Below are positions 1 through 64,000 of a DNA stretch of 64,000 nt, piece by piece. The notes below the pieces were generated by a model. It had not been told where the DNA came from and did not search any database. It worked only from the letters and a program-made list of their open reading frames with translations. Origin of the DNA: Streptomyces sp. HUAS CB01 (GTDB taxonomy: Bacteria; Actinomycetota; Actinomycetes; Streptomycetales; Streptomycetaceae). Each line of letters begins with the position of its first letter. The stretch's first letter is position 1. Location of the stretch: positions 7,781,501 to 7,845,500 of the forward strand of contig NZ_CP129137.1 of NCBI RefSeq assembly GCF_030406905.1, in the 5' to 3' direction. A program made the translations under genes and the position numbers.

Positions 1-525
1 GAAGAACGCGTTGAGGTTCCACACCGCCAGCGGCAGGGCGAACGACATGGAGGGCACGATCATCGCCTGGTAGGTGTTGACCCAGTGCAGGGTGCCGGCG
101 AACAGCTTCAGCAGGGGCACGACCAGCGCGATGCCGGGGAACATCGACGTGGCGATGACCACGGCGAGCACGGCGTTCTTGAACCGGAAGTCGAGCCGGG
201 CCAGCGCGTACGCCGTGAAGACCGCGATCACGAGGGTGACCACCGTGGTGACACCGGCGACCACCAGACTGTTGAACAGGGCGCGCCCGAAGCCCGTCCC
301 CGGCTCCAGCACGGCCCGGTAGTTCTCCAGCGACCACGGCGACGGCAGCGGCGACTTCTCGAAGAGGTCCGAGCTGCGGCGGAAGCTGGACACCAGCATC
401 CAGTAGAACGGTGCCAGGCAGTACGCGACGAGCAGGGCGGTGCCGAGCACGCCCAGGACGGCCCGCGCTCCGGGTGTGCCGGACCGCTTCGGGCGCACGA
501 GCGCGACAGGGGGAGCGGTGCTCAT
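1..525 (-). CDS. Carbohydrate ABC transporter permease, MalG-like (partial, C-terminus outside window)
   Basis: This is an inner-membrane permease subunit of a binding-protein-dependent sugar importer. Only the first 175 codons are present; the frame runs off position 1. The N-terminus has a hydrophobic segment followed by the periplasmic-loop pattern of MalG-type permeases (FYWMLVSSFR, then ENYRAVL), and further membrane helices. The diagnostic cytoplasmic EAA loop lies beyond the edge. The ATG at 525 overlaps the stop of the MalF-like gene (ATGA), so the two permeases are translationally coupled and form one transporter with the lipoprotein encoded at 1681-2982. Family assignment is firm; substrate is not visible. 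Confidence 0.92.
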   Translation of the reverse strand, partial: MSTAPPVALVRPKRSGTPGARAVLGVLGTALLVAYCLAPFYWMLVSSFRRSSDLFEKSPLPSPWSLENYRAVLEPGTGFGRALFNSLVVAGVTTVVTLVIAVFTAYALARLDFRFKNAVLAVVIATSMFPGIALVVPLLKLFAGTLHWVNTYQAMIVPSMSFALPLAVWNLNAFF

Positions 526-1532
526 GCCATCGCCCCCTCGGCCGTCGTCGCACGCCGCGAGGGCACCTTCCCACCGGACCTGTCCGTGGAGAGCAGATCG
601 GCGCCCAGCAACCGGACGAAGACGAACGCCACCACCGCGACGTACAGGAAGAGGATCACCGCATAGGCGGCCCCCGGCCCGTAGCGCGTGTTGGCCGCCT
701 CGTCGAACGCCAGCATGGACAGCGTCTCCACCGACTGCTTGTGCGGCCCGACGAGGACGAACGGCAGGTCGAACATGCGCAGCGCGTCCAGAAGCCGGAA
801 CAGTACGGCGACCACCAGCACGGGCCTTACCAGCGGAAGGGTGATCCGGATGAGCTGCTGCCAGGCGCCGGCGCCGTCGATGCGCGCCGCCTCGTACACC
901 TCGCCCGGGATCAGCTGCAGACCCGCGAGCACCAGCAGCCCGACGAACGGAGCGGTCTTCCAGGTGTCCGCCACGATCACGGCCACCGTGGCCTGGAAGC
1001 CGTCCGTCGTCCAGAGGACCTCCCGTCCCAGCAGGGCGTTCGCCGCGCCGTCGGCCTGGAAGATCCACTGCCAGAGGAGGGCGGAGACGACGGTGGGAAT
1101 CGCCCAGGGGACGAGCACGCCCGCCCGCACCAGGGCCCTGCCCCGTATCGCGCGGTGCATGACCAGTGCCATCGCCACACCGAGGACCGTCTCCAGCACC
1201 ACCGTCGTGACCGTGAGGAACGTGGTGTTGGCGAAGGCGTTCCAGAACCGCTCGCCGGCCTCCCCCTCGAAGACGGCCGCGTAGTGCCGGAGGCCGACGA
1301 ACCGCTCACCTTCCTGCACGAACCCGGAACTGTCCAGCCCTTCCTGCTCACTGAACAGCGACTCCCGGAACGCGGCCAGCACCGGGTACCCGGCGACCAG
1401 GGCCAGCACCAGCAGCGTGGGGGAGACCAGCAGCGCGGCGAGGCGGCCTCCGGGCCGGCCGGGGCGTCTGACGCGGGGTGCGGGGCCGGGGGGAGCGGAC
1501 GTCGGGGACGGTTGCGCCGTCAGGACGGTCAT
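522..1532 (-). CDS. Carbohydrate ABC transporter permease, MalF-like
   Basis: A 336-residue integral membrane permease of the MalF type. It has about six predicted membrane helices and the EAA loop (EAARIDGAGAWQQ, about residues 225-237), which docks with the ATPase. The N-terminal 30 residues are Pro/Arg rich and cytoplasmic. It is the second gene of the import operon, about 150 bp after the binding protein and overlapping the MalG-like gene by 4 bp. No ATPase gene is present; actinomycete importers of this type normally share the multitasking ATPase MsiK encoded elsewhere (known for Streptomyces; inferred here). Confidence 0.93.
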   Translation of the reverse strand: MTVLTAQPSPTSAPPGPAPRVRRPGRPGGRLAALLVSPTLLVLALVAGYPVLAAFRESLFSEQEGLDSSGFVQEGERFVGLRHYAAVFEGEAGERFWNAFANTTFLTVTTVVLETVLGVAMALVMHRAIRGRALVRAGVLVPWAIPTVVSALLWQWIFQADGAANALLGREVLWTTDGFQATVAVIVADTWKTAPFVGLLVLAGLQLIPGEVYEAARIDGAGAWQQLIRITLPLVRPVLVVAVLFRLLDALRMFDLPFVLVGPHKQSVETLSMLAFDEAANTRYGPGAAYAVILFLYVAVVAFVFVRLLGADLLSTDRSGGKVPSRRATTAEGAMA

Positions 1533-1680
1533 GGGTGATCACCTCTGCGGGAGGGACGGTACGGGGAGGGGCGGGCGGGACCGCGCGCCGGCCGGTGGGG
1601 GAGAGGACCGGGCGCGCCCCCGCTGCCGGAACGCGAGCTGCTGCCGAACGGCCGCTGGACGGACGTGTATTGACGATTCG

Positions 1681-2982
1681 TCAGGACTTGGTGATCCGCT
1701 CCAGCTTCTTCTGGAGCTGCGCCAGTGACTCCTCCGGCGGGACCTCGCCCTTCAGCGCGCGGTACGCGGCGTCCTGGATCGCCGCGGTGGCGTCCCCGTA
1801 CCGCACGACGCGCGGCCGCGGTACGGCACTCAGGATCGACTTCTTCAGCACCGGCAGGTACGGGTACTTGGCGATGAGCTCCTCGTCCTCGTACAGCGCG
1901 GCGGCCGTCGGCGCGTTGGAGCCGAGGAGCAGGTTCTCCCGCTGCAGCCGCTCGTCGGTCATGAAGGTGACGAAGTCCAGCGCGGTCGCCTTGTTCCGTG
2001 CGAACGAACTGACCGCGAGGTTGTGGCCGCCGAGACTGGAGACACCGGGCCCGTCGAGCCCGGGGAGCGGTGCCACCGCGAACTTCCCCGCCACCTTCGA
2101 CGAACCGTCCTCGGCGTTCGCCAGGGACCACTGGTACGGCCACTGCCGGTGGAAGACGAGCTCTCCCTTCTGGAACGCCTGCCGGCCCTCCTCCTCCTTG
2201 AAGGTGATCGCCTTCTTGGGGATCAGCCCGCTCCGGTAGGCGCCGGTGAGGAACTCCAGGCCCTTCAGGGCCTCGGGCGAGTCCACCGTCGGTGCGCCCT
2301 TCCCGTCGACGACGGAGCCGCCCGCGCTCTCAACCATTTCCGCGAAGTTGACCGTCAGCCCCTCGTACTTCTCGAACTGCCCGGAGTAGCAGGACATGCC
2401 CTCGGCCTCGGGCAGCGCGAGCACCTTCTTGCAGGTGGCCTCCAGCTGGGACCAGGTCGTCGGCGGCTCGGCCTTCGCCTTCGCCAGCAGATCGGTGCGG
2501 AAGTAGAGCATCCCGCCGTCGGATGTCCACGGCGCGGCGTACAGGCGACCGCGGTACGAGGCGCCCGCCAGCGTCGGTGCGAGGTAGGTGTCACTGTCGA
2601 ACTTCGCCCTGGGCAGTTCGTCGATCCAGCGGTGTCCCGCGAACTCGGCGGTCCAGACGAGGTCGAGATTGAGCACCGAGAACTCCGGCGACTTCAGCTC
2701 CGCGTTCTGGATCATGCGTCGGCGCTGCTCGTCGGGCGAGTCCGACAGTTCGATGACGCGGACCTTCTCGTCGGGGTGGGAGCTGTTCCAGCGGCCGACG
2801 ATCCGGGTGAGGGTCCCGGAGTTGTCCTTGCCCGTGGCCAGCGTGATCGGGCCGCGGCCCGTGAAACCGCCCCCGCCGTCGGTGTCCGTCGTACCGGAGC
2901 CCGTACCGCACGCGGTCAGCGACACCGCGGTCACCCCCGCGGTCACCCCCGCGGCGCACGCCCGGAACAGCCAGTGCCTCAT
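1681..2982 (-). CDS. Sugar-binding lipoprotein of ABC importer
   Basis: A 433-residue extracellular solute-binding protein (family 1). The start at 2982 is chosen because GGAGG lies 6 bases upstream and it gives a proper lipoprotein signal: basic N-terminus, hydrophobic core, lipobox SLTAC with the modified Cys at residue 25, then a Gly/Thr/Asp-rich linker. The mature domain resembles maltose/trehalose/alpha-glucoside binders of the LpqY/ThuE/AglE kind. First gene of the importer operon (binding protein, MalF, MalG). Substrate is inferred as an alpha-glucoside only from overall resemblance and could be another oligosaccharide. Probably repressed by the adjacent LacI protein. Confidence 0.9.
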   Translation of the reverse strand: MRHWLFRACAAGVTAGVTAVSLTACGTGSGTTDTDGGGGFTGRGPITLATGKDNSGTLTRIVGRWNSSHPDEKVRVIELSDSPDEQRRRMIQNAELKSPEFSVLNLDLVWTAEFAGHRWIDELPRAKFDSDTYLAPTLAGASYRGRLYAAPWTSDGGMLYFRTDLLAKAKAEPPTTWSQLEATCKKVLALPEAEGMSCYSGQFEKYEGLTVNFAEMVESAGGSVVDGKGAPTVDSPEALKGLEFLTGAYRSGLIPKKAITFKEEEGRQAFQKGELVFHRQWPYQWSLANAEDGSSKVAGKFAVAPLPGLDGPGVSSLGGHNLAVSSFARNKATALDFVTFMTDERLQRENLLLGSNAPTAAALYEDEELIAKYPYLPVLKKSILSAVPRPRVVRYGDATAAIQDAAYRALKGEVPPEESLAQLQKKLERITKS

Positions 2983-3047
2983 GCCGTGCCTCCATCCTGT
3001 GGCTCTCGGCGGGTCCGCACCGCCGAAGTGCCAGGAGAGTACGCAGC

Positions 3048-3103
3048 CGATCGCAAGTAGGTCTACCGTTGCGTGCAAGATTGACGACAAAAACTGTGCA
3101 AGA
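3048..3103 (-). promoter_or_regulatory. Candidate LacI-family operator cluster upstream of the sugar importer
   Basis: Read on the minus strand, three CTTGC-type motifs lie in the leader of the binding-protein gene: CTTGCAC (3095-3101), CTTGCAC (3073-3079) and CTTGCGA (3052-3058). The middle one is embedded in the palindrome TTGCNNGCAA (3069-3078). Repeated CTTGCAG-like motifs are known operators of the Streptomyces maltose regulator (MalR/Reg1). The same core recurs before the neighbouring regulator gene at 4241-4258, which supports control by that LacI protein. The role is inferred. Confidence 0.5.
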
Positions 3104-3141
3104 AGACGTCATTCCTAGGGAGCTGAGGCGATCAGGCCATG

Positions 3142-3177
3142 CGGAAGGGGCGGCACCCGAGGGTGCCGCCCCTTCCG
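3142..3177 (-). terminator. Strong hairpin terminator after the LacI-family gene
   Basis: A 17-bp perfect inverted repeat (3142-3158 with 3161-3177) has almost no spacer, so the real loop will use the innermost pairs. It lies 26 bp after the LacI stop codon and just upstream of the importer promoter, where it would insulate the two units. There is no U-tract, as is usual in Streptomyces. Confidence 0.75.
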
Positions 3178-3202
3178 GCGGACACGTGTCAGTGCTCGCG
3201 CA

Positions 3203-4219
3203 TCAGCTCTCGCGCAGCACCGCGGTGCTGCCGCGCACCACCAGTTCCGGCTCGAAGAGCAGTTCCTCGTCGGTCTCGCTCTGACCGCTCATCCGGCTCG
3301 ACAGGAGCGACACCGCCGCCCGTCCCATGGCCTCGACCGGCTGACGGAGCGTCGTCAGCGGGGGATTGACCAGCGGCATGAACGCCGAGTCGTCGAAACC
3401 CACCACCGAGACGTCGCGCGGCACGTCCAGGCCCATGCGCTGGAAGGCCCGCACGGCTCCCAGGGCCATCACGTCGCTGGCGCACACCACGGCGGTCACC
3501 CCGCGCTGCGCGAGCCGCTGCGCCGCCGCGGCGCCGCCCTCCAGCGAGTACATCGTGTGCGTGATGAAGGGCTCGGCGTCCGCGGTCCCGCAGTGCTCCC
3601 GGACGGCCGTGACGAACGCGGCCTTCTTGCGGACCGCCGGCGTGTGGTCGGCGAACTCGCCGAGCGCGAGCCCGATCCGGCGGTGCCCCAGCGAGGCCAG
3701 GTGGCGTACGGCCAGCTCCGCGGCGAGCGCGTCGTCGGTCGACACGCAGGGGAACGTGAGGTCGTCGACGATCCCGTTCACCCCGATCACGGGGACTCCC
3801 CGCTCCAGCAGCCGCCCGTAGTGCGAGTGGTCGGCCCTGCTGTGCGAGTGCAGCCCGCACACGAACACCGCTCCGGAGATCTGCTGCTCCAGCAACATGT
3901 CCACGTAGTCGCTCTCGGAGACACCCGCCATGGTGCGCGTGCACAGCACGGGGGAGAAGCCGCGCTGGGCCAGTGTCGAGCCGATGACCTCGACGAACGC
4001 GGGGAAGACGGGGTTGATGAGGTCGGGGGCCACGAGGGCGACGAGACGCTGGGTCTTCCCGCGCAGCCCGCGGGGGCGCTCGTACCCGAGGACGTCGCAG
4101 GCGGTCAGCACCGCGGTCCGGGTGCCCTCGGCGACCCCCGGCTTCCCGTTGAGGACGCGGCTGACGGTCGCCTCGCTCACCCCGGCGTACTCCGCCACCT
4201 CGATCAGTCGTCTCACCAT
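3203..4219 (-). CDS. LacI-family transcriptional regulator
   Basis: A 338-residue repressor. Residues 5-25 form the LacI helix-turn-helix (VAEYAGVSEATVSRVLNG) with the hinge region near 50-58, followed by a periplasmic-binding-protein-like sugar sensor domain. It sits directly upstream of the importer on the same strand, separated by a terminator, so it is transcribed separately. It most likely represses the importer until the transported sugar is present. Paired CTTGCA/TGCAAG half-sites before its own start suggest autoregulation. Confidence 0.93.
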   Translation of the reverse strand: MVRRLIEVAEYAGVSEATVSRVLNGKPGVAEGTRTAVLTACDVLGYERPRGLRGKTQRLVALVAPDLINPVFPAFVEVIGSTLAQRGFSPVLCTRTMAGVSESDYVDMLLEQQISGAVFVCGLHSHSRADHSHYGRLLERGVPVIGVNGIVDDLTFPCVSTDDALAAELAVRHLASLGHRRIGLALGEFADHTPAVRKKAAFVTAVREHCGTADAEPFITHTMYSLEGGAAAAQRLAQRGVTAVVCASDVMALGAVRAFQRMGLDVPRDVSVVGFDDSAFMPLVNPPLTTLRQPVEAMGRAAVSLLSSRMSGQSETDEELLFEPELVVRGSTAVLRES

Positions 4220-4240
4220 GCCGACAAGGCTACGTCATAT

Positions 4241-4258
4241 CTTGCATCTGCTTGCAAG
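4241..4258. promoter_or_regulatory. Candidate autoregulatory operator of the LacI-family gene
   Basis: An inverted pair CTTGCA (4241-4246) and TGCAAG (4253-4258), the second arm also forming the small palindrome CTTGCAAG, lies about 22 bp upstream of the LacI start. It shares its core with the motifs at 3052-3101, consistent with one regulator binding both sites. Confidence 0.5.
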
Positions 4259-4386
4259 GATCTGCCGGGAACCCGGCAGGATGGTCGGGCGGGCGGGTAC
4301 GAGCTCGTCGAGTGGGGCCGACAGCGTCGACGCCGGGTGTTCGCGCCGGCTGTTCGCCCACGGGGCGGGAGTCACCGCGCGGGAGT

Positions 4387-4857
4387 TCACTCGTCGGGCA
4401 AGGTGAGACGCAGGACGATCTCGCCGTCGTCGATGTCCCCGGTGGGCTCGAAGCCGAGCTTCCGGTAGAAGGGCCACGGTTCGCCGTCGCCGGGCTCGTA
4501 GCTGGTCAGCAGCTCCGTGCCGCCGTCGGCGCGGACCAGGGCGGCGATCTGGGCGAGCGCCTCCCGGCCGACCCCTCGCCGCTGGTGCCGCTTGTCGACC
4601 AGGAACCGCCAGAGGAAGTGCCGCCCTCGGTAAGGACCGCCCGGCGGTCGCCACGCCAGCATCACGAATCCGACCGGCTCGTCGTCACGGTAGACGGCGC
4701 GGAACCAGGGATGGGCCTCGGGTGTCTTCGCCGCCTCTTTGAGCGACTTGGACACGGAGGCGACGAACTGCTTCTGGTCACGTCGGACGCGCAGGGCCCG
4801 GACGGCGTCCCGGTTGTCGTCGGTGATCTCCCGCAGATGCACATGTGGGGATCGCAT
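4387..4857 (-). CDS. GNAT-family N-acetyltransferase
   Basis: A 156-residue acetyl-CoA-dependent acetyltransferase of the GNAT fold. Visible elements are the beta-strand pair around FVMLAWR (residues 64-70), the acetyl-CoA pyrophosphate loop QRRGVG (92-97) and the C-terminal FYRKLGFEPTG segment typical of motif B. The start at 4857 has a purine-rich GGAAGGG upstream; a longer open frame exists but has no family similarity. It stands alone between the LacI gene and a chaplin gene. The substrate (amino group of a small molecule or protein) cannot be deduced. Confidence 0.88.
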   Translation of the reverse strand: MRSPHVHLREITDDNRDAVRALRVRRDQKQFVASVSKSLKEAAKTPEAHPWFRAVYRDDEPVGFVMLAWRPPGGPYRGRHFLWRFLVDKRHQRRGVGREALAQIAALVRADGGTELLTSYEPGDGEPWPFYRKLGFEPTGDIDDGEIVLRLTLPDE

Positions 4858-5173
4858 GCCACACCCTTCCTGCCCACGGTGGCTCCGCCGTCCGGGCCGG
4901 CCCGTGGGGCCCGCCGCCGGCGGGTGGTAAGTCCCGGTGGCTCGCGCGGTGCCCGGGCGGCCGGGCGGACGTCTTCGCAGCGTATGCGACACCGGCGACC
5001 CGGAGCGGGACGGGCGCGCCGGTCGGTGACCGTGCCCGGGGCGACTCCCGGACAGAGCGAGGGCCGGACCCTCGGCGCGAGGATCCGGCCCGTTCGGGGC
5101 CGCGGACGACCGCCCGGCAGGCGGGCCTTCCGGGGCCCGGGCCGCACTGGTTCCCAGGGCGGCGGGGTGCGGG

Positions 5174-5410
5174 TCAGCCGTTGAGGCAGGCGTTCCCGAC
5201 AGCCGGGTTGAGCAGGCTGATGACACCGAGCGAGTTGCCGCAGAGGTTCAGCGGAACGTGGAGGGGGACCTGGATGACGTTGCCCGACAGCACACCCGGG
5301 CTGCCGGCGGCCGCGGCCTCCGCGCCACTGTCCGCCACAGCGCTGCCGGCGCCGGCGAGGACACCGGCCACGGCGAGGGCGGCCACGGTGGACGCGATTC
5401 GCATGCGCAT
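5174..5410 (-). CDS. Short chaplin, aerial-hypha surface protein
   Basis: A 78-residue secreted protein. Residues 1-26 are a Sec signal peptide ending AVA; the rest is a single chaplin domain (GSPGVLSGNVIQVPLHVPLN, ending LLNPAVGNACLNG) with the two conserved cysteines at 57 and 75. Short chaplins assemble into amyloid-like fibrils that make the surface of aerial hyphae and spores hydrophobic. The first of two in-phase ATGs (5410 and 5404) is chosen because AGGAGA lies at good distance. This gene is strong evidence that the organism is a sporulating streptomycete. Confidence 0.93.
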   Translation of the reverse strand: MRMRIASTVAALAVAGVLAGAGSAVADSGAEAAAAGSPGVLSGNVIQVPLHVPLNLCGNSLGVISLLNPAVGNACLNG

Positions 5411-5560
5411 GATCTCTCCTAGAGGGGTCTCGACGAAACGAGTCGGCCACGATCACACCGGACCGGCACCGCCGACCCCGGGCATTCGGCGGCTCGGGGG
5501 CGTGTCGGAGCGACCGCGACATCCGTTCGGCCGACGTCGAACCGCTGTGCGTACCCCGGC

Positions 5561-6064
5561 TCAGTCGTCCCAGTCCCAGGCGTCGAAGTACGCCGTCACG
5601 CCCGTGCGCCGGGCCTCCATCACGGCCCTCAGCCGCGCGAAGTCCCGCTCCGGCATGTGCGTCCGCCACTCCTCCAGCGACAGGACCCGCACCGTGTCGT
5701 GCTCGGCCGGGTCCAGGGCGATGCCCGCGATCCGTTCGGCGGTCAGCCGGCCGCCGTCGAAGACGAACCCGACCGTGCTGTACGGCCACTCGGCACCCGG
5801 CAGGCCGTACACGGCGGCCAGCAGCCGCGTGGGCCCCTCGAGGACCATGCCCGTCTCCTCCCGGCACTCGCGAACCGCCGTCTCCCACGGACGTTCGCCC
5901 GGGTCCATGGTCCCGCCGGGCCACTGCCACGGATGCGCCTGCGAGTACACCGCCCTCAACTGCACCGGCCGGTCGTCCTCGTCGGTGAAGAACAGACATG
6001 CGAAGGCGGTCGCCTTCATCAGCGTCTCGGCGTACTCCTCCGGCGGCAGCCAGGTCGCACTCAC
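5561..6064 (-). CDS. NUDIX hydrolase
   Basis: A 167-residue nucleoside-diphosphate-linked-moiety hydrolase. The Nudix box is complete (GGTMDPGERPWETAV then RECREETGM), giving the catalytic REXXEE glutamates that bind Mg. The GTG at 6064 is preferred because GGGAGGG precedes it; the frame continues upstream through a 36-bp tandem duplication that looks non-coding. Stands alone, convergent with nothing. Substrate unknown: dinucleotide, NTP or sugar nucleotide are all possible. Confidence 0.88.
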   Translation of the reverse strand: MSATWLPPEEYAETLMKATAFACLFFTDEDDRPVQLRAVYSQAHPWQWPGGTMDPGERPWETAVRECREETGMVLEGPTRLLAAVYGLPGAEWPYSTVGFVFDGGRLTAERIAGIALDPAEHDTVRVLSLEEWRTHMPERDFARLRAVMEARRTGVTAYFDAWDWDD

Positions 6065-6070
6065 GACACC

Positions 6071-6142
6071 CTCCCACCGCACTGTGCCGAGAACCGGGCC
6101 GGCAGCCTCCCACCGCACCGTGCCGCGAACCGGGCCGGCGGT
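6071..6142. repeat. 36-bp tandem duplication in the NUDIX leader
   Basis: Two adjacent copies (6071-6106 and 6107-6142) differ at a few bases. They each begin CTCCCACCGCAC and lie just upstream of the NUDIX start, so the ribosome-site region (GTGGGAGG on the minus strand) is duplicated. Confidence 0.75.
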
Positions 6143-6799
6143 TCGTGTACGGGACCGCCTGTCGGTCCGGGCGTCGCGCACGGGGGCGGCGCGGGGAGGG
6201 GTGCCCCGGCTCTGGGGCGGGCGGTCTCACGGGCGTCGACGGTGGCGCGGGGTGGGGTCACGGTGCGGCCTTTCTCACGGCGTCGAGGACGGGGCGGCGG
6301 CAGGGACGGGTCAACCGGGGCTGCCGTACGGGGCGTTCACGGCGGCCTCGGCGGGACGGTGGCCCGGTGTGTCCGGGGCCGACGATGCGCCCCTGACGCG
6401 GCCCGGGCCCGCCCCGCAGAGATCAACGACGGGGACCGGCAGTTCGGACGGCCGGTTTCGGACGTCGTCGGAGCGGCGGGTCGGGCAGCCGGCGACGAAG
6501 GGGCACGCGGGACACGGCGGCCCTCGCCGCGCGGCGGGCACGGCCGTGGCCCCGGATGGCCGAAACGCCGAGCCCGCGCCGAGTCCTTCGCCGTGAGCCC
6601 GTGCCGTGCCCGTGCCGTGCCCGTGCCGTGCCGCGTCGAGCCCGTGCCGCGCCGCGTCGGGCCGTGGCCGCCGCACCCGCCGGGAGTGTGCGCCGCGCCC
6701 GCCGAGCGCCCACGCCGGGCCGCGCCCCGCGCGGACGGAGTGCTCCGCGGTCGGGGAAATCAGAGGCGTTCACACGGCCCCGAGCGGTACCGTCCCCGG
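6143..6799. other. Gene-poor stretch with GTGCC-rich simple repeats
   Basis: About 650 bp without a gene I can support. Open frames run through it on several strands because of extreme GC content, but none has family similarity. Positions 6599-6660 are a run of imperfect CCGTGCCGTGC-type simple repeats. The right end must hold the promoter of the methyltransferase at 6800. Confidence 0.6.
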
Positions 6800-7540
6800 A
6801 TGCATGACGAGGACGGGTACTTCGGAGAGAAGATCGCGGCCAGGTACGACACGTCGTCGGCGGACATGTTCCGGCCGGACGTCGTGGATCCGGCGGTCGG
6901 GCTGCTCGCCGGGCTCGCGGGCGACGGCCGGGCGCTCGAACTCGGCGTCGGCACCGGCCGGATCGCCCTGCCCCTCGCCCGCCTCGGGATTCCCGTGCAC
7001 GGCATCGACATGTCCCGGGCCATGGTGGCGCGGCTGCGCGCCAAGCCAGGCGGCGACGGCATCGGCGTGACCATCGGCGACTTCGCGACGACACGCGTGG
7101 CGGGCGACTTCGCGGTCGTCTACCTGGTCTTCAACACCATCAACAACCTGACCACCCAGGACGCGCAGGTGGCCTGCTTCCGCAATGCCGCGGAACACCT
7201 GCGGCCCGGTGGCTGCTTCGTCATCGAGGTCGGGGTCCCCGAACTGCGCCGGCTGCCGCCGGGACAGCAGGCGGTGCCGTTCCACATCAGCCCCACGAAG
7301 TGGGCGTTCGACACCTACGACGTCGCCACGCAGCAGATGAGTTCGAACTACGTCACGGTCGTCGACGGACGCGCCGAGTACTGGTCCCTTCCATTCCGTT
7401 ACGTGTGGCCCTCGGAGCTCGATCTCATGGCGCGGCTCGCCGGGCTGCGGCTGCGCGACCGGTGGGAGGGCTGGTCAGGGGAACCGTTCACCGGCGAGAG
7501 CACGAAGCACGTCTCGGTCTGGGAGAAGCCCGCCGGCTGA
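6800..7540 (+). CDS. Class I SAM-dependent methyltransferase
   Basis: A 246-residue methyltransferase with a Rossmann-fold SAM site: motif I ELGVGTGR (residues 47-54), the acidic residue after strand 2 (GIDMS) and motif post-I around GDFATT. The C-terminal half (residues 120-240) contains an aromatic-rich substrate-binding region. The ATG at 6800 is the first start with protein-like sequence after it; the frame is open far upstream but meaningless there. Converges with the next methyltransferase. Substrate unknown. Confidence 0.88.
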   Translation: MHDEDGYFGEKIAARYDTSSADMFRPDVVDPAVGLLAGLAGDGRALELGVGTGRIALPLARLGIPVHGIDMSRAMVARLRAKPGGDGIGVTIGDFATTRVAGDFAVVYLVFNTINNLTTQDAQVACFRNAAEHLRPGGCFVIEVGVPELRRLPPGQQAVPFHISPTKWAFDTYDVATQQMSSNYVTVVDGRAEYWSLPFRYVWPSELDLMARLAGLRLRDRWEGWSGEPFTGESTKHVSVWEKPAG

Positions 7541-7619
7541 CGCCGTGCGGCCGCCCGGCGCGCCCGGCGCGGCGGAAACCGCCCGGGCGTACTCCCAGGG
7601 GCGGGCGGAACGTCACCGG

Positions 7620-8351
7620 TCACGCGTCGGGCCGTACGGCGACGAAGACGAACTCCCTGCCCGGCCGGTCGGGGGCGTCGCGTACGTCCTCCACCGTGTA
7701 CCCCTCGGCGGTCAGGTCCGCCTCGACCTCCTCCCGCTGCCGGAACCTCAGGGTCGACTCCGACGTCGTCGTCCGCCCGTCCGCGGCGAACACATAGCTC
7801 CACCGGAACGTCACCAGGGGCCCGTCGACCTCGATCAGGTCGACCCAGCTCTCGACCGTGCCGACGCCCGGGACGTCCGTCACACCCCAGGAGGCCTCGC
7901 GGTTCCAGCCCTCCCAGGCGCGCCGCGACGGATCGCGGGACTCGAACACGAAGTGCCCACCCGGGCGCAGCGCCTCGTGCGCACCCCGCAAGGTCCCCCG
8001 CCACACGCGCGGATCCACGAGCTCCTGCGCGGCGTTGGCCGTCATGGTGGCCAGGTCGACCCGGAGCGACGGGAGCGCGGTGGCGTCCCCGCAGATCCAC
8101 CGGACCCGCTCGCTCCCCGGTTTGGCCCTGGCCACGTCGACCGACGCCCGTGCCGGGTCGACGCCGACCACCTCGAGCCCGCGGTCGGCCAGCAGCAGCG
8201 CGAACACCCCCGTACCGCAGCCGATGTCCAGCACCCGCCGGGCGCCGAACTCCTCCGCGATCGCCAGATAGGCGGCCAGGTCGCTGCGGTCGGGGTCGAG
8301 CGCGTCGTAGAGGGCCGCGAGCCGGGGATGCCGGAAGCATTCATCAGCCAT
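7620..8351 (-). CDS. Class I SAM-dependent methyltransferase
   Basis: A 243-residue methyltransferase with motif I VLDIGCGTG (residues 40-48), a strand-2 acidic residue (VVGVDPA) and a DATALP motif II. The middle contains NAAQELVDPRVW, the HxxE/D-like region of small-molecule methyltransferases; the C-terminus includes strands with FRWSYVF. Start ATG at 8351. Convergent with the gene at 6800-7540 across an 80-bp GC-rich spacer. It is not a recent duplicate of that neighbour, as the sequences differ outside the SAM motifs. Confidence 0.88.
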   Translation of the reverse strand: MADECFRHPRLAALYDALDPDRSDLAAYLAIAEEFGARRVLDIGCGTGVFALLLADRGLEVVGVDPARASVDVARAKPGSERVRWICGDATALPSLRVDLATMTANAAQELVDPRVWRGTLRGAHEALRPGGHFVFESRDPSRRAWEGWNREASWGVTDVPGVGTVESWVDLIEVDGPLVTFRWSYVFAADGRTTTSESTLRFRQREEVEADLTAEGYTVEDVRDAPDRPGREFVFVAVRPDA

Positions 8352-8511
8352 CCGCCGAAGGTACCGGCTCGTCCCCACCGCCGCCCGTGGCCGGCCGCCG
8401 TCGCGTCGGCAACGGCGCCCGGGCGGTCCGCAGTTCGTCCTCGGGGCACCCGGGACGTGCCCCGGGAAAAGCGGCTGACGGCCCCGCAGGGACGGCGCTA
8501 CGATCACCGCG

Positions 8512-8568
8512 ATGACCTATCAATCTGCTCAGAGATTGGGGGACCCGTCCGCGCAAGGTGAGTGCTGA
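8512..8568 (+). CDS. Possible 18-codon upstream ORF
   Basis: ATG at 8512 opens an 18-codon frame whose TGA (8566-8568) overlaps the ATG of the next gene as TGATG. The frame contains a perfect inverted repeat CAATCT-N6-AGATTG (8521-8538), and its tail carries the ribosome site AGGTG of the downstream gene. This geometry would allow translational coupling, but there is no good ribosome site before 8512, so it may simply be leader sequence. Confidence 0.25.
   Translation: MTYQSAQRLGDPSAQGEC
8521..8538. promoter_or_regulatory. Inverted repeat ahead of the unknown/MoxR/DUF2201 genes
   Basis: CAATCT (8521-8526), six bases, AGATTG (8533-8538): a perfect dyad that stands out as AT-richer than its surroundings, 30 bp upstream of the coding start. 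It could be a regulator-binding site or a leader hairpin. Confidence 0.4.
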
Positions 8569-10061
8569 TGCTCACTCGGATCGCGAACGGGGATGCCCGT
8601 ACTTCCTTCTGGCCGCGCGTGCGGGAGTTCGCCGTGCCGCCGTCCATGATCGAGACCGCCACCGCCCGGCGCCGGGCCGGTGACTGGGCGGGGGCGTGTG
8701 CCGCCGCAGGCATCGACGTGGACCTCGATCTGCGCGCCGCGGCCCGCGGCCACGGCCGGGCGCTGGCCGCCGAAGTCCGCTCGGACCTGCGGCACCTGGC
8801 ACCCGACCTGCTGCGCTGGCACATGCCGAGGATCGCCCCCGACGGGCTGCTGCGCCCGGGACTGACCATCGCGCTGGCCCGGTACGACGTGGCCGCCCGG
8901 GACGATTCCCGGTACGACGCGGTGTCCCGGGGGAAGCCCCGGCACGGCGCCGCACATGACGGCACGTACCCGGTGCACCTCGTGGTGCGCACCGCACCTG
9001 CCTGGGCGGACGCCGGACAGCGCATCAGCCTCGCGTTGTGGGACGGTTCCCGTCGCGACGCCGCCGCCCGACGCCATCCGCATCCCCACCCGAGCCGTCG
9101 GTTCCGCCTCGACCTGCACCGCCACCTGTGGGACGCACACAGGGCCGATGAGCTGCGGACCCGGTCCGGGGCCGACAGCCCGCCCGGCAACGGCGACGGT
9201 CGGACCGACCCGGGGCTGCTGGCGGCGGTGCCGCCGGGACACCCCTGTGCCGTCGACCGCTGGGCGGCCGAGGCGGGGATCCTGCTCCGCTCCGAAGGGC
9301 GGCCCACGGGCACGTTCACTGTTCGTGTCGGCCGAAGACGGCTCGTTCTCGAACTCGTCACGGCCGCGGATGGGGACCCGCGCGGGGGAGGGCTCGAACC
9401 GCCCACCGCGCGGGTGACGGGTACGACCGCGGCCGGACGTGTCGCCGGGCTGCCGGTGCTCCCCGACGCGGCAACCTGGGTCCTGCCCGACCTGGAGCTG
9501 CTGCGTGCCGGTGCGATCGATCCGGACCGGCTGCATCCGCTGGTCGCCTCGGCACTCGTACCGGACCGCGCGCCGGACGGTCCGTCAGGGACCGTCCGGG
9601 GCCGCTCGGTCCCGGACAAGTCGGGGGGACCGCGCCTCGTGGAATGCCGGGGAACCCGGCACCGGATCGGTGTGGTCGACGGGGTGCTCGTCCCGCTGGA
9701 CCACGAACCGGCCGAGATCCGCCGGGAGGAACTGCTCGCCGCGCTCACCGGTACGCCCCTGCCCTGCCTGCGGGCGATCGACGCGGCACACCGGCGTCCC
9801 GACTCCCTGGCCGAAGTCCAGGAACGCCTCGACCACGGCGACACCGCCGGCGCCCTGGCCGTCGTCGAGCGTCTGCTGGGGCCCGACGCACTGCTGCGCA
9901 CCGGCGCCCTGCGGGACGAACTGGAAGAGGCGGCGCGACGGCGGATCAGTCACGGGCTGTTCCGGGCCGGCCTGGACGGACCCGGGCCCGGCCGAGTCCG
10001 CCCGGGCGGCGCCCGGCCCCGTGACGGCCGCGGCCGGCCGCGCCACGCCACGACTCCCTGA
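8568..10061 (+). CDS. Unknown protein, first gene of MoxR/DUF2201 cluster
   Basis: A 497-residue protein without motifs I recognise. It is rich in Arg, Ala and Asp, has no signal peptide or membrane segment, and its C-terminal 40 residues are a low-complexity Gly/Arg/Pro tail. The ATG at 8568 is preferred over GTG 8562 because AGGTG lies 7 bases before it. It is followed on the same strand by a MoxR-type ATPase and a metallopeptidase/VWA protein, so it is probably a client or accessory subunit of that AAA-VWA system. The stop at 10061 is followed by a 200-bp spacer. Confidence 0.75.
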   Translation: MLTRIANGDARTSFWPRVREFAVPPSMIETATARRRAGDWAGACAAAGIDVDLDLRAAARGHGRALAAEVRSDLRHLAPDLLRWHMPRIAPDGLLRPGLTIALARYDVAARDDSRYDAVSRGKPRHGAAHDGTYPVHLVVRTAPAWADAGQRISLALWDGSRRDAAARRHPHPHPSRRFRLDLHRHLWDAHRADELRTRSGADSPPGNGDGRTDPGLLAAVPPGHPCAVDRWAAEAGILLRSEGRPTGTFTVRVGRRRLVLELVTAADGDPRGGGLEPPTARVTGTTAAGRVAGLPVLPDAATWVLPDLELLRAGAIDPDRLHPLVASALVPDRAPDGPSGTVRGRSVPDKSGGPRLVECRGTRHRIGVVDGVLVPLDHEPAEIRREELLAALTGTPLPCLRAIDAAHRRPDSLAEVQERLDHGDTAGALAVVERLLGPDALLRTGALRDELEEAARRRISHGLFRAGLDGPGPGRVRPGGARPRDGRGRPRHATTP

Positions 10062-10259
10062 CGCCGGACATCCGTCGGTCCGCGCCACGTGACCACGCCC
10101 TGCCCCAATCCGTCCGCGCCACGTCACCACGTGACCCGAGACATCCGTCCGCCCGTGCCACGCGAGCCCTGTACCCGCCCGGGCACCCCGTCCTCCTCAC
10201 GCTCACATCCACCACGCATCCGCACGCGCGTTCCACCACGACCCCGAAGGTGATGCCCC

Positions 10260-11522
10260 ATGACCACGTACCCCCACTCCACCGCCGCCGTCGACCCGGC
10301 CGACCCCGCACACGCCTCCCCACTCGACGTCGCGGGCCGACTCCTGTCCCTGCTGGGCGAGACGACCACCGAACCGCGCCCTGACACACAACTGGAGGCG
10401 CTGACCCTCGCCGTGGCCGCCGACCTGCCCGTCCTCCTCTGGGGCGAGCCCGGCATCGGCAAGACCGCGGCACTCACCCAGCTCGCCGCGTCGCTCGAGC
10501 TCCCGCTGACCACGGTCATCGCCAGCGTGCACGAACCGTCCGACTTCTCCGGCCTGCCCGTCGTGGGAGACGACCCCGCCGTGCAGGGGGTCCCCATGGC
10601 ACCACCGGACTGGGCGGTACGCCTGGTGCGCGCCGGCCGGGGACTGCTGTTCCTGGACGAGCTGTCCACCGCGCCACCGGCCGTTCAGGCCGCCCTTCTC
10701 CGCCTCGTGCTCGAACGGCGGATCGGCGCCCTGCGCCTCCCGCCCGGTGTGAGGATCGTGGCCGCGGCCAACCCGCGGGCGTCGGCCGCCGACGGCTGGG
10801 AGCTGAGCCCTCCGCTGGCCAACCGCTTCGTCCATCTCCCGTGGGCCCACGACCACGCCGTCGTCGTACGCGGTCTCGGCGGGACCTGGCCCCGTGCGAC
10901 GCTGCCCCGCCTGGACGCGGAGAAGTTGCCGGAAGCGGTCGCCCACGCCCGCCGCGCCGTGTGCGGGCTCCTCGCCGCCCGCCCCGGACTCGTACACCGG
11001 CTGCCCACCGGGGAGACCCGCCGTGGCGGTGCCTGGCCGTCCCCCAGGAGCTGGGAGTCGACCCTGCGGCTGATCGCCTTCGCGACCGCGGCCGGTTCCT
11101 CCCGGGAGGTACTGTCCCTGCTGGTCCGGGGCGCGGTGGGCGACGGGCCCGGGCTGGAGTTGCTGGCGAGCCTCGACCGGATGGACCTCCCCGATCCGGA
11201 GGAACTCCTCGCCGACCCGGCGGGCGCCGCCCTTCCCGAGCGCGGGGACCTGCGCCAGGCCGTGCTCGACGGAGTCGTCGCGGCGGTCCGCGAACGCCCG
11301 GAGAGGTCCCGCTGGGACGCGGCGTGGGCCCTGCTGGTACGGGCCGTGGAGACCGGAGCCCCCGATCTGGTGGTCGTCCCCGCCACCACGCTCGCCGCGC
11401 TGCGCCGGGAGGACTGGGACGTCCCGGCGTCGGTCGAACGGCTCACCGGCGTCGTGTCCCTGTCCCGGCGGGCCGACCACGTGGCGGTCCGGACCGCGGT
11501 CGCCGCGAAGGCCGGCCGGTGA
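10260..11522 (+). CDS. MoxR-type AAA+ ATPase
   Basis: A 420-residue AAA+ ATPase. Walker A is GEPGIGKT (residues 62-69) and Walker B LLFLDE (129-134), followed by a sensor-1 Asn in AAANPRAS and the arginine-finger region LSPPLANRF. MoxR ATPases act as chaperones that insert metals or remodel complexes together with a VWA-domain partner. Here the partner is encoded immediately downstream, with overlapping stop and start (GTGA). The longer C-terminal half (200-420) is helical. Confidence 0.9.
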   Translation: MTTYPHSTAAVDPADPAHASPLDVAGRLLSLLGETTTEPRPDTQLEALTLAVAADLPVLLWGEPGIGKTAALTQLAASLELPLTTVIASVHEPSDFSGLPVVGDDPAVQGVPMAPPDWAVRLVRAGRGLLFLDELSTAPPAVQAALLRLVLERRIGALRLPPGVRIVAAANPRASAADGWELSPPLANRFVHLPWAHDHAVVVRGLGGTWPRATLPRLDAEKLPEAVAHARRAVCGLLAARPGLVHRLPTGETRRGGAWPSPRSWESTLRLIAFATAAGSSREVLSLLVRGAVGDGPGLELLASLDRMDLPDPEELLADPAGAALPERGDLRQAVLDGVVAAVRERPERSRWDAAWALLVRAVETGAPDLVVVPATTLAALRREDWDVPASVERLTGVVSLSRRADHVAVRTAVAAKAGR

Positions 11523-12802
11523 ACGCGGGCGTGCGCGGCCGTCCGGAAGCCGTACCGGGACGACTGGACCTCGACAAGCTCTACGCGGCCCGGCTGCACG
11601 CCGCCCGGGTCCGGCCGTATCTGGCGACGGCACTGTTCGCCCTCGGCACCGTCGAGTCACGGCGGGTACCGACCATGGCCGTCGACCGGCACTGGCGGTG
11701 CTACGTCTCACCGGCGTTCGTGGACCGGACCCCGGTGGAGGAGCTCGCCGGAGTCTGGGTGCACGAGGTGTCCCACCTGCTGCGCGACCACCACGGGCGC
11801 AGCGACCGGGTCGCGCGGGAACGCGGGCTGACCGGACCGGCACAGCGGCTGCGGATGAACATCGCCGCGGACTGCGAGATCAACGACGACGTGTACGGCG
11901 ACGGGCTGGCGCTGCCCGAAGGCGCCGTCCTGCCCGCGTCGTTGGACCTGCCCGAGGGCGAGCTGATGGAGGACTACCTGCGCCGGTTCCGTCTCGGACC
12001 GCACACACAGGACTTCGCCTGGCTGGACTGCGGGAGCGGCGCCGACGGACTGGCACGGGAGTGGGACCTCGGACCGGACGGAGCGCACGGCCTCAGCGCG
12101 CAGGAACGGGACGCCGTCCGGTTCCGCGTCGCCCAGGGCATCACCGGCCGCCCGGGCAGCGCTCCGAAGGGATGGCGACGCTGGGCCGAGGAGGCGTTCC
12201 ATCCGCCCCAGCCCTGGCGGGAGTTGCTGGGGGCGGCGGTCCGTTCGGCCGCCACCGGCGCCGGAGGGGGCGACGACTACACCTACGGCAGGCCTTCCCG
12301 CCGCTCGGCCGGAGTCCCCGGCGCCGTGCTGCCCGGCCTGCGCCGCACCCCGCCCCGTGTCTCCGTGGTCATCGACACCTCCGGGTCGGTCAGCGACGCC
12401 GAACTGGGCAGCGCGCTCCTGGAGGTCGCCGCGATCTCCCGGGCCGTCGGCGGCCGTCGCGACCTGGTCACCGTGGTGCCGTGCGACGCGGCGGCCCGAG
12501 CCGTGCACCCCCTGTGCCGTGCCGAAGGCATCCCGCTCGTCGGCGGGGGCGGTACGGATCTGCGCACGGGCTTCGCCAAGGCGCTGCGAGCGCGGCCCCG
12601 GCCGGACGTCGTCGTCGCCCTGACTGACGGGCAGACCCCCTGGCCAGACACGCGGCCACCGTGCCGGACGGTGGTGGGTCTGTTCCCCCGGGAGCGCTCG
12701 TCCCGGTCGTGGGACGAGGACGATCCCGACCACGTACCGGACGCGCCGCCGGAGTGGGCCCGCGTGGTCGTCATCGGCGGCCCGGGAGGTCCTTCCCGGT
12801 GA
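11519..12802 (+). CDS. DUF2201 protein: putative metallopeptidase plus VWA-like domain
   Basis: A 427-residue two-domain protein. The N-terminal half is the putative metallopeptidase domain with zinc motif HEVSH (residues 82-86) and the conserved AADCEIND helix (117-124). The C-terminal half is a VWA-like domain with MIDAS motif DTSGS (286-290) and a second metal-site aspartate in LTDGQTP. The GTG start overlaps the ATPase stop by 4 bases, so the two are coupled. Pairing of MoxR ATPase with VWA protein is typical of metal-insertion or protein-remodelling machines; the target here is unknown. Confidence 0.88.
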   Translation: MNAGVRGRPEAVPGRLDLDKLYAARLHAARVRPYLATALFALGTVESRRVPTMAVDRHWRCYVSPAFVDRTPVEELAGVWVHEVSHLLRDHHGRSDRVARERGLTGPAQRLRMNIAADCEINDDVYGDGLALPEGAVLPASLDLPEGELMEDYLRRFRLGPHTQDFAWLDCGSGADGLAREWDLGPDGAHGLSAQERDAVRFRVAQGITGRPGSAPKGWRRWAEEAFHPPQPWRELLGAAVRSAATGAGGGDDYTYGRPSRRSAGVPGAVLPGLRRTPPRVSVVIDTSGSVSDAELGSALLEVAAISRAVGGRRDLVTVVPCDAAARAVHPLCRAEGIPLVGGGGTDLRTGFAKALRARPRPDVVVALTDGQTPWPDTRPPCRTVVGLFPRERSSRSWDEDDPDHVPDAPPEWARVVVIGGPGGPSR

Positions 12803-12856
12803 GCCTCCGAAGCTGCGGCTCCCGCGGCGGCGCCATGGGGTCTGGGCACCCGGTGG

Positions 12857-13885
12857 CTAGACGGGCGGCTCGTTGAAGAGTTCCCTGAGCCACCGCACGC
12901 GCTCCTCGGTGCCGGTGCCGGTGCCGGTGCCGGTGCCGGTGCCTTCCGGCGTGCCGGCCGCGGACGGGAACAGCCGGCCCCACGAGCAGGCGCGTCCGAG
13001 AGCGCTCAGACGCCAGGCGAGGCTCACCGCCCGTCGGAGGTCCGCGGTCGTGTGCCCGGCGCCCGTCCAGGGTTCCAGGTAGGCGTCGCGCAGCCGGGGC
13101 AGCACCTCGTGGCCGTAGCGTTCCACCGCTCTGCGGGCCGGGACGAGCAGACTGCAGAAGGGATGGGAGACGGCGGCGTCGCCCCAGTCGAAGAAGGTGA
13201 AGCGGCCCGGCTCCCGGACGAACAACTGGGCGTCGTGCAGGTCGGAGTGGTCCAGGGAGTCGGCGACACCGACGGCCGCGAGTTCCGCGCACCAGTCAAC
13301 GAGCAGCGGCCGGAGTCCCTCCAGACGCCGGCGCTCGTCGGGGCGCGAGGCGGTGTTCTCCGCGACCAGCCTGTCGAAGAGGCCGGGCAACGCGGCGGTA
13401 CGCGCACCGGGGACGCCCAGTTCCTCGATCTCCCGCGCGTGGGGGACCAGGGCCCGCTGCATGGTCGCGTACTGGCGAAGGACCTCCTCCCAGGTGCGGG
13501 GCTCGACCGCTTCCCGTTCGAGTACGTGGCGGAAGAGCTCGCCGCCGTCGGGCAGCAACGTCCAACCCCGCCCCGGATCCACCGCCAGCGGCTCCAGCAC
13601 GTGCTCCGGCACCCAACGGGTCAGCCGCGCACTGAGCGCGCCCTCGAAGGCACTGGCCGGTGGATTGGCCTTGAACCAGACGGCCTCGCGCCCGTCGACG
13701 GGGACCCGCAGCAGGACCGACCAGGGCCGAAGCCGTACCTGCCACCGGCCCGCGGCCCGCAGACCGTGCGCGGCCAGCGCGTCCTCGACCCAGCCGACGG
13801 CGGCGCCACGCCATGCCTCCTGCTCCCAGGGGGTCACCGCGTCCTGGTACTGCCCCCGGTCCACACACACTGACGGATCCTGCAT
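12857..13885 (-). CDS. Phosphotransferase of the APH/choline kinase fold
   Basis: A 342-residue kinase-like protein. The catalytic loop HSDLHDAQ (residues 213-220) and the metal-binding FDWGDA (232-237) are intact. The N-lobe ATP-anchoring region is around AVWFKANPP (68-76). The C-terminus carries a (Gly-Thr)6 run produced by six exact GGTGCC hexamers (12908-12943), a likely site of replication slippage. The substrate may be an aminoglycoside, a sugar or an amino alcohol; family members in Streptomyces are mostly uncharacterised, so drug resistance should not be assumed. Confidence 0.85.
   Translation of the reverse strand: MQDPSVCVDRGQYQDAVTPWEQEAWRGAAVGWVEDALAAHGLRAAGRWQVRLRPWSVLLRVPVDGREAVWFKANPPASAFEGALSARLTRWVPEHVLEPLAVDPGRGWTLLPDGGELFRHVLEREAVEPRTWEEVLRQYATMQRALVPHAREIEELGVPGARTAALPGLFDRLVAENTASRPDERRRLEGLRPLLVDWCAELAAVGVADSLDHSDLHDAQLFVREPGRFTFFDWGDAAVSHPFCSLLVPARRAVERYGHEVLPRLRDAYLEPWTGAGHTTADLRRAVSLAWRLSALGRACSWGRLFPSAAGTPEGTGTGTGTGTGTEERVRWLRELFNEPPV
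12908..12943. repeat. Hexanucleotide microsatellite inside the phosphotransferase gene
   Basis: Six perfect tandem copies of GGTGCC on the plus strand. In the gene (minus strand) they encode alternating Gly-Thr near the C-terminus. Copy changes would keep the reading frame. Confidence 0.9.
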
Positions 13886-14049
13886 CGCGCCATTCCAGCA
13901 CCGGGACCGGAGCGGGTTCCACCGGATTACCCCGTGGGCGGTGGTGCGGGCTTCACCGTGGCCGTGGCGGGGGCCCCGGGACCGCCGGGTCTGGAAACCG
14001 GGAACGGGGGCATACGGGCACCACGTCCACGGAACGAGGGAGCCACGCC

Positions 14050-14229
14050 ATGCTGGGTATAGCCGCCGCCGTACTGTTCTTCATCGCCTTCCTGATCAAC
14101 GCAGCGGACATCGCCACCAACCAGGCCTTCGCCTCGGGGAACGTGATGCTGCTCGGCCTGGCCCTGCTGGCACTCCATGTCGCGGGGGTCGGGGCCGGCT
14201 GGCGGACCGGACGGGCGCGTCGCCGCTGA
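14050..14229 (+). CDS. Small membrane protein, 59 residues
   Basis: ATG at 14050 with purine-rich GAGGGAG upstream. The product has two hydrophobic segments (about residues 3-20 and 31-48) separated by a short polar loop containing ADIATNQ, and a basic C-terminus (GRARRR) that would stay in the cytoplasm. Codon use is fully GC3-biased. No domain recognised; similar tiny hairpin membrane proteins are common in Streptomyces. Confidence 0.75.
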   Translation: MLGIAAAVLFFIAFLINAADIATNQAFASGNVMLLGLALLALHVAGVGAGWRTGRARRR

Positions 14230-14453
14230 CGGCGACGCCGACGGCGGCGAACCCTCGGGGCCGGATGCCGTGACGGGGCGTCGGTCCGCCCGAGCGGGGT
14301 AGACGCGGGGCACGACCTCGAACGTCCCGTGCCACCGGGCGCGAGGCGGGCGCATGGACATCGGCGCCGGATTCGCCCACGCGAGCGGCGGGGTTCGGCG
14401 CCCTCAACCGGGGAGCGGATCGCTCCCCGGGACCTCACCACCAGGAGGCCAGA

Positions 14454-14573
14454 ATGACCTCGATCGTGACGGCCGCGGCCGACGCCTCGACCGCTCCCGC
14501 ATGGCTGCATCTGACGGTCATGGCCACAGCGCTGCTCGTCCTCGTCTACAGCCTGGCCAGGCACAGCAACTGA
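14454..14573 (+). CDS. Very small membrane protein, 39 residues
   Basis: A short gene with an ideal ribosome site (AGGAGG, 6 bases before ATG 14454). The product begins MTSIVTAAADASTAPAWLHL and has one hydrophobic helix (about residues 17-33), ending SLARHSN. No function known. The strong ribosome site and single helix argue that it is real despite its size. Confidence 0.65.
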   Translation: MTSIVTAAADASTAPAWLHLTVMATALLVLVYSLARHSN

Positions 14574-14605
14574 CCGCCGGCCCGCAGTCGGCGAACCCGA
14601 GCCCC

Positions 14606-14845
14606 TCAGTCGTCGGAGTCCCCGCCGCGCCCGAGACCCCAGCTTCGGTTCCGCCGTCCGGCGCTGCTGACCAGCTCGGCCGCCGCCAGGGTCACCGCGG
14701 ACACGATCCGCGTCCAGCGCGGGCCGCCCCGCGCCGCCCACACCACGCAGACGCACCCTCCGACGGCGAGGGCGATGACGCCGGACAGGACGAGCAAGGC
14801 CATGAGTGTCCCCGTTCTCTTGCGGTTCTCTTGCGGTCCGGTCAT
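14606..14845 (-). CDS. Small membrane protein, 79 residues
   Basis: One strongly hydrophobic N-terminal stretch (about residues 14-38, including ALLVLSGVIALAVGG) followed by an Arg-rich, then Gly/Asp-rich tail. The ATG at 14845 directly abuts a GGGAGG, which is too close to serve it, so translation may start at the internal ATG 14803. No domain recognised. Confidence 0.55.
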   Translation of the reverse strand: MTGPQENRKRTGTLMALLVLSGVIALAVGGCVCVVWAARGGPRWTRIVSAVTLAAAELVSSAGRRNRSWGLGRGGDSDD

Positions 14846-14878
14846 CCTCCCAGTCGGCGGAGGCGGCCGACGCGCGGG

Positions 14879-15559
14879 TCAGGGCGCGGGCGTCGCGGTC
14901 GCCACCGCCCGGTGGACGGCGCGCGCGAGACGGGCACCCCACAGGGAGCGAGGGCCGGCGAAGGGGTGGATCTCCTCGCCGTGACGAGGAACGCGTGCGG
15001 CGACACACACGGCGTCGGTGGGCGTGCCGGAGCAGTCGTACCCGGCCTCGATCAGGGCCTGGACCTTCGCTTCGGTGGCCGTCGCCACCGCGTTGACCAG
15101 GGCGGCGTCGGTGAGCGCCACCGGGACCGCCGCGACGATGTTGATCGTGCCCGGTGCCGCGAGGGCGACGCTGCCCTCGTCCGCTGCGGCGGCCCAGCCG
15201 CGTACGGCGATGCCCACCGTCGCGACGGCCTCGACGCCGCCGTCGCACGCCTGACCGTTGCGGGAGACATCGGCCGCCGTCATCAGCCCGACGCCCGCGC
15301 CGCGCAAACCGAAGTCATCGGCCAGATGGGCGAGATGCCTGTCCGGGTCCTCGCGACGGTAGCCGTGGGCGACCTGGGCGTTGACGACCCAGGCGCGTTC
15401 GCCGATGCCTCCGCCGAGCACGGCGTTGCTGATCATGCGCCATCCCGGGCCGGCGGCCCACGTCAGGACGGGTAGCCGCTCGCCGTCCTCGACACGGGTG
15501 CAGAGACCGGCGGGCAGCAGGCCCGTGGCGGTCCGGGGCGATGGTACGAGGGCGGGCAA
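14879..15559 (-). CDS. cbiZ: Adenosylcobinamide amidohydrolase, CbiZ family
   Basis: A 226-residue member of the CbiZ family, which removes the aminopropanol side chain of (adenosyl)cobinamide to give cobyric acid, letting cells salvage external corrinoids. Diagnostic stretches are visible: GVGLMTAADV, GVEAVATVGIAVRGW, APGTINIV, the helix ALVNAVATATEAKVQALIEA and CSGTPTDAVCVAA. It is isolated here from other cobalamin genes. The window also encodes a B12-dependent radical SAM enzyme (52.4 kb), but no direct link is implied. Confidence 0.9.
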   Translation of the reverse strand: MPALVPSPRTATGLLPAGLCTRVEDGERLPVLTWAAGPGWRMISNAVLGGGIGERAWVVNAQVAHGYRREDPDRHLAHLADDFGLRGAGVGLMTAADVSRNGQACDGGVEAVATVGIAVRGWAAAADEGSVALAAPGTINIVAAVPVALTDAALVNAVATATEAKVQALIEAGYDCSGTPTDAVCVAARVPRHGEEIHPFAGPRSLWGARLARAVHRAVATATPAP

Positions 15560-15856
15560 CGAGGGGACTTCCTGTGGGCGGGCGACCGGCTGATCCTACG
15601 CGGCGGGGACTACAGCCCGGGCGGCGAGGTCCGCCGAGACGCGCCAGGCCGTCCCCACCGCGGTGGGCGCCGGGGACCTACGCGCTCGTCGCCCGTGCAG
15701 GCCGCCCGATCGCACGGTTGTCCCCCGCGGATCACGTACGCAAGGGCGGTGAACGCCCGCCATGGGACGTCGGATTCGGCTCGTGCACCGCGGACCGAGA
15801 GTTAGGGTGTGGCTTCGTCTTGATCTTCTTCGACTTCGGTCGGGTTGGGGGCGCCG

Positions 15857-16678
15857 GTGGCGGTGGTGACGGGTTTCGACGAGAGCGAGCGGCTGATCTG
15901 GGCAGGACGGGCCGACGCCTACGCGGGCGGGTTCGCGAAACTGTGCGCCTACACCGTGCCGCGATTGCTGGACGTGGCGGGAGTCGGGCCGGGAACGCGG
16001 ATGCTGGACGTGGGAACAGGGCCGGGCACGGCGGCCGCCGCGGGCTGCGACCGGGGCGCGTCGGTCACGGCGGTGGACGCGGAGCCCAGCATGGTCGAGC
16101 TGGCGCGGAAGGCCGCGCCGGCCGCCGACGTCCGTCTCGCCGTGTTGCCCGAACTCCCCTTCATTGACGGGACGTTCGACGTGGTGGTGGGGAACTTCGT
16201 GCTGAACCACGTCGGCCGTCCCAGGGCTGTCCTGGCCGAGCTGCTCCGCGTCGCTCGGCCGGGCGGACGGATCGCGCTGACGATCTGGTCGGCCCCGCCC
16301 GCCCCGGGACAGGCCCTGATCGGCCGGGCGATCGGGGCCGCCGGTGCCGTACGCCCGCCGCATCTGCCCGCGGGGCTCGCCGCCGAGGACGACTTCCCCC
16401 GTGACGAGAGCGGTCTGGGGGCCCTGATGGAGTCGGCGGGGCTGCGTGAAGCGGCCTGCGAGACGCTGCGCTGGGACCACCGGGTCGACGCGGAGGAGTG
16501 GTGGAGCCGCGGTCCGGCGGCCGGTGTGGCGTTCGGCGGGGCCTTCGTGCAGAGCCAGACGCCGGAGATCCGAACCGAAATCAAGCGGCATTTCGACCTC
16601 TTCGGCGCCGAGTTCGCCGACGGCAGCGGTGTCCTGTCACTCCCGCACGCGGCCCTGCTCGCGCACGCCCGTCGCTGA
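15857..16678 (+). CDS. Class I SAM-dependent methyltransferase (UbiE/COQ5 type)
   Basis: A 273-residue methyltransferase. Motif I is MLDVGTGPGTA (residues 49-59), the strand-2 acid is in VDAEPSM, motif II is PFIDGTFDVVVG and motif III LLRVARPGGRIAL. The exact start is uncertain: TTG 15845, GTG 15857, GTG 15863 and GTG 15866 are all in phase; 15857 follows a G-rich stretch. Substrate unknown. Confidence 0.88.
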   Translation: MAVVTGFDESERLIWAGRADAYAGGFAKLCAYTVPRLLDVAGVGPGTRMLDVGTGPGTAAAAGCDRGASVTAVDAEPSMVELARKAAPAADVRLAVLPELPFIDGTFDVVVGNFVLNHVGRPRAVLAELLRVARPGGRIALTIWSAPPAPGQALIGRAIGAAGAVRPPHLPAGLAAEDDFPRDESGLGALMESAGLREAACETLRWDHRVDAEEWWSRGPAAGVAFGGAFVQSQTPEIRTEIKRHFDLFGAEFADGSGVLSLPHAALLAHARR

Positions 16679-16825
16679 CTGCCGGATGCGGAGGATGACC
16701 GGCTGCAAGAGAGGATGACCGGGTTGCACGAGCCGTAGTGCGCCGGATGTGCCGGGCCGGCCTCCGGTAGGGCTCGGGGGAGTGCGGCGCAGTGACCGTT
16801 CGGTACCGGTGGCCTCGCACATGAA

Positions 16826-16852
16826 GGGCCCGCCGCACCGGGCGGCGGGCCC
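16826..16852 (-). terminator. Terminator of the initiator tRNA gene
   Basis: A 10-bp GC-only stem (16826-16835 with 16843-16852) with a 7-base loop lies 9 bp past the 3' end of the tRNA on its own strand. Confidence 0.75.
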
Positions 16853-16860
16853 CTCCTTCG

Positions 16861-16934
16861 TGGCCGAGGCAGGATTCGAACCCGCGACCTCTGGGTTATG
16901 AGCCCAGCGAGCTACCGAACTGCTCCACTCGGCT
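16861..16934 (-). tRNA. Initiator tRNA-Met (CAU anticodon)
   Basis: A 74-base cloverleaf with anticodon CAU. It carries hallmarks of initiator tRNA: three consecutive G:C pairs at the bottom of the anticodon stem (CTGGG/CCCAG), an A11:U24 pair in the D stem (GAGC/GCTC), and a mismatched first acceptor pair. The mismatch here is A1.C72, while the other six acceptor pairs (GCCGAG with CTCGGC) are perfect; most bacterial initiators have C1.A72. The 3' CCA is not encoded. Followed by a strong terminator. Confidence 0.93.
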
Positions 16935-17112
16935 GCCTCGAGAGTAGAACGCCAAGTCGGCCCGCGGCGACCGAATTCCGGCGTGCGGCGAGGCGCGCGC
17001 ACGACCTGCGGGAAGGGGGCACGGGCGGCCGCCCGCGGATGAGTACGCGGGCACGTACGGGCTGAGTACCTCGTCCGATGCCACGCGTGCCGCGCGCTGC
17101 TGGAATGACGCC

Positions 17113-17427
17113 ATGAACGCCGACGCGCCCCGCAGCCCCCGTATCCAGCAGGTCACGACCACGGGCACCGCCCTGGCCGCGGCCCTGCTCCCGCTGATGG
17201 TGGGAGTCCTCGTCGCGAAGGCCCTGGGTGCCGACCCGATGGCGCCGGTGAACGCCCTCATCGCGGGTGGCGGGCAGCGCCCGCGCGTCTGTCCGGCCCA
17301 GCTGCGCGGCTGCGGCCGCAGCGCACTCCTGCCCACGACGTACGTCCGCGGCCTGAGCCGGGCCGGGGGCCGGCAGCGGGTCCGGAGCCTGGGGCGGGGG
17401 AGCGGCACGGTCGCGCCGCGCCCGTGA
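17113..17427 (+). CDS. Hypothetical small membrane protein, possibly frame-damaged
   Basis: The first 55 codons have almost complete GC3 bias and encode one hydrophobic segment (about residues 16-36). After about residue 53 (GGGQRPRVC) the product becomes Arg/Gly-rich low complexity, as if the original frame had been lost. No family recognised. The ATG at 17113 has no strong ribosome site. Could be a decayed remnant. Confidence 0.4.
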   Translation: MNADAPRSPRIQQVTTTGTALAAALLPLMVGVLVAKALGADPMAPVNALIAGGGQRPRVCPAQLRGCGRSALLPTTYVRGLSRAGGRQRVRSLGRGSGTVAPRP

Positions 17428-17640
17428 CGTCGGCGTCTGCCGACGCGTCACCGCGTCCGGACGGGCGACACCGACCGGCACCCTGCACCGCGCAGCGGCG
17501 TCACGACCTGCAGAGGCCGGCTGTGCTCCGGGTCCTCCCGGCCCGGGCCCCTTCCGGACGCCCGTCCCTGACGCCGCCGGCCCGTGCCGAGCGCGACGGC
17601 CCTCCGGCGTCGACACGAGCACCACCGACGGCACCCTGTC

Positions 17641-17694
17641 GCGCAAGGCCGGGAGCTCGCGTAAGGCCGGGAACTCGCGTAAGGCCGGGAACTC
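17641..17694. repeat. Three 18-bp tandem repeats
   Basis: Copies at 17641-17658, 17659-17676 and 17677-17694; the last two are identical (core GCGTAAGGCCGGGAACTC) and the first differs at two bases. They lie in the leader of the DUF4236 gene. The stretch 17428-17640 before them holds no gene I can support. Confidence 0.85.
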
Positions 17695-17728
17695 GGGGAA
17701 GACGGACGATCTACGAGAGGAGCGCACC

Positions 17729-17929
17729 GTGCCCGTGACCTTCCGCAAGAGCTTCCGCATATTCCCCGGAGTCCGCCTCAACATCAACCGCAAGTCCGTC
17801 TCCCTCACCCTCGCCAAGGGGGACGGTGCCAGGCGCACTTACTCGTCGACGGGCCGGCGCACCACGTCGATGGACCTTCCCGGCCCCTTCGGCTACCGCA
17901 AGACCACCACGCGCCGCAGCCGCCGCTGA
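17729..17929 (+). CDS. DUF4236 domain protein, 66 residues
   Basis: A 66-residue basic protein. It starts at GTG 17729, preceded by GAGAGGAG. The sequence (FRKSFRIFPGVRLNINRKSVSLTLAKGD, here cited as residues 5-32) matches the DUF4236 pattern of short proteins with a conserved FRKS...NxSKxGxS-like core. The C-terminus is Arg-rich. Function unknown. Confidence 0.8.
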   Translation: MPVTFRKSFRIFPGVRLNINRKSVSLTLAKGDGARRTYSSTGRRTTSMDLPGPFGYRKTTTRRSRR

Positions 17930-18027
17930 GCGCGGCCCGGGCGCGACGTGCTGCCGTCGTGACCGGGTGCCACGGCCCCCGCTGCCGCCCGCCCAGTGAG
18001 TGACGGGGCCGGCGGCAGCGGCGCGCC

Positions 18028-18609
18028 TCAGACGCCGAACTCGGCGGGAGAGATGCCGAGGGCGGCGCAGGCGTCGCGGACCGCCTGCTGCTCCGACGGC
18101 TCCACATGCCCGTCGGCACCCGCGATGACCATGCCGGTCTGAACGACCGCGCGGGCCTCCTGCGGCTTCTTGGCCGCCTTGGCGATCTCCTTCAGCGCTT
18201 CCGCCTTGCCCAGCTCGAAGTTGGCCGTCAGCCGGTCCACGTTCTGGTTGAACCGCTGGCGGAGCTGGTCCGCGGGGAAGTTCTGCAGCACCTCGTTCGA
18301 GACGATCAGCTCCTCGACGCGCTGGCGCTCCACGGGATCGACGTGCCCGTCGGCCGCGGCCACCAGCGCGCACATCGCCATGCTGGCGTCCCGGTAGGCG
18401 CCGCTCTTGAGCTCGGTCTTGACCGACGCGAGCTGGGACTTGAACAGTCCGATCAACTGGGCCTTGGAGCCGCCGGAGGACGACCCCTGTCCGTGACCGC
18501 CGTGCTGTCCCTGGCCGAACGGGCCGCCCCCCTGTCCGTGCGCGCTGCCTCCCCGAGCGCCCTGGGACTGCTGGAGGTTCTTGGCCTGCTCCTTGAGCCG
18601 GTCCCACAT
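18028..18609 (-). CDS. TerB-family tellurite-resistance-like protein
   Basis: A 193-residue cytoplasmic protein. After a helical start (WDRLKEQAKNLQQ) comes a Gly/Gln/His-rich linker (residues 17-48), then a TerB domain (about 52-193) of paired helices with two near-repeated acidic motifs, AAADGHVDPVE and AGADGHVEPSE, that form the metal-binding site. TerB proteins are linked to tellurite and stress responses. The ATG at 18609 is preferred; in-phase GTG codons at 18615 and 18624 are alternatives. No other ter genes are nearby. Confidence 0.87.
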   Translation of the reverse strand: MWDRLKEQAKNLQQSQGARGGSAHGQGGGPFGQGQHGGHGQGSSSGGSKAQLIGLFKSQLASVKTELKSGAYRDASMAMCALVAAADGHVDPVERQRVEELIVSNEVLQNFPADQLRQRFNQNVDRLTANFELGKAEALKEIAKAAKKPQEARAVVQTGMVIAGADGHVEPSEQQAVRDACAALGISPAEFGV

Positions 18610-19278
18610 CGCCACTGGTGCCACCTCGGCTTCTGCTGTCGGTCTGTTGCCGGTCGTCGGCCGCGCTTGCGCGCGGGCCGTACCCGGTCAACGCCGCCCA
18701 CGGGGTCCAGGTTCCCGAATGGCAAAGTAAACGCAAAATAGGACCGCCTCGGTCCGGTCGCAACGGACGGTGGTCACGGAGCCCGCCCCGCGCGGGCCGG
18801 CGCTGTAGGCCCGGCCTCGCCGGGCAGCACCTCGGCCTCCTCCACGAGCAGGAAGGCGGGCGGCAGGTCCGGCTCGCCCGCAGCGGCGAGACCGTGACGT
18901 CAGGGCGCCCGCTCCCGCGGAGACTCGGGCGGTCATGCCGGCATCTTCCCCTCGTTCGGAAACCGCAGGCGAGGCGGCCACCCGGAGTGCGGGGGGAGCG
19001 TGAGGCCGGCCGCCCGGCCCGCGGGGGAGCGTGCCGCCGGGCAGCGGCCGCACCCGCCCCGCCGCCCGGCAGCGGACACCGGCCGCGTCCCGGACACAGG
19101 TCCGGACATCGCGGCACACGGCCATGATCGCCCCTGTCCCGCACCGCCGCATCCGCCGGCGGGCCCCCGCCCCGGCCCCACCGCGGCGCCGCGGGAACCG
19201 CCCGCCCTCCACGGGCGCCGCCCACCCGCCTCGCCCCGTGCAGAGGCCGGATCGCGCGCGGCACCCGATGATGGCGTG
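18610..19278. other. Stretch without a recognisable gene
   Basis: About 670 bp between divergent terB and nhaA-dsbA. The part next to terB (18720-18745) is locally AT-rich (GTAAACGCAAAATAGG) and probably holds its promoter. The rest is GC-rich open frame without family resemblance. Confidence 0.55.
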
Positions 19279-21165
19279 GTGAGCGCAGGCCCGACACCCC
19301 TGGCCTTCCTGGGGCTGACCAAGTGGAGCCGTGACACGCGGTCGCCGCTGCGGGACTTCCTGCGCACGGAGACCGGCAGCGCCGCGTTCCTCGTGACGGC
19401 CGCCCTCGCCGCCCTGATCTGGGCGAACGTGGCCCCGGCGGCGTACGAGGCGCTGTGGCGGACGGAGCTGTCCGTGCACCTCGGGGCCCACGGCGTCGAC
19501 CTCGGGCTGCGGGAGTGGGTCAACAGCGGCCTCATGGCGCTCTTCTTCTTCGTGGTCGGTCTCGAGGCGCGCCGCGAGTTCGACATGGGCGAGCTCCGTG
19601 AGCGCCGGCGCACGGCCCTGCCCCTGATCGCCGGGCTCAGCGGCATGCTCGTCCCCGTCTGCGTGTACCTCGTCGTCAACGCGGGAGAGCCGTCCGCGGC
19701 CGGCTGGGGGGTCGCGATGTCCACGGACACCGCCTTCGCGCTCGGCATGCTCGCCCTCATCGGCAGACGTATGCCACCGGGCCTGCGCGTGTTCATCCTC
19801 AGCATCTCGGTCGTCGACGACTTCGTCGCCCTGGCCGTCATCGCCGTCGTGTACAGCGAGCGCCTGTCGGTCCCCGCCCTGCTGTGGGCCCTCGCGCTGT
19901 TCGCCCTGGCCCTGCTGGTGCACTGGGCCGGCGTCCGCCGGGGAGCGGTGTACGCGCTGCTGGCGGTGGCGCTGTGGGCCGTGCTGCTGGAGTCGGGGAT
20001 CGACCCGGTCGTCACCGGGCTGGCGATGGGCCTCATCTTCGCCGCGTATCCGGCGGCGCGCGGCGAACTGGAGCGGGCGAGCGACCTGTTCCGCTTCTTC
20101 CGCGAGCAGCCCACCCCCGAACTCGAGGCGACCGTGCGGCGCGGGCTGGCCTCGGCGGTGTCGCCGAACGAGCGGCTGCAGCGGCTGTACCACCCCTGGA
20201 CCAGCTTCGTCATCGCACCCCTGTTCGCCCTTGCCAACGCCGGGATCCAACTGGGCTCCGAACAGCTCAGCCGGGCCGCGACGTCCCCGATCACCCTGGG
20301 AGTCCTGCTCGCCTTCGTGATCGGCAAGCCCCTGGGGATCCTGGGCGCGTCGGTGCTGACCACGCTGCTGAGCGGCCGCCGGCTGCGGCCTCCCGCGGGC
20401 TGGGGCGCCGTCGCCGTGGGCGGCACCCTCGCCGGCGCGCCCTTCACCGTCTCCCTGCTGATCGCGACCTTCGCCTTCGAGGGAGACCGGCTCGCCGAGG
20501 CGAAGCTCGGCGTCCTCGGCGCGGTCCTGTGCTCCTTCCTCCTCGGCCGGCTGCTGACCGGCGTCCTCGGGCTCCTCCCCAAACCACTGCGGCTGAGGGC
20601 CCTGCTGGGCCGGGCCGAGACCCTCGTCGACCTCGCCGTCCCCGTCGATCCGGAGCGCGACCACGTGCGGGGCTCGCCGACCGCCCCGGTCACGCTGGTC
20701 GAGTACGGCGACTTCGAGTGCCCGTACTGCGGCCAGGCCGAGGCGGTGGTGCGCGAACTCCTGCGGGACTCGGGCGACGTCCGCTACGTGTGGCGGCACC
20801 TGCCGCTCGACGACGTCCACCCGCACGCGCGGAGGGCGGCGGAGGCGTCGGAGGCGGCCGCCGAGCAGAACCGCTTCTGGGACATGCACGACCTCCTGAT
20901 GGTCCACCAGGGTGCCCTGCGCACGACCGACCTCGTCCGCTACGCCGAGGACCTGGGACTGGACACCGAGCGGTTCCGGCGTGACCTGCGCAAGCGCAGG
21001 GGCGCCGCACGCGTGGCGGAGGACGTGGACTCGGCCGATGTGAGCGGTGTCTCCGGGACGCCGTCGTTCTTCGTCAACGGCCGCCGCTACCACGGCGCGT
21101 ACGACGTCGAGGGGCTCAAGGCCGCCGTGAAGGAGGCGCGGGCCCGGGCGTTTCTGACGTCCTGA
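19279..21165 (+). CDS. nhaA: Na+/H+ antiporter NhaA fused to DsbA-like thioredoxin domain
   Basis: A 628-residue fusion. Residues 10-430 are NhaA, which exchanges sodium for protons: multiple membrane helices, the motif STDTAFALG and the essential aspartate pair in [10 protein letters not shown]. Residues 445-628 are a DsbA/thioredoxin-like domain with active site C481-P-Y-C484 ([12 protein letters not shown]) and the cis-Pro loop [12 protein letters not shown]. Such fusions are known in actinobacteria; the redox domain would follow the last helix. GTG 19279 is used; GTG 19276 is equally possible. No strong ribosome site is visible. Confidence 0.92.
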
Positions 21166-21312
21166 CCGGGACGCGCGAGGTGGCGGGAGTCCGCCGCGGC
21201 ATGATCACGCCGGCCCTCCACCCGCGGTGCTCGGACCGCCGCCCGACGTGCGGTGCCCCTCCGTGCGTCGGCAGGAGGGGCAGGGCCGGGTGTGGGGCAG
21301 GAGGAAGGAAAT

Positions 21313-21339
21313 GCGGCTCCCGCCGCGGGCGGGAGCCGC
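21313..21339 (-). terminator. Hairpin after the RNHCP gene
   Basis: An 11-bp perfect stem (GCGGCTCCCGC with GCGGGAGCCGC) and a 5-base loop, just beyond the stop of the RNHCP gene. It may also stop transcription arriving from nhaA-dsbA on the other strand. Confidence 0.7.
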
Positions 21340-21346
21340 TGGGGCG

Positions 21347-21706
21347 TCAGGTGTGCGTCCGGCGCCGGTTGGTGCGTCCGGCTTCGGGGTGGCCGAGACG
21401 CATGACGGCGAGGACGGTGTCGAGGTCGTCGCCTTGGTGCGGGTCGTCGGCCATGCGGTTCCTGCGGCGGGTGCCGCAGCCGGTGCATCGGTGGACGATC
21501 GTGTAGCCCTTGGCGGAGTGGTGCTCGACGGCAACCGGGCGCATCAGCGCGCGGCAGTCGTCGGCGCGGTCGCCGGGCGAGATGTCCACGTGCAGCGAGT
21601 GCAGGCAGTACGGGCAGTGGTTGCGGTGGCTTCCGTTGACCAGCGCCGCGACGGCCCTGCCACAGTTTTCGCAGGTGAAGCCGGTGTTTTCGGTTGTTCT
21701 GCTGAT
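21347..21706 (-). CDS. RNHCP-domain zinc-ribbon protein with apparent ATC start
   Basis: A 119-residue RNHCP protein. The N-terminal zinc site is CENC...HRNHCPYC (residues 12-34, counting ATC as 1), followed by the second cysteine pair CTGC and the terminal QGDDLDTVLAV region. The family motif begins at the segment ISRTTENTGF, but no ATG, GTG or TTG precedes it in frame back to the stop codon; the first GTG (21589) would delete the whole N-terminal zinc knuckle and the RNHCP motif. An ATC codon at 21706 is correctly spaced from GAGGAG (7 bases), so ATC is the likely initiator. Function unknown; nucleic-acid binding is plausible. Confidence 0.8.
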   Translation of the reverse strand: MSRTTENTGFTCENCGRAVAALVNGSHRNHCPYCLHSLHVDISPGDRADDCRALMRPVAVEHHSAKGYTIVHRCTGCGTRRRNRMADDPHQGDDLDTVLAVMRLGHPEAGRTNRRRTHT

Positions 21707-22144
21707 GGTGCCGCTCCTCGGCGAGTCGAAGGGGTCTTCAACTCGGAGGCGCAGGGTTCCGTTCGTTCTCCCCCTGCCGGAGCAGGGTTCGCAGGCTTGA
21801 CGGGTGAGTGACGCGGTTCACCGCCGCTGAGGGCGATTACTTCCGGCTCCGGCTTCGCCGGAGTGCGTTTGCGACTCCGGATCCGGACCACGACCGGGTT
21901 TGTGTCTTTGTCCCAGCCACTGTCACGCGGCTTGTTCCACGTGCCGCCGGTAGGTGTCGGTCCCGTCCCACTGCCGTCGGCGTCGTCCCCCGTCAGGCAG
22001 CGCCGGCAGCGGCATGCTTCATCGTGATCACGCCACCTCCTTGGCTCTCTCGGCTTCTCCGTGGCCTGTCGGTGGGGCCCCGGAGATCCTTCTCCACCCT
22101 GGCCGTGGGCTCGCAGCCGTCGTAAGGAACGCCGGTCAGGCGAC
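21707..22144. other. Stretch without a supported gene upstream of the RNHCP gene
   Basis: About 440 bp of lower GC than the surroundings. A minus-strand frame from about 22050 to 21700 encodes CRCRRCLTGDD-like sequence with moderate coding bias but has no start codon and ends inside the RNHCP gene in another phase. It may be a leader, a decayed gene or the true 5' part of the RNHCP gene reached by frameshifting. Confidence 0.4.
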
Positions 22145-22726
22145 TTACGACGGGGGCTGGAGCACCTGGTCGACGATGTGGACGACGGCATTGCTCGTGG
22201 CCACGTCGCCGCACAGGATGGCCGCGGAGTCGTTCACCTTGAAGGAGTCCCCGGACCCGGACGTGGTCAGTTCGGCTCCTTCGAGGCTCTGGAACCGGCC
22301 GTCGGGCAACTGGTCCGCGGTGACCTCCGTGCCGACGACGTGGTACGTCAGGAGCTTCTTCAGCTGCTCCTGGTCGTTGAGGACGGCGTCGAGTTGGGCT
22401 TGGGGAATCTTCGCGAAGGCATCGTTGGTGGGCGCGAACAGCGTGATCCCGTCGGCGTTGTTCAACGTCTCCACGAGCCCGGCCTTCTTCACGGCGGCGA
22501 CCAGGGTGGACAGCTCCGGCTGCTGCGAGGCAGCGGTGGCGACCGGCTGGTCCGCCATGCCGGCCGGGCTGCCCGCACCACTCGTCGGCAGCGCGGCGCA
22601 GCCGGGCCCGAAAGGCTCAGCCGGGGGACCGGCCTGGGCCGTGGGAGCGAGGGCGAGGAGCGGAAGCGGTACGAGGAGGACACCGGCGGCGGCGAGAGCG
22701 GCGCCCCTGAGGCGATCGGTTGTCAT
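22145..22726 (-). CDS. Secreted fasciclin (FAS1) domain protein
   Basis: A 193-residue exported protein. Residues 1-32 are a Sec signal (hydrophobic LAAAGVLLVPLPLLALAP, cleavage after AQA). Residues 65-193 are one FAS1 domain with the family motifs TLFAPTNDAF, LLTYHVV and the terminal NAVVHIVDQVL. Two cysteines (in GPGCAAL and ILCGDV) could form a disulfide. FAS1 proteins mediate surface adhesion or polymer binding. Start 22726 has AGGTGA upstream. Likely extracellular; ligand unknown. Confidence 0.9.
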   Translation of the reverse strand: MTTDRLRGAALAAAGVLLVPLPLLALAPTAQAGPPAEPFGPGCAALPTSGAGSPAGMADQPVATAASQQPELSTLVAAVKKAGLVETLNNADGITLFAPTNDAFAKIPQAQLDAVLNDQEQLKKLLTYHVVGTEVTADQLPDGRFQSLEGAELTTSGSGDSFKVNDSAAILCGDVATSNAVVHIVDQVLQPPS

Positions 22727-22971
22727 GAGCTTCACCTTTGCTAAGAGGGAGTCGGCGGGCCCTCCGGCTGCCCGCCACACTCCACTCTTCGCGGGAAGCC
22801 CGCTTCCCGGATGCCGCCGGGCGGCGCGTTCTCACGGGCCGGGGTGCGCTCGCCGCAGCTCGCGCCCGCGGCCCCTCGTCCCTCGCCACGGCGGCCGCAG
22901 CCGCTCGCCCGCACGGCACGCGGCTCCCCGCTCTCCGTCCGGCGAGCCGGGCCCCCATGGTTTCAGCGGGT

Positions 22972-23568
22972 TCAGAACGGTTCGAAGCCCGGCTTGCGCG
23001 GGCCGATCTCACCGGCCGCAACGAGCTCCTCCAGGTCCTCCGGTTCCAGGAACTCCAGTGCCTCGGGATCCAGGCCGTGGTACCGGTCCACGTCCCGCAG
23101 GCCCTCCACGAACGACGGCACGAACTCCGCGAACGGCCCGTCGAACGTCCGGCATCCGACCTCGTGCACCATGGTCACGACCTTCCACCGGTCGGGGTCC
23201 GGCCCGCAGGGCAGGAAGAAGTGCTCGTCCCCGCCGTGGTCGTAGCCCCAGGAGACCAGCCCGCCGGGCTCGGGGTGGAAGGGGTGCGGAATGTGCTCGA
23301 GGTCCCCCTCGGCCGAGGCCGCACGGCGCCGCGCGGCGAACATCCGGTGCGTGGCCTCCATGCGAGGCAGCAACGGGCTGGAGCCCTCGGGGTGGAGGAC
23401 GACGAGTTCCCCGCACACGACCCCGCTGCCGTACGAGTCCAGGAAGGCCGTGAAGTCGCGGGGCAGCGCGGAACCGACGTACCGCTCCACTCCGGCCCAG
23501 CCGGCCGTCCCGTGGGACCGGCGCACGGGTGCACCGAGCAGCGCTTTCAACTCGGCCAGAGCCGACAT
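22972..23568 (-). CDS. SUKH (SMI1/KNR4-like) family protein
   Basis: A 198-residue cytoplasmic protein. The pattern ALPRDFTAFLDSYGSG followed by GGLVSWGYDHGGDEHFFL and the aromatic strands around RWKVVTMVHE is that of SMI1/KNR4-type SUKH domains. Many SUKH proteins are immunity proteins of polymorphic toxins, but no toxin gene is adjacent, so this one may be an orphan immunity protein or have another role. ATG 23568 follows GGGGTGG. Divergent from selA. Confidence 0.72.
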   Translation of the reverse strand: MSALAELKALLGAPVRRSHGTAGWAGVERYVGSALPRDFTAFLDSYGSGVVCGELVVLHPEGSSPLLPRMEATHRMFAARRRAASAEGDLEHIPHPFHPEPGGLVSWGYDHGGDEHFFLPCGPDPDRWKVVTMVHEVGCRTFDGPFAEFVPSFVEGLRDVDRYHGLDPEALEFLEPEDLEELVAAGEIGPRKPGFEPF

Positions 23569-23873
23569 GGACCACCCCACCACTCCGCCGCGGGCAACGG
23601 CCCGTGAGCCTACTCCCGCCCCGAACGGTCGGACCGAGTGCCCCCGCGGGCCGGACCGGCCGCCGACTCCCACGACGGCGACGCACCCCGGTGTGGCTCC
23701 GTCGCCCGCCGACGACCCGCCCGTACGGTGGCCACGCCGGGCGGGGGCCCGGACGCGGCACGGTCCACGGTCCGGGTACGGGAGTACCGCGAGTGCGCCC
23801 CGCGCCGCACCCGACATCCCGTGACGTCCCGGACCTCGGCGACGTCGCCGATGAGCACAGGAGAGCGCTGACG

Positions 23874-25226
23874 ATGGAAGGCGAGTGGACCTCGACCGTG
23901 CCGGACGACGTCCTGCGCACACTGCCGCGCACGGACGCCGCACTCGCCGACCCCCGCCTGGCGGCGGCCGTGGACCGGCTGGGACGCAGGCTCGTGAAGG
24001 CGGTGGTGGCAGCCATGCAGGAACGAGCCCGCGCCGGCGAGTTCCCGCCCTCCGAGATCAACGACCGCGCACTCGCCGCGCTGCCGGACACGGCGTCCGC
24101 ACTCCGGCCGGTGATCAACGCGACCGGGGTCCTGCTCCACACCAACCTCGGCAGGGCACCGCTGTCCGCCGCCGCCCGTGACGCGGCGCTCGCTGCCGGC
24201 GGCACCACCGACCTCGAACTCGACCTCGACTCCGGCCGGCGGTCGCGGCGGGGCCTTTCGGCGGTCGACGCACTGCTCCGGCTGGTGCCGCCGGCGGAAG
24301 CCGCCCAGATCGTCAACAACGGGGCGTCCGCTCTGGTGCTGGTGGCGACCGCGCTGGCGAAGGGCCGGGAGATCGTCGTGAGCCGCGGCGAACTGGTGGA
24401 GATCGGTGACGGCTTCCGCTTGCCTGACCTGCTCGTGTGCACCGGCGCCAGGCTCCGCGAGGTCGGCACCACCAACCGCACCGACCTCGCCGACTACGCC
24501 GCCGCGGTGGGACCCGCGACCGGGTTCGTCCTGAAGGTCCATCCCTCCAACTTCCGTATCACCGGCTTCACCCGCGCAGCCGGGGTCACCGAACTCTCCC
24601 GGCTGGCGGTGCCCGTGGTCGCGGACATCGGATCCGGTCTCCTGGCCCCCGAACCGGCACTCCCGGACGAGCCGGACGCGACCACATGGCTGCGCGCCGG
24701 CGCGTCCCTGGTCACGGCCAGCGGCGACAAGCTCCTGGGCGGCCCGCAGTGCGGGCTCATGCTGGGACGAGCCGACCTCGTGGAGCAGCTCGCCCGCCAC
24801 CCCCTCGCGCGGGCGATGCGGGTGGACAAGCTGACGCTCGCCGCCCTGGAAGCCACCCTGCGCGGACCCGCCACCCCGGTCCACCGCGCGCTCCACGCGA
24901 AGCCCGGGCGGCTGCGGGAGCGCGCCGAGCGGCTCGCGGGGGAACTGCGCGGCCACGGCCTGGACTGCCGGGCCGTCGACTGCGAGGCGGTGATCGGCGG
25001 CGGCGGAGCACCCGGCGTCACCCTGCCGAGCGCCGCCGTGTCACTGCCCGCGTCCTTCGCGGCGCCGCTCCGCCGCGGGCGGCCCGCGGTCATGGGCAGG
25101 GTCGAGGGCGGGCGTTGTCTGCTGGACCTCCGTGCGGTCCCGGAGGAGGCGGACACAGCGCTCGCCGCGGCCGTGCGGCACGCGTGCCCCCCGGCCCCCG
25201 CCGGCCACGACGAGACCGGCGGGTGA
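23874..25226 (+). CDS. selA: L-seryl-tRNA(Sec) selenium transferase
   Basis: A 450-residue PLP enzyme that converts seryl-tRNA(Sec) to selenocysteinyl-tRNA(Sec) using selenophosphate. The N-terminal domain contains the family motif INATGVLLHTNLGRAPLS; the PLP lysine is K286 in SGDKLLGGPQ. Length matches typical SelA. It is followed 4 bases later by selB, forming one transcript. The 305-bp region upstream (23569-23873), shared with the divergent SUKH gene, must hold the promoter; I see no clear sites in it. The start at 23874 follows AGGAGAG at slightly long spacing. Confidence 0.95.
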   Translation: MEGEWTSTVPDDVLRTLPRTDAALADPRLAAAVDRLGRRLVKAVVAAMQERARAGEFPPSEINDRALAALPDTASALRPVINATGVLLHTNLGRAPLSAAARDAALAAGGTTDLELDLDSGRRSRRGLSAVDALLRLVPPAEAAQIVNNGASALVLVATALAKGREIVVSRGELVEIGDGFRLPDLLVCTGARLREVGTTNRTDLADYAAAVGPATGFVLKVHPSNFRITGFTRAAGVTELSRLAVPVVADIGSGLLAPEPALPDEPDATTWLRAGASLVTASGDKLLGGPQCGLMLGRADLVEQLARHPLARAMRVDKLTLAALEATLRGPATPVHRALHAKPGRLRERAERLAGELRGHGLDCRAVDCEAVIGGGGAPGVTLPSAAVSLPASFAAPLRRGRPAVMGRVEGGRCLLDLRAVPEEADTALAAAVRHACPPAPAGHDETGG

Positions 25227-25229
25227 GCC

Positions 25230-27026
25230 GTGCACGTCCTCGCCACGGCCGGGCACGTCGACCACGGCAAGTCCGCCCTGGTGCGGGCCCTGACCGGGAT
25301 GGAGCCCGACCGCTGGGCGGAGGAACGACGCCGGGGGATGACCCTCGACCTGGGATTCGCCTGGACCCGGTTCGCCGGGGTGGGCGAGTTGGCCTTCGTC
25401 GACGTGCCGGGCCACGAACGGCTGGTGGGCAACATGCTCGCCGGCGTGGGCACCGTACCGGCGGTGCTGTTCGTCGTCGCCGCCGACCAGGGCTGGCAAC
25501 CGCAGTCGACGGAGCACCTGGCCGTCCTCGACGCGCTCGGAGTGCGCCACGCGGTGCTCGCCGTCTCCCGCAGCGACCTCGCGGACCCGGCGGCGGCACG
25601 CGAGGAGGCGCTGCGCCGGATCGCGGAGACCTCACTGGGAACCGTGCCGTCCGTGGCCGTGAGCCCGGTGACCGGCGACGGCCTGGACGACCTGCGCACA
25701 GCCCTCACCGGGGTGGCGCTGACACTGCCCGCTCCCGATCCCGACGCGGACGTACGGCTGTGGATCGACCGGGTCTTCACGGTCCGCGGCCGCGGGACGG
25801 TCGTCACCGGCACCCTCGGCGCGGGCACCCTCCGCGAGGGCGACCGAACCGAACTCGCCCGGACCGGGGAGCAGTTGCGCGTGAGAGGGCTGCAGACCCT
25901 CAAGGAACCCCGGCCGGAGGTGAGCGCCGTCGCACGGGTCGCGGTCAATGTCCACGGGCCCGGCGCCGGCGCACTGCGCCGCGGGGACGCCCTGCTCACC
26001 CCCGGACGCTGGCTCGGCACCGACGTCGTGGACGTACGGCTCCACGGCGACCCCGCCCGCGACCTCCCCCGGCACCTGACGCTCCACGCCGGCTCCGCGG
26101 CCGTGCCGGTGACGGTGCGTCCGCTGGGCGACGACACTGCCCGCCTGAGGCTGGCCCGCGCCCTGCCGCTCCGGATCGCCGACCGGGCCCTCCTGCGCGA
26201 CCCCGGCCGGCATCGCATCCCGGCCGGGGTGACCGTCCTCGACGTCCGCCCCCCGGCGCTCACCCGGCGCGGCTCGGCAGCCGCACGCGCCCGCGAACTG
26301 CGGGCGGTGAGTGAAACCCCCGACGGAGCAGGGGAGTTGCGCCGACGCGGCCTCGTGCGCCGCTCGGACCTGCTCGCCATGGGCGTCGAACCGCCCGTCG
26401 AACCGGTCGCCGGGGACTGGCTCGCCGACCCGGCCCACTGGACCGCATTGCGCGACCGGCTCCACCGGGCCGTGGAGGAGCACGCCGGACAACACCCCCT
26501 GGAACCGGGCCTGCCCCTGGAGGCGGCCCGCCAGGCGCTCGGCCTGCCGGAGCGCGCCCTGGTCGAGGCACTGCTGACGTCCGGCACCGGGCTGCGGCAG
26601 CGCGACGGGCGCGTCTACGGCAGCCGGAACCGCCCCGCGCTTCCGCCCCCGGTCCGGGACGCCGTCGACGCGGTGTGCGCCGACCTGTCCCGGGCACCGT
26701 TCCGCGCCCCGGAGACCGAACGGCTGCGGGAGCTCGGGCTGACGCCCCGCATGCTCGCCGCCGCCGAGGCGGCGGGCGTGCTGCTGCGGATCGGGGACGG
26801 CATCGTGCTGCTGCCCGACGCGGACGAGCGGGCCGCGGCGGTCCTCTCCCGGATCGACCAGCCGTTCACCGCGAGCCAGGCGCGCCGGGCACTGGACACC
26901 ACCCGCCGCGTCGTCATCCCCCTGCTGGAACACCTGGACCGGCACGGCTGGACGGTCCGGCTGGACGGTTCCCTGCGGCGCTGTGCGGCGCACGGCGCCG
27001 GGGATCCCGCAGGACCCGGCCGCTGA
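25230..27026 (+). CDS. selB: Selenocysteine-specific elongation factor
   Basis: A 598-residue translation GTPase that carries Sec-tRNA to the ribosome at UGA codons marked by a SECIS hairpin. The G domain has G1 GHVDHGKS (residues 8-15), G3 DVPGHE and a divergent G4 SRSD. Domains II-III follow, and the C-terminal 250 residues form the winged-helix SECIS-binding region. The GTG start lies 3 bases after the selA stop. Its mRNA target is the formate dehydrogenase gene at 31.2-34.6 kb. Confidence 0.95.
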   Translation: MHVLATAGHVDHGKSALVRALTGMEPDRWAEERRRGMTLDLGFAWTRFAGVGELAFVDVPGHERLVGNMLAGVGTVPAVLFVVAADQGWQPQSTEHLAVLDALGVRHAVLAVSRSDLADPAAAREEALRRIAETSLGTVPSVAVSPVTGDGLDDLRTALTGVALTLPAPDPDADVRLWIDRVFTVRGRGTVVTGTLGAGTLREGDRTELARTGEQLRVRGLQTLKEPRPEVSAVARVAVNVHGPGAGALRRGDALLTPGRWLGTDVVDVRLHGDPARDLPRHLTLHAGSAAVPVTVRPLGDDTARLRLARALPLRIADRALLRDPGRHRIPAGVTVLDVRPPALTRRGSAAARARELRAVSETPDGAGELRRRGLVRRSDLLAMGVEPPVEPVAGDWLADPAHWTALRDRLHRAVEEHAGQHPLEPGLPLEAARQALGLPERALVEALLTSGTGLRQRDGRVYGSRNRPALPPPVRDAVDAVCADLSRAPFRAPETERLRELGLTPRMLAAAEAAGVLLRIGDGIVLLPDADERAAAVLSRIDQPFTASQARRALDTTRRVVIPLLEHLDRHGWTVRLDGSLRRCAAHGAGDPAGPGR

Positions 27027-27102
27027 TGCCGGCGGGCCCCGCCGCGCTCACGCCGCCCGTGCGCGGCTCACCCCCGTCGCCCACCGGGGTACGGATGCTG
27101 AG

Positions 27103-27195
27103 CGGAGACGGACGGGAATCGAACCCGCCTGCCCGAGTTGCTCGGACACCTCGGTTTTGAAGACCGGGAGGGCCACCAGGCACCTGGACGTCTCC
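27103..27195 (-). tRNA. selC: tRNA-Sec (UCA anticodon)
   Basis: A 93-base tRNA on the minus strand with anticodon TCA, a long acceptor helix (GGAGACG with CGTCTCC), a long variable arm and discriminator G73, all typical of bacterial tRNA-Sec. The 3' CCA is not encoded. It is transcribed opposite to the flanking selB and selD genes. Confidence 0.95.
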
Positions 27196-27326
27196 CCGCC
27201 GGAACCGCGCGCGTGGGCGCGGGCCGGCGGAGCGCCCATCGAACCCCCGACCCGGAGAGGCGTCAACGCGCCGCGCCGCCCGCCCCGTACCGGCTCGACC
27301 ACGACCCCGCGAGAAGGGAACCGACG

Positions 27327-28352
27327 ATGACGAGCACCACCCGCCGCAGCGACATCCGGCTCACCCAGTACGCCCACGGCGGCGGATGCGCCTGCAAGAT
27401 CCCCCCGGGCGAACTGGAGGAGGTCGTCGCCGGACTCATCGGCCGCACGCCCCTCGCGGGCCCGGCCGCGGACCTCCTCGTCGGGGTGGACAGCGGGGAC
27501 GACGCCGCCGTGGTGCGGCTGCCCGGCGACACCCGTGCCCGGGCCGTCGTCGTCACCGCCGACTTCTTCACCCCGGTGGTCGACGATCCGTACGACTGGG
27601 GACGGATCGCCGCCGCCAACGCCCTGTCCGACGTGTACGCCATGGGCGGCACACCCCTGGTCGCCGTGAACCTGCTGTCCTGGCCCCGGGAGGTCCTGCC
27701 CCTCGAACTGGCGCGTGAGGTGCTGCGCGGCGGGCTGGACATCGCGGCGGAGGCCGGCTGCCATGTCGGCGGCGGCCACAGCGTGGACGACCCGGAACCC
27801 AAGTACGGCATGGCCGTCACCGGCCTCGCCGACCCCGGCCGGCTGCTGCGCAACGACACCGGCCGCCCGGGCGTGCCGCTGTCGCTGACCAAGCCCCTCG
27901 GCCTCGGCGTTCTCAACAACCGTCACAAGGCCACCGGTGAGGTGTTCGCCGAGGCCGTGCGGACGATGGTGACGCTCAACCGCGACGCGGCGCAGGCCGC
28001 CCTGGACGGCGCCGCGGACTGCGCGACCGACGTCACCGGCTTCGGACTGCTGGGACACCTGTACAAACTGGCACGCGCCTCGGGCGTCACCGCCGTCGTC
28101 CACTCCTCGGCGGTCCCGCTCCTCGACGGGGCCCGGGAGGCCGCCCGCGACGGTTACGTCAGCGGCGGCACCCGCCGCAACCTCGAATGGGTCGCCCCGC
28201 ACACGGACTTCGGCGGGACCGACGAACTGACGCGGCTGCTGCTTGCGGACGCCCAGACGTCGGGCGGCCTGCTGGTGGCCGGGGAGGTGCCCGGCGCACC
28301 CGTTGTCGGCGAACTCGTCCCCGAAGGCGAACACCGCCTGGTCGTCCGCTGA
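27327..28352 (+). CDS. selD: Selenophosphate synthetase
   Basis: A 341-residue enzyme that makes selenophosphate from selenide and ATP. The active-site loop reads GGGCACK: Cys21, Cys23 and Lys24 correspond to the essential Cys17 and Lys20 of the E. coli enzyme. Here the first residue is Cys, not Sec. The ATP-binding DDAAV and AMGGTP motifs and the Gly-rich GGGHSVDD are present. ATG 27327 is preceded by AAGGGA. Completes the selA-selB-selC-selD set. Confidence 0.95.
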   Translation: MTSTTRRSDIRLTQYAHGGGCACKIPPGELEEVVAGLIGRTPLAGPAADLLVGVDSGDDAAVVRLPGDTRARAVVVTADFFTPVVDDPYDWGRIAAANALSDVYAMGGTPLVAVNLLSWPREVLPLELAREVLRGGLDIAAEAGCHVGGGHSVDDPEPKYGMAVTGLADPGRLLRNDTGRPGVPLSLTKPLGLGVLNNRHKATGEVFAEAVRTMVTLNRDAAQAALDGAADCATDVTGFGLLGHLYKLARASGVTAVVHSSAVPLLDGAREAARDGYVSGGTRRNLEWVAPHTDFGGTDELTRLLLADAQTSGGLLVAGEVPGAPVVGELVPEGEHRLVVR

Positions 28353-29069
28353 CCCGGTGCCCGGCGCGACACGCCGGGAAGGGCCGTCCTCGGGGCGCGC
28401 CCGGCCGTGTGGCGTGCAGGTCGGGGTCGGAGCCGTGCCCGCACTGTGCCGCGGGCGTGGGCCCGGTGACCTGGCCTGTGCGCGGCTGCGGGGCTGCGGG
28501 GCTGCGGGGCTGCGGGGCTGCGGGGCTGCGGGGCTGGACCAGCTGTGCCTCATGTGCCGGTCCGGGGCGGGGCGCGCCCGGCCGGGCGGCTTCGGTCCGG
28601 GGCGCGGCGAGCCGTGCCATGACCCGTGGTCCGGGCCAGGCGAGCCGTGTCCTCGCGTGCCGGTCCGGTACGGGGTCCGGTCGTGCGGTGCCGGTCCGGC
28701 GCTGAACGAGCCGTGCGTGTTCCACAGTCCGGGTCAGCCGTGCCGTGTCTTCACGTGCCGGTCGGGGCAGGCCGTCCACCGCGGGCTCGGGCCCGGTGAC
28801 CTGGCCTGTGCGCGGCTGCGGGGCTGGACCGGCCGTGCCCTCATGTGCCGGTCCGGAACGAGACGGTCCGGCCGTGTGGTGCCGGACGGCCGCTGAACGC
28901 ACCCGGCCGTGTACCGCTCCTCAGCCGCTCCGGGGCTGAACGAGCCGTGCCGTGACCCGCACTCGGGTCGGTCGAGCCGGCCCTCACGTGCCGGTCCGGC
29001 CGCTGAACGCACCCGGCCGTGACCCGCGCGTCGGCGGGCCGTGCGCGTTCGCCACCCGCCGACGACTCG
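28353..29069. repeat. Degenerate GC-rich repeat tract between selD and fdh operon
   Basis: No supported gene in about 700 bp. It contains seven near-tandem GGGGCTGC octamers (about 28490-28545), two copies of a 35-base segment beginning GGGCCCGGTGACCTGGCC (28458 and 28787), and at least five scattered copies of a TGCCGGTCCGG core, often preceded by CATG or CACG and followed by GAACGAGCCGTG-like sequence. The repeats lie between the convergent ends of selD and the formate dehydrogenase operon. Confidence 0.75.
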
Positions 29070-30185
29070 TCAACCGCGGTCGCGCCCACCGGCCCCCGGC
29101 TCCTCGGGCTCCTCCGGTTCCTCCTGTGCCCCCCACCGTTCCCGCTCGCGCTCGGCCGCCCGCAGTCGCTCACGCTGAGGGACCACGACGTACGCCGGAT
29201 CCTTCGTGGAGGCGACACCCGCCTCGAACGTGCCGAAGCGCTGCAGGACGCTGCCGGCGAGCAGCGCCGCGCCGGCCGCGGCGGCGCCCCGCCTGCTGCG
29301 CCCGGCGAGTGTCAGCGCGGCAACGGCACCGCCCAGCGTGAGGTACTCCGAGGCCCGGCGCAGCCGATGCGCCCGCCCGCTGGTGTACGCCTTCGCCACC
29401 AGGCCGGGCCGCCGTTCCATGAGCCGGGACGCGACGAGTTCCGCCGCCGCCCCCGCCGCGCCGAGCCGCCGGGCGGGGCCGGCCTCGGCCACCGGGGCGA
29501 CGAGCATTCCGAGACCGCCGCCGGAGGCCGCCGCGGACCCGGCGAACAGGAACGGCAGTTCACGGCGGGCGTCGTGCCACGCGGGCACGGCCGTCTGGGA
29601 CAGCAGCACCGCCGTGTACGAGGCGACCGCCGGGGCGAGAGCCGCGGCCCACAGCCCCGCGGGCCGCGCCGTCGCCCGCAGCAGCCGGCCGGGCAGGGAC
29701 GGACGCCCGCTGGTGGGCAGCAGTTCCGACACGGCCGCCAGCACACTCCCGGGCCCGAACGCCGTGAGGATCCAGGTGCCCACCGACATCGGCGACGTCG
29801 GCCTGGCGACCCGCAGCATGTGGTGGAACCGCTCGGGCCGGCCCAGATCCGCCACCAGCAGATACATGCCGGCCACCAGCGCTCCCGAACCACCCAGCCG
29901 GCACCCGCGGCACAGCGCCGCCCGCCCGGTGACATCGGCGCCCGCGGCCACCAGCGCCGAACCGGCTGCCAGCCCGCCCGTGAACAGGTACGCGGCGATC
30001 CTCCAGTCCCACACCGGTGTCTTCAGCACCTGCCGCCCGTAGTAGGAGCGGAACTCCGCGCGCGGCACGACGGTCCGCTCCCGGCTCCCGTCGCCGTCCC
30101 GTCCGGAATCGAACGTCCGTGCCCAGTGATCGGCCGCCCCCGCGTCGCTGCGCGGCTCCCGCGGAAGTCCGTCGTCCTCGGTCAT
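29070..30185 (-). CDS. NrfD/polysulfide reductase-type membrane subunit of formate dehydrogenase
   Basis: A 371-residue integral membrane protein with about 8-9 helices and a polar, Glu/Arg-rich C-terminus. NrfD-family motifs are visible: DWRIAAYLFTGGLAAGS near residue 60 and LLVADLGRPERFHHML. It anchors the iron-sulfur and catalytic subunits and passes electrons to quinone without heme. Third gene of the fdh operon; its start overlaps the stop of the iron-sulfur gene (ATGA). Confidence 0.9.
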   Translation of the reverse strand: MTEDDGLPREPRSDAGAADHWARTFDSGRDGDGSRERTVVPRAEFRSYYGRQVLKTPVWDWRIAAYLFTGGLAAGSALVAAGADVTGRAALCRGCRLGGSGALVAGMYLLVADLGRPERFHHMLRVARPTSPMSVGTWILTAFGPGSVLAAVSELLPTSGRPSLPGRLLRATARPAGLWAAALAPAVASYTAVLLSQTAVPAWHDARRELPFLFAGSAAASGGGLGMLVAPVAEAGPARRLGAAGAAAELVASRLMERRPGLVAKAYTSGRAHRLRRASEYLTLGGAVAALTLAGRSRRGAAAAGAALLAGSVLQRFGTFEAGVASTKDPAYVVVPQRERLRAAERERERWGAQEEPEEPEEPGAGGRDRG

Positions 30186-31204
30186 CGCCGCCGCCCTCTG
30201 CCCAGGAACGCGGCGGCGGACGCGGCCAGCAGGGCCGAGGCCGCCATCCCCGCGCCCTTCCACATCGCGGGCAGATCACGCGTCGGCACCACCGGGTCCG
30301 GCGGCAGCCCGTACACCTCCGGCTCATCCAGCAGCAGGAAGAACGCGCCGTCACCGCCCACCCCGTCGTTCGGGTCGTGGCCGTACAGCCGGGCCTCGGC
30401 CACACCGGCCCCGTGCAGCTGCTCCAGCCGCTCCGCAGCCCGCTCCCGCAGCTCGTCCAGCGGGCCGAACTGGATGGAGTCCGTGGGGCATGCCTTCGCA
30501 CAGGCCGGCTCCAGGCCGTCGCGCAGCCGGTCGTAGCACATGGTGCACTTCCAGGCCCGCCCGTCGTCGGCGCGCCGGTCGATCACCCCGTAGGGGCAGC
30601 CGGACACGCAGTATCCGCAGCCGTTGCAGATGTCCGGCTGCACCACGACCGTGCCGAACTCGGTGCGGAACAGCGCCCCCGTGGGGCACACGTCGAGGCA
30701 TCCGGCGTGCGTGCAGTGCTTGCACACGTCGGAGGACATCAGCCACCGGAAGTCCTGACGGCTCTCCGCCCCCGCCGCGGCACCGGGCAGCTCGAAGGAC
30801 GGAAGCCCCAGGTCCACCGGCGTGTCGCCGGGACGTCCGGCGTCCCCTCCGGCGTGGCGCGGCCCTCCGGCCGGCAGTCCGTCCCGCCCGTGGGTGCCGG
30901 AAGGGCCGGTGGGCAGCGCGGAAAGGCCGGCATCCTGCCGGCCCAGCGGGCGCTCCTGCTCGATGAAGGCGACGTGCCGCCACGAGTTCGCGTCGAGCCG
31001 GCCGGTGTTGTCGAACGACATCCCCAACAGATCGAGTCCGTCCTCGGGCACGCCGTTCCACTCCTTGCAGGCGACCTCGCACGCCTTGCAGCCGATGCAG
31101 AGCGAGGTGTCGGTGAAGAAGCCCACCCGCGGCGGGTGGTCCGCATGGCCGGCGTCCGCCGCGGGATCGTCGAGTGGTCCGGACAGGCTGTGGTCGTGCG
31201 TCAT
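30182..31204 (-). CDS. Formate dehydrogenase iron-sulfur (beta) subunit
   Basis: A 340-residue electron-transfer protein with four 4Fe-4S cluster motifs. These are CIGCKACEVACKEWN (about residue 36), CKHCTHAGCLDVCPTG, CNGCGYCVSGCP and CTMCYDRLRDGLEPACAKACP. The C-terminal hydrophobic helix (about 312-332) would anchor it to the membrane beside the NrfD subunit. A Gly/Pro-rich insert (about 85-145) is unusual. Start overlaps the end of the alpha subunit (ATGA). It moves electrons from the Mo/W site to the quinone pool. Confidence 0.93.
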   Translation of the reverse strand: MTHDHSLSGPLDDPAADAGHADHPPRVGFFTDTSLCIGCKACEVACKEWNGVPEDGLDLLGMSFDNTGRLDANSWRHVAFIEQERPLGRQDAGLSALPTGPSGTHGRDGLPAGGPRHAGGDAGRPGDTPVDLGLPSFELPGAAAGAESRQDFRWLMSSDVCKHCTHAGCLDVCPTGALFRTEFGTVVVQPDICNGCGYCVSGCPYGVIDRRADDGRAWKCTMCYDRLRDGLEPACAKACPTDSIQFGPLDELRERAAERLEQLHGAGVAEARLYGHDPNDGVGGDGAFFLLLDEPEVYGLPPDPVVPTRDLPAMWKGAGMAASALLAASAAAFLGRGRRR

Positions 31205-34200
31205 GGTGATCCCTCCGGCGGGCCGGGTTCGGAGTGCGGCGGCGGGTCGTCGGCGGCGCCGGACTCGTTGTCCGACGGGGGTTCCCCGGCGGCGCCGGGC
31301 TCGGCGTGCGACGGGGGTTCCCCGACGCCCGTGGTCACGATGCGGGTACCGGTCTGCGGGGTGATCCCGGCCCGCCGACGGAATTCCTCCACATAGGCCC
31401 GCAGCGCGGGACCCCGGGGCCGGCGCCCACGTCGGATGTCGCACGTCAGCACCTTGCTCTCCTGGATGAGCACATTGGGCTCGACCACCACGCCGATCAG
31501 GTCGTTCACCGTGTCGCCCGTGGTGAGCCCCGCGGTGCCCCAGTGGTAGGGCATCCAGACCTGATGGACCGTCCGGCCGTCGACACGCAGCGGCGCCATC
31601 CGGTCGGTGACGAACACACGCGCCTCCACCGCCGTCCTGCTGGTGATCACATGCGCCCAGTCCAGATGACGCAGTCCCCGCTCCGCCGCGAGCTCCGGCG
31701 ACACCTCCACGAACAGCTCCGGCTGCAGCTCCGACAGATACGGCAGCTGACGGCTCATCCCGCCCGCCGTGTGGTGCTCGGTGAGCCGCGCCGCGGTGAA
31801 CACGAACGGGAACACCTCACTGTGCGCCTCGGGCGGCGCGGGGTTGGACGGGTTGTCCGGACGCCCGTACACCTTCCGCACCGGGCTGCCCTGCTGGGCG
31901 TAGAGCAGGTTGCGCACGGGGGACTCGTGCGGCTCGTAGTGCGTGGGCAGCGGCCCGTCCGCCAGCCCGGCCGGTGCGAACAGCCACGCCTTGCCGTCGG
32001 ACATCATGATGAACGGGTCGTCGCCGGCCAGCGCCGCCGGCCCAGAGGCGTCCCCGGGCGGCCGGTACCCCGGGGGCTTGTGCTTCTCGAAGTCCGGGAT
32101 GTCGTGGCCCGTCCACTCGCCGAGCGCCTCGTCCCACCACACGAGCGCCTTGCGTTCGCTCCACGAGCGCCCCTGCGGGTCGGCCGACGCCCGGTTGTAC
32201 AGGACACGCCGGTTCAGCGGCCAGGTCCAGCCCCACTCCGCCTCGTAAGGGCCCTGCTCGAACCGGGACTTCCTGCGTCGGGACCGGTTGACCTCGCCCG
32301 CGTACACCCCGCTGTAGATCCAGCAGCCGCAGGCCGTGCTGCCGTCCGCCCGCAGCTCGGTGTATCCGTCGACCGTCCGCCCGGTGCGCAGGTCGATGCC
32401 GTTGAGGTGACGCAGCACGTCCGCGGCGGACGGCTCCCCGTCCTCCACCTCGTAGTCCCAGGCCAGGTCCAGCAGCGGGCGGTCGCGCTCGTCGCGCGAA
32501 CCGGCCAGCTTCTCCTTCAGCCGCCGGCCCAGGTGGTAGAAGAACCACAGCTCCGACCGCTGGTCGCCCGCCGGTTCGACGGCCTGGTCACGCCACTGCA
32601 GCATCCGCTGGGTCTGGGTGAACGTGCCCGACTTCTCCACGTGCGAGGCGGCGGGGAAGAAGAACACCTCCGTGCGGCAGCGCTCGGCGGCGATCTCACC
32701 CGTCTCGATCTCGGGGGAGTCCTTCCAGAACGTGGCGCTCTCGATCATGGCCAGGTCCCGTACGACGAGCCAGTCGAGGTTCGCCATGCCCAGACGCTGC
32801 AGCCGGCCGTGGGCCGAGCCGACCGCCGGGTTCTGGCCGAGGAGGAAGTAGCCGAAGACCTTCCCGTCGACCATGTCCATCGCCGTGCGGTACGTGCCGT
32901 GGTCGCCGTCGACCCTCGGCAGGTAGTCGTAGCAGTAGTCGTTCTCCGCCGTCGCGGCCTCGCCCCAGTACTCCTTGAGCAGCGAGACCATGTACGCGTC
33001 GGCGTTGCCCCAGAACCCCTTCTGGTTGCGGGGCCGGACGGAGTCCAGGTACGCGGCCAGCGTCCCGTGCCCCGTGTCCGGCATGGGCAGATAGCCCGGC
33101 AGCAGATTGAACAGCGTCGGCACGTCCGTGGAACCCTGGATGCTGGCGTGCCCCCGCAGCGCGAAGATCCCGCCTCCCGGGCGCCCGATGTTGCCCAGCA
33201 GCAGCTGGACGATCGACCCCGCCCGGATGTACTGGGCACCGACGGAGTGCTGGGTCCAGCCCACGCTGTACACGAGCGCGGTGGTGCGTTCCCGGCCCGA
33301 GTTCTCCGTCCAGTCGCGGCAGACACCCAGGAACAGGTCCCGCGGCACCCCGCAGATCCGCTCCACCATCTCCGGGGTGTAGCGGGCGAAGTGCCGCTTC
33401 AGCACCTGGAACACACAGCGGGGGTGCTCCAGCGTGGGATCGGCGGCGATCTCGCCGGCGGCCCCCTCGACGGACGGACCGCGGGCGCCGTGCTGGTACG
33501 CGGCGGCCTGCTCCTTCGCCCGGTGCCCGAGCCGCTGCTCCGCCTCGACGCTCTCGTACAGCCAGGTGGACGGGTCGTACGAGGCGGTGTGCGGGTCGTA
33601 GCCGCTGAACAGCCCGTCCAGGTCCTCGGTGTCCCGGTAGCGCTCACTCAGCAGGAACGGTGCGTTCGTGTACGCCCGCACGTAGTCCCGGAACTCCAGG
33701 CCGTGGGACAGGATGTAGTTGACGACCCCGCCCAGGAAGGCGATGTCCGTACCCGCCCGCAGCGTGACGTGCTGGTCGGCCAGTGCGCTGGTACGGGTGA
33801 ACCGCGGGTCGACGTGGATGACCCGGGCGCCGTGCGCCTTGGCCTCCATGACCCACTGGAATCCGACCGGATGAGCCTCGGCCATGTTCGAACCCATGAT
33901 GACGACGCAGTCGGAGTTCGCCAGGTCCTGCTGGTAGTCGGTGGCGCCGCCGCGCCCGAACGAGGCTCCCAGACCGGGAACCGTGGCGGAGTGTCAAATA
34001 CGCGCCTGGTTCTCGACCTGCAGGGCCCCCAGCGCCGTGAACAACTTCTTGATCAGGTAGTTCTCCTCGTTGTCCAGCGTGGCTCCGCCGAGGCTCGCGA
34101 CGCCCATGGTGCGCCGCAGCGTCTTCCCTCCACCGTCCGTGTCCTGCCAGCCCTTGCGCCGCGCGTCGAGGACCCGGTCGGCCACCATGTCCATGGCCGT

Positions 34201-34563
34201 GTCGAGGTCCAGGTCCTGCCAGTCACTGCCGTAGGGCGGCCGGTAGCGCACCTTCAGCTCACGCTGCGGTCCGGTGACGAGCTGCCTGGAGGCCGAGCCC
34301 TTGGGACAGAGGCGGCCGCGGGACACGGGGCTGTGCGGATTGCCCTCGATCTGGACGACCTCCTCGTCCTTCACATAGACGCGCTGTGCGCAGCCCACCG
34401 CGCAGTACGGGCACACCGAGTCCACGACCCGGTCCGCGCTCGCGGTCCTGGCGGTGAGTCCGGCCGAGCGTGCCGACTCGGCGGCCTTGCCCCGCCCGAG
34501 CCGGTCCGTCCCCGTGAGCTGCCGGTACACCGGCCATGCCCGCAGCCAGCGCCTCACGCCCAT
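31201..34563 (-). CDS. Formate dehydrogenase alpha subunit, selenoprotein (UGA-encoded Sec190)
   Basis: A 1120-residue molybdopterin enzyme that oxidises formate to CO2. Residues 51-86 bind one 4Fe-4S cluster (C51, C54, C58, C86). The reading frame continues through a TGA at 33994-33996 (residue 190) in the sequence context QARI-U-HSATVPGLG, exactly where selenoenzymes of this family carry Sec as the metal ligand. The rest (191-1120) is the catalytic Mo-bisMGD domain and the C-terminal cap. Without Sec insertion the product would stop at 189 residues. The complete sel system lies next to it. The N-terminus has RR but no convincing Tat hydrophobic core, so export is doubtful. ATG 34563. Confidence 0.95.
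33964..33993 (-). promoter_or_regulatory. Bacterial SECIS element
   Basis: Directly after the TGA, 11 bases lead into a 7-bp hairpin: GGTTCCC (33982-33976) pairs with GGGAGCC (33970-33964, one G.U), closing the loop GGTCT (33975-33971). Position and loop closely match the E. coli fdhF SECIS, whose AGGUCU loop is bound by SelB. Confidence 0.9.
33994..33996 (-). other. Selenocysteine codon (TGA recoded)
   Basis: In-frame TGA inside the formate dehydrogenase alpha gene, flanked on both sides by uninterrupted conserved protein sequence and followed by a SECIS hairpin. Confidence 0.95.
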
Positions 34564-34743
34564 CCGTCCGCTCCTTCGTGCGGTCACGCGCGTCCGTTTC
34601 GGACTGTACGCCTCGGGGGTGCCACCGCAAGCGCGGGAAGCCGCCGCGGCAGGACCCCGGCGGGCGGCGGATCCGCTGCGGGGCGCGCGGAGGGCTCCGC
34701 TATCCGCGTGCGACGCGGTGGCGGCCCGGCGCACAATCTCCCG

Positions 34744-35382
34744 GTGATCCTTCTGCACCCCGTTCTGGAGGTCCGTGCCGCCCGAGGCTTCGCACTCTGG
34801 CCGGTCGCCGACGTCGGTGTCGGTCCCTACGACTTCCTGCCGCTCAGCGGCGCACTCCAGCCCGCAGAGGTCGGCACCGCGGTGCTGGCCATCGCCGAGT
34901 GCAACGATGTCGGAGCGGACGACGACGGCCCGCCGCGGCCCGCCGATCCGGTCGGGAGCGTCCTGCACGGACTGCTCACCCAGGACCCCCTCGCCGCCGC
35001 CGGCGGTCTGCGCGTCATCGACACCGACAGCGCCACCACCCTGCTGCCGGGCTGCTGCAACGGGCTGGAGGAGCGGCGGGACTGGTTCCAGGTCCTCGAC
35101 GGCGACGGCCGGGCCTCCTTCGGGCACGACCCCGGCCCGTGCGCCGAACGCGTCGGTCACACCGTCCAGTTGACGGTCGACAACGACCAGGACGGCAGCC
35201 CGGTGATCGAGCTGCCCGTCACGGAGCTCCGCCGTCTGCTCGCCGGCGCGGAACGCGACCTGGGCGACTTCCACCGCCTGGCCACCGGCTGGGCCGCACG
35301 GCATCTTCCCGACCACGCCGTCGCCGTGTCCGCCGCCCTCGCACGCGCCCTGGACCTGCCGCCCATGCCGCCGAAGCCGTAG
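34744..35382 (+). CDS. Hypothetical protein, 212 residues
   Basis: An acidic soluble protein. It begins VILLHPVLEVRAARGFALWP from a GTG at 34744; no strong ribosome site is visible, but the frame before it has no protein character. It contains Cys-Cys in LLPGCCNGLEERRDWF and a helical C-terminus. No membrane segment, no domain recognised. Its gene diverges from the fdh operon by 180 bp and could be co-regulated with it. It converges on pyruvate carboxylase. Confidence 0.72.
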   Translation: MILLHPVLEVRAARGFALWPVADVGVGPYDFLPLSGALQPAEVGTAVLAIAECNDVGADDDGPPRPADPVGSVLHGLLTQDPLAAAGGLRVIDTDSATTLLPGCCNGLEERRDWFQVLDGDGRASFGHDPGPCAERVGHTVQLTVDNDQDGSPVIELPVTELRRLLAGAERDLGDFHRLATGWAARHLPDHAVAVSAALARALDLPPMPPKP

Positions 35383-35394
35383 CGCAACCAGCAG

Positions 35395-35443
35395 GGCCGG
35401 CCCTCCTCATACGCCCGTACAAGGCGTACGAGGAGGGCCGGCC
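35395..35443. terminator. Bidirectional hairpin terminator
   Basis: Two 21-base arms (35395-35415 and 35423-35443) pair with a single mismatch around a 7-base loop. It sits between the stop codons of the convergent hypothetical gene and pyc and would serve both. Confidence 0.85.
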
Positions 35444-35536
35444 GTCCCGCCGATGCCCACCGGTCACGCGCCCGTGCCGGGGGCGGATCACCCGGTCTCC
35501 GTCGGGCAGCGGATCCCGCTCACCCGGTTTCCGGGC

Positions 35537-38500
35537 TCACCCGATCTCCAGGAGGAGGTCGCCCCCCTCCACCTGCTGGATCCGGTTGATGGCCAGCCGG
35601 CCGACCTGGCCGGCCTTCGGGGCCGTGATCGTGGCCTCCATCTTCATCGCCTCGATGGTCGCCACCGTCGCACCGGCCTCCACCTGGTCCCCCTCGGAGA
35701 CCGCGAGCGTCACGACACCGGCGAACGGCGCCGCCACATGGCCCGGGTCGGAGCGGTCGGCCTTCTCGGTGACCGGTACGTCCGAGGCCGCCGCCTCGTC
35801 GCGCACCTGGATGGGCCGCAGCTGACCGTTCAGCGTGGCCATCACCGTCCTCATGCCCCGCTCGTCGGCCTCACCGACTGCCTGCAGTTCGATGAGGAGC
35901 CGGACGCCGGGCTCGAGGTCGACTCCGTACTCCTGCGACTGGCGCAGTCCGTAGAAGAAGTCCTTGCTGTCCAGCACGCTGGTGTCGCCGAACGCCTGCC
36001 GGTGGGTGTCGAAGTCGCGCGTCGGGCCGGGGAACAGCAGCCGGTTGAGCGTGGCCCGGCGGTTCTTCTCGAGTCCCGCCCGGTCCTCGGCCGACAGCTC
36101 CTGCACCGGCTTGGCCTCGGCGCGTCCCTGCAGCGCCTTGCTGCGGAACGGCTCCGGCCAGCCGCCCGGAGGCGTGCCGAGCTCGCCGCGGAGGAATCCG
36201 ATGACGGAGTCGGGGATGTCGAACCGGTCGGGCGTGGCCTCGAACTCCTCCGGGGACACCCCCGCACCGACCAGGTGCAGGGCCAGGTCGCCGACCACCT
36301 TCGACGACGGAGTGACCTTCACCAGCCGGCCGAGGATCCGGTCGGCGGCCGCGTACATCGCCTCGATGTCCTCGAAACGGTCGCCCAGGCCGAGCGCGAC
36401 CGCCTGGGTGCGCAGGTTGGACAGCTGCCCGCCGGGGATCTCGTGGTGGTAGACGCGCCCGGTCGGCGACGCCAGACCCGCCTCGAACGGCGCGTAGATC
36501 CTGCGCACGCCCTCCCAGTAGGGCTCCAGGTCGCCGACGGCCTGCAGATCCAGGCCCGTGGGGCGCGGGGAGTGGTCGGTCGCGGCGACGATCGCCGAGA
36601 GCGACGGCTGCGAGGTCGTGCCCGCCATGGACGCGACCGCGCCGTCCACCGCGTCCGCACCCGCCTGGATCGCGGCCAGGTACGTGGCGAGCTGGCCGCC
36701 GGCCGTGTCGTGGGTGTGCAGGTGCACCGGCAGGTCGAACTCGCGGCGCAGCGCCGACACGAGCGTGGCCGCGGCCGGAGCGCGCAGCAGACCGGCCATG
36801 TCCTTCACGGCCAGGACATGGGCGCCGGCGGCGACGATCTCCTCGGCGAGGCGGAGGTAGTAGTCCAGCGTGTACAGCCGCTCCGAGGGGTCCGACAGGT
36901 CGGAGGTGTAGCACAGGGCGACCTCCGCCACGGCCGTGCCAGTCTCCCGCACGGCCTCGATCGCGGGCCGCATCTGGCCCACGTCGTTCAGCGCGTCGAA
37001 GATGCGGAAGATGTCGATGCCGGTGGCCGCCGCCTCCTGGACGAACGCGTCGGTCACCTCGGTCGGGTACGGGGTGTAGCCCACGGTGTTGCGGCCGCGC
37101 AGCAGCATCTGCAGACAGATGTTCGGGACGGCCTCCCGCAGCGCCGCCAGACGCTCCCACGGGTCCTCGGCGAGGAAACGCAGGGCCACGTCGTAGGTGG
37201 CACCGCCCCAGCACTCCAGTGACAGCAGCTGCGGCAGCGTCCGTGCGACCGTCGGAGCCACGGCGAGCAGGTCCTTGGTGCGGACCCGGGTGGCGAGCAA
37301 CGACTGGTGGGCGTCGCGGAAGGTGGTGTCGGTGACGCCGATCGTCGGCGACTCGCGCAGCCACCGGGCGAAGCGCTCCGGGCCGAGTTCGACGAGCCGC
37401 TGCCGGGAACCCGCGGGCGGCTCCCCGGCGGGCAGCGGCGGCAGCTTGGCACCCGGGTCGATCAGGTCGGGCCGCTCCCCGTGGGGCTTGTTCACCGTCA
37501 CGTCCGCCAGGTACGTGAGCAGCTTCGTACCGCGGTCGGCGGAGTGCCGCGCGGTGAGCAGATGCGGCCGCTCCTCGATGAACGACGTCGTGACACGCCC
37601 GGCCTGGAAGTCCGCGTCGTCCAGCACCGCCTGCAGGAACGGGATGTTCGTGGCCACTCCGCGGATGCGGAACTCCGCCACAGCACGCCGGGCCCGGCTG
37701 ATCGCGGCCTTGAAGTCCCGGCCCCGACAGGTGAGCTTGACCAGCATCGAGTCGAAGTGGGCGCTGATCTCGGTGCCCGCGTGGGTCGTGCCGCCGTCGA
37801 GGCGGATCCCGGAGCCGCCCGGTGAGCGGTAGGCGCTGATCCGGCCCGTGTCCGGACGGAAGCCGTTCGCCGGGTCCTCGGTCGTGATACGGCACTGCAG
37901 GGCGGCACCCCGCAGCGTGATGGTCTCCTGGGCCAGCCCGAGGTCCGCCAGCGTCTCACCGGCGGCGATGCGCATCTGGGCCTGGACCAGGTCGACGTCG
38001 GTGACCTCCTCCGTCACGGTGTGCTCGACCTGGATGCGCGGGTTCATCTCGATGAACACGTGGTTGCCGTCGCGGTCGAGCAGGAACTCCACCGTGCCGG
38101 CGTTGCGGTAGCCGATCCCGCGGGCGAAACGCACCGCGTCCGCGCAGATCCGGTCCCGCAGCGCGGGGTCGAGGTTCGGCGCGGGCGCCAGTTCGATCAC
38201 CTTCTGGTGCCGGCGCTGGAGGGAGCAGTCACGTTCGAACAGATGGATGACGTTGCCCTCGCCGTCGGCGAGGATCTGCACCTCGATGTGGCGCGGATCG
38301 ACGACTGCCTTCTCCAGGAAGACCGTGGGATCGCCGAAGGCGGACGCCGCCTCTCGGGACGCCGCCTCGATCGACTCACGGAGGGCGGACGGGTCCTCCA
38401 CGCGGCGCATGCCGCGCCCCCCGCCGCCGGCGACCGCCTTCACGAACACCGGGAAGCCGATGTCCTCCGCCGCCCGCACCAGCTCGTCCACGTCCGTCGA

Positions 38501-38911
38501 CGGCTCGGAGGAGCCCAGCACCGGCACCCCGGCGGCGCGGGCCGCTGCGACGGCCCGGGCCTTGTTCCCGGTCAGTTCGAGGGTGTCCGCGCTCGGCCCG
38601 ACGAAGGTGATGCCCGCCTCCTCGCAGGCGCGGGCCAGTTCCGGATTCTCGGACAGGAACCCGTAGCCCGGGTAGACGGCGTCCGCCCCGGCCCGGCGCG
38701 CGGCGCCGACGACCTCCTCGACGGAGAGGTAGGCCCGCACCGGGTGCCCCTGCTCACCGATCTCGTAGGCCTCGTCGGCCTTCAGCCGGTGCAGCGAGTT
38801 GCGGTCCTCGTACGGGAAGACGGCGACGGTGCGCGCCCCCAGCTCGTAGCCGGCGCGGAACGCGCGAATCGCAATCTCGCCGCGGTTGGCGACCAGCACC
38901 TTGCGGAACAT
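35537..38911 (-). CDS. pyc: Pyruvate carboxylase
   Basis: A 1124-residue biotin enzyme that carboxylates pyruvate to oxaloacetate, refilling the TCA cycle. The order is biotin carboxylase (residues 1-450, with GGGGRGMRRV ATP loop), carboxyltransferase TIM barrel (about 520-800, with DTTFRDAHQSLLATR and the metal site HLHTHDTAG), conserved PYC domain, and the biotinyl domain with acceptor Lys1090 in EAMKME. Length is normal for single-chain PYC. ATG 38911 is chosen; the frame extends 16 codons further without similarity. Single-gene transcript. Confidence 0.96.
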   Translation of the reverse strand: MFRKVLVANRGEIAIRAFRAGYELGARTVAVFPYEDRNSLHRLKADEAYEIGEQGHPVRAYLSVEEVVGAARRAGADAVYPGYGFLSENPELARACEEAGITFVGPSADTLELTGNKARAVAAARAAGVPVLGSSEPSTDVDELVRAAEDIGFPVFVKAVAGGGGRGMRRVEDPSALRESIEAASREAASAFGDPTVFLEKAVVDPRHIEVQILADGEGNVIHLFERDCSLQRRHQKVIELAPAPNLDPALRDRICADAVRFARGIGYRNAGTVEFLLDRDGNHVFIEMNPRIQVEHTVTEEVTDVDLVQAQMRIAAGETLADLGLAQETITLRGAALQCRITTEDPANGFRPDTGRISAYRSPGGSGIRLDGGTTHAGTEISAHFDSMLVKLTCRGRDFKAAISRARRAVAEFRIRGVATNIPFLQAVLDDADFQAGRVTTSFIEERPHLLTARHSADRGTKLLTYLADVTVNKPHGERPDLIDPGAKLPPLPAGEPPAGSRQRLVELGPERFARWLRESPTIGVTDTTFRDAHQSLLATRVRTKDLLAVAPTVARTLPQLLSLECWGGATYDVALRFLAEDPWERLAALREAVPNICLQMLLRGRNTVGYTPYPTEVTDAFVQEAAATGIDIFRIFDALNDVGQMRPAIEAVRETGTAVAEVALCYTSDLSDPSERLYTLDYYLRLAEEIVAAGAHVLAVKDMAGLLRAPAAATLVSALRREFDLPVHLHTHDTAGGQLATYLAAIQAGADAVDGAVASMAGTTSQPSLSAIVAATDHSPRPTGLDLQAVGDLEPYWEGVRRIYAPFEAGLASPTGRVYHHEIPGGQLSNLRTQAVALGLGDRFEDIEAMYAAADRILGRLVKVTPSSKVVGDLALHLVGAGVSPEEFEATPDRFDIPDSVIGFLRGELGTPPGGWPEPFRSKALQGRAEAKPVQELSAEDRAGLEKNRRATLNRLLFPGPTRDFDTHRQAFGDTSVLDSKDFFYGLRQSQEYGVDLEPGVRLLIELQAVGEADERGMRTVMATLNGQLRPIQVRDEAAASDVPVTEKADRSDPGHVAAPFAGVVTLAVSEGDQVEAGATVATIEAMKMEATITAPKAGQVGRLAINRIQQVEGGDLLLEIG

Positions 38912-39158
38912 CCTGGATCCCTTCAGCCTGGTGGCGACATACCCCATGGTCTCAGCCACCCCAGTCCCTACCCAGCGGTAACGTCAAGAGTCCCGTGGTG
39001 ATCGGCACACCGATACGGCGTTGCGTTGATCACGTCACCCCTCGCCGGGCCGCGCCCCAGGCCTGTCACGTGCTCCGCGACGGCCGTCCGGGCGGGTCGT
39101 GAGCCGCGGTCGGCGGGGGCGGCCCGGTCGTGGCGGTCCGGCGGGGGAGGGCGGTCAC

Positions 39159-41042
39159 TCAGCGGTCCTGCGAGAGCCGCAGCAGTTCCGCGAACGTGCC
39201 CCCGGCGTGGACCAGGTCGTCGTAACGGCCGCGCTCGGTGATGCGCCCGTCTTCGAGGACCACGATGTGGTCGGCGAGCCTCGTGTTCTCGAGGCGGTGG
39301 GTCACCACCACGGTGATGCGGTCACCGGCGATGGCCTTGATCCTCTCGAAGATCCGGTGCTCGCCACGGGGGTCCATCTGCGAGGTCGGTTCGTCCAGGA
39401 TGAGCAGCGGCGGCTGCCGGTACAGGGCCCTCGAGCAGGCCAGCCGCTGCCACTGCCCGCCGGACAGCTCGGCCCCGCCGAAGATCTCACGGGCCAGGAG
39501 TGTGTCCAGCCCGGCGGGCAGGGCCTCGACCGCCTCACGCATGCCGACCGCGTCGAGCGCCTCCCACACCGCCCCGTCGTCGAACGTCCGGGGCTGGCCC
39601 AGGGTGACGTTCTCCCGCACGCACAGCGGCCACTGGGCGAAGATCTGCGGCACGAGTCCCGTGTTCGCCCACACGGTCGCGGGGGCGACCTCGGCGAGAT
39701 CCGCGCCGTTCCAGGTCACCCTGCCCTTGTCGGGCAGGGTGATCCCGGTCAGCAATCGCGTGAGGGTCGACTTGCCGGAGCCGTTCACGCCTACGATGGC
39801 GAGGATCTCGCCGCGTCGCAGCGTCAGCGAGACACCGTCGACCGCGGGCTCCTCCTTGCCCGGGTACCGGTAGCCGACCTCCTCGAGCCGGATCTCCTCG
39901 ACCGGCCCGCAGACCGCGAGATCACCGCGCTCGGGGGCGCGCGCCGCAGCGTCGTCGAGGAACGTCTGCATGTCACCCAGGTACAGGCTGGTGTGGAACA
40001 CCGCGGCGCCGTTGACGACGACCTGGGACAGTGCCGCCAGCGTCGTCTGGACGGCGACGACCGCCGTCGCGGCCACCGCGGGCCCGATCCTGCCGGTCAC
40101 GGCCAGCCAGGCCAGCACCGCCCAGGTGACGACCAGGAACACACCGCCCGCCAGCGAGGACAGCAGCGCGATCCGCAGCGTCCTCGGAGCGGCCGCCACC
40201 GTCCTGCGGTCGCACCGATCGGACAGCGACCGGTACCAGAACAGCAGGTAGTCGGTCATCGAGTTCGCGCGGACCTCGTCCGCGTACTTGGGCATCGTCG
40301 CCCACCAGCGCATCATCCCGCGCACATTGCGGTCCGCGACGTTGCGGTAGTGGATCTCGTAGTCGACACGGGCCGTGAGGACGGCGCCCGCACCGGCGGG
40401 CAGGACGGCCAGGAGCAGCAGCGGCAGCATCAGGAGGTTCAGCACCGACAGCACGCCGCAGGCGGTGACCATGCGGATCAGCGCGGACAGGAACCGCTGT
40501 GCGTCGGCGACCATCACCTGCGTGCGGATCACCCCCATCTCCGCCGCCTCCTGCCGGTCGGCGAAGCCGTCCACCGCGTAGGCCGCGGCCTCCACCCTGC
40601 AGACCGCCTCGACCAGAGCGGTGTCCGTCCCCGTCGTGAGGCGCGGCGTGAGGCGCCGCTCGGCATAGGTGGCCACCGCCCCCGAGACCCTCGCCGCCGC
40701 GGCGGCGGCCGCCACGACGACCAGCGCCGGCAGAGCCTCGCGCAGCCGCTCGCCCACCGACCCGGCACCGAGGACCGGTTCCATCGCCCGCGCGGTCGCG
40801 GCGAGCAGCACGGCGGCGGACACGCCCGTCACCACCTGGCAGCCGACGAGGAGTTGCACCGCGCGCCGGTCGGTGCGCCACGAGAGCCGGGCGATACGTC
40901 CCAGCACGGAGGGGATCCGCGCGCACATCCCCCGGAAGGACACCTGGGCGAGCGGATTGACCGAGTACTGCCCGCTGTAGGTGATCTCCGCCGGTGGCGG
41001 TGGCGGCGGGACGGTACGAGAACGGGTGGTCGCGGAAGTCAA
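39159..41042 (-). CDS. ABC transporter, fused permease-ATPase
   Basis: A 627-residue half-transporter of the exporter type. Residues 65-340 are the six-helix membrane domain. The ATPase (about 375-627) has Walker A GVNGSGKST, a signature GGAELSGGQWQRLA, Walker B LLILDEPTSQMD and H-loop VVVTHRL. The first 40 residues are Pro-rich. It starts at TTG 41042, with AGGGGGA 6 bases upstream. Similar solo transporters often export peptides or lipids in Streptomyces. No biosynthetic genes adjoin it; the RiPP operon is 8 kb away with its own MFS exporter. Confidence 0.88.
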   Translation of the reverse strand: MTSATTRSRTVPPPPPPAEITYSGQYSVNPLAQVSFRGMCARIPSVLGRIARLSWRTDRRAVQLLVGCQVVTGVSAAVLLAATARAMEPVLGAGSVGERLREALPALVVVAAAAAAARVSGAVATYAERRLTPRLTTGTDTALVEAVCRVEAAAYAVDGFADRQEAAEMGVIRTQVMVADAQRFLSALIRMVTACGVLSVLNLLMLPLLLLAVLPAGAGAVLTARVDYEIHYRNVADRNVRGMMRWWATMPKYADEVRANSMTDYLLFWYRSLSDRCDRRTVAAAPRTLRIALLSSLAGGVFLVVTWAVLAWLAVTGRIGPAVAATAVVAVQTTLAALSQVVVNGAAVFHTSLYLGDMQTFLDDAAARAPERGDLAVCGPVEEIRLEEVGYRYPGKEEPAVDGVSLTLRRGEILAIVGVNGSGKSTLTRLLTGITLPDKGRVTWNGADLAEVAPATVWANTGLVPQIFAQWPLCVRENVTLGQPRTFDDGAVWEALDAVGMREAVEALPAGLDTLLAREIFGGAELSGGQWQRLACSRALYRQPPLLILDEPTSQMDPRGEHRIFERIKAIAGDRITVVVTHRLENTRLADHIVVLEDGRITERGRYDDLVHAGGTFAELLRLSQDR

Positions 41043-41422
41043 CTGGTCCCCCTTGCCGGTCGCCTGGTGTGCGGTCTCGCCCAGGTCAACGAGGGGGAGC
41101 GGTTATCGAACACATATTTTTCGGACGCGACGGAAACCGCATGACCGAGCGAAATCCGGACGTTGGTGGATGCACCCACCCGTAGCGCGCGGGCGCCGCG
41201 ACCGGAGACGGGATTGGCCGAAACGCCGTGGCCGATACGGATGTGACGGGTGGGTTTTGCGGACATCTGCCGACCCGGCCGTGTGGATGTGCCGACCGGC
41301 CGGGCGGGTCCGCGCACCGGGCCGGGCGGGTCCGCGCACCGGGCCGGCGCCTGTGCGAACCCTGCCGGAACGGCGAACGGCGCCCCCCACGTCCCGAGGG
41401 GTGCGCCGTCCGCAGCCGTCAG
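41043..41422. other. Intergenic stretch with promoter region and a 22-bp tandem repeat
   Basis: Between the ABC transporter start and the katG terminator. An AT-rich patch at 41104-41122 (ACACATATTTTTCGG) probably holds the transporter promoter. Positions 41301-41344 are two identical 22-bp copies beginning CGGGCGGGTCCGCGC. No gene seen. Confidence 0.6.
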
Positions 41423-41458
41423 GCGTCCGGGCCCGCCGTCGCCGGCGGGCCCGGACGC
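41423..41458 (-). terminator. katG terminator
   Basis: A perfect 16-bp GC-rich stem (41423-41438 with 41443-41458) with a TCGC tetraloop, just past the katG stop codon. Confidence 0.88.
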
Positions 41459-41463
41459 CGCGA

Positions 41464-43719
<2,256 letters not shown>

Positions 43720-43809
43720 TCACGTGCTCAGGAACTGCGGGCGGTCGTACTGTCGGGGCGCGTCCTGCCGTGCTGAACTCCTCCGCACCCTTGGCTGTCG
43801 CCGGAACCG

Positions 43810-43837
43810 ATCCTACGATGGACACAGTCCAGGTCAA
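43810..43837 (-). promoter_or_regulatory. Candidate katG promoter with overlapping operator dyad
   Basis: On the minus strand TTGACC (43837-43832) and TAGGAT (43815-43810) are 16 bases apart. The spacer contains the perfect inverted repeat TGGAC-N3-GTCCA (43819-43831), ideally placed for a repressor to block RNA polymerase. The Fur-family protein encoded next door is the obvious candidate; binding is inferred. Confidence 0.6.
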
Positions 43838-43924
43838 GAAGCTCGCCTAATCCATATCCGATCAGAATCCGGACACCCACCGTTACACTTCGGCCATCCG
43901 CCACGTACGAATAGGTGAACCGAC

Positions 43925-44335
43925 ATGAGTGACCTGCTGGAGCGGCTGCGAGGGCGTGGCTGGCGCGTGACCGCCCAGCGGCGCGTCGTCGCGGAGGTCC
44001 TCGACGGCGACCACGTACACCTCACGGCGGACGAGGTGCACGCCCGTGCGGTGCGGCGGCTTCCCGAGATCTCGCGGGCGACCGTCTACAACACGCTGGG
44101 TGAACTGGTCGCCCTCGGCGAGGTCGCCGAGGTGTCCACGGACGGTCGCGCCAAGCGCTACGACCCCAACGCACACCACCCGCACCAGCACCTGGTGTGC
44201 TCCGGCTGCGGCACGATCCGCGATGTCCGTCCGACCGGCGACCCGCTGGCCGATCTCCCGGCCGAGGAGCGGTTCGGGTTCACGGTGTTCGGGGCCGAGG
44301 TCACCTACCGCGGGCTGTGCCCGTCCTGTGGCTGA
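43925..44335 (+). CDS. Fur-family transcriptional regulator (peroxide/iron sensor type)
   Basis: A 136-residue Fur/PerR-type repressor. Residues 1-75 form the winged helix (SRATVYNTLGELVALG is the recognition region). The dimerisation domain has the His-rich metal site HHPHQHLVC and two CxxC zinc pairs (CSGC near 95 and CPSC at the end). It lies divergently 229 bp from katG, so it probably represses katG until peroxide oxidises it, like CatR/FurA in other streptomycetes (inference from context). Confidence 0.92.
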   Translation: MSDLLERLRGRGWRVTAQRRVVAEVLDGDHVHLTADEVHARAVRRLPEISRATVYNTLGELVALGEVAEVSTDGRAKRYDPNAHHPHQHLVCSGCGTIRDVRPTGDPLADLPAEERFGFTVFGAEVTYRGLCPSCG

Positions 44336-44712
44336 ATCCCGTCGATCCCGGGAACGGCGCGTGCGGGACGGCGTCGACCTGTTCCGGCGCGTTGCTGCCC
44401 GGCGCCGACTTCCGTGCCGCGCTCGACCCGCCTGCTGCCGCGCCCGCCGGTGCGGCGGGGGAGCGGTGCGAAGCAGTCCTGCTGCCGTCCGGAAGACGGC
44501 TGCGCCGCGTTGATCGGCGACGCCGGGGGCGCGTATCGCGCACAGCCGCCGCCATGGCCCGGGTGCGCACCAGGCTCCGGGCTGGTGTACGCGGCTGTGG
44601 CCGACTGCTTCAGTGGGGGGCCGGCGGCTGAGTGGGCGGCCTCGGCGCTGCACCGGGGCGGGGTCCGGTTCCCCGGGAGGCCGTCAGAGTGTCGGCGAGG
44701 CAGGCTGAATGC
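44336..44712. other. Stretch without a recognisable gene
   Basis: About 375 bp between the Fur gene and the phosphatase. No family similarity or clear hairpin seen; its right end must contain the phosphatase promoter. Confidence 0.55.
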
Positions 44713-45864
44713 ATGCTGTCGCTCTTCCGCTCATCCCCTCGGCCAGGAGCGGGCGGTCAAAGCGGGGTCCTGCTCACCCTGGCGCAGTGCGTGCCGTTCT
44801 TGATCGCGCTGGCCGTGCTGATCATCGAGCTCACACCCGCTCACTTCATCTACACCGGCCCCCTTCTCACCGCGGTGCCGGCGCTGGCGGCGGTGACGAT
44901 GGCTCCCGGGCGCACGGCCTTGGCAGTGGCTCTGGCGCTGGCGGTCAGCGTGACGACGGCCACCTACAACCAGGCATGGGGCACCCTGCAGGTCTACACC
45001 AACTTCCTGGCTCTGGCTCTGGTCTCCGTGGCCGGTTTCATCACGAGTGGCGCCGTGCGTGCGTACAGGCGGAGCGAGCTCGACCAGGTCCGCCGGATCG
45101 CCGTGGCCGCACAGGAGGTCATTCTGAGACCTGTCCCCGAGCGCCTGGGCCCGGTGCGGGCGGCCAGCCTGTGTCTCGCGGCCGGGACGGGGGCACAGGT
45201 CGGCGGGGATCTGTACGAGGCTGTTCAGACGCGTTACGGCGTCCGGATGATCGTGGGGGACGTCCGCGGCAAGGGCCTGAACGCCATGCGCGCGGTCGCG
45301 GTGGCGCTGGGCGCGTTCCGGGTGGTCGCGTACTACGAGGACGACCTCGTGGCGGTGATGAACCACTGCGCGGCCGCGCTGCGCCGGGAGGCCGCCGTGC
45401 CGGGCGCCTATCCCGAGGAAGCCCGGATGGAGGGATTCACCACCGCGCTCATCGCCCAGGTGCCGAACGACGAACCCGTGGTGCAACTGGTCAACCGCGG
45501 ACATCCGCCCCCGCTGGCACTCCACGAGGGCCGGACCCGGGCGTTGGTGCCCGCCTCGCCGCTTCCGCCCCTGGGCCTGGAGGACCTTATCGCCGCCTCT
45601 CGCGAGAAGCCGGAGAGCTACCCGTTGGTGCCGGGCGACCGTCTGCTCCTCTACACCGACGGCGTGATCGAGGCCCGCAACACCGACAACGACTTCTTCC
45701 CGCTGCCGGAGGCCATGGAGTCGATCGGCTCCAGCCCCATCCCTCAGGAGTTTCTGGAGCGACTGCACGAGGCGTTGATCCGCCATACCGGAGGCCATTT
45801 GGCGGACGATGTGGCGATGATCCTCGCCGACCGGCTGGAGGAATCCGGCACGCCGGTCGTCTGA
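44713..45864 (+). CDS. Membrane PP2C/SpoIIE-type protein phosphatase
   Basis: A 383-residue protein. The N-terminus has four or so membrane helices (about residues 18-120), and residues 150-383 are a SpoIIE/PP2C phosphatase domain. Metal-binding aspartates are visible in AQVGGDLYEA, VGDVRGKG, the LLLYTDGVIEAR stretch and LADDVAMI. Such enzymes reverse phosphorylation of anti-sigma-factor antagonists in stress signalling. ATG 44713 is chosen; GTG 44689 is possible. A damaged anti-sigma-type ATPase frame lies next to it on the other strand, suggesting a former partner-switching pair. Confidence 0.9.
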   Translation: MLSLFRSSPRPGAGGQSGVLLTLAQCVPFLIALAVLIIELTPAHFIYTGPLLTAVPALAAVTMAPGRTALAVALALAVSVTTATYNQAWGTLQVYTNFLALALVSVAGFITSGAVRAYRRSELDQVRRIAVAAQEVILRPVPERLGPVRAASLCLAAGTGAQVGGDLYEAVQTRYGVRMIVGDVRGKGLNAMRAVAVALGAFRVVAYYEDDLVAVMNHCAAALRREAAVPGAYPEEARMEGFTTALIAQVPNDEPVVQLVNRGHPPPLALHEGRTRALVPASPLPPLGLEDLIAASREKPESYPLVPGDRLLLYTDGVIEARNTDNDFFPLPEAMESIGSSPIPQEFLERLHEALIRHTGGHLADDVAMILADRLEESGTPVV

Positions 45865-46055
45865 CCATGGGGTGAACTCCTCCACGAACCCGGCGCCCGT
45901 GGCGAGGTGGACTGGTCTCGGTGCGTGATCGACGCGGTCGGCGTCCGCGCGGCAAGCGGAAGCCACGTACGGGACCACCCGACTGCCCGCGGCAAGAGCG
46001 GATCGAGTACCCACCGGATCACGGCCGCAACGGACTGCCCCTGCCGGCTGCCGCC

Positions 46056-46253
46056 GTGGCGCAGGGCGTCGGTGGCGAGCTCGGAGACCGCGAGAGCGAG
46101 TGTCTCCGCGGTCCCGGCGGCCGAGCCGGGTCCCGCTCCCTCGTCGAGGGAGCGGGCGACGTCATCAGCGCGAGCGATACCGGCGGGACCGTCGCCTTCG
46201 GCGACCACGAGGGCTCTGGGGGTCTGCGTGCGCGTCGTGTCCGTGTCGGTCAT
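46056..46253 (-). pseudogene. Fragment of an anti-sigma-factor-type ATP-binding protein
   Basis: The frame from ATG 46253 encodes about 65 residues that fit the N-terminal part of RsbW-like HATPase proteins (TLALAVSELATDALRHGG is the N box). The following sequence (from about 46030 leftwards) loses the expected G-box motifs in every frame. This suggests a frameshift or truncation. The open frame continues to 45744 without similarity and overlaps the phosphatase gene. Confidence 0.4.
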
Positions 46254-46804
<551 letters not shown>

Positions 46805-47149
46805 ATGCCCCCTGCCGGTTCCCAGCCCCTCGACAATCTCGACGATGACGCCTACCCCGCCTACACGATGGGCCGGGCCGCCGAGATGCTCGGCACCACC
46901 CCCGCTTTCCTCCGCGCCCTCGGCGAACACCGCCTGATCACCCCTTTGCGCTCCGAAGGCGGTCACCGCCGCTACTCCCGCTACCAACTGCGCATCGCCG
47001 GCCGCGCCCGTGAACTCGTCGACCACGGCACCCCCATAGAGGCCGCCTGCCGCATCATCATCCTTGAAGACCAACTCGAAGAAGCCCAGCGCATCAACGA
47101 GCAACTGCGCACCGAGAGCGGCGAGTCACAGGCGAACACCAGGGCCTGA
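46805..47149 (+). CDS. MerR-type helix-turn-helix regulator
   Basis: A 114-residue DNA-binding protein. Residues 20-90 are a MerR winged helix ([20 protein letters not shown], then [11 protein letters not shown]), followed by a helix [16 protein letters not shown] that would form the dimer coiled coil. There is no C-terminal ligand-binding domain, so it cannot sense metals like classical MerR. Streptomycetes carry several copies of this short type. ATG 46805 follows AAAGAAGAGG. Target unknown. Confidence 0.88.
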
Positions 47150-47867
47150 TCAGAATGCCGGGGCGACAGCGGCGGCGAGCCGCGCGGATGGTGCGTGACG
47201 AGGTACTCCGGGGGCGTTCCGGACGGCATGTGCGGGTGGTGCCGGCTCCGGCCGTGGCGGTACGACGCCCGTGTTTCCCGGACCGCTCGGATTGTTCGTC
47301 ATGGTCTGTCCTCGAGCGCCGCACTCCGTGACTCTCGTCGTACTCGGCCGTGTCCGCCACCGCCACCGCCACCGCCGTCCGGGACTGCGGGGCCGGTACC
47401 GCCGATGGCGCGGTGGTGGGAACCGGGCTGCTTGGCCTGAGGGGTTCGGTGGGTTCGCCACTGGTTGCGGTGGAGGGAGCACCGGGCTCGGGCGGTGACG
47501 TTCGTGCAGGCGATGTCGGGCCGGTCGTCGACGCCGACGGCGTGGATGGCGACGTGGGTACGGACGGCGTCGTGCGGCTGCTCGCCGGCGGAGGTGTCAG
47601 CGGGGCGCCGGGGACGGGGGCCATGGGCCCCGCGAAGTACCGGGGCGCCGTGATGAGGGCCGTGACCGCACATGCCACCCCGAACCCCGTCGCCGTACGC
47701 GGCATGCGGCGACGGGGTTGTGCGGCGGATCTGCGCACAGCGGCCGGGCGTCGCGGCCAGGTGGTCGGAGGGGGTGCAGGACCATCGCGAGGGGTCGTCG
47801 GGCCGGGGTCCCGGGCCGTCCGCGCCGTCGTCGAAACGTGTGGTGAAGGCGGGATGGGTCGCGCCAC
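47094..47867 (-). CDS. Low-confidence Pro/Thr/Ser-rich open frame next to the insertion sequence
   Basis: A 257-codon frame from GTG 47867, preceded by AGGGA only 7 bases away. It has one hydrophobic segment (about residues 62-76) followed by a Pro/Thr/Ser-rich stretch, like an anchored wall-spanning protein. The last 70 residues lose coding character and overlap the MerR gene on the other strand. The IS630 element ends 13 bp upstream of the start, which would cut any promoter away. May be decayed or spurious; if it is discarded, 47150-47880 holds no gene. Confidence 0.3.
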
Positions 47868-47880
47868 GGGATTGTCCCTA

Positions 47881-49003
47881 GTGTCCTGAGTCGGAGATTT
47901 GTCGTTGGTCTGGTGTGAGTTGTCCTGGACCGAAGATTCCGCCGGTTGTGCTGACTGATGCCGAGCGGGAGATGGTGCAGTCGTGGGTGCGTCGTCGTTC
48001 GAGTGCCCAGTCGTTGGCGTTGCGTTCGCGGATTGTGTTGGAGTGTGCCGAAGGGCATGCGATCGCGGAAGTCGCCCGGCGGTTACGGATCACCACGGAC
48101 ATGGTCCGCACCTGGCGGCGGCGCTTCCTCGAGCGCCGGCTGGACGGTCTGTGCGACGAACCGCGACCGGGTGTGCTACGCAAGATCACCGACGCTGATG
48201 TCGAGCGGGTGATCGTCAAGACACTCGAGGAGACACCGAAGAATGCCACTCACTGGTCGACCCGGTCCATGGCCGCGTCCACCGGTATGTCGCAGTCGGC
48301 GATCTCCCGGATCTGGCGGGCATTCGGACTCCAGCCGCACCGGGCCGAGACGTTCAAGCTGTCCAAGGACCCGCTGTTCGTGGACAAGGTCCGCGACGTG
48401 GTGGGGCTGTATCTCGATCCGCCGGAGCGGGCACTGGTCCTGTGCGTGGACGAGAAGTCCCAGATCCAGGCCTTGGACCGCTCCCAGCCGGTTCTGCCGA
48501 TGATGCCCGGGGTGCCTGAGCGCCGCAGCCGCGACTACGTGCGTGCGGGCACCACCACACTCTTCGCCGCCCTGGACACGGCAACGGGCAAGGTCATTGG
48601 CTCACTGCACCGCCGGCACCGGGCAACGGAGTTCAAGAAGTTCCTGATCAAGCTCGACCGCGAGGTGCCCCGCGAGCTCGACGTGCACCTGATCCTGGAC
48701 AACTACGTCACCCACAAGGTGCCGGCCGTCAAGAAGTGGCTGGCCGCCCATCCGCGCTTCCACCTGCACTTCACACCGACCGGATCCTCGTGGCTGAACC
48801 TGGTGGAGCGGTGGTTCGCCGAACTCACCACCAAAAAACTCCGCCGAGGCGTCCACCGCTCCGTCCAAGCCCTCGAACGCGACATCCGCACCTGGCTCGC
48901 CGACCGGAACACCAACCCACGGCCCTTCACCTGGACCAAAACAGCCGACGAAATCCTCGACAAAGTCGCAACATACTGCCGAAGAATCTCCGACTCAGGA
49001 CAC
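47881..49003 (+). mobile_element. IS630-family insertion sequence, intact
   Basis: The element is bounded by near-perfect terminal inverted repeats starting GTGTCCTGAGTCGGAGATT (left) and its complement (right). It is flanked on both sides by the dinucleotide TA (47879-47880 and 49004-49005), the target duplication of IS630/mariner elements. It carries one complete transposase gene. Identical ends and an uninterrupted gene suggest recent insertion. Confidence 0.93.
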
Positions 49004-49006
49004 TAG
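47915..49006 (+). CDS. IS630-family transposase
   Basis: A 363-residue DDE transposase. An N-terminal helix-turn-helix (residues 14-75) is followed by a Trp-rich linker. The catalytic domain has the motifs VLCVDEKSQIQAL, LILDNYVTHK and NLVERWFAEL that supply the D, D and E residues. The stop codon TAG lies across the target-site TA at the right end, so the gene extends exactly to the edge of the element. Intact, likely active. Confidence 0.95.
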   Translation: MSCPGPKIPPVVLTDAEREMVQSWVRRRSSAQSLALRSRIVLECAEGHAIAEVARRLRITTDMVRTWRRRFLERRLDGLCDEPRPGVLRKITDADVERVIVKTLEETPKNATHWSTRSMAASTGMSQSAISRIWRAFGLQPHRAETFKLSKDPLFVDKVRDVVGLYLDPPERALVLCVDEKSQIQALDRSQPVLPMMPGVPERRSRDYVRAGTTTLFAALDTATGKVIGSLHRRHRATEFKKFLIKLDREVPRELDVHLILDNYVTHKVPAVKKWLAAHPRFHLHFTPTGSSWLNLVERWFAELTTKKLRRGVHRSVQALERDIRTWLADRNTNPRPFTWTKTADEILDKVATYCRRISDSGH

Positions 49007-49275
49007 GGGGATCTTGCGTGCCGGTGGCATCAGCCATCGCCATTGCCGTCGCTTTGGGTGGGCACGCACGCAGATCCAAGCCCGCGAGGTCTCACCGTCG
49101 AACCATGCGCGAGGTCGAAGAGGCCGTGGCAGTTGCGGCGTTCACGGGCACACGACGGACGAGCCCATGGTGCCGGGGCGCATGGTGTGGACGTGGGCGC
49201 ACTTTCGGACACGGGGGCGCACAACACCCTGGGACGGATCTGGCCACTGCGAGGTCCGGTGCACGGAAAAATTCG

Positions 49276-49293
49276 CGGACTTTCGAAAGTCCG
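49276..49293. promoter_or_regulatory. Perfect 18-base palindrome upstream of the RiPP operon
   Basis: CGGACTTTCGAAAGTCCG reads the same on both strands. It is AT-richer in the middle than its surroundings and lies about 75-120 bp upstream of the candidate promoter, so it may be a regulator site. No regulator gene is present in the operon itself. Confidence 0.5.
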
Positions 49294-49368
49294 GGGAGGT
49301 GGACCCACATACGGAATGTTGCGCTTCTAAGTGTCCAGAACCGTTCCGGCCAGATCGAATTATGCCCC

Positions 49369-49397
49369 TTACCGTTGCGTGTGAGCCTCAATAGACT
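49369..49397 (+). promoter_or_regulatory. Candidate promoter of the RiPP operon
   Basis: TTACCG (49369-49374) and TAGACT (49392-49397) are separated by 17 bases, a fair match to the principal sigma factor consensus. It would give a leader of about 57 bases before the precursor ATG. Confidence 0.35.
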
Positions 49398-49460
49398 CGC
49401 TGTCGCTCACAATCGTCAGGCACCCGCCTGTCGATTCTCTCTTCCTTGGACGGAGGAATT

Positions 49461-49589
49461 ATGGGCGAGTCAACCACCCACGAGCAGACCATCATCGAGG
49501 ACATCGAGTCCCTCGACAGCCTCGAGGTGCTGGAGGCCGAGGACCTCGACGAAGGCGTGGCGTTCCACGCCTTCCGCTTCCGCAACTGA
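49461..49589 (+). CDS. RiPP precursor peptide, 42 residues
   Basis: A very short gene with an ideal ribosome site (GGAGG, 6 bases before the ATG). The product has an acidic helical leader rich in Glu, Asp, Ile and Leu (for example IIEDIESLDSLEVLEAEDLDEG, cited as residues 11-32) and a sharply different tail of aromatic and basic residues, VAFHAFRFRN (33-42). The Gly before the tail is a plausible cleavage point. It heads an operon of modifying enzymes and an exporter, so it is almost certainly the substrate. Two Arg, one His, three Phe and a terminal Asn are the residues available for modification. No known RiPP class fits. Confidence 0.85.
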   Translation: MGESTTHEQTIIEDIESLDSLEVLEAEDLDEGVAFHAFRFRN

Positions 49590-49674
49590 TTGCACTGCGC
49601 CGGCTCCGGAGCTGCACTCAGCCCGGGGCCGGCGACCCCCGCCGCCCGCCCTTGTGAAAGGCTCCGCATTTCCG

Positions 49675-51177
49675 GTGAGAACCTACCTTCAACTGCTCGG
49701 CCACAGGCGGTTCGCGGCACTCTGTTTCGGGCAGGCGGTTTCGCTGCTCGGAGACGCGCTTTTCCCGATAGTCGTCGTGGTTTCCGCGGCGCAGGCGGGA
49801 ACTCCGGCGGAAACGATCGGTGCGGCGTTCGCGGCGCGGTTCCTCGCCCTGGGCGGCGTGGTGCTGTTCAGCGGTGCCGTGCTGGACCGGATCAGCCCGG
49901 TCGTCGCGGCGGTCTGCGCGGACGGCACCCGGGTCGCGGCGCTGGTGGCCCTTGCGGTGTTCTGGGACGGCAACCTGGATCCGCTGGTGCTGGTCGTGGC
50001 GGTGGTCATCGGACTCTGTGAGGCGGTCAGCGAACCGGCGCTGCTCGTCATCGCGCCCCGAATCCTTCCCCGCGGTCCTGAATCCGGTCCCCGCCCGGCG
50101 GAATCGGACGGCGGGACGGCGCCGCACGCCGACGCGGTACCGGACGGCGGGGCCGGCTCGGACGCCGACGAGGAGCGTGTCACCGCCGCCTACGGCCTCC
50201 TCGAAGGCATGCGCAACCTGTCCGGCATCTTCGGCCCCACTCTCGCTGCGGGCCTCGTCGCCGTGTTCAGCCCGTCGGCGGGTGCCTTCGCCGCGGCGGT
50301 GGCCTTCGGGCTCTCGGCAGCCGCCACCCGCTGGGCCGGCGGCCGATTCGCGGCCGCTGGCCGGGACGACACCGCCGGGGAAGCACCCGCGACGGGCGCG
50401 GGCTCGGACACCGCCGGGGAAGCACCCGCGCAGGAGACGGGCCGGGAAGCGGACGGGGAGGGCGGTGCGGACGCAGGGCAGGAGTCGCTGCTGAGGTCCG
50501 CACTCGGCGGACTGGCCGTGCTCTGGCGGATCCGCTGGCTCCGACGGGTCCAGCTGCTGGCCGTGGTCCATGTGCTGTTCGCGGTCGGCCCCTGGATGGT
50601 CGCCCTGCCCGTCCTCGTCATCGAACGGCAGCACACCGCCACCGTCTACGCCCTGGTACTCGGCTCGTTCGCGGCCGGCACGGTCGCCGGTGCCTTCCTC
50701 GGCGGCCGGATCCGCGGGCGCCACCGCGGCCTTGTCTCGCTGGCGCTGCTCGCCCTGTTCGGGCTGACCGCCCTGAGCCCGGTCCTGACCGGCTCGGTCC
50801 CTGTGCTCATGGCCGCGTTCCTGGTCGGCGGAGTCGGCCAGCAGGCCTTCGACGTGGTGAAGATGGCCGGGCTGCGCCGGGAGGTGCCCGAGCGGTTGCA
50901 CGGCCGGGCGTTCTCCGCGGACTTCTTCTTCTCCTTCGCCTCGCTGCCCCTGGGCCAGCTGCTCGGGGCCGTGCTGCTGCGGTTCACGGAGGCCGAGGCG
51001 ATCATGCTGTGGGCCGGCGGACTGGTCATCGCCACCACGGTCCTGGCCATGGCGGGCAAGGACGTCCGGGAGTTCCGCTCGGGGCAGCCCCCGGCACCGG
51101 ACGACGGGGTACCGGAGCAGCGGGAGCCCTGGACGGGCAGCCCCGCGGAACAGGACGAGAATGCCGGGACACGTTGA
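49675..51177 (+). CDS. MFS exporter of the RiPP operon
   Basis: A 500-residue major-facilitator transporter with about 12 membrane helices. It belongs to the multidrug/peptide exporter branch (N-terminal RRFAALCFGQAVSLLGDALF, as in MFS_3 members). The central loop (about 140-275) carries an unusual acidic Gly/Ala/Glu-rich insert with an internal duplication (DTAGEAPA twice). It likely exports the finished peptide and gives self-protection. The GTG at 49675 is used; GTG 49654 is in phase. Its end overlaps the next gene by 17 bases. Confidence 0.87.
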   Translation: MRTYLQLLGHRRFAALCFGQAVSLLGDALFPIVVVVSAAQAGTPAETIGAAFAARFLALGGVVLFSGAVLDRISPVVAAVCADGTRVAALVALAVFWDGNLDPLVLVVAVVIGLCEAVSEPALLVIAPRILPRGPESGPRPAESDGGTAPHADAVPDGGAGSDADEERVTAAYGLLEGMRNLSGIFGPTLAAGLVAVFSPSAGAFAAAVAFGLSAAATRWAGGRFAAAGRDDTAGEAPATGAGSDTAGEAPAQETGREADGEGGADAGQESLLRSALGGLAVLWRIRWLRRVQLLAVVHVLFAVGPWMVALPVLVIERQHTATVYALVLGSFAAGTVAGAFLGGRIRGRHRGLVSLALLALFGLTALSPVLTGSVPVLMAAFLVGGVGQQAFDVVKMAGLRREVPERLHGRAFSADFFFSFASLPLGQLLGAVLLRFTEAEAIMLWAGGLVIATTVLAMAGKDVREFRSGQPPAPDDGVPEQREPWTGSPAEQDENAGTR

Positions 51178-52399
51178 CCTGTTCGAGGAGCACGGCGAAG
51201 TGGCGGCCCTCTGGCCGCAGGGCGGCTACCGGGACCGCACCGTGGTCTGCTTCGACCGCCACCTCGACCTCAAGCCCCTCGCACCGGGCGGCGAGGAGGC
51301 GCTGCGGTGCGCCGCCACCCTCGGCGAGGACCCGGCCGCACACCTGCGCCGGCTTCCGGTGCGTGGTGTACCCGGCGCCTTCGGCCTCGACGACTTCTGG
51401 TCCGCGGCCGCCCTGGCGGGCGGTCTCACTTCCCTGGTGTGGGTGCCCAGTTGGGGCTCCCATCCGCAATGGCGGGCGACCGCGCTGGACTCCGTCTCCC
51501 TGATCTCCACCGGGGGCGTGACGCCCGACCCGCGGGTCAGCGGCTGCTGCCTGACCGTCCGGCTGTGCGGGGTGAGCCTGGCGATCGTCCCGCCCGACCT
51601 GCTGGCCCGCCATCTCGCCGTGCACGTGTCCGGCGAGGTGGTGGCCGACATCGACCTGGACTGGCTGATGGACGAGCACGGGCGGCCCGACCACACGGTC
51701 GACGAGCTGGCGGCTCTGGTCGCGCTCTGCGGCGGCGAGTTGTCGGCGATGACCTGGTCGACCCGCTCGGGCTTCCTGCCGGGGGAGTTCCGGCAAGTCG
51801 GCACCGACGTCGCCGCCCGGCTCGGGCTGCGGGCCCGCACTTCCTCGTTCCTGCCGGCCACGCCCTGGCCCGAGGACCTGCTGCTGAGCGTGCACCGCGG
51901 CGCCCCGCTGCCCCAGGGCGAGGAGGACGGCGGGGTGACCGTCGCCCTGCGCGGCCTGGCACTGGCCACCACCGACCCGGCGCAGGCCGAGGAGTGCCAC
52001 CGCCGGGCTGCGGCGGCCGGGTACCGGTCGAGCTGGCTGGCGTACCGCATCGGCATCGCGCACTACGCCCGGGGCGGCCACCGCACTGCCCGGGAATGGC
52101 TGCGCGAGGCGGTCGCCGTCGACGGCCGCGACACCCTGGCCATGCACGCGCGGATCATGTCCGCGCGGGCCACCGCGCGGCTGGACGGCCCGGACCGGGC
52201 TTTCGCGGAACTCCGCGCCCTGGCCGGGGAACTCCCGCTGCGGTCCGGGGTCTGGCGGACGCTGCGGGTCCTGGCCCGCAGCTGCGGCGACACCGAGGCG
52301 GCGGCCGAGGCCGACGCCCGGCTGGCCCTGCTCGACCGGCTCACCGAGCCCGCCGTGGCCACGGCGGGGACCGGGCCCGACGACGGGGGGCGGGAGTGA
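51161..52399 (+). CDS. UPF0489/peptide-arginase-like protein with TPR-like C-terminus
   Basis: A 412-residue protein. The N-terminal 190 residues have the signature of UPF0489 and of peptide arginases such as OspR: EEHGEVAALW (His11), the DxHxD metal motif FDRHLDL (D32, H34, D36) and DIDLD (D163, D165, D167). These are the manganese ligands of the arginase fold. Characterised members convert arginine in a precursor peptide to ornithine. Residues 245-400 are paired helices resembling TPRs, which could bind the leader. The precursor tail contains two Arg, so this reaction is plausible here. Translationally overlapped with both neighbours. Confidence 0.82.
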   Translation: MPGHVDLFEEHGEVAALWPQGGYRDRTVVCFDRHLDLKPLAPGGEEALRCAATLGEDPAAHLRRLPVRGVPGAFGLDDFWSAAALAGGLTSLVWVPSWGSHPQWRATALDSVSLISTGGVTPDPRVSGCCLTVRLCGVSLAIVPPDLLARHLAVHVSGEVVADIDLDWLMDEHGRPDHTVDELAALVALCGGELSAMTWSTRSGFLPGEFRQVGTDVAARLGLRARTSSFLPATPWPEDLLLSVHRGAPLPQGEEDGGVTVALRGLALATTDPAQAEECHRRAAAAGYRSSWLAYRIGIAHYARGGHRTAREWLREAVAVDGRDTLAMHARIMSARATARLDGPDRAFAELRALAGELPLRSGVWRTLRVLARSCGDTEAAAEADARLALLDRLTEPAVATAGTGPDDGGRE

Positions 52400-54300
52400 G
52401 CCCCGGTGCGGCCACGGACGTCCTGCTGGTGATGCCGCCGGTCAGCGAGGCCGTGCAGTTCCCCTACCTGGCGCTGCCCCAGCTCGCCGCGGCCTGGACC
52501 GAGCGCGGCCACCGGGTGGTCTGCTGCGACCTGAACCTGGAGTACCGGACGGCCGTGCTGCGGCGCCACGGCGCCCCGGAGCGGGACGGGGACCGGGCTG
52601 CCACGACAACCGGTGGGGCCTTCGCGAAGGACGCCTTCCGCCGCATCAGCGAGCGCTACCGGCAGGGCCACGGGCAGCGGCTGCTGGATCGTTCCCGGGA
52701 CCGCAGCTCGGGCTTCGACCAGGAGGTCGCGATCCGCGCCGTCGTGCGGTACGTCACCCAGCAGGCCACCGCGGACGGCTGGATGCTGCCCGGACCGTTC
52801 CCGCTGTCCCGGCTGGACGATCTCGTCGCGGACGGGCGGTCCGGCTGGTCGGCCGAGTGGGCGGCGCAGCGGCTGACCGAGCTGCTGGCCCTGCACCGAC
52901 CGCGACTGCTCGGATTCTCCGTACCGTTCTTCAGCCAGCTGGTGCCCACCCTGGCGCTGTGCGGACTGCTCAAGGAGCAGCGGCCGGACCTGCGGATCAT
53001 GCTGGGCGGGCCGACCGTGCAGATGTGGGCGGCCGCACTGCGCCGCCGGGTGGCCGCGGCCCGGGCCGTCGACCACTGGTGCCTGGGCCACGGCGAGGAC
53101 TACCTCGGGCGGATCCTCGACGGCGCGTCGCCGGAGGCCGAGCGGACGGCCGAGCGCGCCGGGCTGGCCGACGGGTTCGTCCTCAACGAGCAGGCCATGC
53201 CCGACTTCGGGCAGTTCGACTTCGCCGACTACAGCAACCAGGCCCACCAGTTCCCCTACCGGCTGACCGTCGGCTGCTTCTGGGGCAGGTGCACCTTCTG
53301 CTCCTACGGCAACCGCTACCACGACGCACGGGCGTTCCAGCAGGTGTCCCCCGCGGTCGCGGCCGGGCACCTGGTCGAACTGGCGGCCCGGCTGGGCATC
53401 ACCGATGTGGCGGTCACCGACGAGAACACCGGGCTGCGGCACCTGCTGCGGGTGATGCGCGCGGTCCGTGCGCGCGGCGCCCCGCTGACCTTCCGCGTCC
53501 GGGCCCGGCTGGAACCGGAGCTGGCCGACCCGGAGTTCTGCGCGGAGCTGTACGCCCTGGGGTGCGTGCAGATGTCGGCCGGGTACGAGACGGACGCGCA
53601 GCCCGTCCTGGACGCGTTGAACAAGGGCCAGGACGCGCGGCACGCGGAGCGGGCGGTGGCGAACCTGACCGCCGCGGGGATCACCACCAACCTGTCCTTC
53701 ATGGACGGGTTCGCGCACCCCGACGCGGAGCGGGCGTACCGGGACACCGTGGCGGTGATCCAGCGGCATCCGGCGGACATGGGGCTGGACACCATGCAGT
53801 TGCTGGTCGCCGAGCCGGGCAGCCACCTGTGGGCGAGCAGGCGGGGCGCGGCGGACGACCCGCACGCGGACGCGGATCTGGTCACCAACGAAGGGCTGGC
53901 GTTCGCCGCCGGCCGGGTCGGCGGGGCGCTGCTGGACCCTCAAGGCACGGAGGAGGCCAGGCAGCGGCTGCTGCGGATGGCGGTCGAGGCCGTGCCGGAC
54001 GCGGAACGGACGAGCCGCCCCGACCTGGAGCAGCGCCCGCGGGTGGCAGCCGGGACGGGCCCGGATGCGGACGGCCTGGTGGCCGCGGGCACGCCGGTGC
54101 GCCCGCGCTTCGGGGTGGCGCTGGACACCGTACGAACGCAGTGGTTCCTGGCCGATCTGGCGTGGCCGCGGATGGCCGCGGTCCCACCGGGTGTGGCGCG
54201 CGCCGGGGACGGGCGGCTCACGGCGGACGGGCCTGACGGGCGCAGGTGGCTCTCGAGGATGGTGGAGAAACGCCTGCTGGAAGTGGAAGGGGGCGGCTGA
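52396..54300 (+). CDS. B12-binding radical SAM enzyme for peptide modification
   Basis: A 634-residue protein. Residues 6-230 form a cobalamin-binding Rossmann domain (DVLLVMPP at the start; IMLGGPTVQ later). Residues 285-500 are a radical SAM barrel. The cluster-binding cysteines are C294, C299 and C302, giving CX4CX2C instead of the usual CX3CX2C (VGCFWGRCTFCSYGN). B12-dependent radical SAM enzymes in RiPP operons usually methylate unactivated carbons, but some make cross-links. The GTG start overlaps the stop of the arginase-like gene. The C-terminal 130 residues are a family-specific extension. Substrate is inferred to be the 42-residue precursor. Confidence 0.88.
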   Translation: MSPGAATDVLLVMPPVSEAVQFPYLALPQLAAAWTERGHRVVCCDLNLEYRTAVLRRHGAPERDGDRAATTTGGAFAKDAFRRISERYRQGHGQRLLDRSRDRSSGFDQEVAIRAVVRYVTQQATADGWMLPGPFPLSRLDDLVADGRSGWSAEWAAQRLTELLALHRPRLLGFSVPFFSQLVPTLALCGLLKEQRPDLRIMLGGPTVQMWAAALRRRVAAARAVDHWCLGHGEDYLGRILDGASPEAERTAERAGLADGFVLNEQAMPDFGQFDFADYSNQAHQFPYRLTVGCFWGRCTFCSYGNRYHDARAFQQVSPAVAAGHLVELAARLGITDVAVTDENTGLRHLLRVMRAVRARGAPLTFRVRARLEPELADPEFCAELYALGCVQMSAGYETDAQPVLDALNKGQDARHAERAVANLTAAGITTNLSFMDGFAHPDAERAYRDTVAVIQRHPADMGLDTMQLLVAEPGSHLWASRRGAADDPHADADLVTNEGLAFAAGRVGGALLDPQGTEEARQRLLRMAVEAVPDAERTSRPDLEQRPRVAAGTGPDADGLVAAGTPVRPRFGVALDTVRTQWFLADLAWPRMAAVPPGVARAGDGRLTADGPDGRRWLSRMVEKRLLEVEGGG

Positions 54301-55307
54301 TGGAACGAGTGGCGCGGCGGGCACGGGAGGAGCGGGGGGAGGGGAAGGGGGAGGACTCCGGGCGGCTCGGTCTCGGGCTGGGCATGGACCTGGTCTGGGG
54401 CGAGCGCATCGGGTTCGAGAAGACCGGCGAGGGACGGCCCACCGACCGGGTCGCGGCCTTCCTCCAACGGCACGCGCAGGACTACGACTACATGTTCGTG
54501 GCGTTCCAGCCGATCGACTACGGCCCACTGGAGCCGGAACGCTACTTCCCCGCCTACGACCGGCTGTTCGAGCTGTTCGGGCCGGGACGGGCGCGGGCCT
54601 TCCACCACACCATGCTCAACACCGGCAGTCCGGAGGAGTACGAGAAGGAAGCGGTGGCGGAGTTCACCAACGCGCTGATCGAACGGTACGGCTTCCGGTG
54701 GGTGATCGAGGACCTGGGCATCTGGTCGCTGGGAGGCCGGAGCCTGCCCTATCCGATGCCTCCGGTGCTGACGACGGAAGGGCTGCGGCGCTGTGTCGGG
54801 CACGTCGGCGAGTGGGTGCGCCGGCTGGATGCGCCGCTGTCGGTGGAGTTCCCCGGATTCACCGAGGGCGGCAGTTTCCTCGTCGGCACCCTGGACGCGT
54901 TCGCGTTCTTCGACACGGTGATCCGGGAGACCGGCGCGCTGGCCACCCTCGACGTCGGGCACGTCCTGGCCTACCAGTGGCTGATGGGCCGCACCGGGAA
55001 GCGGATGTTCGAGGGTGTGGAGGCGCTGCCGCTGGACCGCTGCCACGAGGTGCACCTGTCGGGCTGCCAGATCGTCGAGGGGCGGTTCCGGGACCTGCAC
55101 CACGGCGTGCTGCTCGACGAGCAACTGGCCCTGCTGGAACACCTGCTGCCGATGATGCCCCGGCTGACCGGGGTGACGTACGAGGACCCGAACTTCGACG
55201 CGGCGGGGCGGCTCGTGCCGAAGTCCCGGCCCAACGCGGAGCGGCTGTTCGCGATCGTCCGCGCGTGGAAGGAGGAAGCGGATGCCGGAGCCCGACGGGT
55301 CGGCTGA
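54300..55307 (+). CDS. DUF692/MNIO multinuclear iron enzyme
   Basis: A 335-residue TIM-barrel protein of the DUF692 family, which uses two or three iron ions to oxidise peptide residues (MbnB, TglH, ChrH, ApyH). Candidate metal ligands are visible in order: H102/H103 (FHHTMLNTGS), E137 (VIEDLG), E183 (SVEFPG), D218 and H221 (TLDVGH), H252 (EVHLSG) and H267/H268 (LHHG). ATG 54300 shares its A with the stop of the previous gene. The first 22 residues are charged and disordered. MNIO enzymes need a partner protein, probably the next gene. Reactions known for the family include oxazolone/thioamide formation and C-terminal Asp conversion; here there is no Cys in the precursor, so Asn, His or Phe are the possible targets. 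Confidence 0.88.
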   Translation: MERVARRAREERGEGKGEDSGRLGLGLGMDLVWGERIGFEKTGEGRPTDRVAAFLQRHAQDYDYMFVAFQPIDYGPLEPERYFPAYDRLFELFGPGRARAFHHTMLNTGSPEEYEKEAVAEFTNALIERYGFRWVIEDLGIWSLGGRSLPYPMPPVLTTEGLRRCVGHVGEWVRRLDAPLSVEFPGFTEGGSFLVGTLDAFAFFDTVIRETGALATLDVGHVLAYQWLMGRTGKRMFEGVEALPLDRCHEVHLSGCQIVEGRFRDLHHGVLLDEQLALLEHLLPMMPRLTGVTYEDPNFDAAGRLVPKSRPNAERLFAIVRAWKEEADAGARRVG

Positions 55308-56046
55308 GCACGACCGGATCCTGCGGGTGCTGGACCGGTTGCTGTACGACGAGGAGACGCGGAGCGCATTCGTCGAGCACGGCCCCCACCATCCCGCGCT
55401 CGGGCTGGACCCGGCGCTGGCCGCGGCGTTCGCCCGGGTCGACGTACGGGAACTGACCCTGGTCGGACGCAACATCCGCTCCGAGGTGGTGAGCGGGGGC
55501 ACCGGGACGGGCCCGGGGCTGGCCCGCGGCTTCGCACGGTCGCTGCGGGCGATCCGGGAGCGCACCGGACTCACACCGAACGAACTCGCCGAACGGTTCA
55601 CCGCATCGGTGGAGTTCCGCCATTTCCGGGACGTGCCGTTCTCGGCGGCCGGCCGCGGACGGCTCATGCCGGAGTGCTTCCACCGCTTCGTCGCCGCGTC
55701 CGCGGAGCCCCTGGCCGCAGTGGAACCGCTGGTGCACCACGAGGCGGCGGTGGGGGTTGCACAGGCGGTGGCCACCGGCGCGGAGGCGACATTCGACGTG
55801 GGGCTGGCGGGGTTCGCCGCGCACGGCGGTGTGCAGTGCGGGTTCCGGGAGTACGGGGAGGCAGCCGTGGAGTGGGGACTGGAGCCGACGCTGTACCTGG
55901 CGACACCGGGCCGCTGCATCATCGGGCGTGCCACCCGGCCCGTGTTCGAGGGGCTGGTGGCGGTCCTGGCGGGCCGGGACGGACCGTTGGCCCCCGCGAC
56001 CCGGGCCGCACTACGGGACCGGCTGGACCACTGGGGGCTGCGATGA
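55282..56046 (+). CDS. Probable partner protein of the MNIO enzyme
   Basis: A 254-residue soluble protein without a catalytic motif I recognise. Its N-terminal 60 residues (RILRVLDRLLYDEETRSAFV, then ALGLDPALAAAFARVDVREL) form short helices like the leader-binding helical segments of MNIO partner proteins. The rest may recruit the leader or bind the enzyme. Ribosome site GGAGGA precedes ATG 55282, which lies 26 bases inside the MNIO gene, so the two are made together. Partner function is an inference from position and size. Confidence 0.65.
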   Translation: MPEPDGSAEHDRILRVLDRLLYDEETRSAFVEHGPHHPALGLDPALAAAFARVDVRELTLVGRNIRSEVVSGGTGTGPGLARGFARSLRAIRERTGLTPNELAERFTASVEFRHFRDVPFSAAGRGRLMPECFHRFVAASAEPLAAVEPLVHHEAAVGVAQAVATGAEATFDVGLAGFAAHGGVQCGFREYGEAAVEWGLEPTLYLATPGRCIIGRATRPVFEGLVAVLAGRDGPLAPATRAALRDRLDHWGLR

Positions 56047-56903
56047 ACCCGGGCCTGCTGGAGACGGACGTGCTGGACGTGGCGGAGTTCCGGCGTGAGT
56101 GCTGGCGGCGCCGGCCGGTGGTGTGGCGGGGCCGCGGAGCGGACTTCCTGGCCCCCGCCCTCGACTGGGCACAGGTCGCCGAGCTGGAGGAGCGGCTCGC
56201 CGCGACGGGCCACGGGCAGGCGGCGGTGCACCGGAGCGACGACGGGCAGGTGCTCTTCGTCAACCAGGCCCAGCACGTGATGCCGGTGCTCCGTGCGGCG
56301 TGCACGGTGCTGGCGGACCGGTTCGGCTGGGCCGAGTGCACCGCCGACCTGTCGGTGACCCGGGGCCGCGGCGCGGGCATCGGCTGCCACTTCGACCACA
56401 GCGACAACTTCGTCGTGCAGCAGCAGGGGGCCAAGGACTGGCTGGTGGGGCTGCCCGCGCACACCTCCGAGGCGCGGCAGCGCAAACGGATGCTGGAGAC
56501 GAAGGGGTTCGTCCCCACGGGGCGGCTGCCGTCGGAACCGTTCCGGGTGCGGCTCGAGGCCGGCGACGTGCTGTACCTGCCGGTGTTCGCCCCGCACGAG
56601 GGGGTGGAGACACCGCCGGGGCCCGGCACGGGCGCGGAGCCCGGCTCGGTGAGCGTCTCGTTCTCGTGCAACGCCGAAAGCGCGCTCGGCCGGTATCTGC
56701 GGCCGTTGGTGCGCCGGCTGTCCGAGCAGCGGGAGTGGTGGGAGCCGCTGCCGACGGACGGGCCGGACACGGACCGGTTGGACCGGGCGCTGCTGCGGGC
56801 GCTGCGGGAGGTGCGGGAAGAGGGCGGGGACCACCGAGAGGGAGGGGACGGACATGCGGGTGAAGGATCTGAAGGCGGACCGGTCGGCGGCGGGGCTGCC
56901 TGA
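56043..56903 (+). CDS. JmjC/cupin-type Fe(II)/2-oxoglutarate peptide hydroxylase
   Basis: A 286-residue protein with the cupin/JmjC pattern of ribosomal oxygenases (ROXA/YcfD, MINA53). The iron ligands are H116 and D118 in CHFDHSDNF and H185 in FAPHEGVET; VQQQGAKDWLVGL is the 2-oxoglutarate/strand region that follows. Such enzymes hydroxylate Arg or His side chains in proteins, and the precursor tail offers both. The C-terminal 50 residues are acidic and Gly-rich. ATG 56043 overlaps the preceding stop (ATGA). Confidence 0.85.
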   Translation: MNPGLLETDVLDVAEFRRECWRRRPVVWRGRGADFLAPALDWAQVAELEERLAATGHGQAAVHRSDDGQVLFVNQAQHVMPVLRAACTVLADRFGWAECTADLSVTRGRGAGIGCHFDHSDNFVVQQQGAKDWLVGLPAHTSEARQRKRMLETKGFVPTGRLPSEPFRVRLEAGDVLYLPVFAPHEGVETPPGPGTGAEPGSVSVSFSCNAESALGRYLRPLVRRLSEQREWWEPLPTDGPDTDRLDRALLRALREVREEGGDHREGGDGHAGEGSEGGPVGGGAA

Positions 56904-57909
56904 CCTCTCGCTGATCGTGCTGGCCGAGGACGCGGCGGCGGTCGCGGCCAACGAGCAGCTCCACCGGGTGGTGGCCCGGCAGTACCTGGTGCGGGTGCTG
57001 CGGGCGGTGCAGCGGCTCGACGAGGGCCACCGGGCGGATCCGGCGCTGGCCCGGGTCCGCGGGCTCCTTGACGCGATGGACGTGGACGCGGCGCTGCTCT
57101 GGGCGCTGCGTCCGGAGGTGACGGGCTGGGTGTGGCGGGCCGAGAGCGGTGCGGTGGAGCCGGAGCCGCTGCTGCGGCTGCTGGCGCGGGCCCTGGCGTA
57201 CGATCCGGACGCCGCGCCGGCCTCGGTGCGGCTGGCGGCGGCCGACGGCCCGGCTCCTGTGGTCACCGGCGACGGCCCGGCGCGGGGGGACCTGCTGCTG
57301 GAGTGGGCATCGGAGGGCGACGAACCGGCGGTGCGGCTGGAGGCGGCCGACGCGGCGGCGTTCGCGGCCCGGCTGCAGGAGGCGGCGGATCTGCTGGGGC
57401 GGGAGTGGCCGGAGGGGCTGGCGATGGCGGCCCGCGACATCCGGGCCTTCGCGGCCCTGGGCGGGCACCGGGGACTGCGCCCGCTGAACTTCAGCGTGCA
57501 CGGGCTGCGCGGGCTGGTGCTGACGAGTGAGCGCCCGGCGTACATGCTCGCCCAGACACTCGTGCACGAGGGCACCCATCAGCGGTTCAGCGGGGTGCTG
57601 GACTGTGTGGCGCTGGTGCGCAACCCGCGGGCCACGCACCATTCGCCGTTCGTCGACGCGGAACGGCCGCTCGGGCACATCTTGCACGGCATCCTGTCGT
57701 TCATCAACGACGCCTGGGCGGCGGGGAGGCACCAGCAGGTGGAGGAGGACCCGGTCGAACGGGACCGGCTGGAGCGTTACCGCCAGGAGAAGGCCGGACA
57801 GCTGCTGGCGGCGGAGAAGAACCTGCTGGAGGTGGCGGACCCGACACCCGCCGGGGCCCAGCTGCTGGCCGGCTGCCGGGCCGCGATCGCCCGGCTGACC
57901 GGTGGCTGA
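56854..57909 (+). CDS. HExxH-motif putative peptide-modification protein
   Basis: A 351-residue protein of the family typified by an HExxH motif in RiPP operons. The motif is HEGTH (residues 238-242), in a helix TLVHEGTHQ, followed by conserved FVDAERPLGHILHGILSFINDAW. The first 220 residues are largely helical. The family's chemistry is unknown; it may be a protease or a metal-dependent modifying enzyme. ATG 56854 has GGGAGGGG upstream and lies 50 bases inside the JmjC gene. Confidence 0.83.
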   Translation: MRVKDLKADRSAAGLPDLSLIVLAEDAAAVAANEQLHRVVARQYLVRVLRAVQRLDEGHRADPALARVRGLLDAMDVDAALLWALRPEVTGWVWRAESGAVEPEPLLRLLARALAYDPDAAPASVRLAAADGPAPVVTGDGPARGDLLLEWASEGDEPAVRLEAADAAAFAARLQEAADLLGREWPEGLAMAARDIRAFAALGGHRGLRPLNFSVHGLRGLVLTSERPAYMLAQTLVHEGTHQRFSGVLDCVALVRNPRATHHSPFVDAERPLGHILHGILSFINDAWAAGRHQQVEEDPVERDRLERYRQEKAGQLLAAEKNLLEVADPTPAGAQLLAGCRAAIARLTGG

Positions 57910-58924
57910 CGGGCTGTCGGCGGCGCTGGCCGACGCGGCCCAGGAGCTGGGTCCGGCAGCATCGCTGTCGCGGCGGGAGCAGCCCGACGGGCTGGTGCGG
58001 GTCCATGTCCGGCTCGGCCCCGCGGCACACGGGCACACCCCGCAGTGGGGCGTGGCCGCCTACGACACGGCTTTCGTGCTGGCGGAACTCCCCCGGGGAG
58101 TGTGCCGGTTGCTGGACGACCGGGAGCTGCTGGCACGCCGGACACCGGTCGGGGACGCACCGCTGGTGGGGCCGGCGGTGCTGTCACCGGCGGCGGCGGG
58201 GGTGTTCGTGCACGAGTGCTTCGGGCACACCAGCGAGGCGGACAACTACCTGGCCGCGCTGTCCGGCGGGGCGGACCGCGGACTGGGCGACCGGTGGACC
58301 CCGGCCCCGCTGACGGTCCACGACCGGCCGGCGACCCGCCCGTACGCGGGCAGTTACCGGCGGGACGACGAGGGGACTCGCGCACGGACGGTCGCGCTGC
58401 TGACGGACGGGCGGTGGACGGGACTGCTGACCGACCGCGCGACACGCCACCTGAGCGGCGGCCGGAGCACGGGCCACGGGCGGGGCCCGGCGGGGGCGGT
58501 GCTGCCGCGGTGCAGTGTGCTGGAGGTCTCCCCGGGCACGCATCCGCCGGCGGAACTGCTGGAGCGGTCGGACGACGGCTGGCTGCTGGGCAGCCCGGTC
58601 GGCGGCTGGTCGGTACGCGGACTGCTGGTGCTGGAACTGCTCTGGGTACGCCGGATCCGGCGAGGACGGCTCACCGACGAGATCCGCGGCCCGGCCGTGG
58701 TGTGCGCACGGAAGTCGGCACTCGCCGCACAGGTCGTGGCGGTGGGCGACGACCCCGTCGTGCTCAGCTCGCCGTACACCTGCGTCAAGGAGGGACACGA
58801 GGTCGGGTCGACCCTGATCAGCCCGTCGCTGCTGCTCCAGCAGTGCGTGCTGCGCCCGCTCGACAGGGTCGTGCGGGCGGACCGGGCGGCACGTACGCCC
58901 GCGGTCCCGGCACGGGGAACCTGA
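57902..58924 (+). CDS. TldD/PmbA-like zinc metalloprotease
   Basis: A 340-residue protein with the TldD zinc motif HExxxH: H104, E105, H109 (VFVHECFGHTSEAD). It is shorter than normal TldD (about 450-480 residues) and has no PmbA/TldE partner in the operon. A C-terminal region CVKEGHEVGSTLISPS resembles the TldD region that supplies the third, cysteine, ligand. TldD/E complexes remove leader peptides and degrade unfolded peptides, for example in microcin B17 maturation; this protein probably trims the leader. GTG 57902 overlaps the previous gene by 8 bases. Last gene of the operon. Confidence 0.83.
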   Translation: MADGLSAALADAAQELGPAASLSRREQPDGLVRVHVRLGPAAHGHTPQWGVAAYDTAFVLAELPRGVCRLLDDRELLARRTPVGDAPLVGPAVLSPAAAGVFVHECFGHTSEADNYLAALSGGADRGLGDRWTPAPLTVHDRPATRPYAGSYRRDDEGTRARTVALLTDGRWTGLLTDRATRHLSGGRSTGHGRGPAGAVLPRCSVLEVSPGTHPPAELLERSDDGWLLGSPVGGWSVRGLLVLELLWVRRIRRGRLTDEIRGPAVVCARKSALAAQVVAVGDDPVVLSSPYTCVKEGHEVGSTLISPSLLLQQCVLRPLDRVVRADRAARTPAVPARGT

Positions 58925-59284
58925 CCGGCCGTCCGGCGAAACCGCAGGCTTGCCGCCGTCGCGGCCGACCGGGGAAGCAGAAGGACCGCCGGACCGTCGG
59001 GCGGGAAGCAGGGAGCGACCGTTCCGTGGGAATGCCCATCGGGCGGACGCCGGGGCGCGGGGGAGCAGCGGACGGGTCCGGAAGTTCACGGGCCGGATCG
59101 CGCAGCGCCGCGCCGTTCGCAACTCGGCGGAAGCGGCGAGCAGAGAGGCTTCCTCGCGTGAGCGCCCCCCGACTGCCCGGCGCTGAGGACAGACCCGTAA
59201 AGGATCTCGCCGCGCTTGCCGAGTTCCTGCCTCCTCGGTCACCGGGCCACGGTGAGGCCGCCCCGGGCGATCGCCCACGCGCCC
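58925..59284. other. Stretch after the RiPP operon without a supported gene
   Basis: About 360 bp with no family similarity and no strong hairpin. It separates the operon from the convergent lipoprotein gene. Confidence 0.55.
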
Positions 59285-59977
59285 TCAGGGTCCCGCCTCG
59301 GCGGCGTGTTGCAGCGCCTGCTCGGACCGTTTGACGAACATCGTGGCGTAGGCGGCGAGTCGCTCGCCGCTCACGTACGTCGCCTTGCCGAACGCATCGA
59401 TCGACAGCACCGTCGTGCCCACCAGCACCGTCGCCCTCGCGTGCGGATCCCCCGTGGTCTCGAACGTGCCGAGGCGGCCATGACGACGCTCACCGACCGC
59501 CCCGAGGGCGACGTCCCGCTGCGCACGGTCAGCCTGATCCCGTTTCAGAACCAGCGCGTACGCGGCTGCAGCGGCCTTGCGGTCCCGGTAGGCGGTGAGG
59601 GCGAAATTCACGTTCGCCTCGCCCCGTGTCACGAAAACGGACGCCCCCGTCGTCATCGCACCGGCGCACAGCGCCTCGTCCTCACCCGCAACGCACGCCC
59701 CGGTACCCGGGTCCCGTGAAGGGATGACACTCCGCATCCCGTTCTTCAGGCCGGAAACAGCCGCACCCTCTGGCAGAGCCCCGGCCACCTGCTTCTCACT
59801 CAGCACGGCCGACAGGGCCGCGCCGGTCACAGGCGAGGCCGTGGCCCGAGCGGGCCCCGCGGCGCCACCGTCTCCCTGGGCGCGAGTGATCCCGCCACCC
59901 CCGCCGCACCCCGCCAGCAACACCACCGCTGCCATCGCCGCCGTTGCCGCGATCCGCCCACATCTGCCGCTCTTCAC
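59285..59977 (-). CDS. Lipoprotein of unknown function
   Basis: A 230-residue exported lipoprotein. The signal (VKSGRCGRIAATAAMAAVVL) ends in lipobox LLAGC with the modified Cys at residue 24, followed by a poly-Gly tether. GTG 59977 follows GGGG. The mature part (about 50-230) resembles the ligand-free lipoprotein families common in Streptomyces, with paired cysteines (GACVAGEDEALCAG). No enzyme motif. It is convergent with the RiPP operon and probably unrelated. Confidence 0.83.
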   Translation of the reverse strand: MKSGRCGRIAATAAMAAVVLLAGCGGGGGITRAQGDGGAAGPARATASPVTGAALSAVLSEKQVAGALPEGAAVSGLKNGMRSVIPSRDPGTGACVAGEDEALCAGAMTTGASVFVTRGEANVNFALTAYRDRKAAAAAYALVLKRDQADRAQRDVALGAVGERRHGRLGTFETTGDPHARATVLVGTTVLSIDAFGKATYVSGERLAAYATMFVKRSEQALQHAAEAGP

Positions 59978-60282
59978 GATCCCCTGCCCCTGACGATGAG
60001 AGCCTTGAGCATACGGAGGAGTCCGACACCACCGGCCGGCGCCCGGCTCCTTCAGCGCCGTCCCGCCGACCCGGACCATACGCAAGAGCCAAGCCCTGCC
60101 CCCGGTCGGACCGTCCAGGACGCGGCCGGAAGCACGGACGAGCGCGGACGCCGGCGGGAACCCGAGATCCTCGCGCCTCCCACGCACGCACTCGGAGGAA
60201 CGAGGCGCCGTCGTCCGGGCCCGCGGTGACCAGCCCGCGGGCGCCGCCCGCGTTGTCAGAGGGGCCAGTCAGGATAGGAGTC
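59978..60282. other. Divergent promoter region
   Basis: About 300 bp between the lipoprotein and the DUF6461-like gene. No gene seen; it should hold both promoters. Confidence 0.5.
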
Positions 60283-60930
60283 ATGACAGACGGAACGACC
60301 TGGCTCGCCGCGCCGCGATCCATCGCCTTCGGGGGCTACCGCGTGGTGCTCGCCCGCGGACTCTCCCCGCAAGAGCTCGCCGGCCGCCTCGCGGAGACCG
60401 TGTCGTACGACGGGGAGCACCTCGTCGTGGAAGTGGGGGCCCACACGGGAGAGTCTCTTCTGGAGCTCATGGACGACACCTACGGCGATTCCTCCGACGG
60501 CATCGGCCTGCGCCTCGGCAGCGCCGGTGACTGGGCATACGCGGTCGCGTACGGCGGCTGGCAGGGGGAGTTCGGCCCCCTGACCCCCGTGTCGCGCGGT
60601 GGTGCGCACGTCTGCCTCCTGGAGTACGAGGAGGAGAACGGCAAGCCCGTGCCGCCGCAGTTCGCGTACTTTCACGACGGCCGCCTGCTGAGTGCCTGCA
60701 ATCTGCATCTGGACGCCTCGTGGGGCTGTCAGGGCGTAGAAGGCGACCCCGCGACGGCCGCCCCCTTGCAGGAGTTGCTGACCGCTGCCGGCCTCCCGGA
60801 CCCGGAGCGGGACAACAGGGAGGTGCACCGCACCGCGCTGGGCATCGTGGAACGATACTTCGGGCTCTCGCTGCCACAGGGCCCCATCGTCAGAGGCACC
60901 CTGCCGGCGGTTCTGGTGGAACCGGCGTAG
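60283..60930 (+). CDS. Uncharacterised protein, DUF6461-like
   Basis: A 215-residue soluble acidic protein. It starts at ATG 60283, preceded by AGGATAGGAG. The body is made of strands (VAYGGWQGEFGPLTPVSRGG) followed by a loop region with Cys pairs (SACNLHLDASWGCQG) and a helical C-terminus. This layout matches the DUF6461 group found in streptomycetes, often near toxin/immunity loci. No active site seen. Confidence 0.72.
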   Translation: MTDGTTWLAAPRSIAFGGYRVVLARGLSPQELAGRLAETVSYDGEHLVVEVGAHTGESLLELMDDTYGDSSDGIGLRLGSAGDWAYAVAYGGWQGEFGPLTPVSRGGAHVCLLEYEEENGKPVPPQFAYFHDGRLLSACNLHLDASWGCQGVEGDPATAAPLQELLTAAGLPDPERDNREVHRTALGIVERYFGLSLPQGPIVRGTLPAVLVEPA

Positions 60931-61038
60931 TCCGGAACCGGACTCCCGGGAAGCCGCAGGGAAATGTGCGGGCCACCCCGAGCCCGGGTAGCTCATAGTG
61001 GAGCCCTGCACCTGTTGATCAACACGAACGGACGGCCT

Positions 61039-61623
61039 GTGCCTGTGACCACCGCCTACAGCGAAACCTCCACCGCGCGCGTGCCCGGACGGTCCTGGAC
61101 GGTCCGGCTGATGGGCCACGCGGATCACTCCGCCACGGTCTCCTGCAGTACCGCCGCGTGCCGGATGCCGCCCCGGTCCAAGGACCTCGCGAGCTTGCGC
61201 GCGTTCGCCGCCCGGCACGCCGCCGCCCACGCCCGCGCCGCGACCGTCCGTCCGAACGCGTCATGCCACTGCCGTGCCGAGCAGTGCGGCGCACACCAGG
61301 ACACCCGCGTGCAGTGCGCCGGATCCGTGGTCATGATCCTGCGCCACGACCCGACCGTCGGGCGGGTGTGGAGCGTTGCCGAGGTGTGCGCAAGCTGCGC
61401 CCCGCTGCTCCCGCACGCCACCGTCATCGCCGGCGCCGCCCGGCCCCGCCCCGCCGCCGCGGCCTCGCCGAGCGCGCCCGAGGTTCCCGCCGCCCGGACC
61501 CCCTCCCCGGTGCCGGGAGGATTCTCCTCGCCCGGTGCTGCCGGTCCCGAATCCGATGCCGTGCGGCGGCGGCCCAGGCGGGGCGGACAGCGCCCCCGCC
61601 GCCGGACCGGGCAGGGACACTGA
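61039..61623 (+). CDS. Hypothetical cysteine-rich protein
   Basis: A 194-residue protein. Residues 1-130 are ordered and contain eight or more cysteines arranged in pairs (SCSTAAC, CHCRAEQC, VCASC), suggesting a zinc-binding fold. The last 60 residues are Pro/Ala/Arg-rich and disordered. Two GTG codons (61039 and 61045) could start it; neither has a strong ribosome site. Similar proteins occur in Streptomyces, sometimes near mobile DNA. Function unknown. Confidence 0.6.
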   Translation: MPVTTAYSETSTARVPGRSWTVRLMGHADHSATVSCSTAACRMPPRSKDLASLRAFAARHAAAHARAATVRPNASCHCRAEQCGAHQDTRVQCAGSVVMILRHDPTVGRVWSVAEVCASCAPLLPHATVIAGAARPRPAAAASPSAPEVPAARTPSPVPGGFSSPGAAGPESDAVRRRPRRGGQRPRRRTGQGH

Positions 61624-62428
61624 GCTCGCACCGGCCTCGTTTCCGGGGCTGCCCGCCCCGGCTGCCCCGAGTGAATCCCAGCCGGTGCTCGGGAACGCCG
61701 GTACCACCGGAGTGGGGGAGCTCTTGCTCAGTCGTGGCTGTGTCCTTGGGCGGCTGCTGGGGGAAGAGGGGACGCAACCGATGGCAGATCTGCACTGTCC
61801 TGGTGATGCGTGAGAGGACGTCTGACCGGTCGTGCCTCTGACCGGTCGGCGCCGTACTGCCCTGACCGTCGAAGCCGCGATCCTCGTGGCCACGGGAGTG
61901 TCCTCCACAGGAGGGGACCTGCTCGATGCCAACTGACCGAGGCCCGAGCGCCGTATCGACCCCAGACGCTTCCCGATCTGGTGAAGCCGGCCTTCGGCGT
62001 GGTCGCCGGGGCTGCCTTGGTCGCTCTCGTCGTGGCCTGACGGCGGCAGCGTGTCCACGAGGACGGTGCTCTGCGGGTGGCCACCCGCCTGCACACCGAG
62101 CGCTTCCCCAGCGCGCGGTGAGGTCGCGGCGGTCCGGCTGGAGCAGTCCGGACTGCTTGCCCTCGGACTGCCGGCGAGGGTGCGGCTGCGCCCCGCGGCA
62201 CTGCGGTGGCGGGACGCTCCAGGACCAACGGCAGAGCAACTCCAGGTGGTCGCCGAGGCGGTCCGGGACGACCCGACCGACTTCGACCGGCGGCGAGATC
62301 GCGTGGCTGGGCCCTTGCCACCATGTCCGCGGACAAACTCTGTGGACAACCTGCCTCTTGCCCACGTACGGTCCGCGAGCGCCCGCCGCAGGTGGTGGAC
62401 GTCGTACACCTGTGGGGGGTTGTCTGTC
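61624..62428. other. Gene-poor stretch, possibly decayed coding DNA
   Basis: About 800 bp with no intact gene. A plus-strand stretch at about 62114-62300 encodes AAVRLEQSGLLALGLPARV... and PTAEQLQVVAEAVRDDPTDF, with coding bias, but no start and no family match, so it may be a gene fragment. The rest shows no consistent frame. Confidence 0.45.
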
Positions 62429-63157
62429 ATGTCCACGTTGCCCATGTTTACACCCAGACCTGAGTTCCGCGTGCCGGTTCCGACCGGGCTCGCTGCGGCG
62501 ACCTGCGTGCTGCTCGGCCTCGCTGTGCTGGCCGACGTGTTCTCGCTCGGCGTCGGCCGGCAGTACTACGGCCTCTGGAGCGGCCTCGGAGAGGAGGGGA
62601 TCCCGACCGCCCTCGAGGAGTTCGAGCGGGTCGAACGCCTCTACAGACTCTCGGGCGTCGTCCAGACCGTGACCTTCCTGGTCTGCGGGATCGTGTTCAT
62701 CGTCTGGTTCCGGCAGATGCGGGAGAACGCCCAGCTCTTCGCGCCCGAGGTGCACAGGAAGTCGCCGGGCTGGGCGGTGTGGGGCTGGATCGTACCGGTC
62801 GTCTCCCTGTGGTTCCCGCGCCGCATCACCCTGGACATCTGGACGGCGAGTGAGCTCCGGCGCGATGTCCCCGATGCGCCACGCACGCCGGTCACCATCG
62901 TCAATGTCTGGTGGACGGTGTGGATCTGCGACGTCACGCTGGGCAATCTGGCCTCCCGCTACCTCGTCCGGGCCGACGAGGCGGACGCGATCAAGCAGGC
63001 AGTGGGGCTGCTGATGGTCGCCGACGTCCTCGACGTCGGCGCCGCCGTGATGGCCATCGTCGTCGTACGCAGGCTGACCAGGATGCAGCAGCGCAGGGCC
63101 GCGTGGACCGACTCCGGCCAGGACAGCCCGCTCGAAGCTTCCGGACAGCCCGCGTGA
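62429..63157 (+). CDS. DUF4328 membrane protein
   Basis: A 242-residue protein with five or so membrane helices and the DUF4328 signature: VCGIVFIVWFRQMRENAQ, then SPGWAVWGWIVPVVSLWFP and the LDIWTASEL region. ATG 62429 has a poly-G ribosome site 9 bases upstream. DUF4328 proteins are common in streptomycetes and of unknown function; some are fused to kinases. Stands alone. Confidence 0.85.
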   Translation: MSTLPMFTPRPEFRVPVPTGLAAATCVLLGLAVLADVFSLGVGRQYYGLWSGLGEEGIPTALEEFERVERLYRLSGVVQTVTFLVCGIVFIVWFRQMRENAQLFAPEVHRKSPGWAVWGWIVPVVSLWFPRRITLDIWTASELRRDVPDAPRTPVTIVNVWWTVWICDVTLGNLASRYLVRADEADAIKQAVGLLMVADVLDVGAAVMAIVVVRRLTRMQQRRAAWTDSGQDSPLEASGQPA

Positions 63158-63360
63158 AAGCGTTCCCGCGGCTGGCGAACGCTTGCCTGTCGCTCAGGAC
63201 ACCGCATCGGACAAGGGCGCTGAGGACCACTGCGCGGCCGCGTCGGTGAAGTGGAGCCCGGGGCGGGCGGGTTGTCCGGTCCGCGAGTCTTGACCGCTGT
63301 CGAGGCTCCCGGATTCCGAACGCCTGCTGCCAGGACCGGAGACAGCCCCGCGTTCCTCGA

Positions 63361-63810
63361 TCAGAGTGCGATCGGCCGGTACTTCAGGGCCTCGTCGACG
63401 ATCTCCTCGGCAGATGCATCCTGGAGGAGGGGAGAGAAGATCAGACCACTGACCCCGGGTCGCAGCACGTTCGCTTCGAGGAGCAGCAGGTAGTAGTCGC
63501 TCTCCGGGTCGGCCGCGAGCACTCTGCGGACGATCTCGGCGAGCTCACCCCGCGTGATGTCCGGAACCCGGGGCCGAGCGGGCCGTGCCGCCTCTCTGGC
63601 GAACTCCTCCAGGCTCCTGCCTGCGTCGTACTCGGCGAAGTCGAGGGCCCGGTAATCGTGGCCGGTCATCGCGTTGAAGGCCCGGATCGCCTCGTCTCCG
63701 TCCCCGGTACGGCCGGTCACCAGGTCGGCGATCCGCTTGATCTCGCAGCTCAACTCATCCAGCCGTTGCCGGCTCACGGGCGGGGGCACCAGCTCTGGTC
63801 TCAGGTTCAC
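63361..63810 (-). CDS. Hypothetical protein, 149 residues
   Basis: A soluble, mostly helical protein with an acidic centre (FAEYDAGRSLEEFA) and a C-terminus ending EALKYRPIAL. It begins at GTG 63810, preceded by moderately AT-rich sequence; the frame extends upstream without protein character. No domain recognised. The size and helical content resemble small immunity-type proteins, but there is no toxin gene in view. Positions 63811-64000 hold no gene that I can support. Confidence 0.65.
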   Translation of the reverse strand: MNLRPELVPPPVSRQRLDELSCEIKRIADLVTGRTGDGDEAIRAFNAMTGHDYRALDFAEYDAGRSLEEFAREAARPARPRVPDITRGELAEIVRRVLAADPESDYYLLLLEANVLRPGVSGLIFSPLLQDASAEEIVDEALKYRPIAL

Positions 63811-64000
63811 AGCCGAATTATGTCCACGGTGACAGCAGACGAGCGAACGCGGAGCACGTTCCTCCAACAGTCGGCCGGCGGAGGACCGTCCCTCCGACTG
63901 ACGGGTTCCCCTCGACCGGAGAAGGGGAACGCGAAGCCTGGCGTTGGGCCTGCCACCGGGTGTCGATCGCCCGTGCACCGCGAGGCCGTGCGGCGCCCTG

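What the first reader, a model, noticed from the sequence alone, without database searches (positions are those of the whole stretch)
49461..58924. Undescribed RiPP operon: precursor plus arginase-like, B12-radical SAM, MNIO, JmjC, HExxH and TldD-like enzymes
Seen directly: nine genes on one strand, from the third onward each overlapping the next, beginning with a 42-residue peptide gene with a perfect ribosome site and including six enzymes whose motifs are readable. Known families: UPF0489/peptide arginase, B12-binding radical SAM, DUF692/MNIO, JmjC ribosomal-oxygenase type, HExxH RiPP protein and TldD. Each occurs in RiPP operons, but I do not recognise this combination in a described class. 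Inference: one short peptide is converted by several oxidative and hydrolytic steps, trimmed and exported.
Basis: partly seen in the sequence, partly recalled or inferred. Interest (0 to 1): 0.96.

Follow-up and report, generated by a model that had tools for sequence, protein, structure and literature searches.

The report
Streptomyces biphenomycin antibiotic gene cluster
This genome carries nine genes that match, gene for gene and in the same order, the published gene set for the biphenomycin antibiotics, so the strain is predicted to make a biphenomycin; the operon is real, but it is a further member of a pathway described in 2025 and not a new class.

The parts
49344..49397 (+). putative promoter region: box TTCCGGCCA 117 bases before bipA and -10-like TAGACT 69 bases before it
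   Evidence: similar box and hexamer in 6 of 8 sequences compared (window, L002-L006), absent in L007 and L008; pattern fitted by eye
49461..49589 (+). bipA, 42-residue precursor ending FHAFRF-RN; predicted core FRF
   Evidence: 11 of 11 database relatives (one of them this very sequence) carry FHAFRF
49590..49653 (+). gap between bipA and bipB with a GC-rich hairpin, possibly an attenuator or 3' end protector (inference)
   Evidence: -34.1 kcal/mol, 6 of 200 shuffles as low
49654..51177 (+). bipB, MFS exporter (GTG start assumed)
   Evidence: MFS_1 1.4e-19
51161..52399 (+). bipC, peptide arginase domain plus TPR domain
52396..54300 (+). bipD, B12-binding radical SAM enzyme, predicted biaryl coupling
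   Evidence: Pfam; CFWGRCTFC at 294
54300..55307 (+). bipE, MNIO, predicted double ortho-hydroxylation of Phe
   Evidence: Pfam; nine ligand positions invariant in 23 sequences
55282..56046 (+). bipF, MNIO partner protein
56043..56903 (+). bipG, JmjC protein, predicted ornithine gamma-hydroxylase
   Evidence: JmjC_2 9.6e-13; HFD at 116
56854..57909 (+). bipH, aKG-HExxH protein, predicted beta-hydroxylase of the C-terminal ortho-tyrosine
   Evidence: TIGR04267 1.5e-21; HEGTH at 238
57902..58924 (+). bipI, TldD-type protease, predicted to remove the leader and likely the RN tail
   Evidence: PmbA_TldD_3rd 6.3e-27; HECFGH at 104

Best explanation
The operon matches the published nine-gene biphenomycin cluster bipA-bipI, and its products are predicted to turn the FRF core of one ribosomal peptide into a biphenomycin-type macrocyclic antibiotic. 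By analogy with the characterised homologues (nothing was assayed here): MNIO BipE with partner BipF would hydroxylate both Phe of FRF to ortho-tyrosine; arginase BipC would turn the Arg between them into ornithine; B12-radical SAM enzyme BipD would join the two rings by a C-C bond; JmjC protein BipG would hydroxylate the ornithine at the gamma carbon; HExxH protein BipH would hydroxylate the C-terminal ortho-tyrosine at the beta carbon; TldD-type BipI would cut off the leader and likely the RN tail; BipB would export the product. With both hydroxylase genes present the expected product is biphenomycin A (C23H28N4O8, [M+H]+ about 489.20, worked out by hand), possibly with a C-type form ending Arg-Asn (about 759.34).
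For: Same nine genes and order as the producers' clusters and as S. griseorubiginosus DSM 40469. Precursor with FHAFRF at the C-terminus, invariant in 11 of 11 BipA relatives. Counterparts of all nine iron ligands predicted for PbsC (mapped by a constant offset of 5; PbsC itself was not in the alignment) and of all six Mn ligands predicted for PbsE. BipC N-terminal domain folds like peptide arginase OspR and its profile finds only OspR in the PDB, whole-sequence E 0.00096. Arginase in 14 of 15 FHAFRF loci and in none of the other 22. HExxH and TldD motifs intact.
Against: No product, transcript or activity was seen. The tail is RN, not RS. Whether BipI removes the tail is disputed: it did in PMC12707348, while its homologue PbsP did not in PMC12257519. 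I saw no assay of BipH in the text of PMC12707348 that I read, so its step rests on presence or absence of the gene. The BipF model has only a modest fold match and no significant Foldseek match. One FHAFRF locus, L032, shows no arginase match in the fetched DNA.
Confidence: 0.9

Rival explanations
1. The cluster makes a biphenomycin-like peptide that is not A, B or C, because the Arg-Asn tail is kept or a tailoring step acts differently.
For: Tail RN differs from the producers' RS; among the close loci the tails are ATA, KAVS, AA, RS, RS, KNIV, KNIV. PbsP did no C-terminal cutting.
Against: A tail that varies while FHAFRF stays fixed is what a discarded follower would show; BipI of two organisms cut both ends and tolerated different followers.
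Confidence: 0.3
2. The cluster is silent or damaged: a transposon upstream has cut it off from its regulation.
For: A DDE_3 transposase gene with perfect 24-bp inverted ends lies at 47876-49008, 452 bases before bipA.
Against: All nine frames are open. The box and -10-like site shared with five relatives lie between the transposon and bipA.
Confidence: 0.1
3. It is an undescribed RiPP class.
For: No library model names the cluster; the window's BipC and BipF hit no family above its cut-off.
Against: Gene-for-gene match to bipA-I / bpmA-I, and the FHAFRF motif named in PMC12257519.
Confidence: 0.03

Closest known systems
bip cluster of Streptomyces griseorubiginosus No. 43708 and S. filipinensis NRRL 3217 (bpm, PV659837); PMC12707348, PMC12257519
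   Same: nine genes A-I, same order; FRF core; both hydroxylase genes present
   Different: precursor 42 residues ending FRFRN, published Sg_BipA 41 residues ending FRFRS; in the named relative L006 the proteins are 60-85% identical
pbs cluster of Peribacillus simplex BE23 (PMC12257519)
   Same: FHAFRF precursor, B12-rSAM, MNIO, partner, arginase, Orn hydroxylase, protease, MFS
   Different: four precursors, no bipH homologue, other gene order
Peptide arginase OspR (PDB 8brp)
   Different: 15% identity; BipC carries an added TPR domain
MNIO/partner pair TglHI (PDB 8hci)
   Same: BipE is in the same Pfam family; BipF model closest to chain A, probably the partner, since chain D is the DUF692 subunit
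   Different: TglHI acts on a C-terminal Cys (table seen); BipEF is predicted to act on Phe

Membership tests
Biphenomycin (bip/bpm) cluster | Precursor with FHAFRF at or near its C-terminus | tested here: met
   FHAFRF-RN at 49461-49589
Biphenomycin (bip/bpm) cluster | Gene order A-I as in S. griseorubiginosus | tested here: met
   compared with published order and with L006
Biphenomycin (bip/bpm) cluster | MNIO with the metal ligands given for PbsC | tested here: met
   nine of nine positions invariant in 23 sequences, mapped by offset 5
Biphenomycin (bip/bpm) cluster | RRE-containing MNIO partner | tested here: inconclusive
Biphenomycin (bip/bpm) cluster | Arginase with TPR repeats and Mn motifs EEHxE, DxHxD, DIDLD | tested here: met
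   motifs, fold
Biphenomycin (bip/bpm) cluster | B12-binding radical SAM enzyme | tested here: met
   Radical_SAM 2.4e-8; B12-binding 1.1e-6, slightly under its cut-off; cysteine motif CX4CX2C
Biphenomycin (bip/bpm) cluster | JmjC, HExxH and TldD-type proteins | tested here: met
Biphenomycin (bip/bpm) cluster | Enzyme activities on this precursor | not testable with these tools
   needs biochemistry
Biphenomycin (bip/bpm) cluster | Strain makes a biphenomycin | not testable with these tools
   needs culture or heterologous expression with LC-MS

The most novel reading that the evidence does not exclude
The cluster makes an unreported biphenomycin C-type antibiotic that ends in Arg-Asn, and its relatives that lack bipH or bipG make further unreported congeners, one of them without the gamma-hydroxyl on ornithine, so evolution has already run the knock-outs needed to learn what each hydroxyl group does.
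Probability: 0.35. Interest if true: 0.4.

Novelty: new member of a known kind. Interest (0 to 1): 0.27.

Why it matters
Biphenomycins are potent antibiotics against Gram-positive bacteria, with an unknown mode of action and very low yields from the known producers. A further complete cluster with a different tail is another candidate producer and a source of enzyme variants. The family comparison offers two testable points: natural loci without bipH or bipG, and a tail that varies while FHAFRF does not. It also gives a limited negative result: within the fetched DNA (up to 10 kb either side of the MNIO gene) no non-bip gene travels with the cluster across the close loci, so no target-type self-resistance gene is visible there and the exporter is the only candidate.

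Tried and rejected
Rejected: an undescribed class (two papers describe it). Rejected: a link with the neighbouring genes (peroxidase, Fur, SpoIIE-type protein, DUF6461, DUF4328), because no close locus shares them. Looked for a dedicated resistance gene among flanking genes shared by the close loci; found none (simple gene caller, 80 aa or more). Foldseek with the whole BipC model listed TPR-type proteins among its 50 printed rows and no arginase; the arginase domain appeared with VIA-align and with the N-terminal profile. With the whole-length profile 8brp had only E 0.042. Foldseek with BipF gave nothing better than E 1.4. UPF0489 was not hit by the window's BipC but by 4 of 15 family members. 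The first precursor scan found 20 of 37 loci and missed L010, L014, L018, L027, L028, L029, L032 and L036, which were recovered with looser criteria or by reading tblastn hits. In nine loci (L017, L023, L025, L031, L033, L034, L035, L037, L038) none was found; L025, L035 and L038 are short pieces. only relocates the promoter pattern in the window and is no test of it. My note says CX4CX2C in 25 of 26 relatives and 12/1/7 precursors; recounted these are 27 of 28 and 15/1/12. Of the stated odds, the best explanation has 0.9, the tail rival 0.3 and the silent-cluster rival 0.1 (0.15 in the garbled first form).

Full report
WHAT IS THERE. The window holds nine open + strand genes at 49461-58924. 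A 42-residue peptide gene is followed after 64 nt by eight genes that overlap one another by 17, 4, 1, 26, 4, 50 and 8 nt. Pfam and NCBIfam give MFS, radical SAM with a B12-binding domain, MNIO, JmjC, HExxH beta-hydroxylase and TldD. The third and sixth genes hit no family above its cut-off and were examined by other means below.

WHAT IT IS. The order precursor, MFS, TPR/arginase, B12-rSAM, MNIO, partner, JmjC, HExxH, TldD is, gene for gene, that of bipA-bipI in Streptomyces griseorubiginosus No. 43708 and S. filipinensis NRRL 3217 (PMC12707348; main text parts 1-5 of 6 read; passages) and of bpmA-I (PMC12257519; abstract and outline, sections 8, 9, 19, 20, 21 and part 1 of 2 of section 22 read; one passage). 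These papers report, with homologous enzymes, ortho-hydroxylation of both Phe of FRF by the MNIO pair, Arg to Orn by the arginase, biaryl coupling by the rSAM, gamma-hydroxylation of Orn by the JmjC or cupin protein, and proteolysis by the TldD-type enzyme. The first mentions more than 1,000 similar pathways in public genomes. I could not check whether this strain is one of them, as supplementary files are not open to me.

THE ORGANISM. The genome has 8,098,788 bases in 6 contigs, with one match each for the MNIO and the precursor. Of 392 genomes of the genus drawn, this one included, 10 have an MNIO relative at E <= 1e-50, and 4 of these, this one included, are at 82% identity or more.

WHAT DIFFERS FROM THE PUBLISHED CLUSTERS. 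The tail is RN, not RS. In the window and the seven close loci it is RN, ATA, KAVS, AA, RS, RS, KNIV, KNIV while FHAFRF is unchanged, which fits a tail that is cut off. BipI removed both ends in one study, but its homologue PbsP left the C-terminus in the other, so an Arg-Asn form is possible. bipH is missing from L003, L007 and L008 and bipG from L004; up to E 10 the only trace is a chance-level match on the other strand in L003, E 5.8. Those strains would be expected to make B-type products, or one without the ornithine hydroxyl. This window has both genes, so biphenomycin A is the expected product. In the parts of PMC12707348 that I read there is no assay of BipH, so that step is the least secure.

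OTHER OBSERVATIONS. The radical SAM cysteine motif is CX4CX2C in the window and in 27 of 28 relatives with a BipD match (the exception, L021, gave a short frame); the usual spacing, recalled and not from a call, is CX3CX2C. Searching the two main texts for CX4C (and PMC12257519 for CXXXXC) found nothing. Folding of the 64 nt after bipA gives -32 to -50 kcal/mol in 8 of 8 sequences, with 0 to 6 of 200 shuffles as low in seven of them and 20 of 200 in L008. A box TT(T/C)C(C/T)GG(C/T)CA, with one base optional, at -110 to -118 and a -10-like hexamer at -61 to -69 before bipA occur in 6 of 8; the pattern was fitted by eye. Flanking genes are not shared between close loci, apart from L007/L008 and four weak pairs, so the conserved unit is the bip operon itself.

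VERDICT. Real, complete and largely read correctly, but a further member of a described antibiotic pathway. My paper searches did not show this particular locus in print: 'biphenomycin' (44 papers, 20 listed), 'ortho-tyrosine / RiPP / arginase / radical SAM' (17 papers with at least three of the terms, 14 listed), 'FHAFRF' (2 papers), 'biphenomycin' with 'biosynthetic gene cluster' since 2025 (14 papers, 11 listed); the supplements were not searched. Of three other papers I saw only passages: PMC12703449, PMC12636437, PMC12452194.

Noticed in passing
47876-49008: Insertion element with a DDE_3 transposase gene and perfect 24-bp inverted ends, 452 bases before bipA; one full-length copy in the assembly, plus a 221-base stretch at 69% identity elsewhere.
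   Followed up: partly
bipD, 52396-54300 (residue 294) and 27 of 28 relatives: Radical SAM cysteine motif spaced CX4CX2C instead of the usual (recalled) CX3CX2C throughout the BipD family.
   Followed up: partly
49590-49653 and the same place in L002-L008: GC-rich hairpin right after the precursor gene in 8 of 8 sequences compared, weakest against shuffles in L008; it might set the precursor-to-enzyme ratio.
   Followed up: partly
49344-49397: Shared upstream box and -10-like hexamer before bipA in 6 of 8 sequences, a possible binding site for a regulator encoded elsewhere.
   Followed up: partly
L004; L003, L007, L008: Streptomyces inusitatus lacks bipG; S. spinoverrucosus, Streptomyces sp. 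XM4193 and S. tardus lack bipH: natural gene-loss variants.
   Followed up: partly
L011:7681-7881, L012:7720-7920: Precursors of Thermoactinomycetaceae carry two FHAFRF cores in one peptide.
   Followed up: no
L014, L032: Myxobacterial loci (Nannocystis, Paraliomyxa) carry FHAFRF precursors with JmjC, HExxH and TldD genes; in L032 no arginase match was found in the fetched DNA.
   Followed up: no
L005: In Streptomyces sp. DHE7-1 four bip genes (B, F, H, I) are split over two frames, from assembly errors or decay.
   Followed up: no
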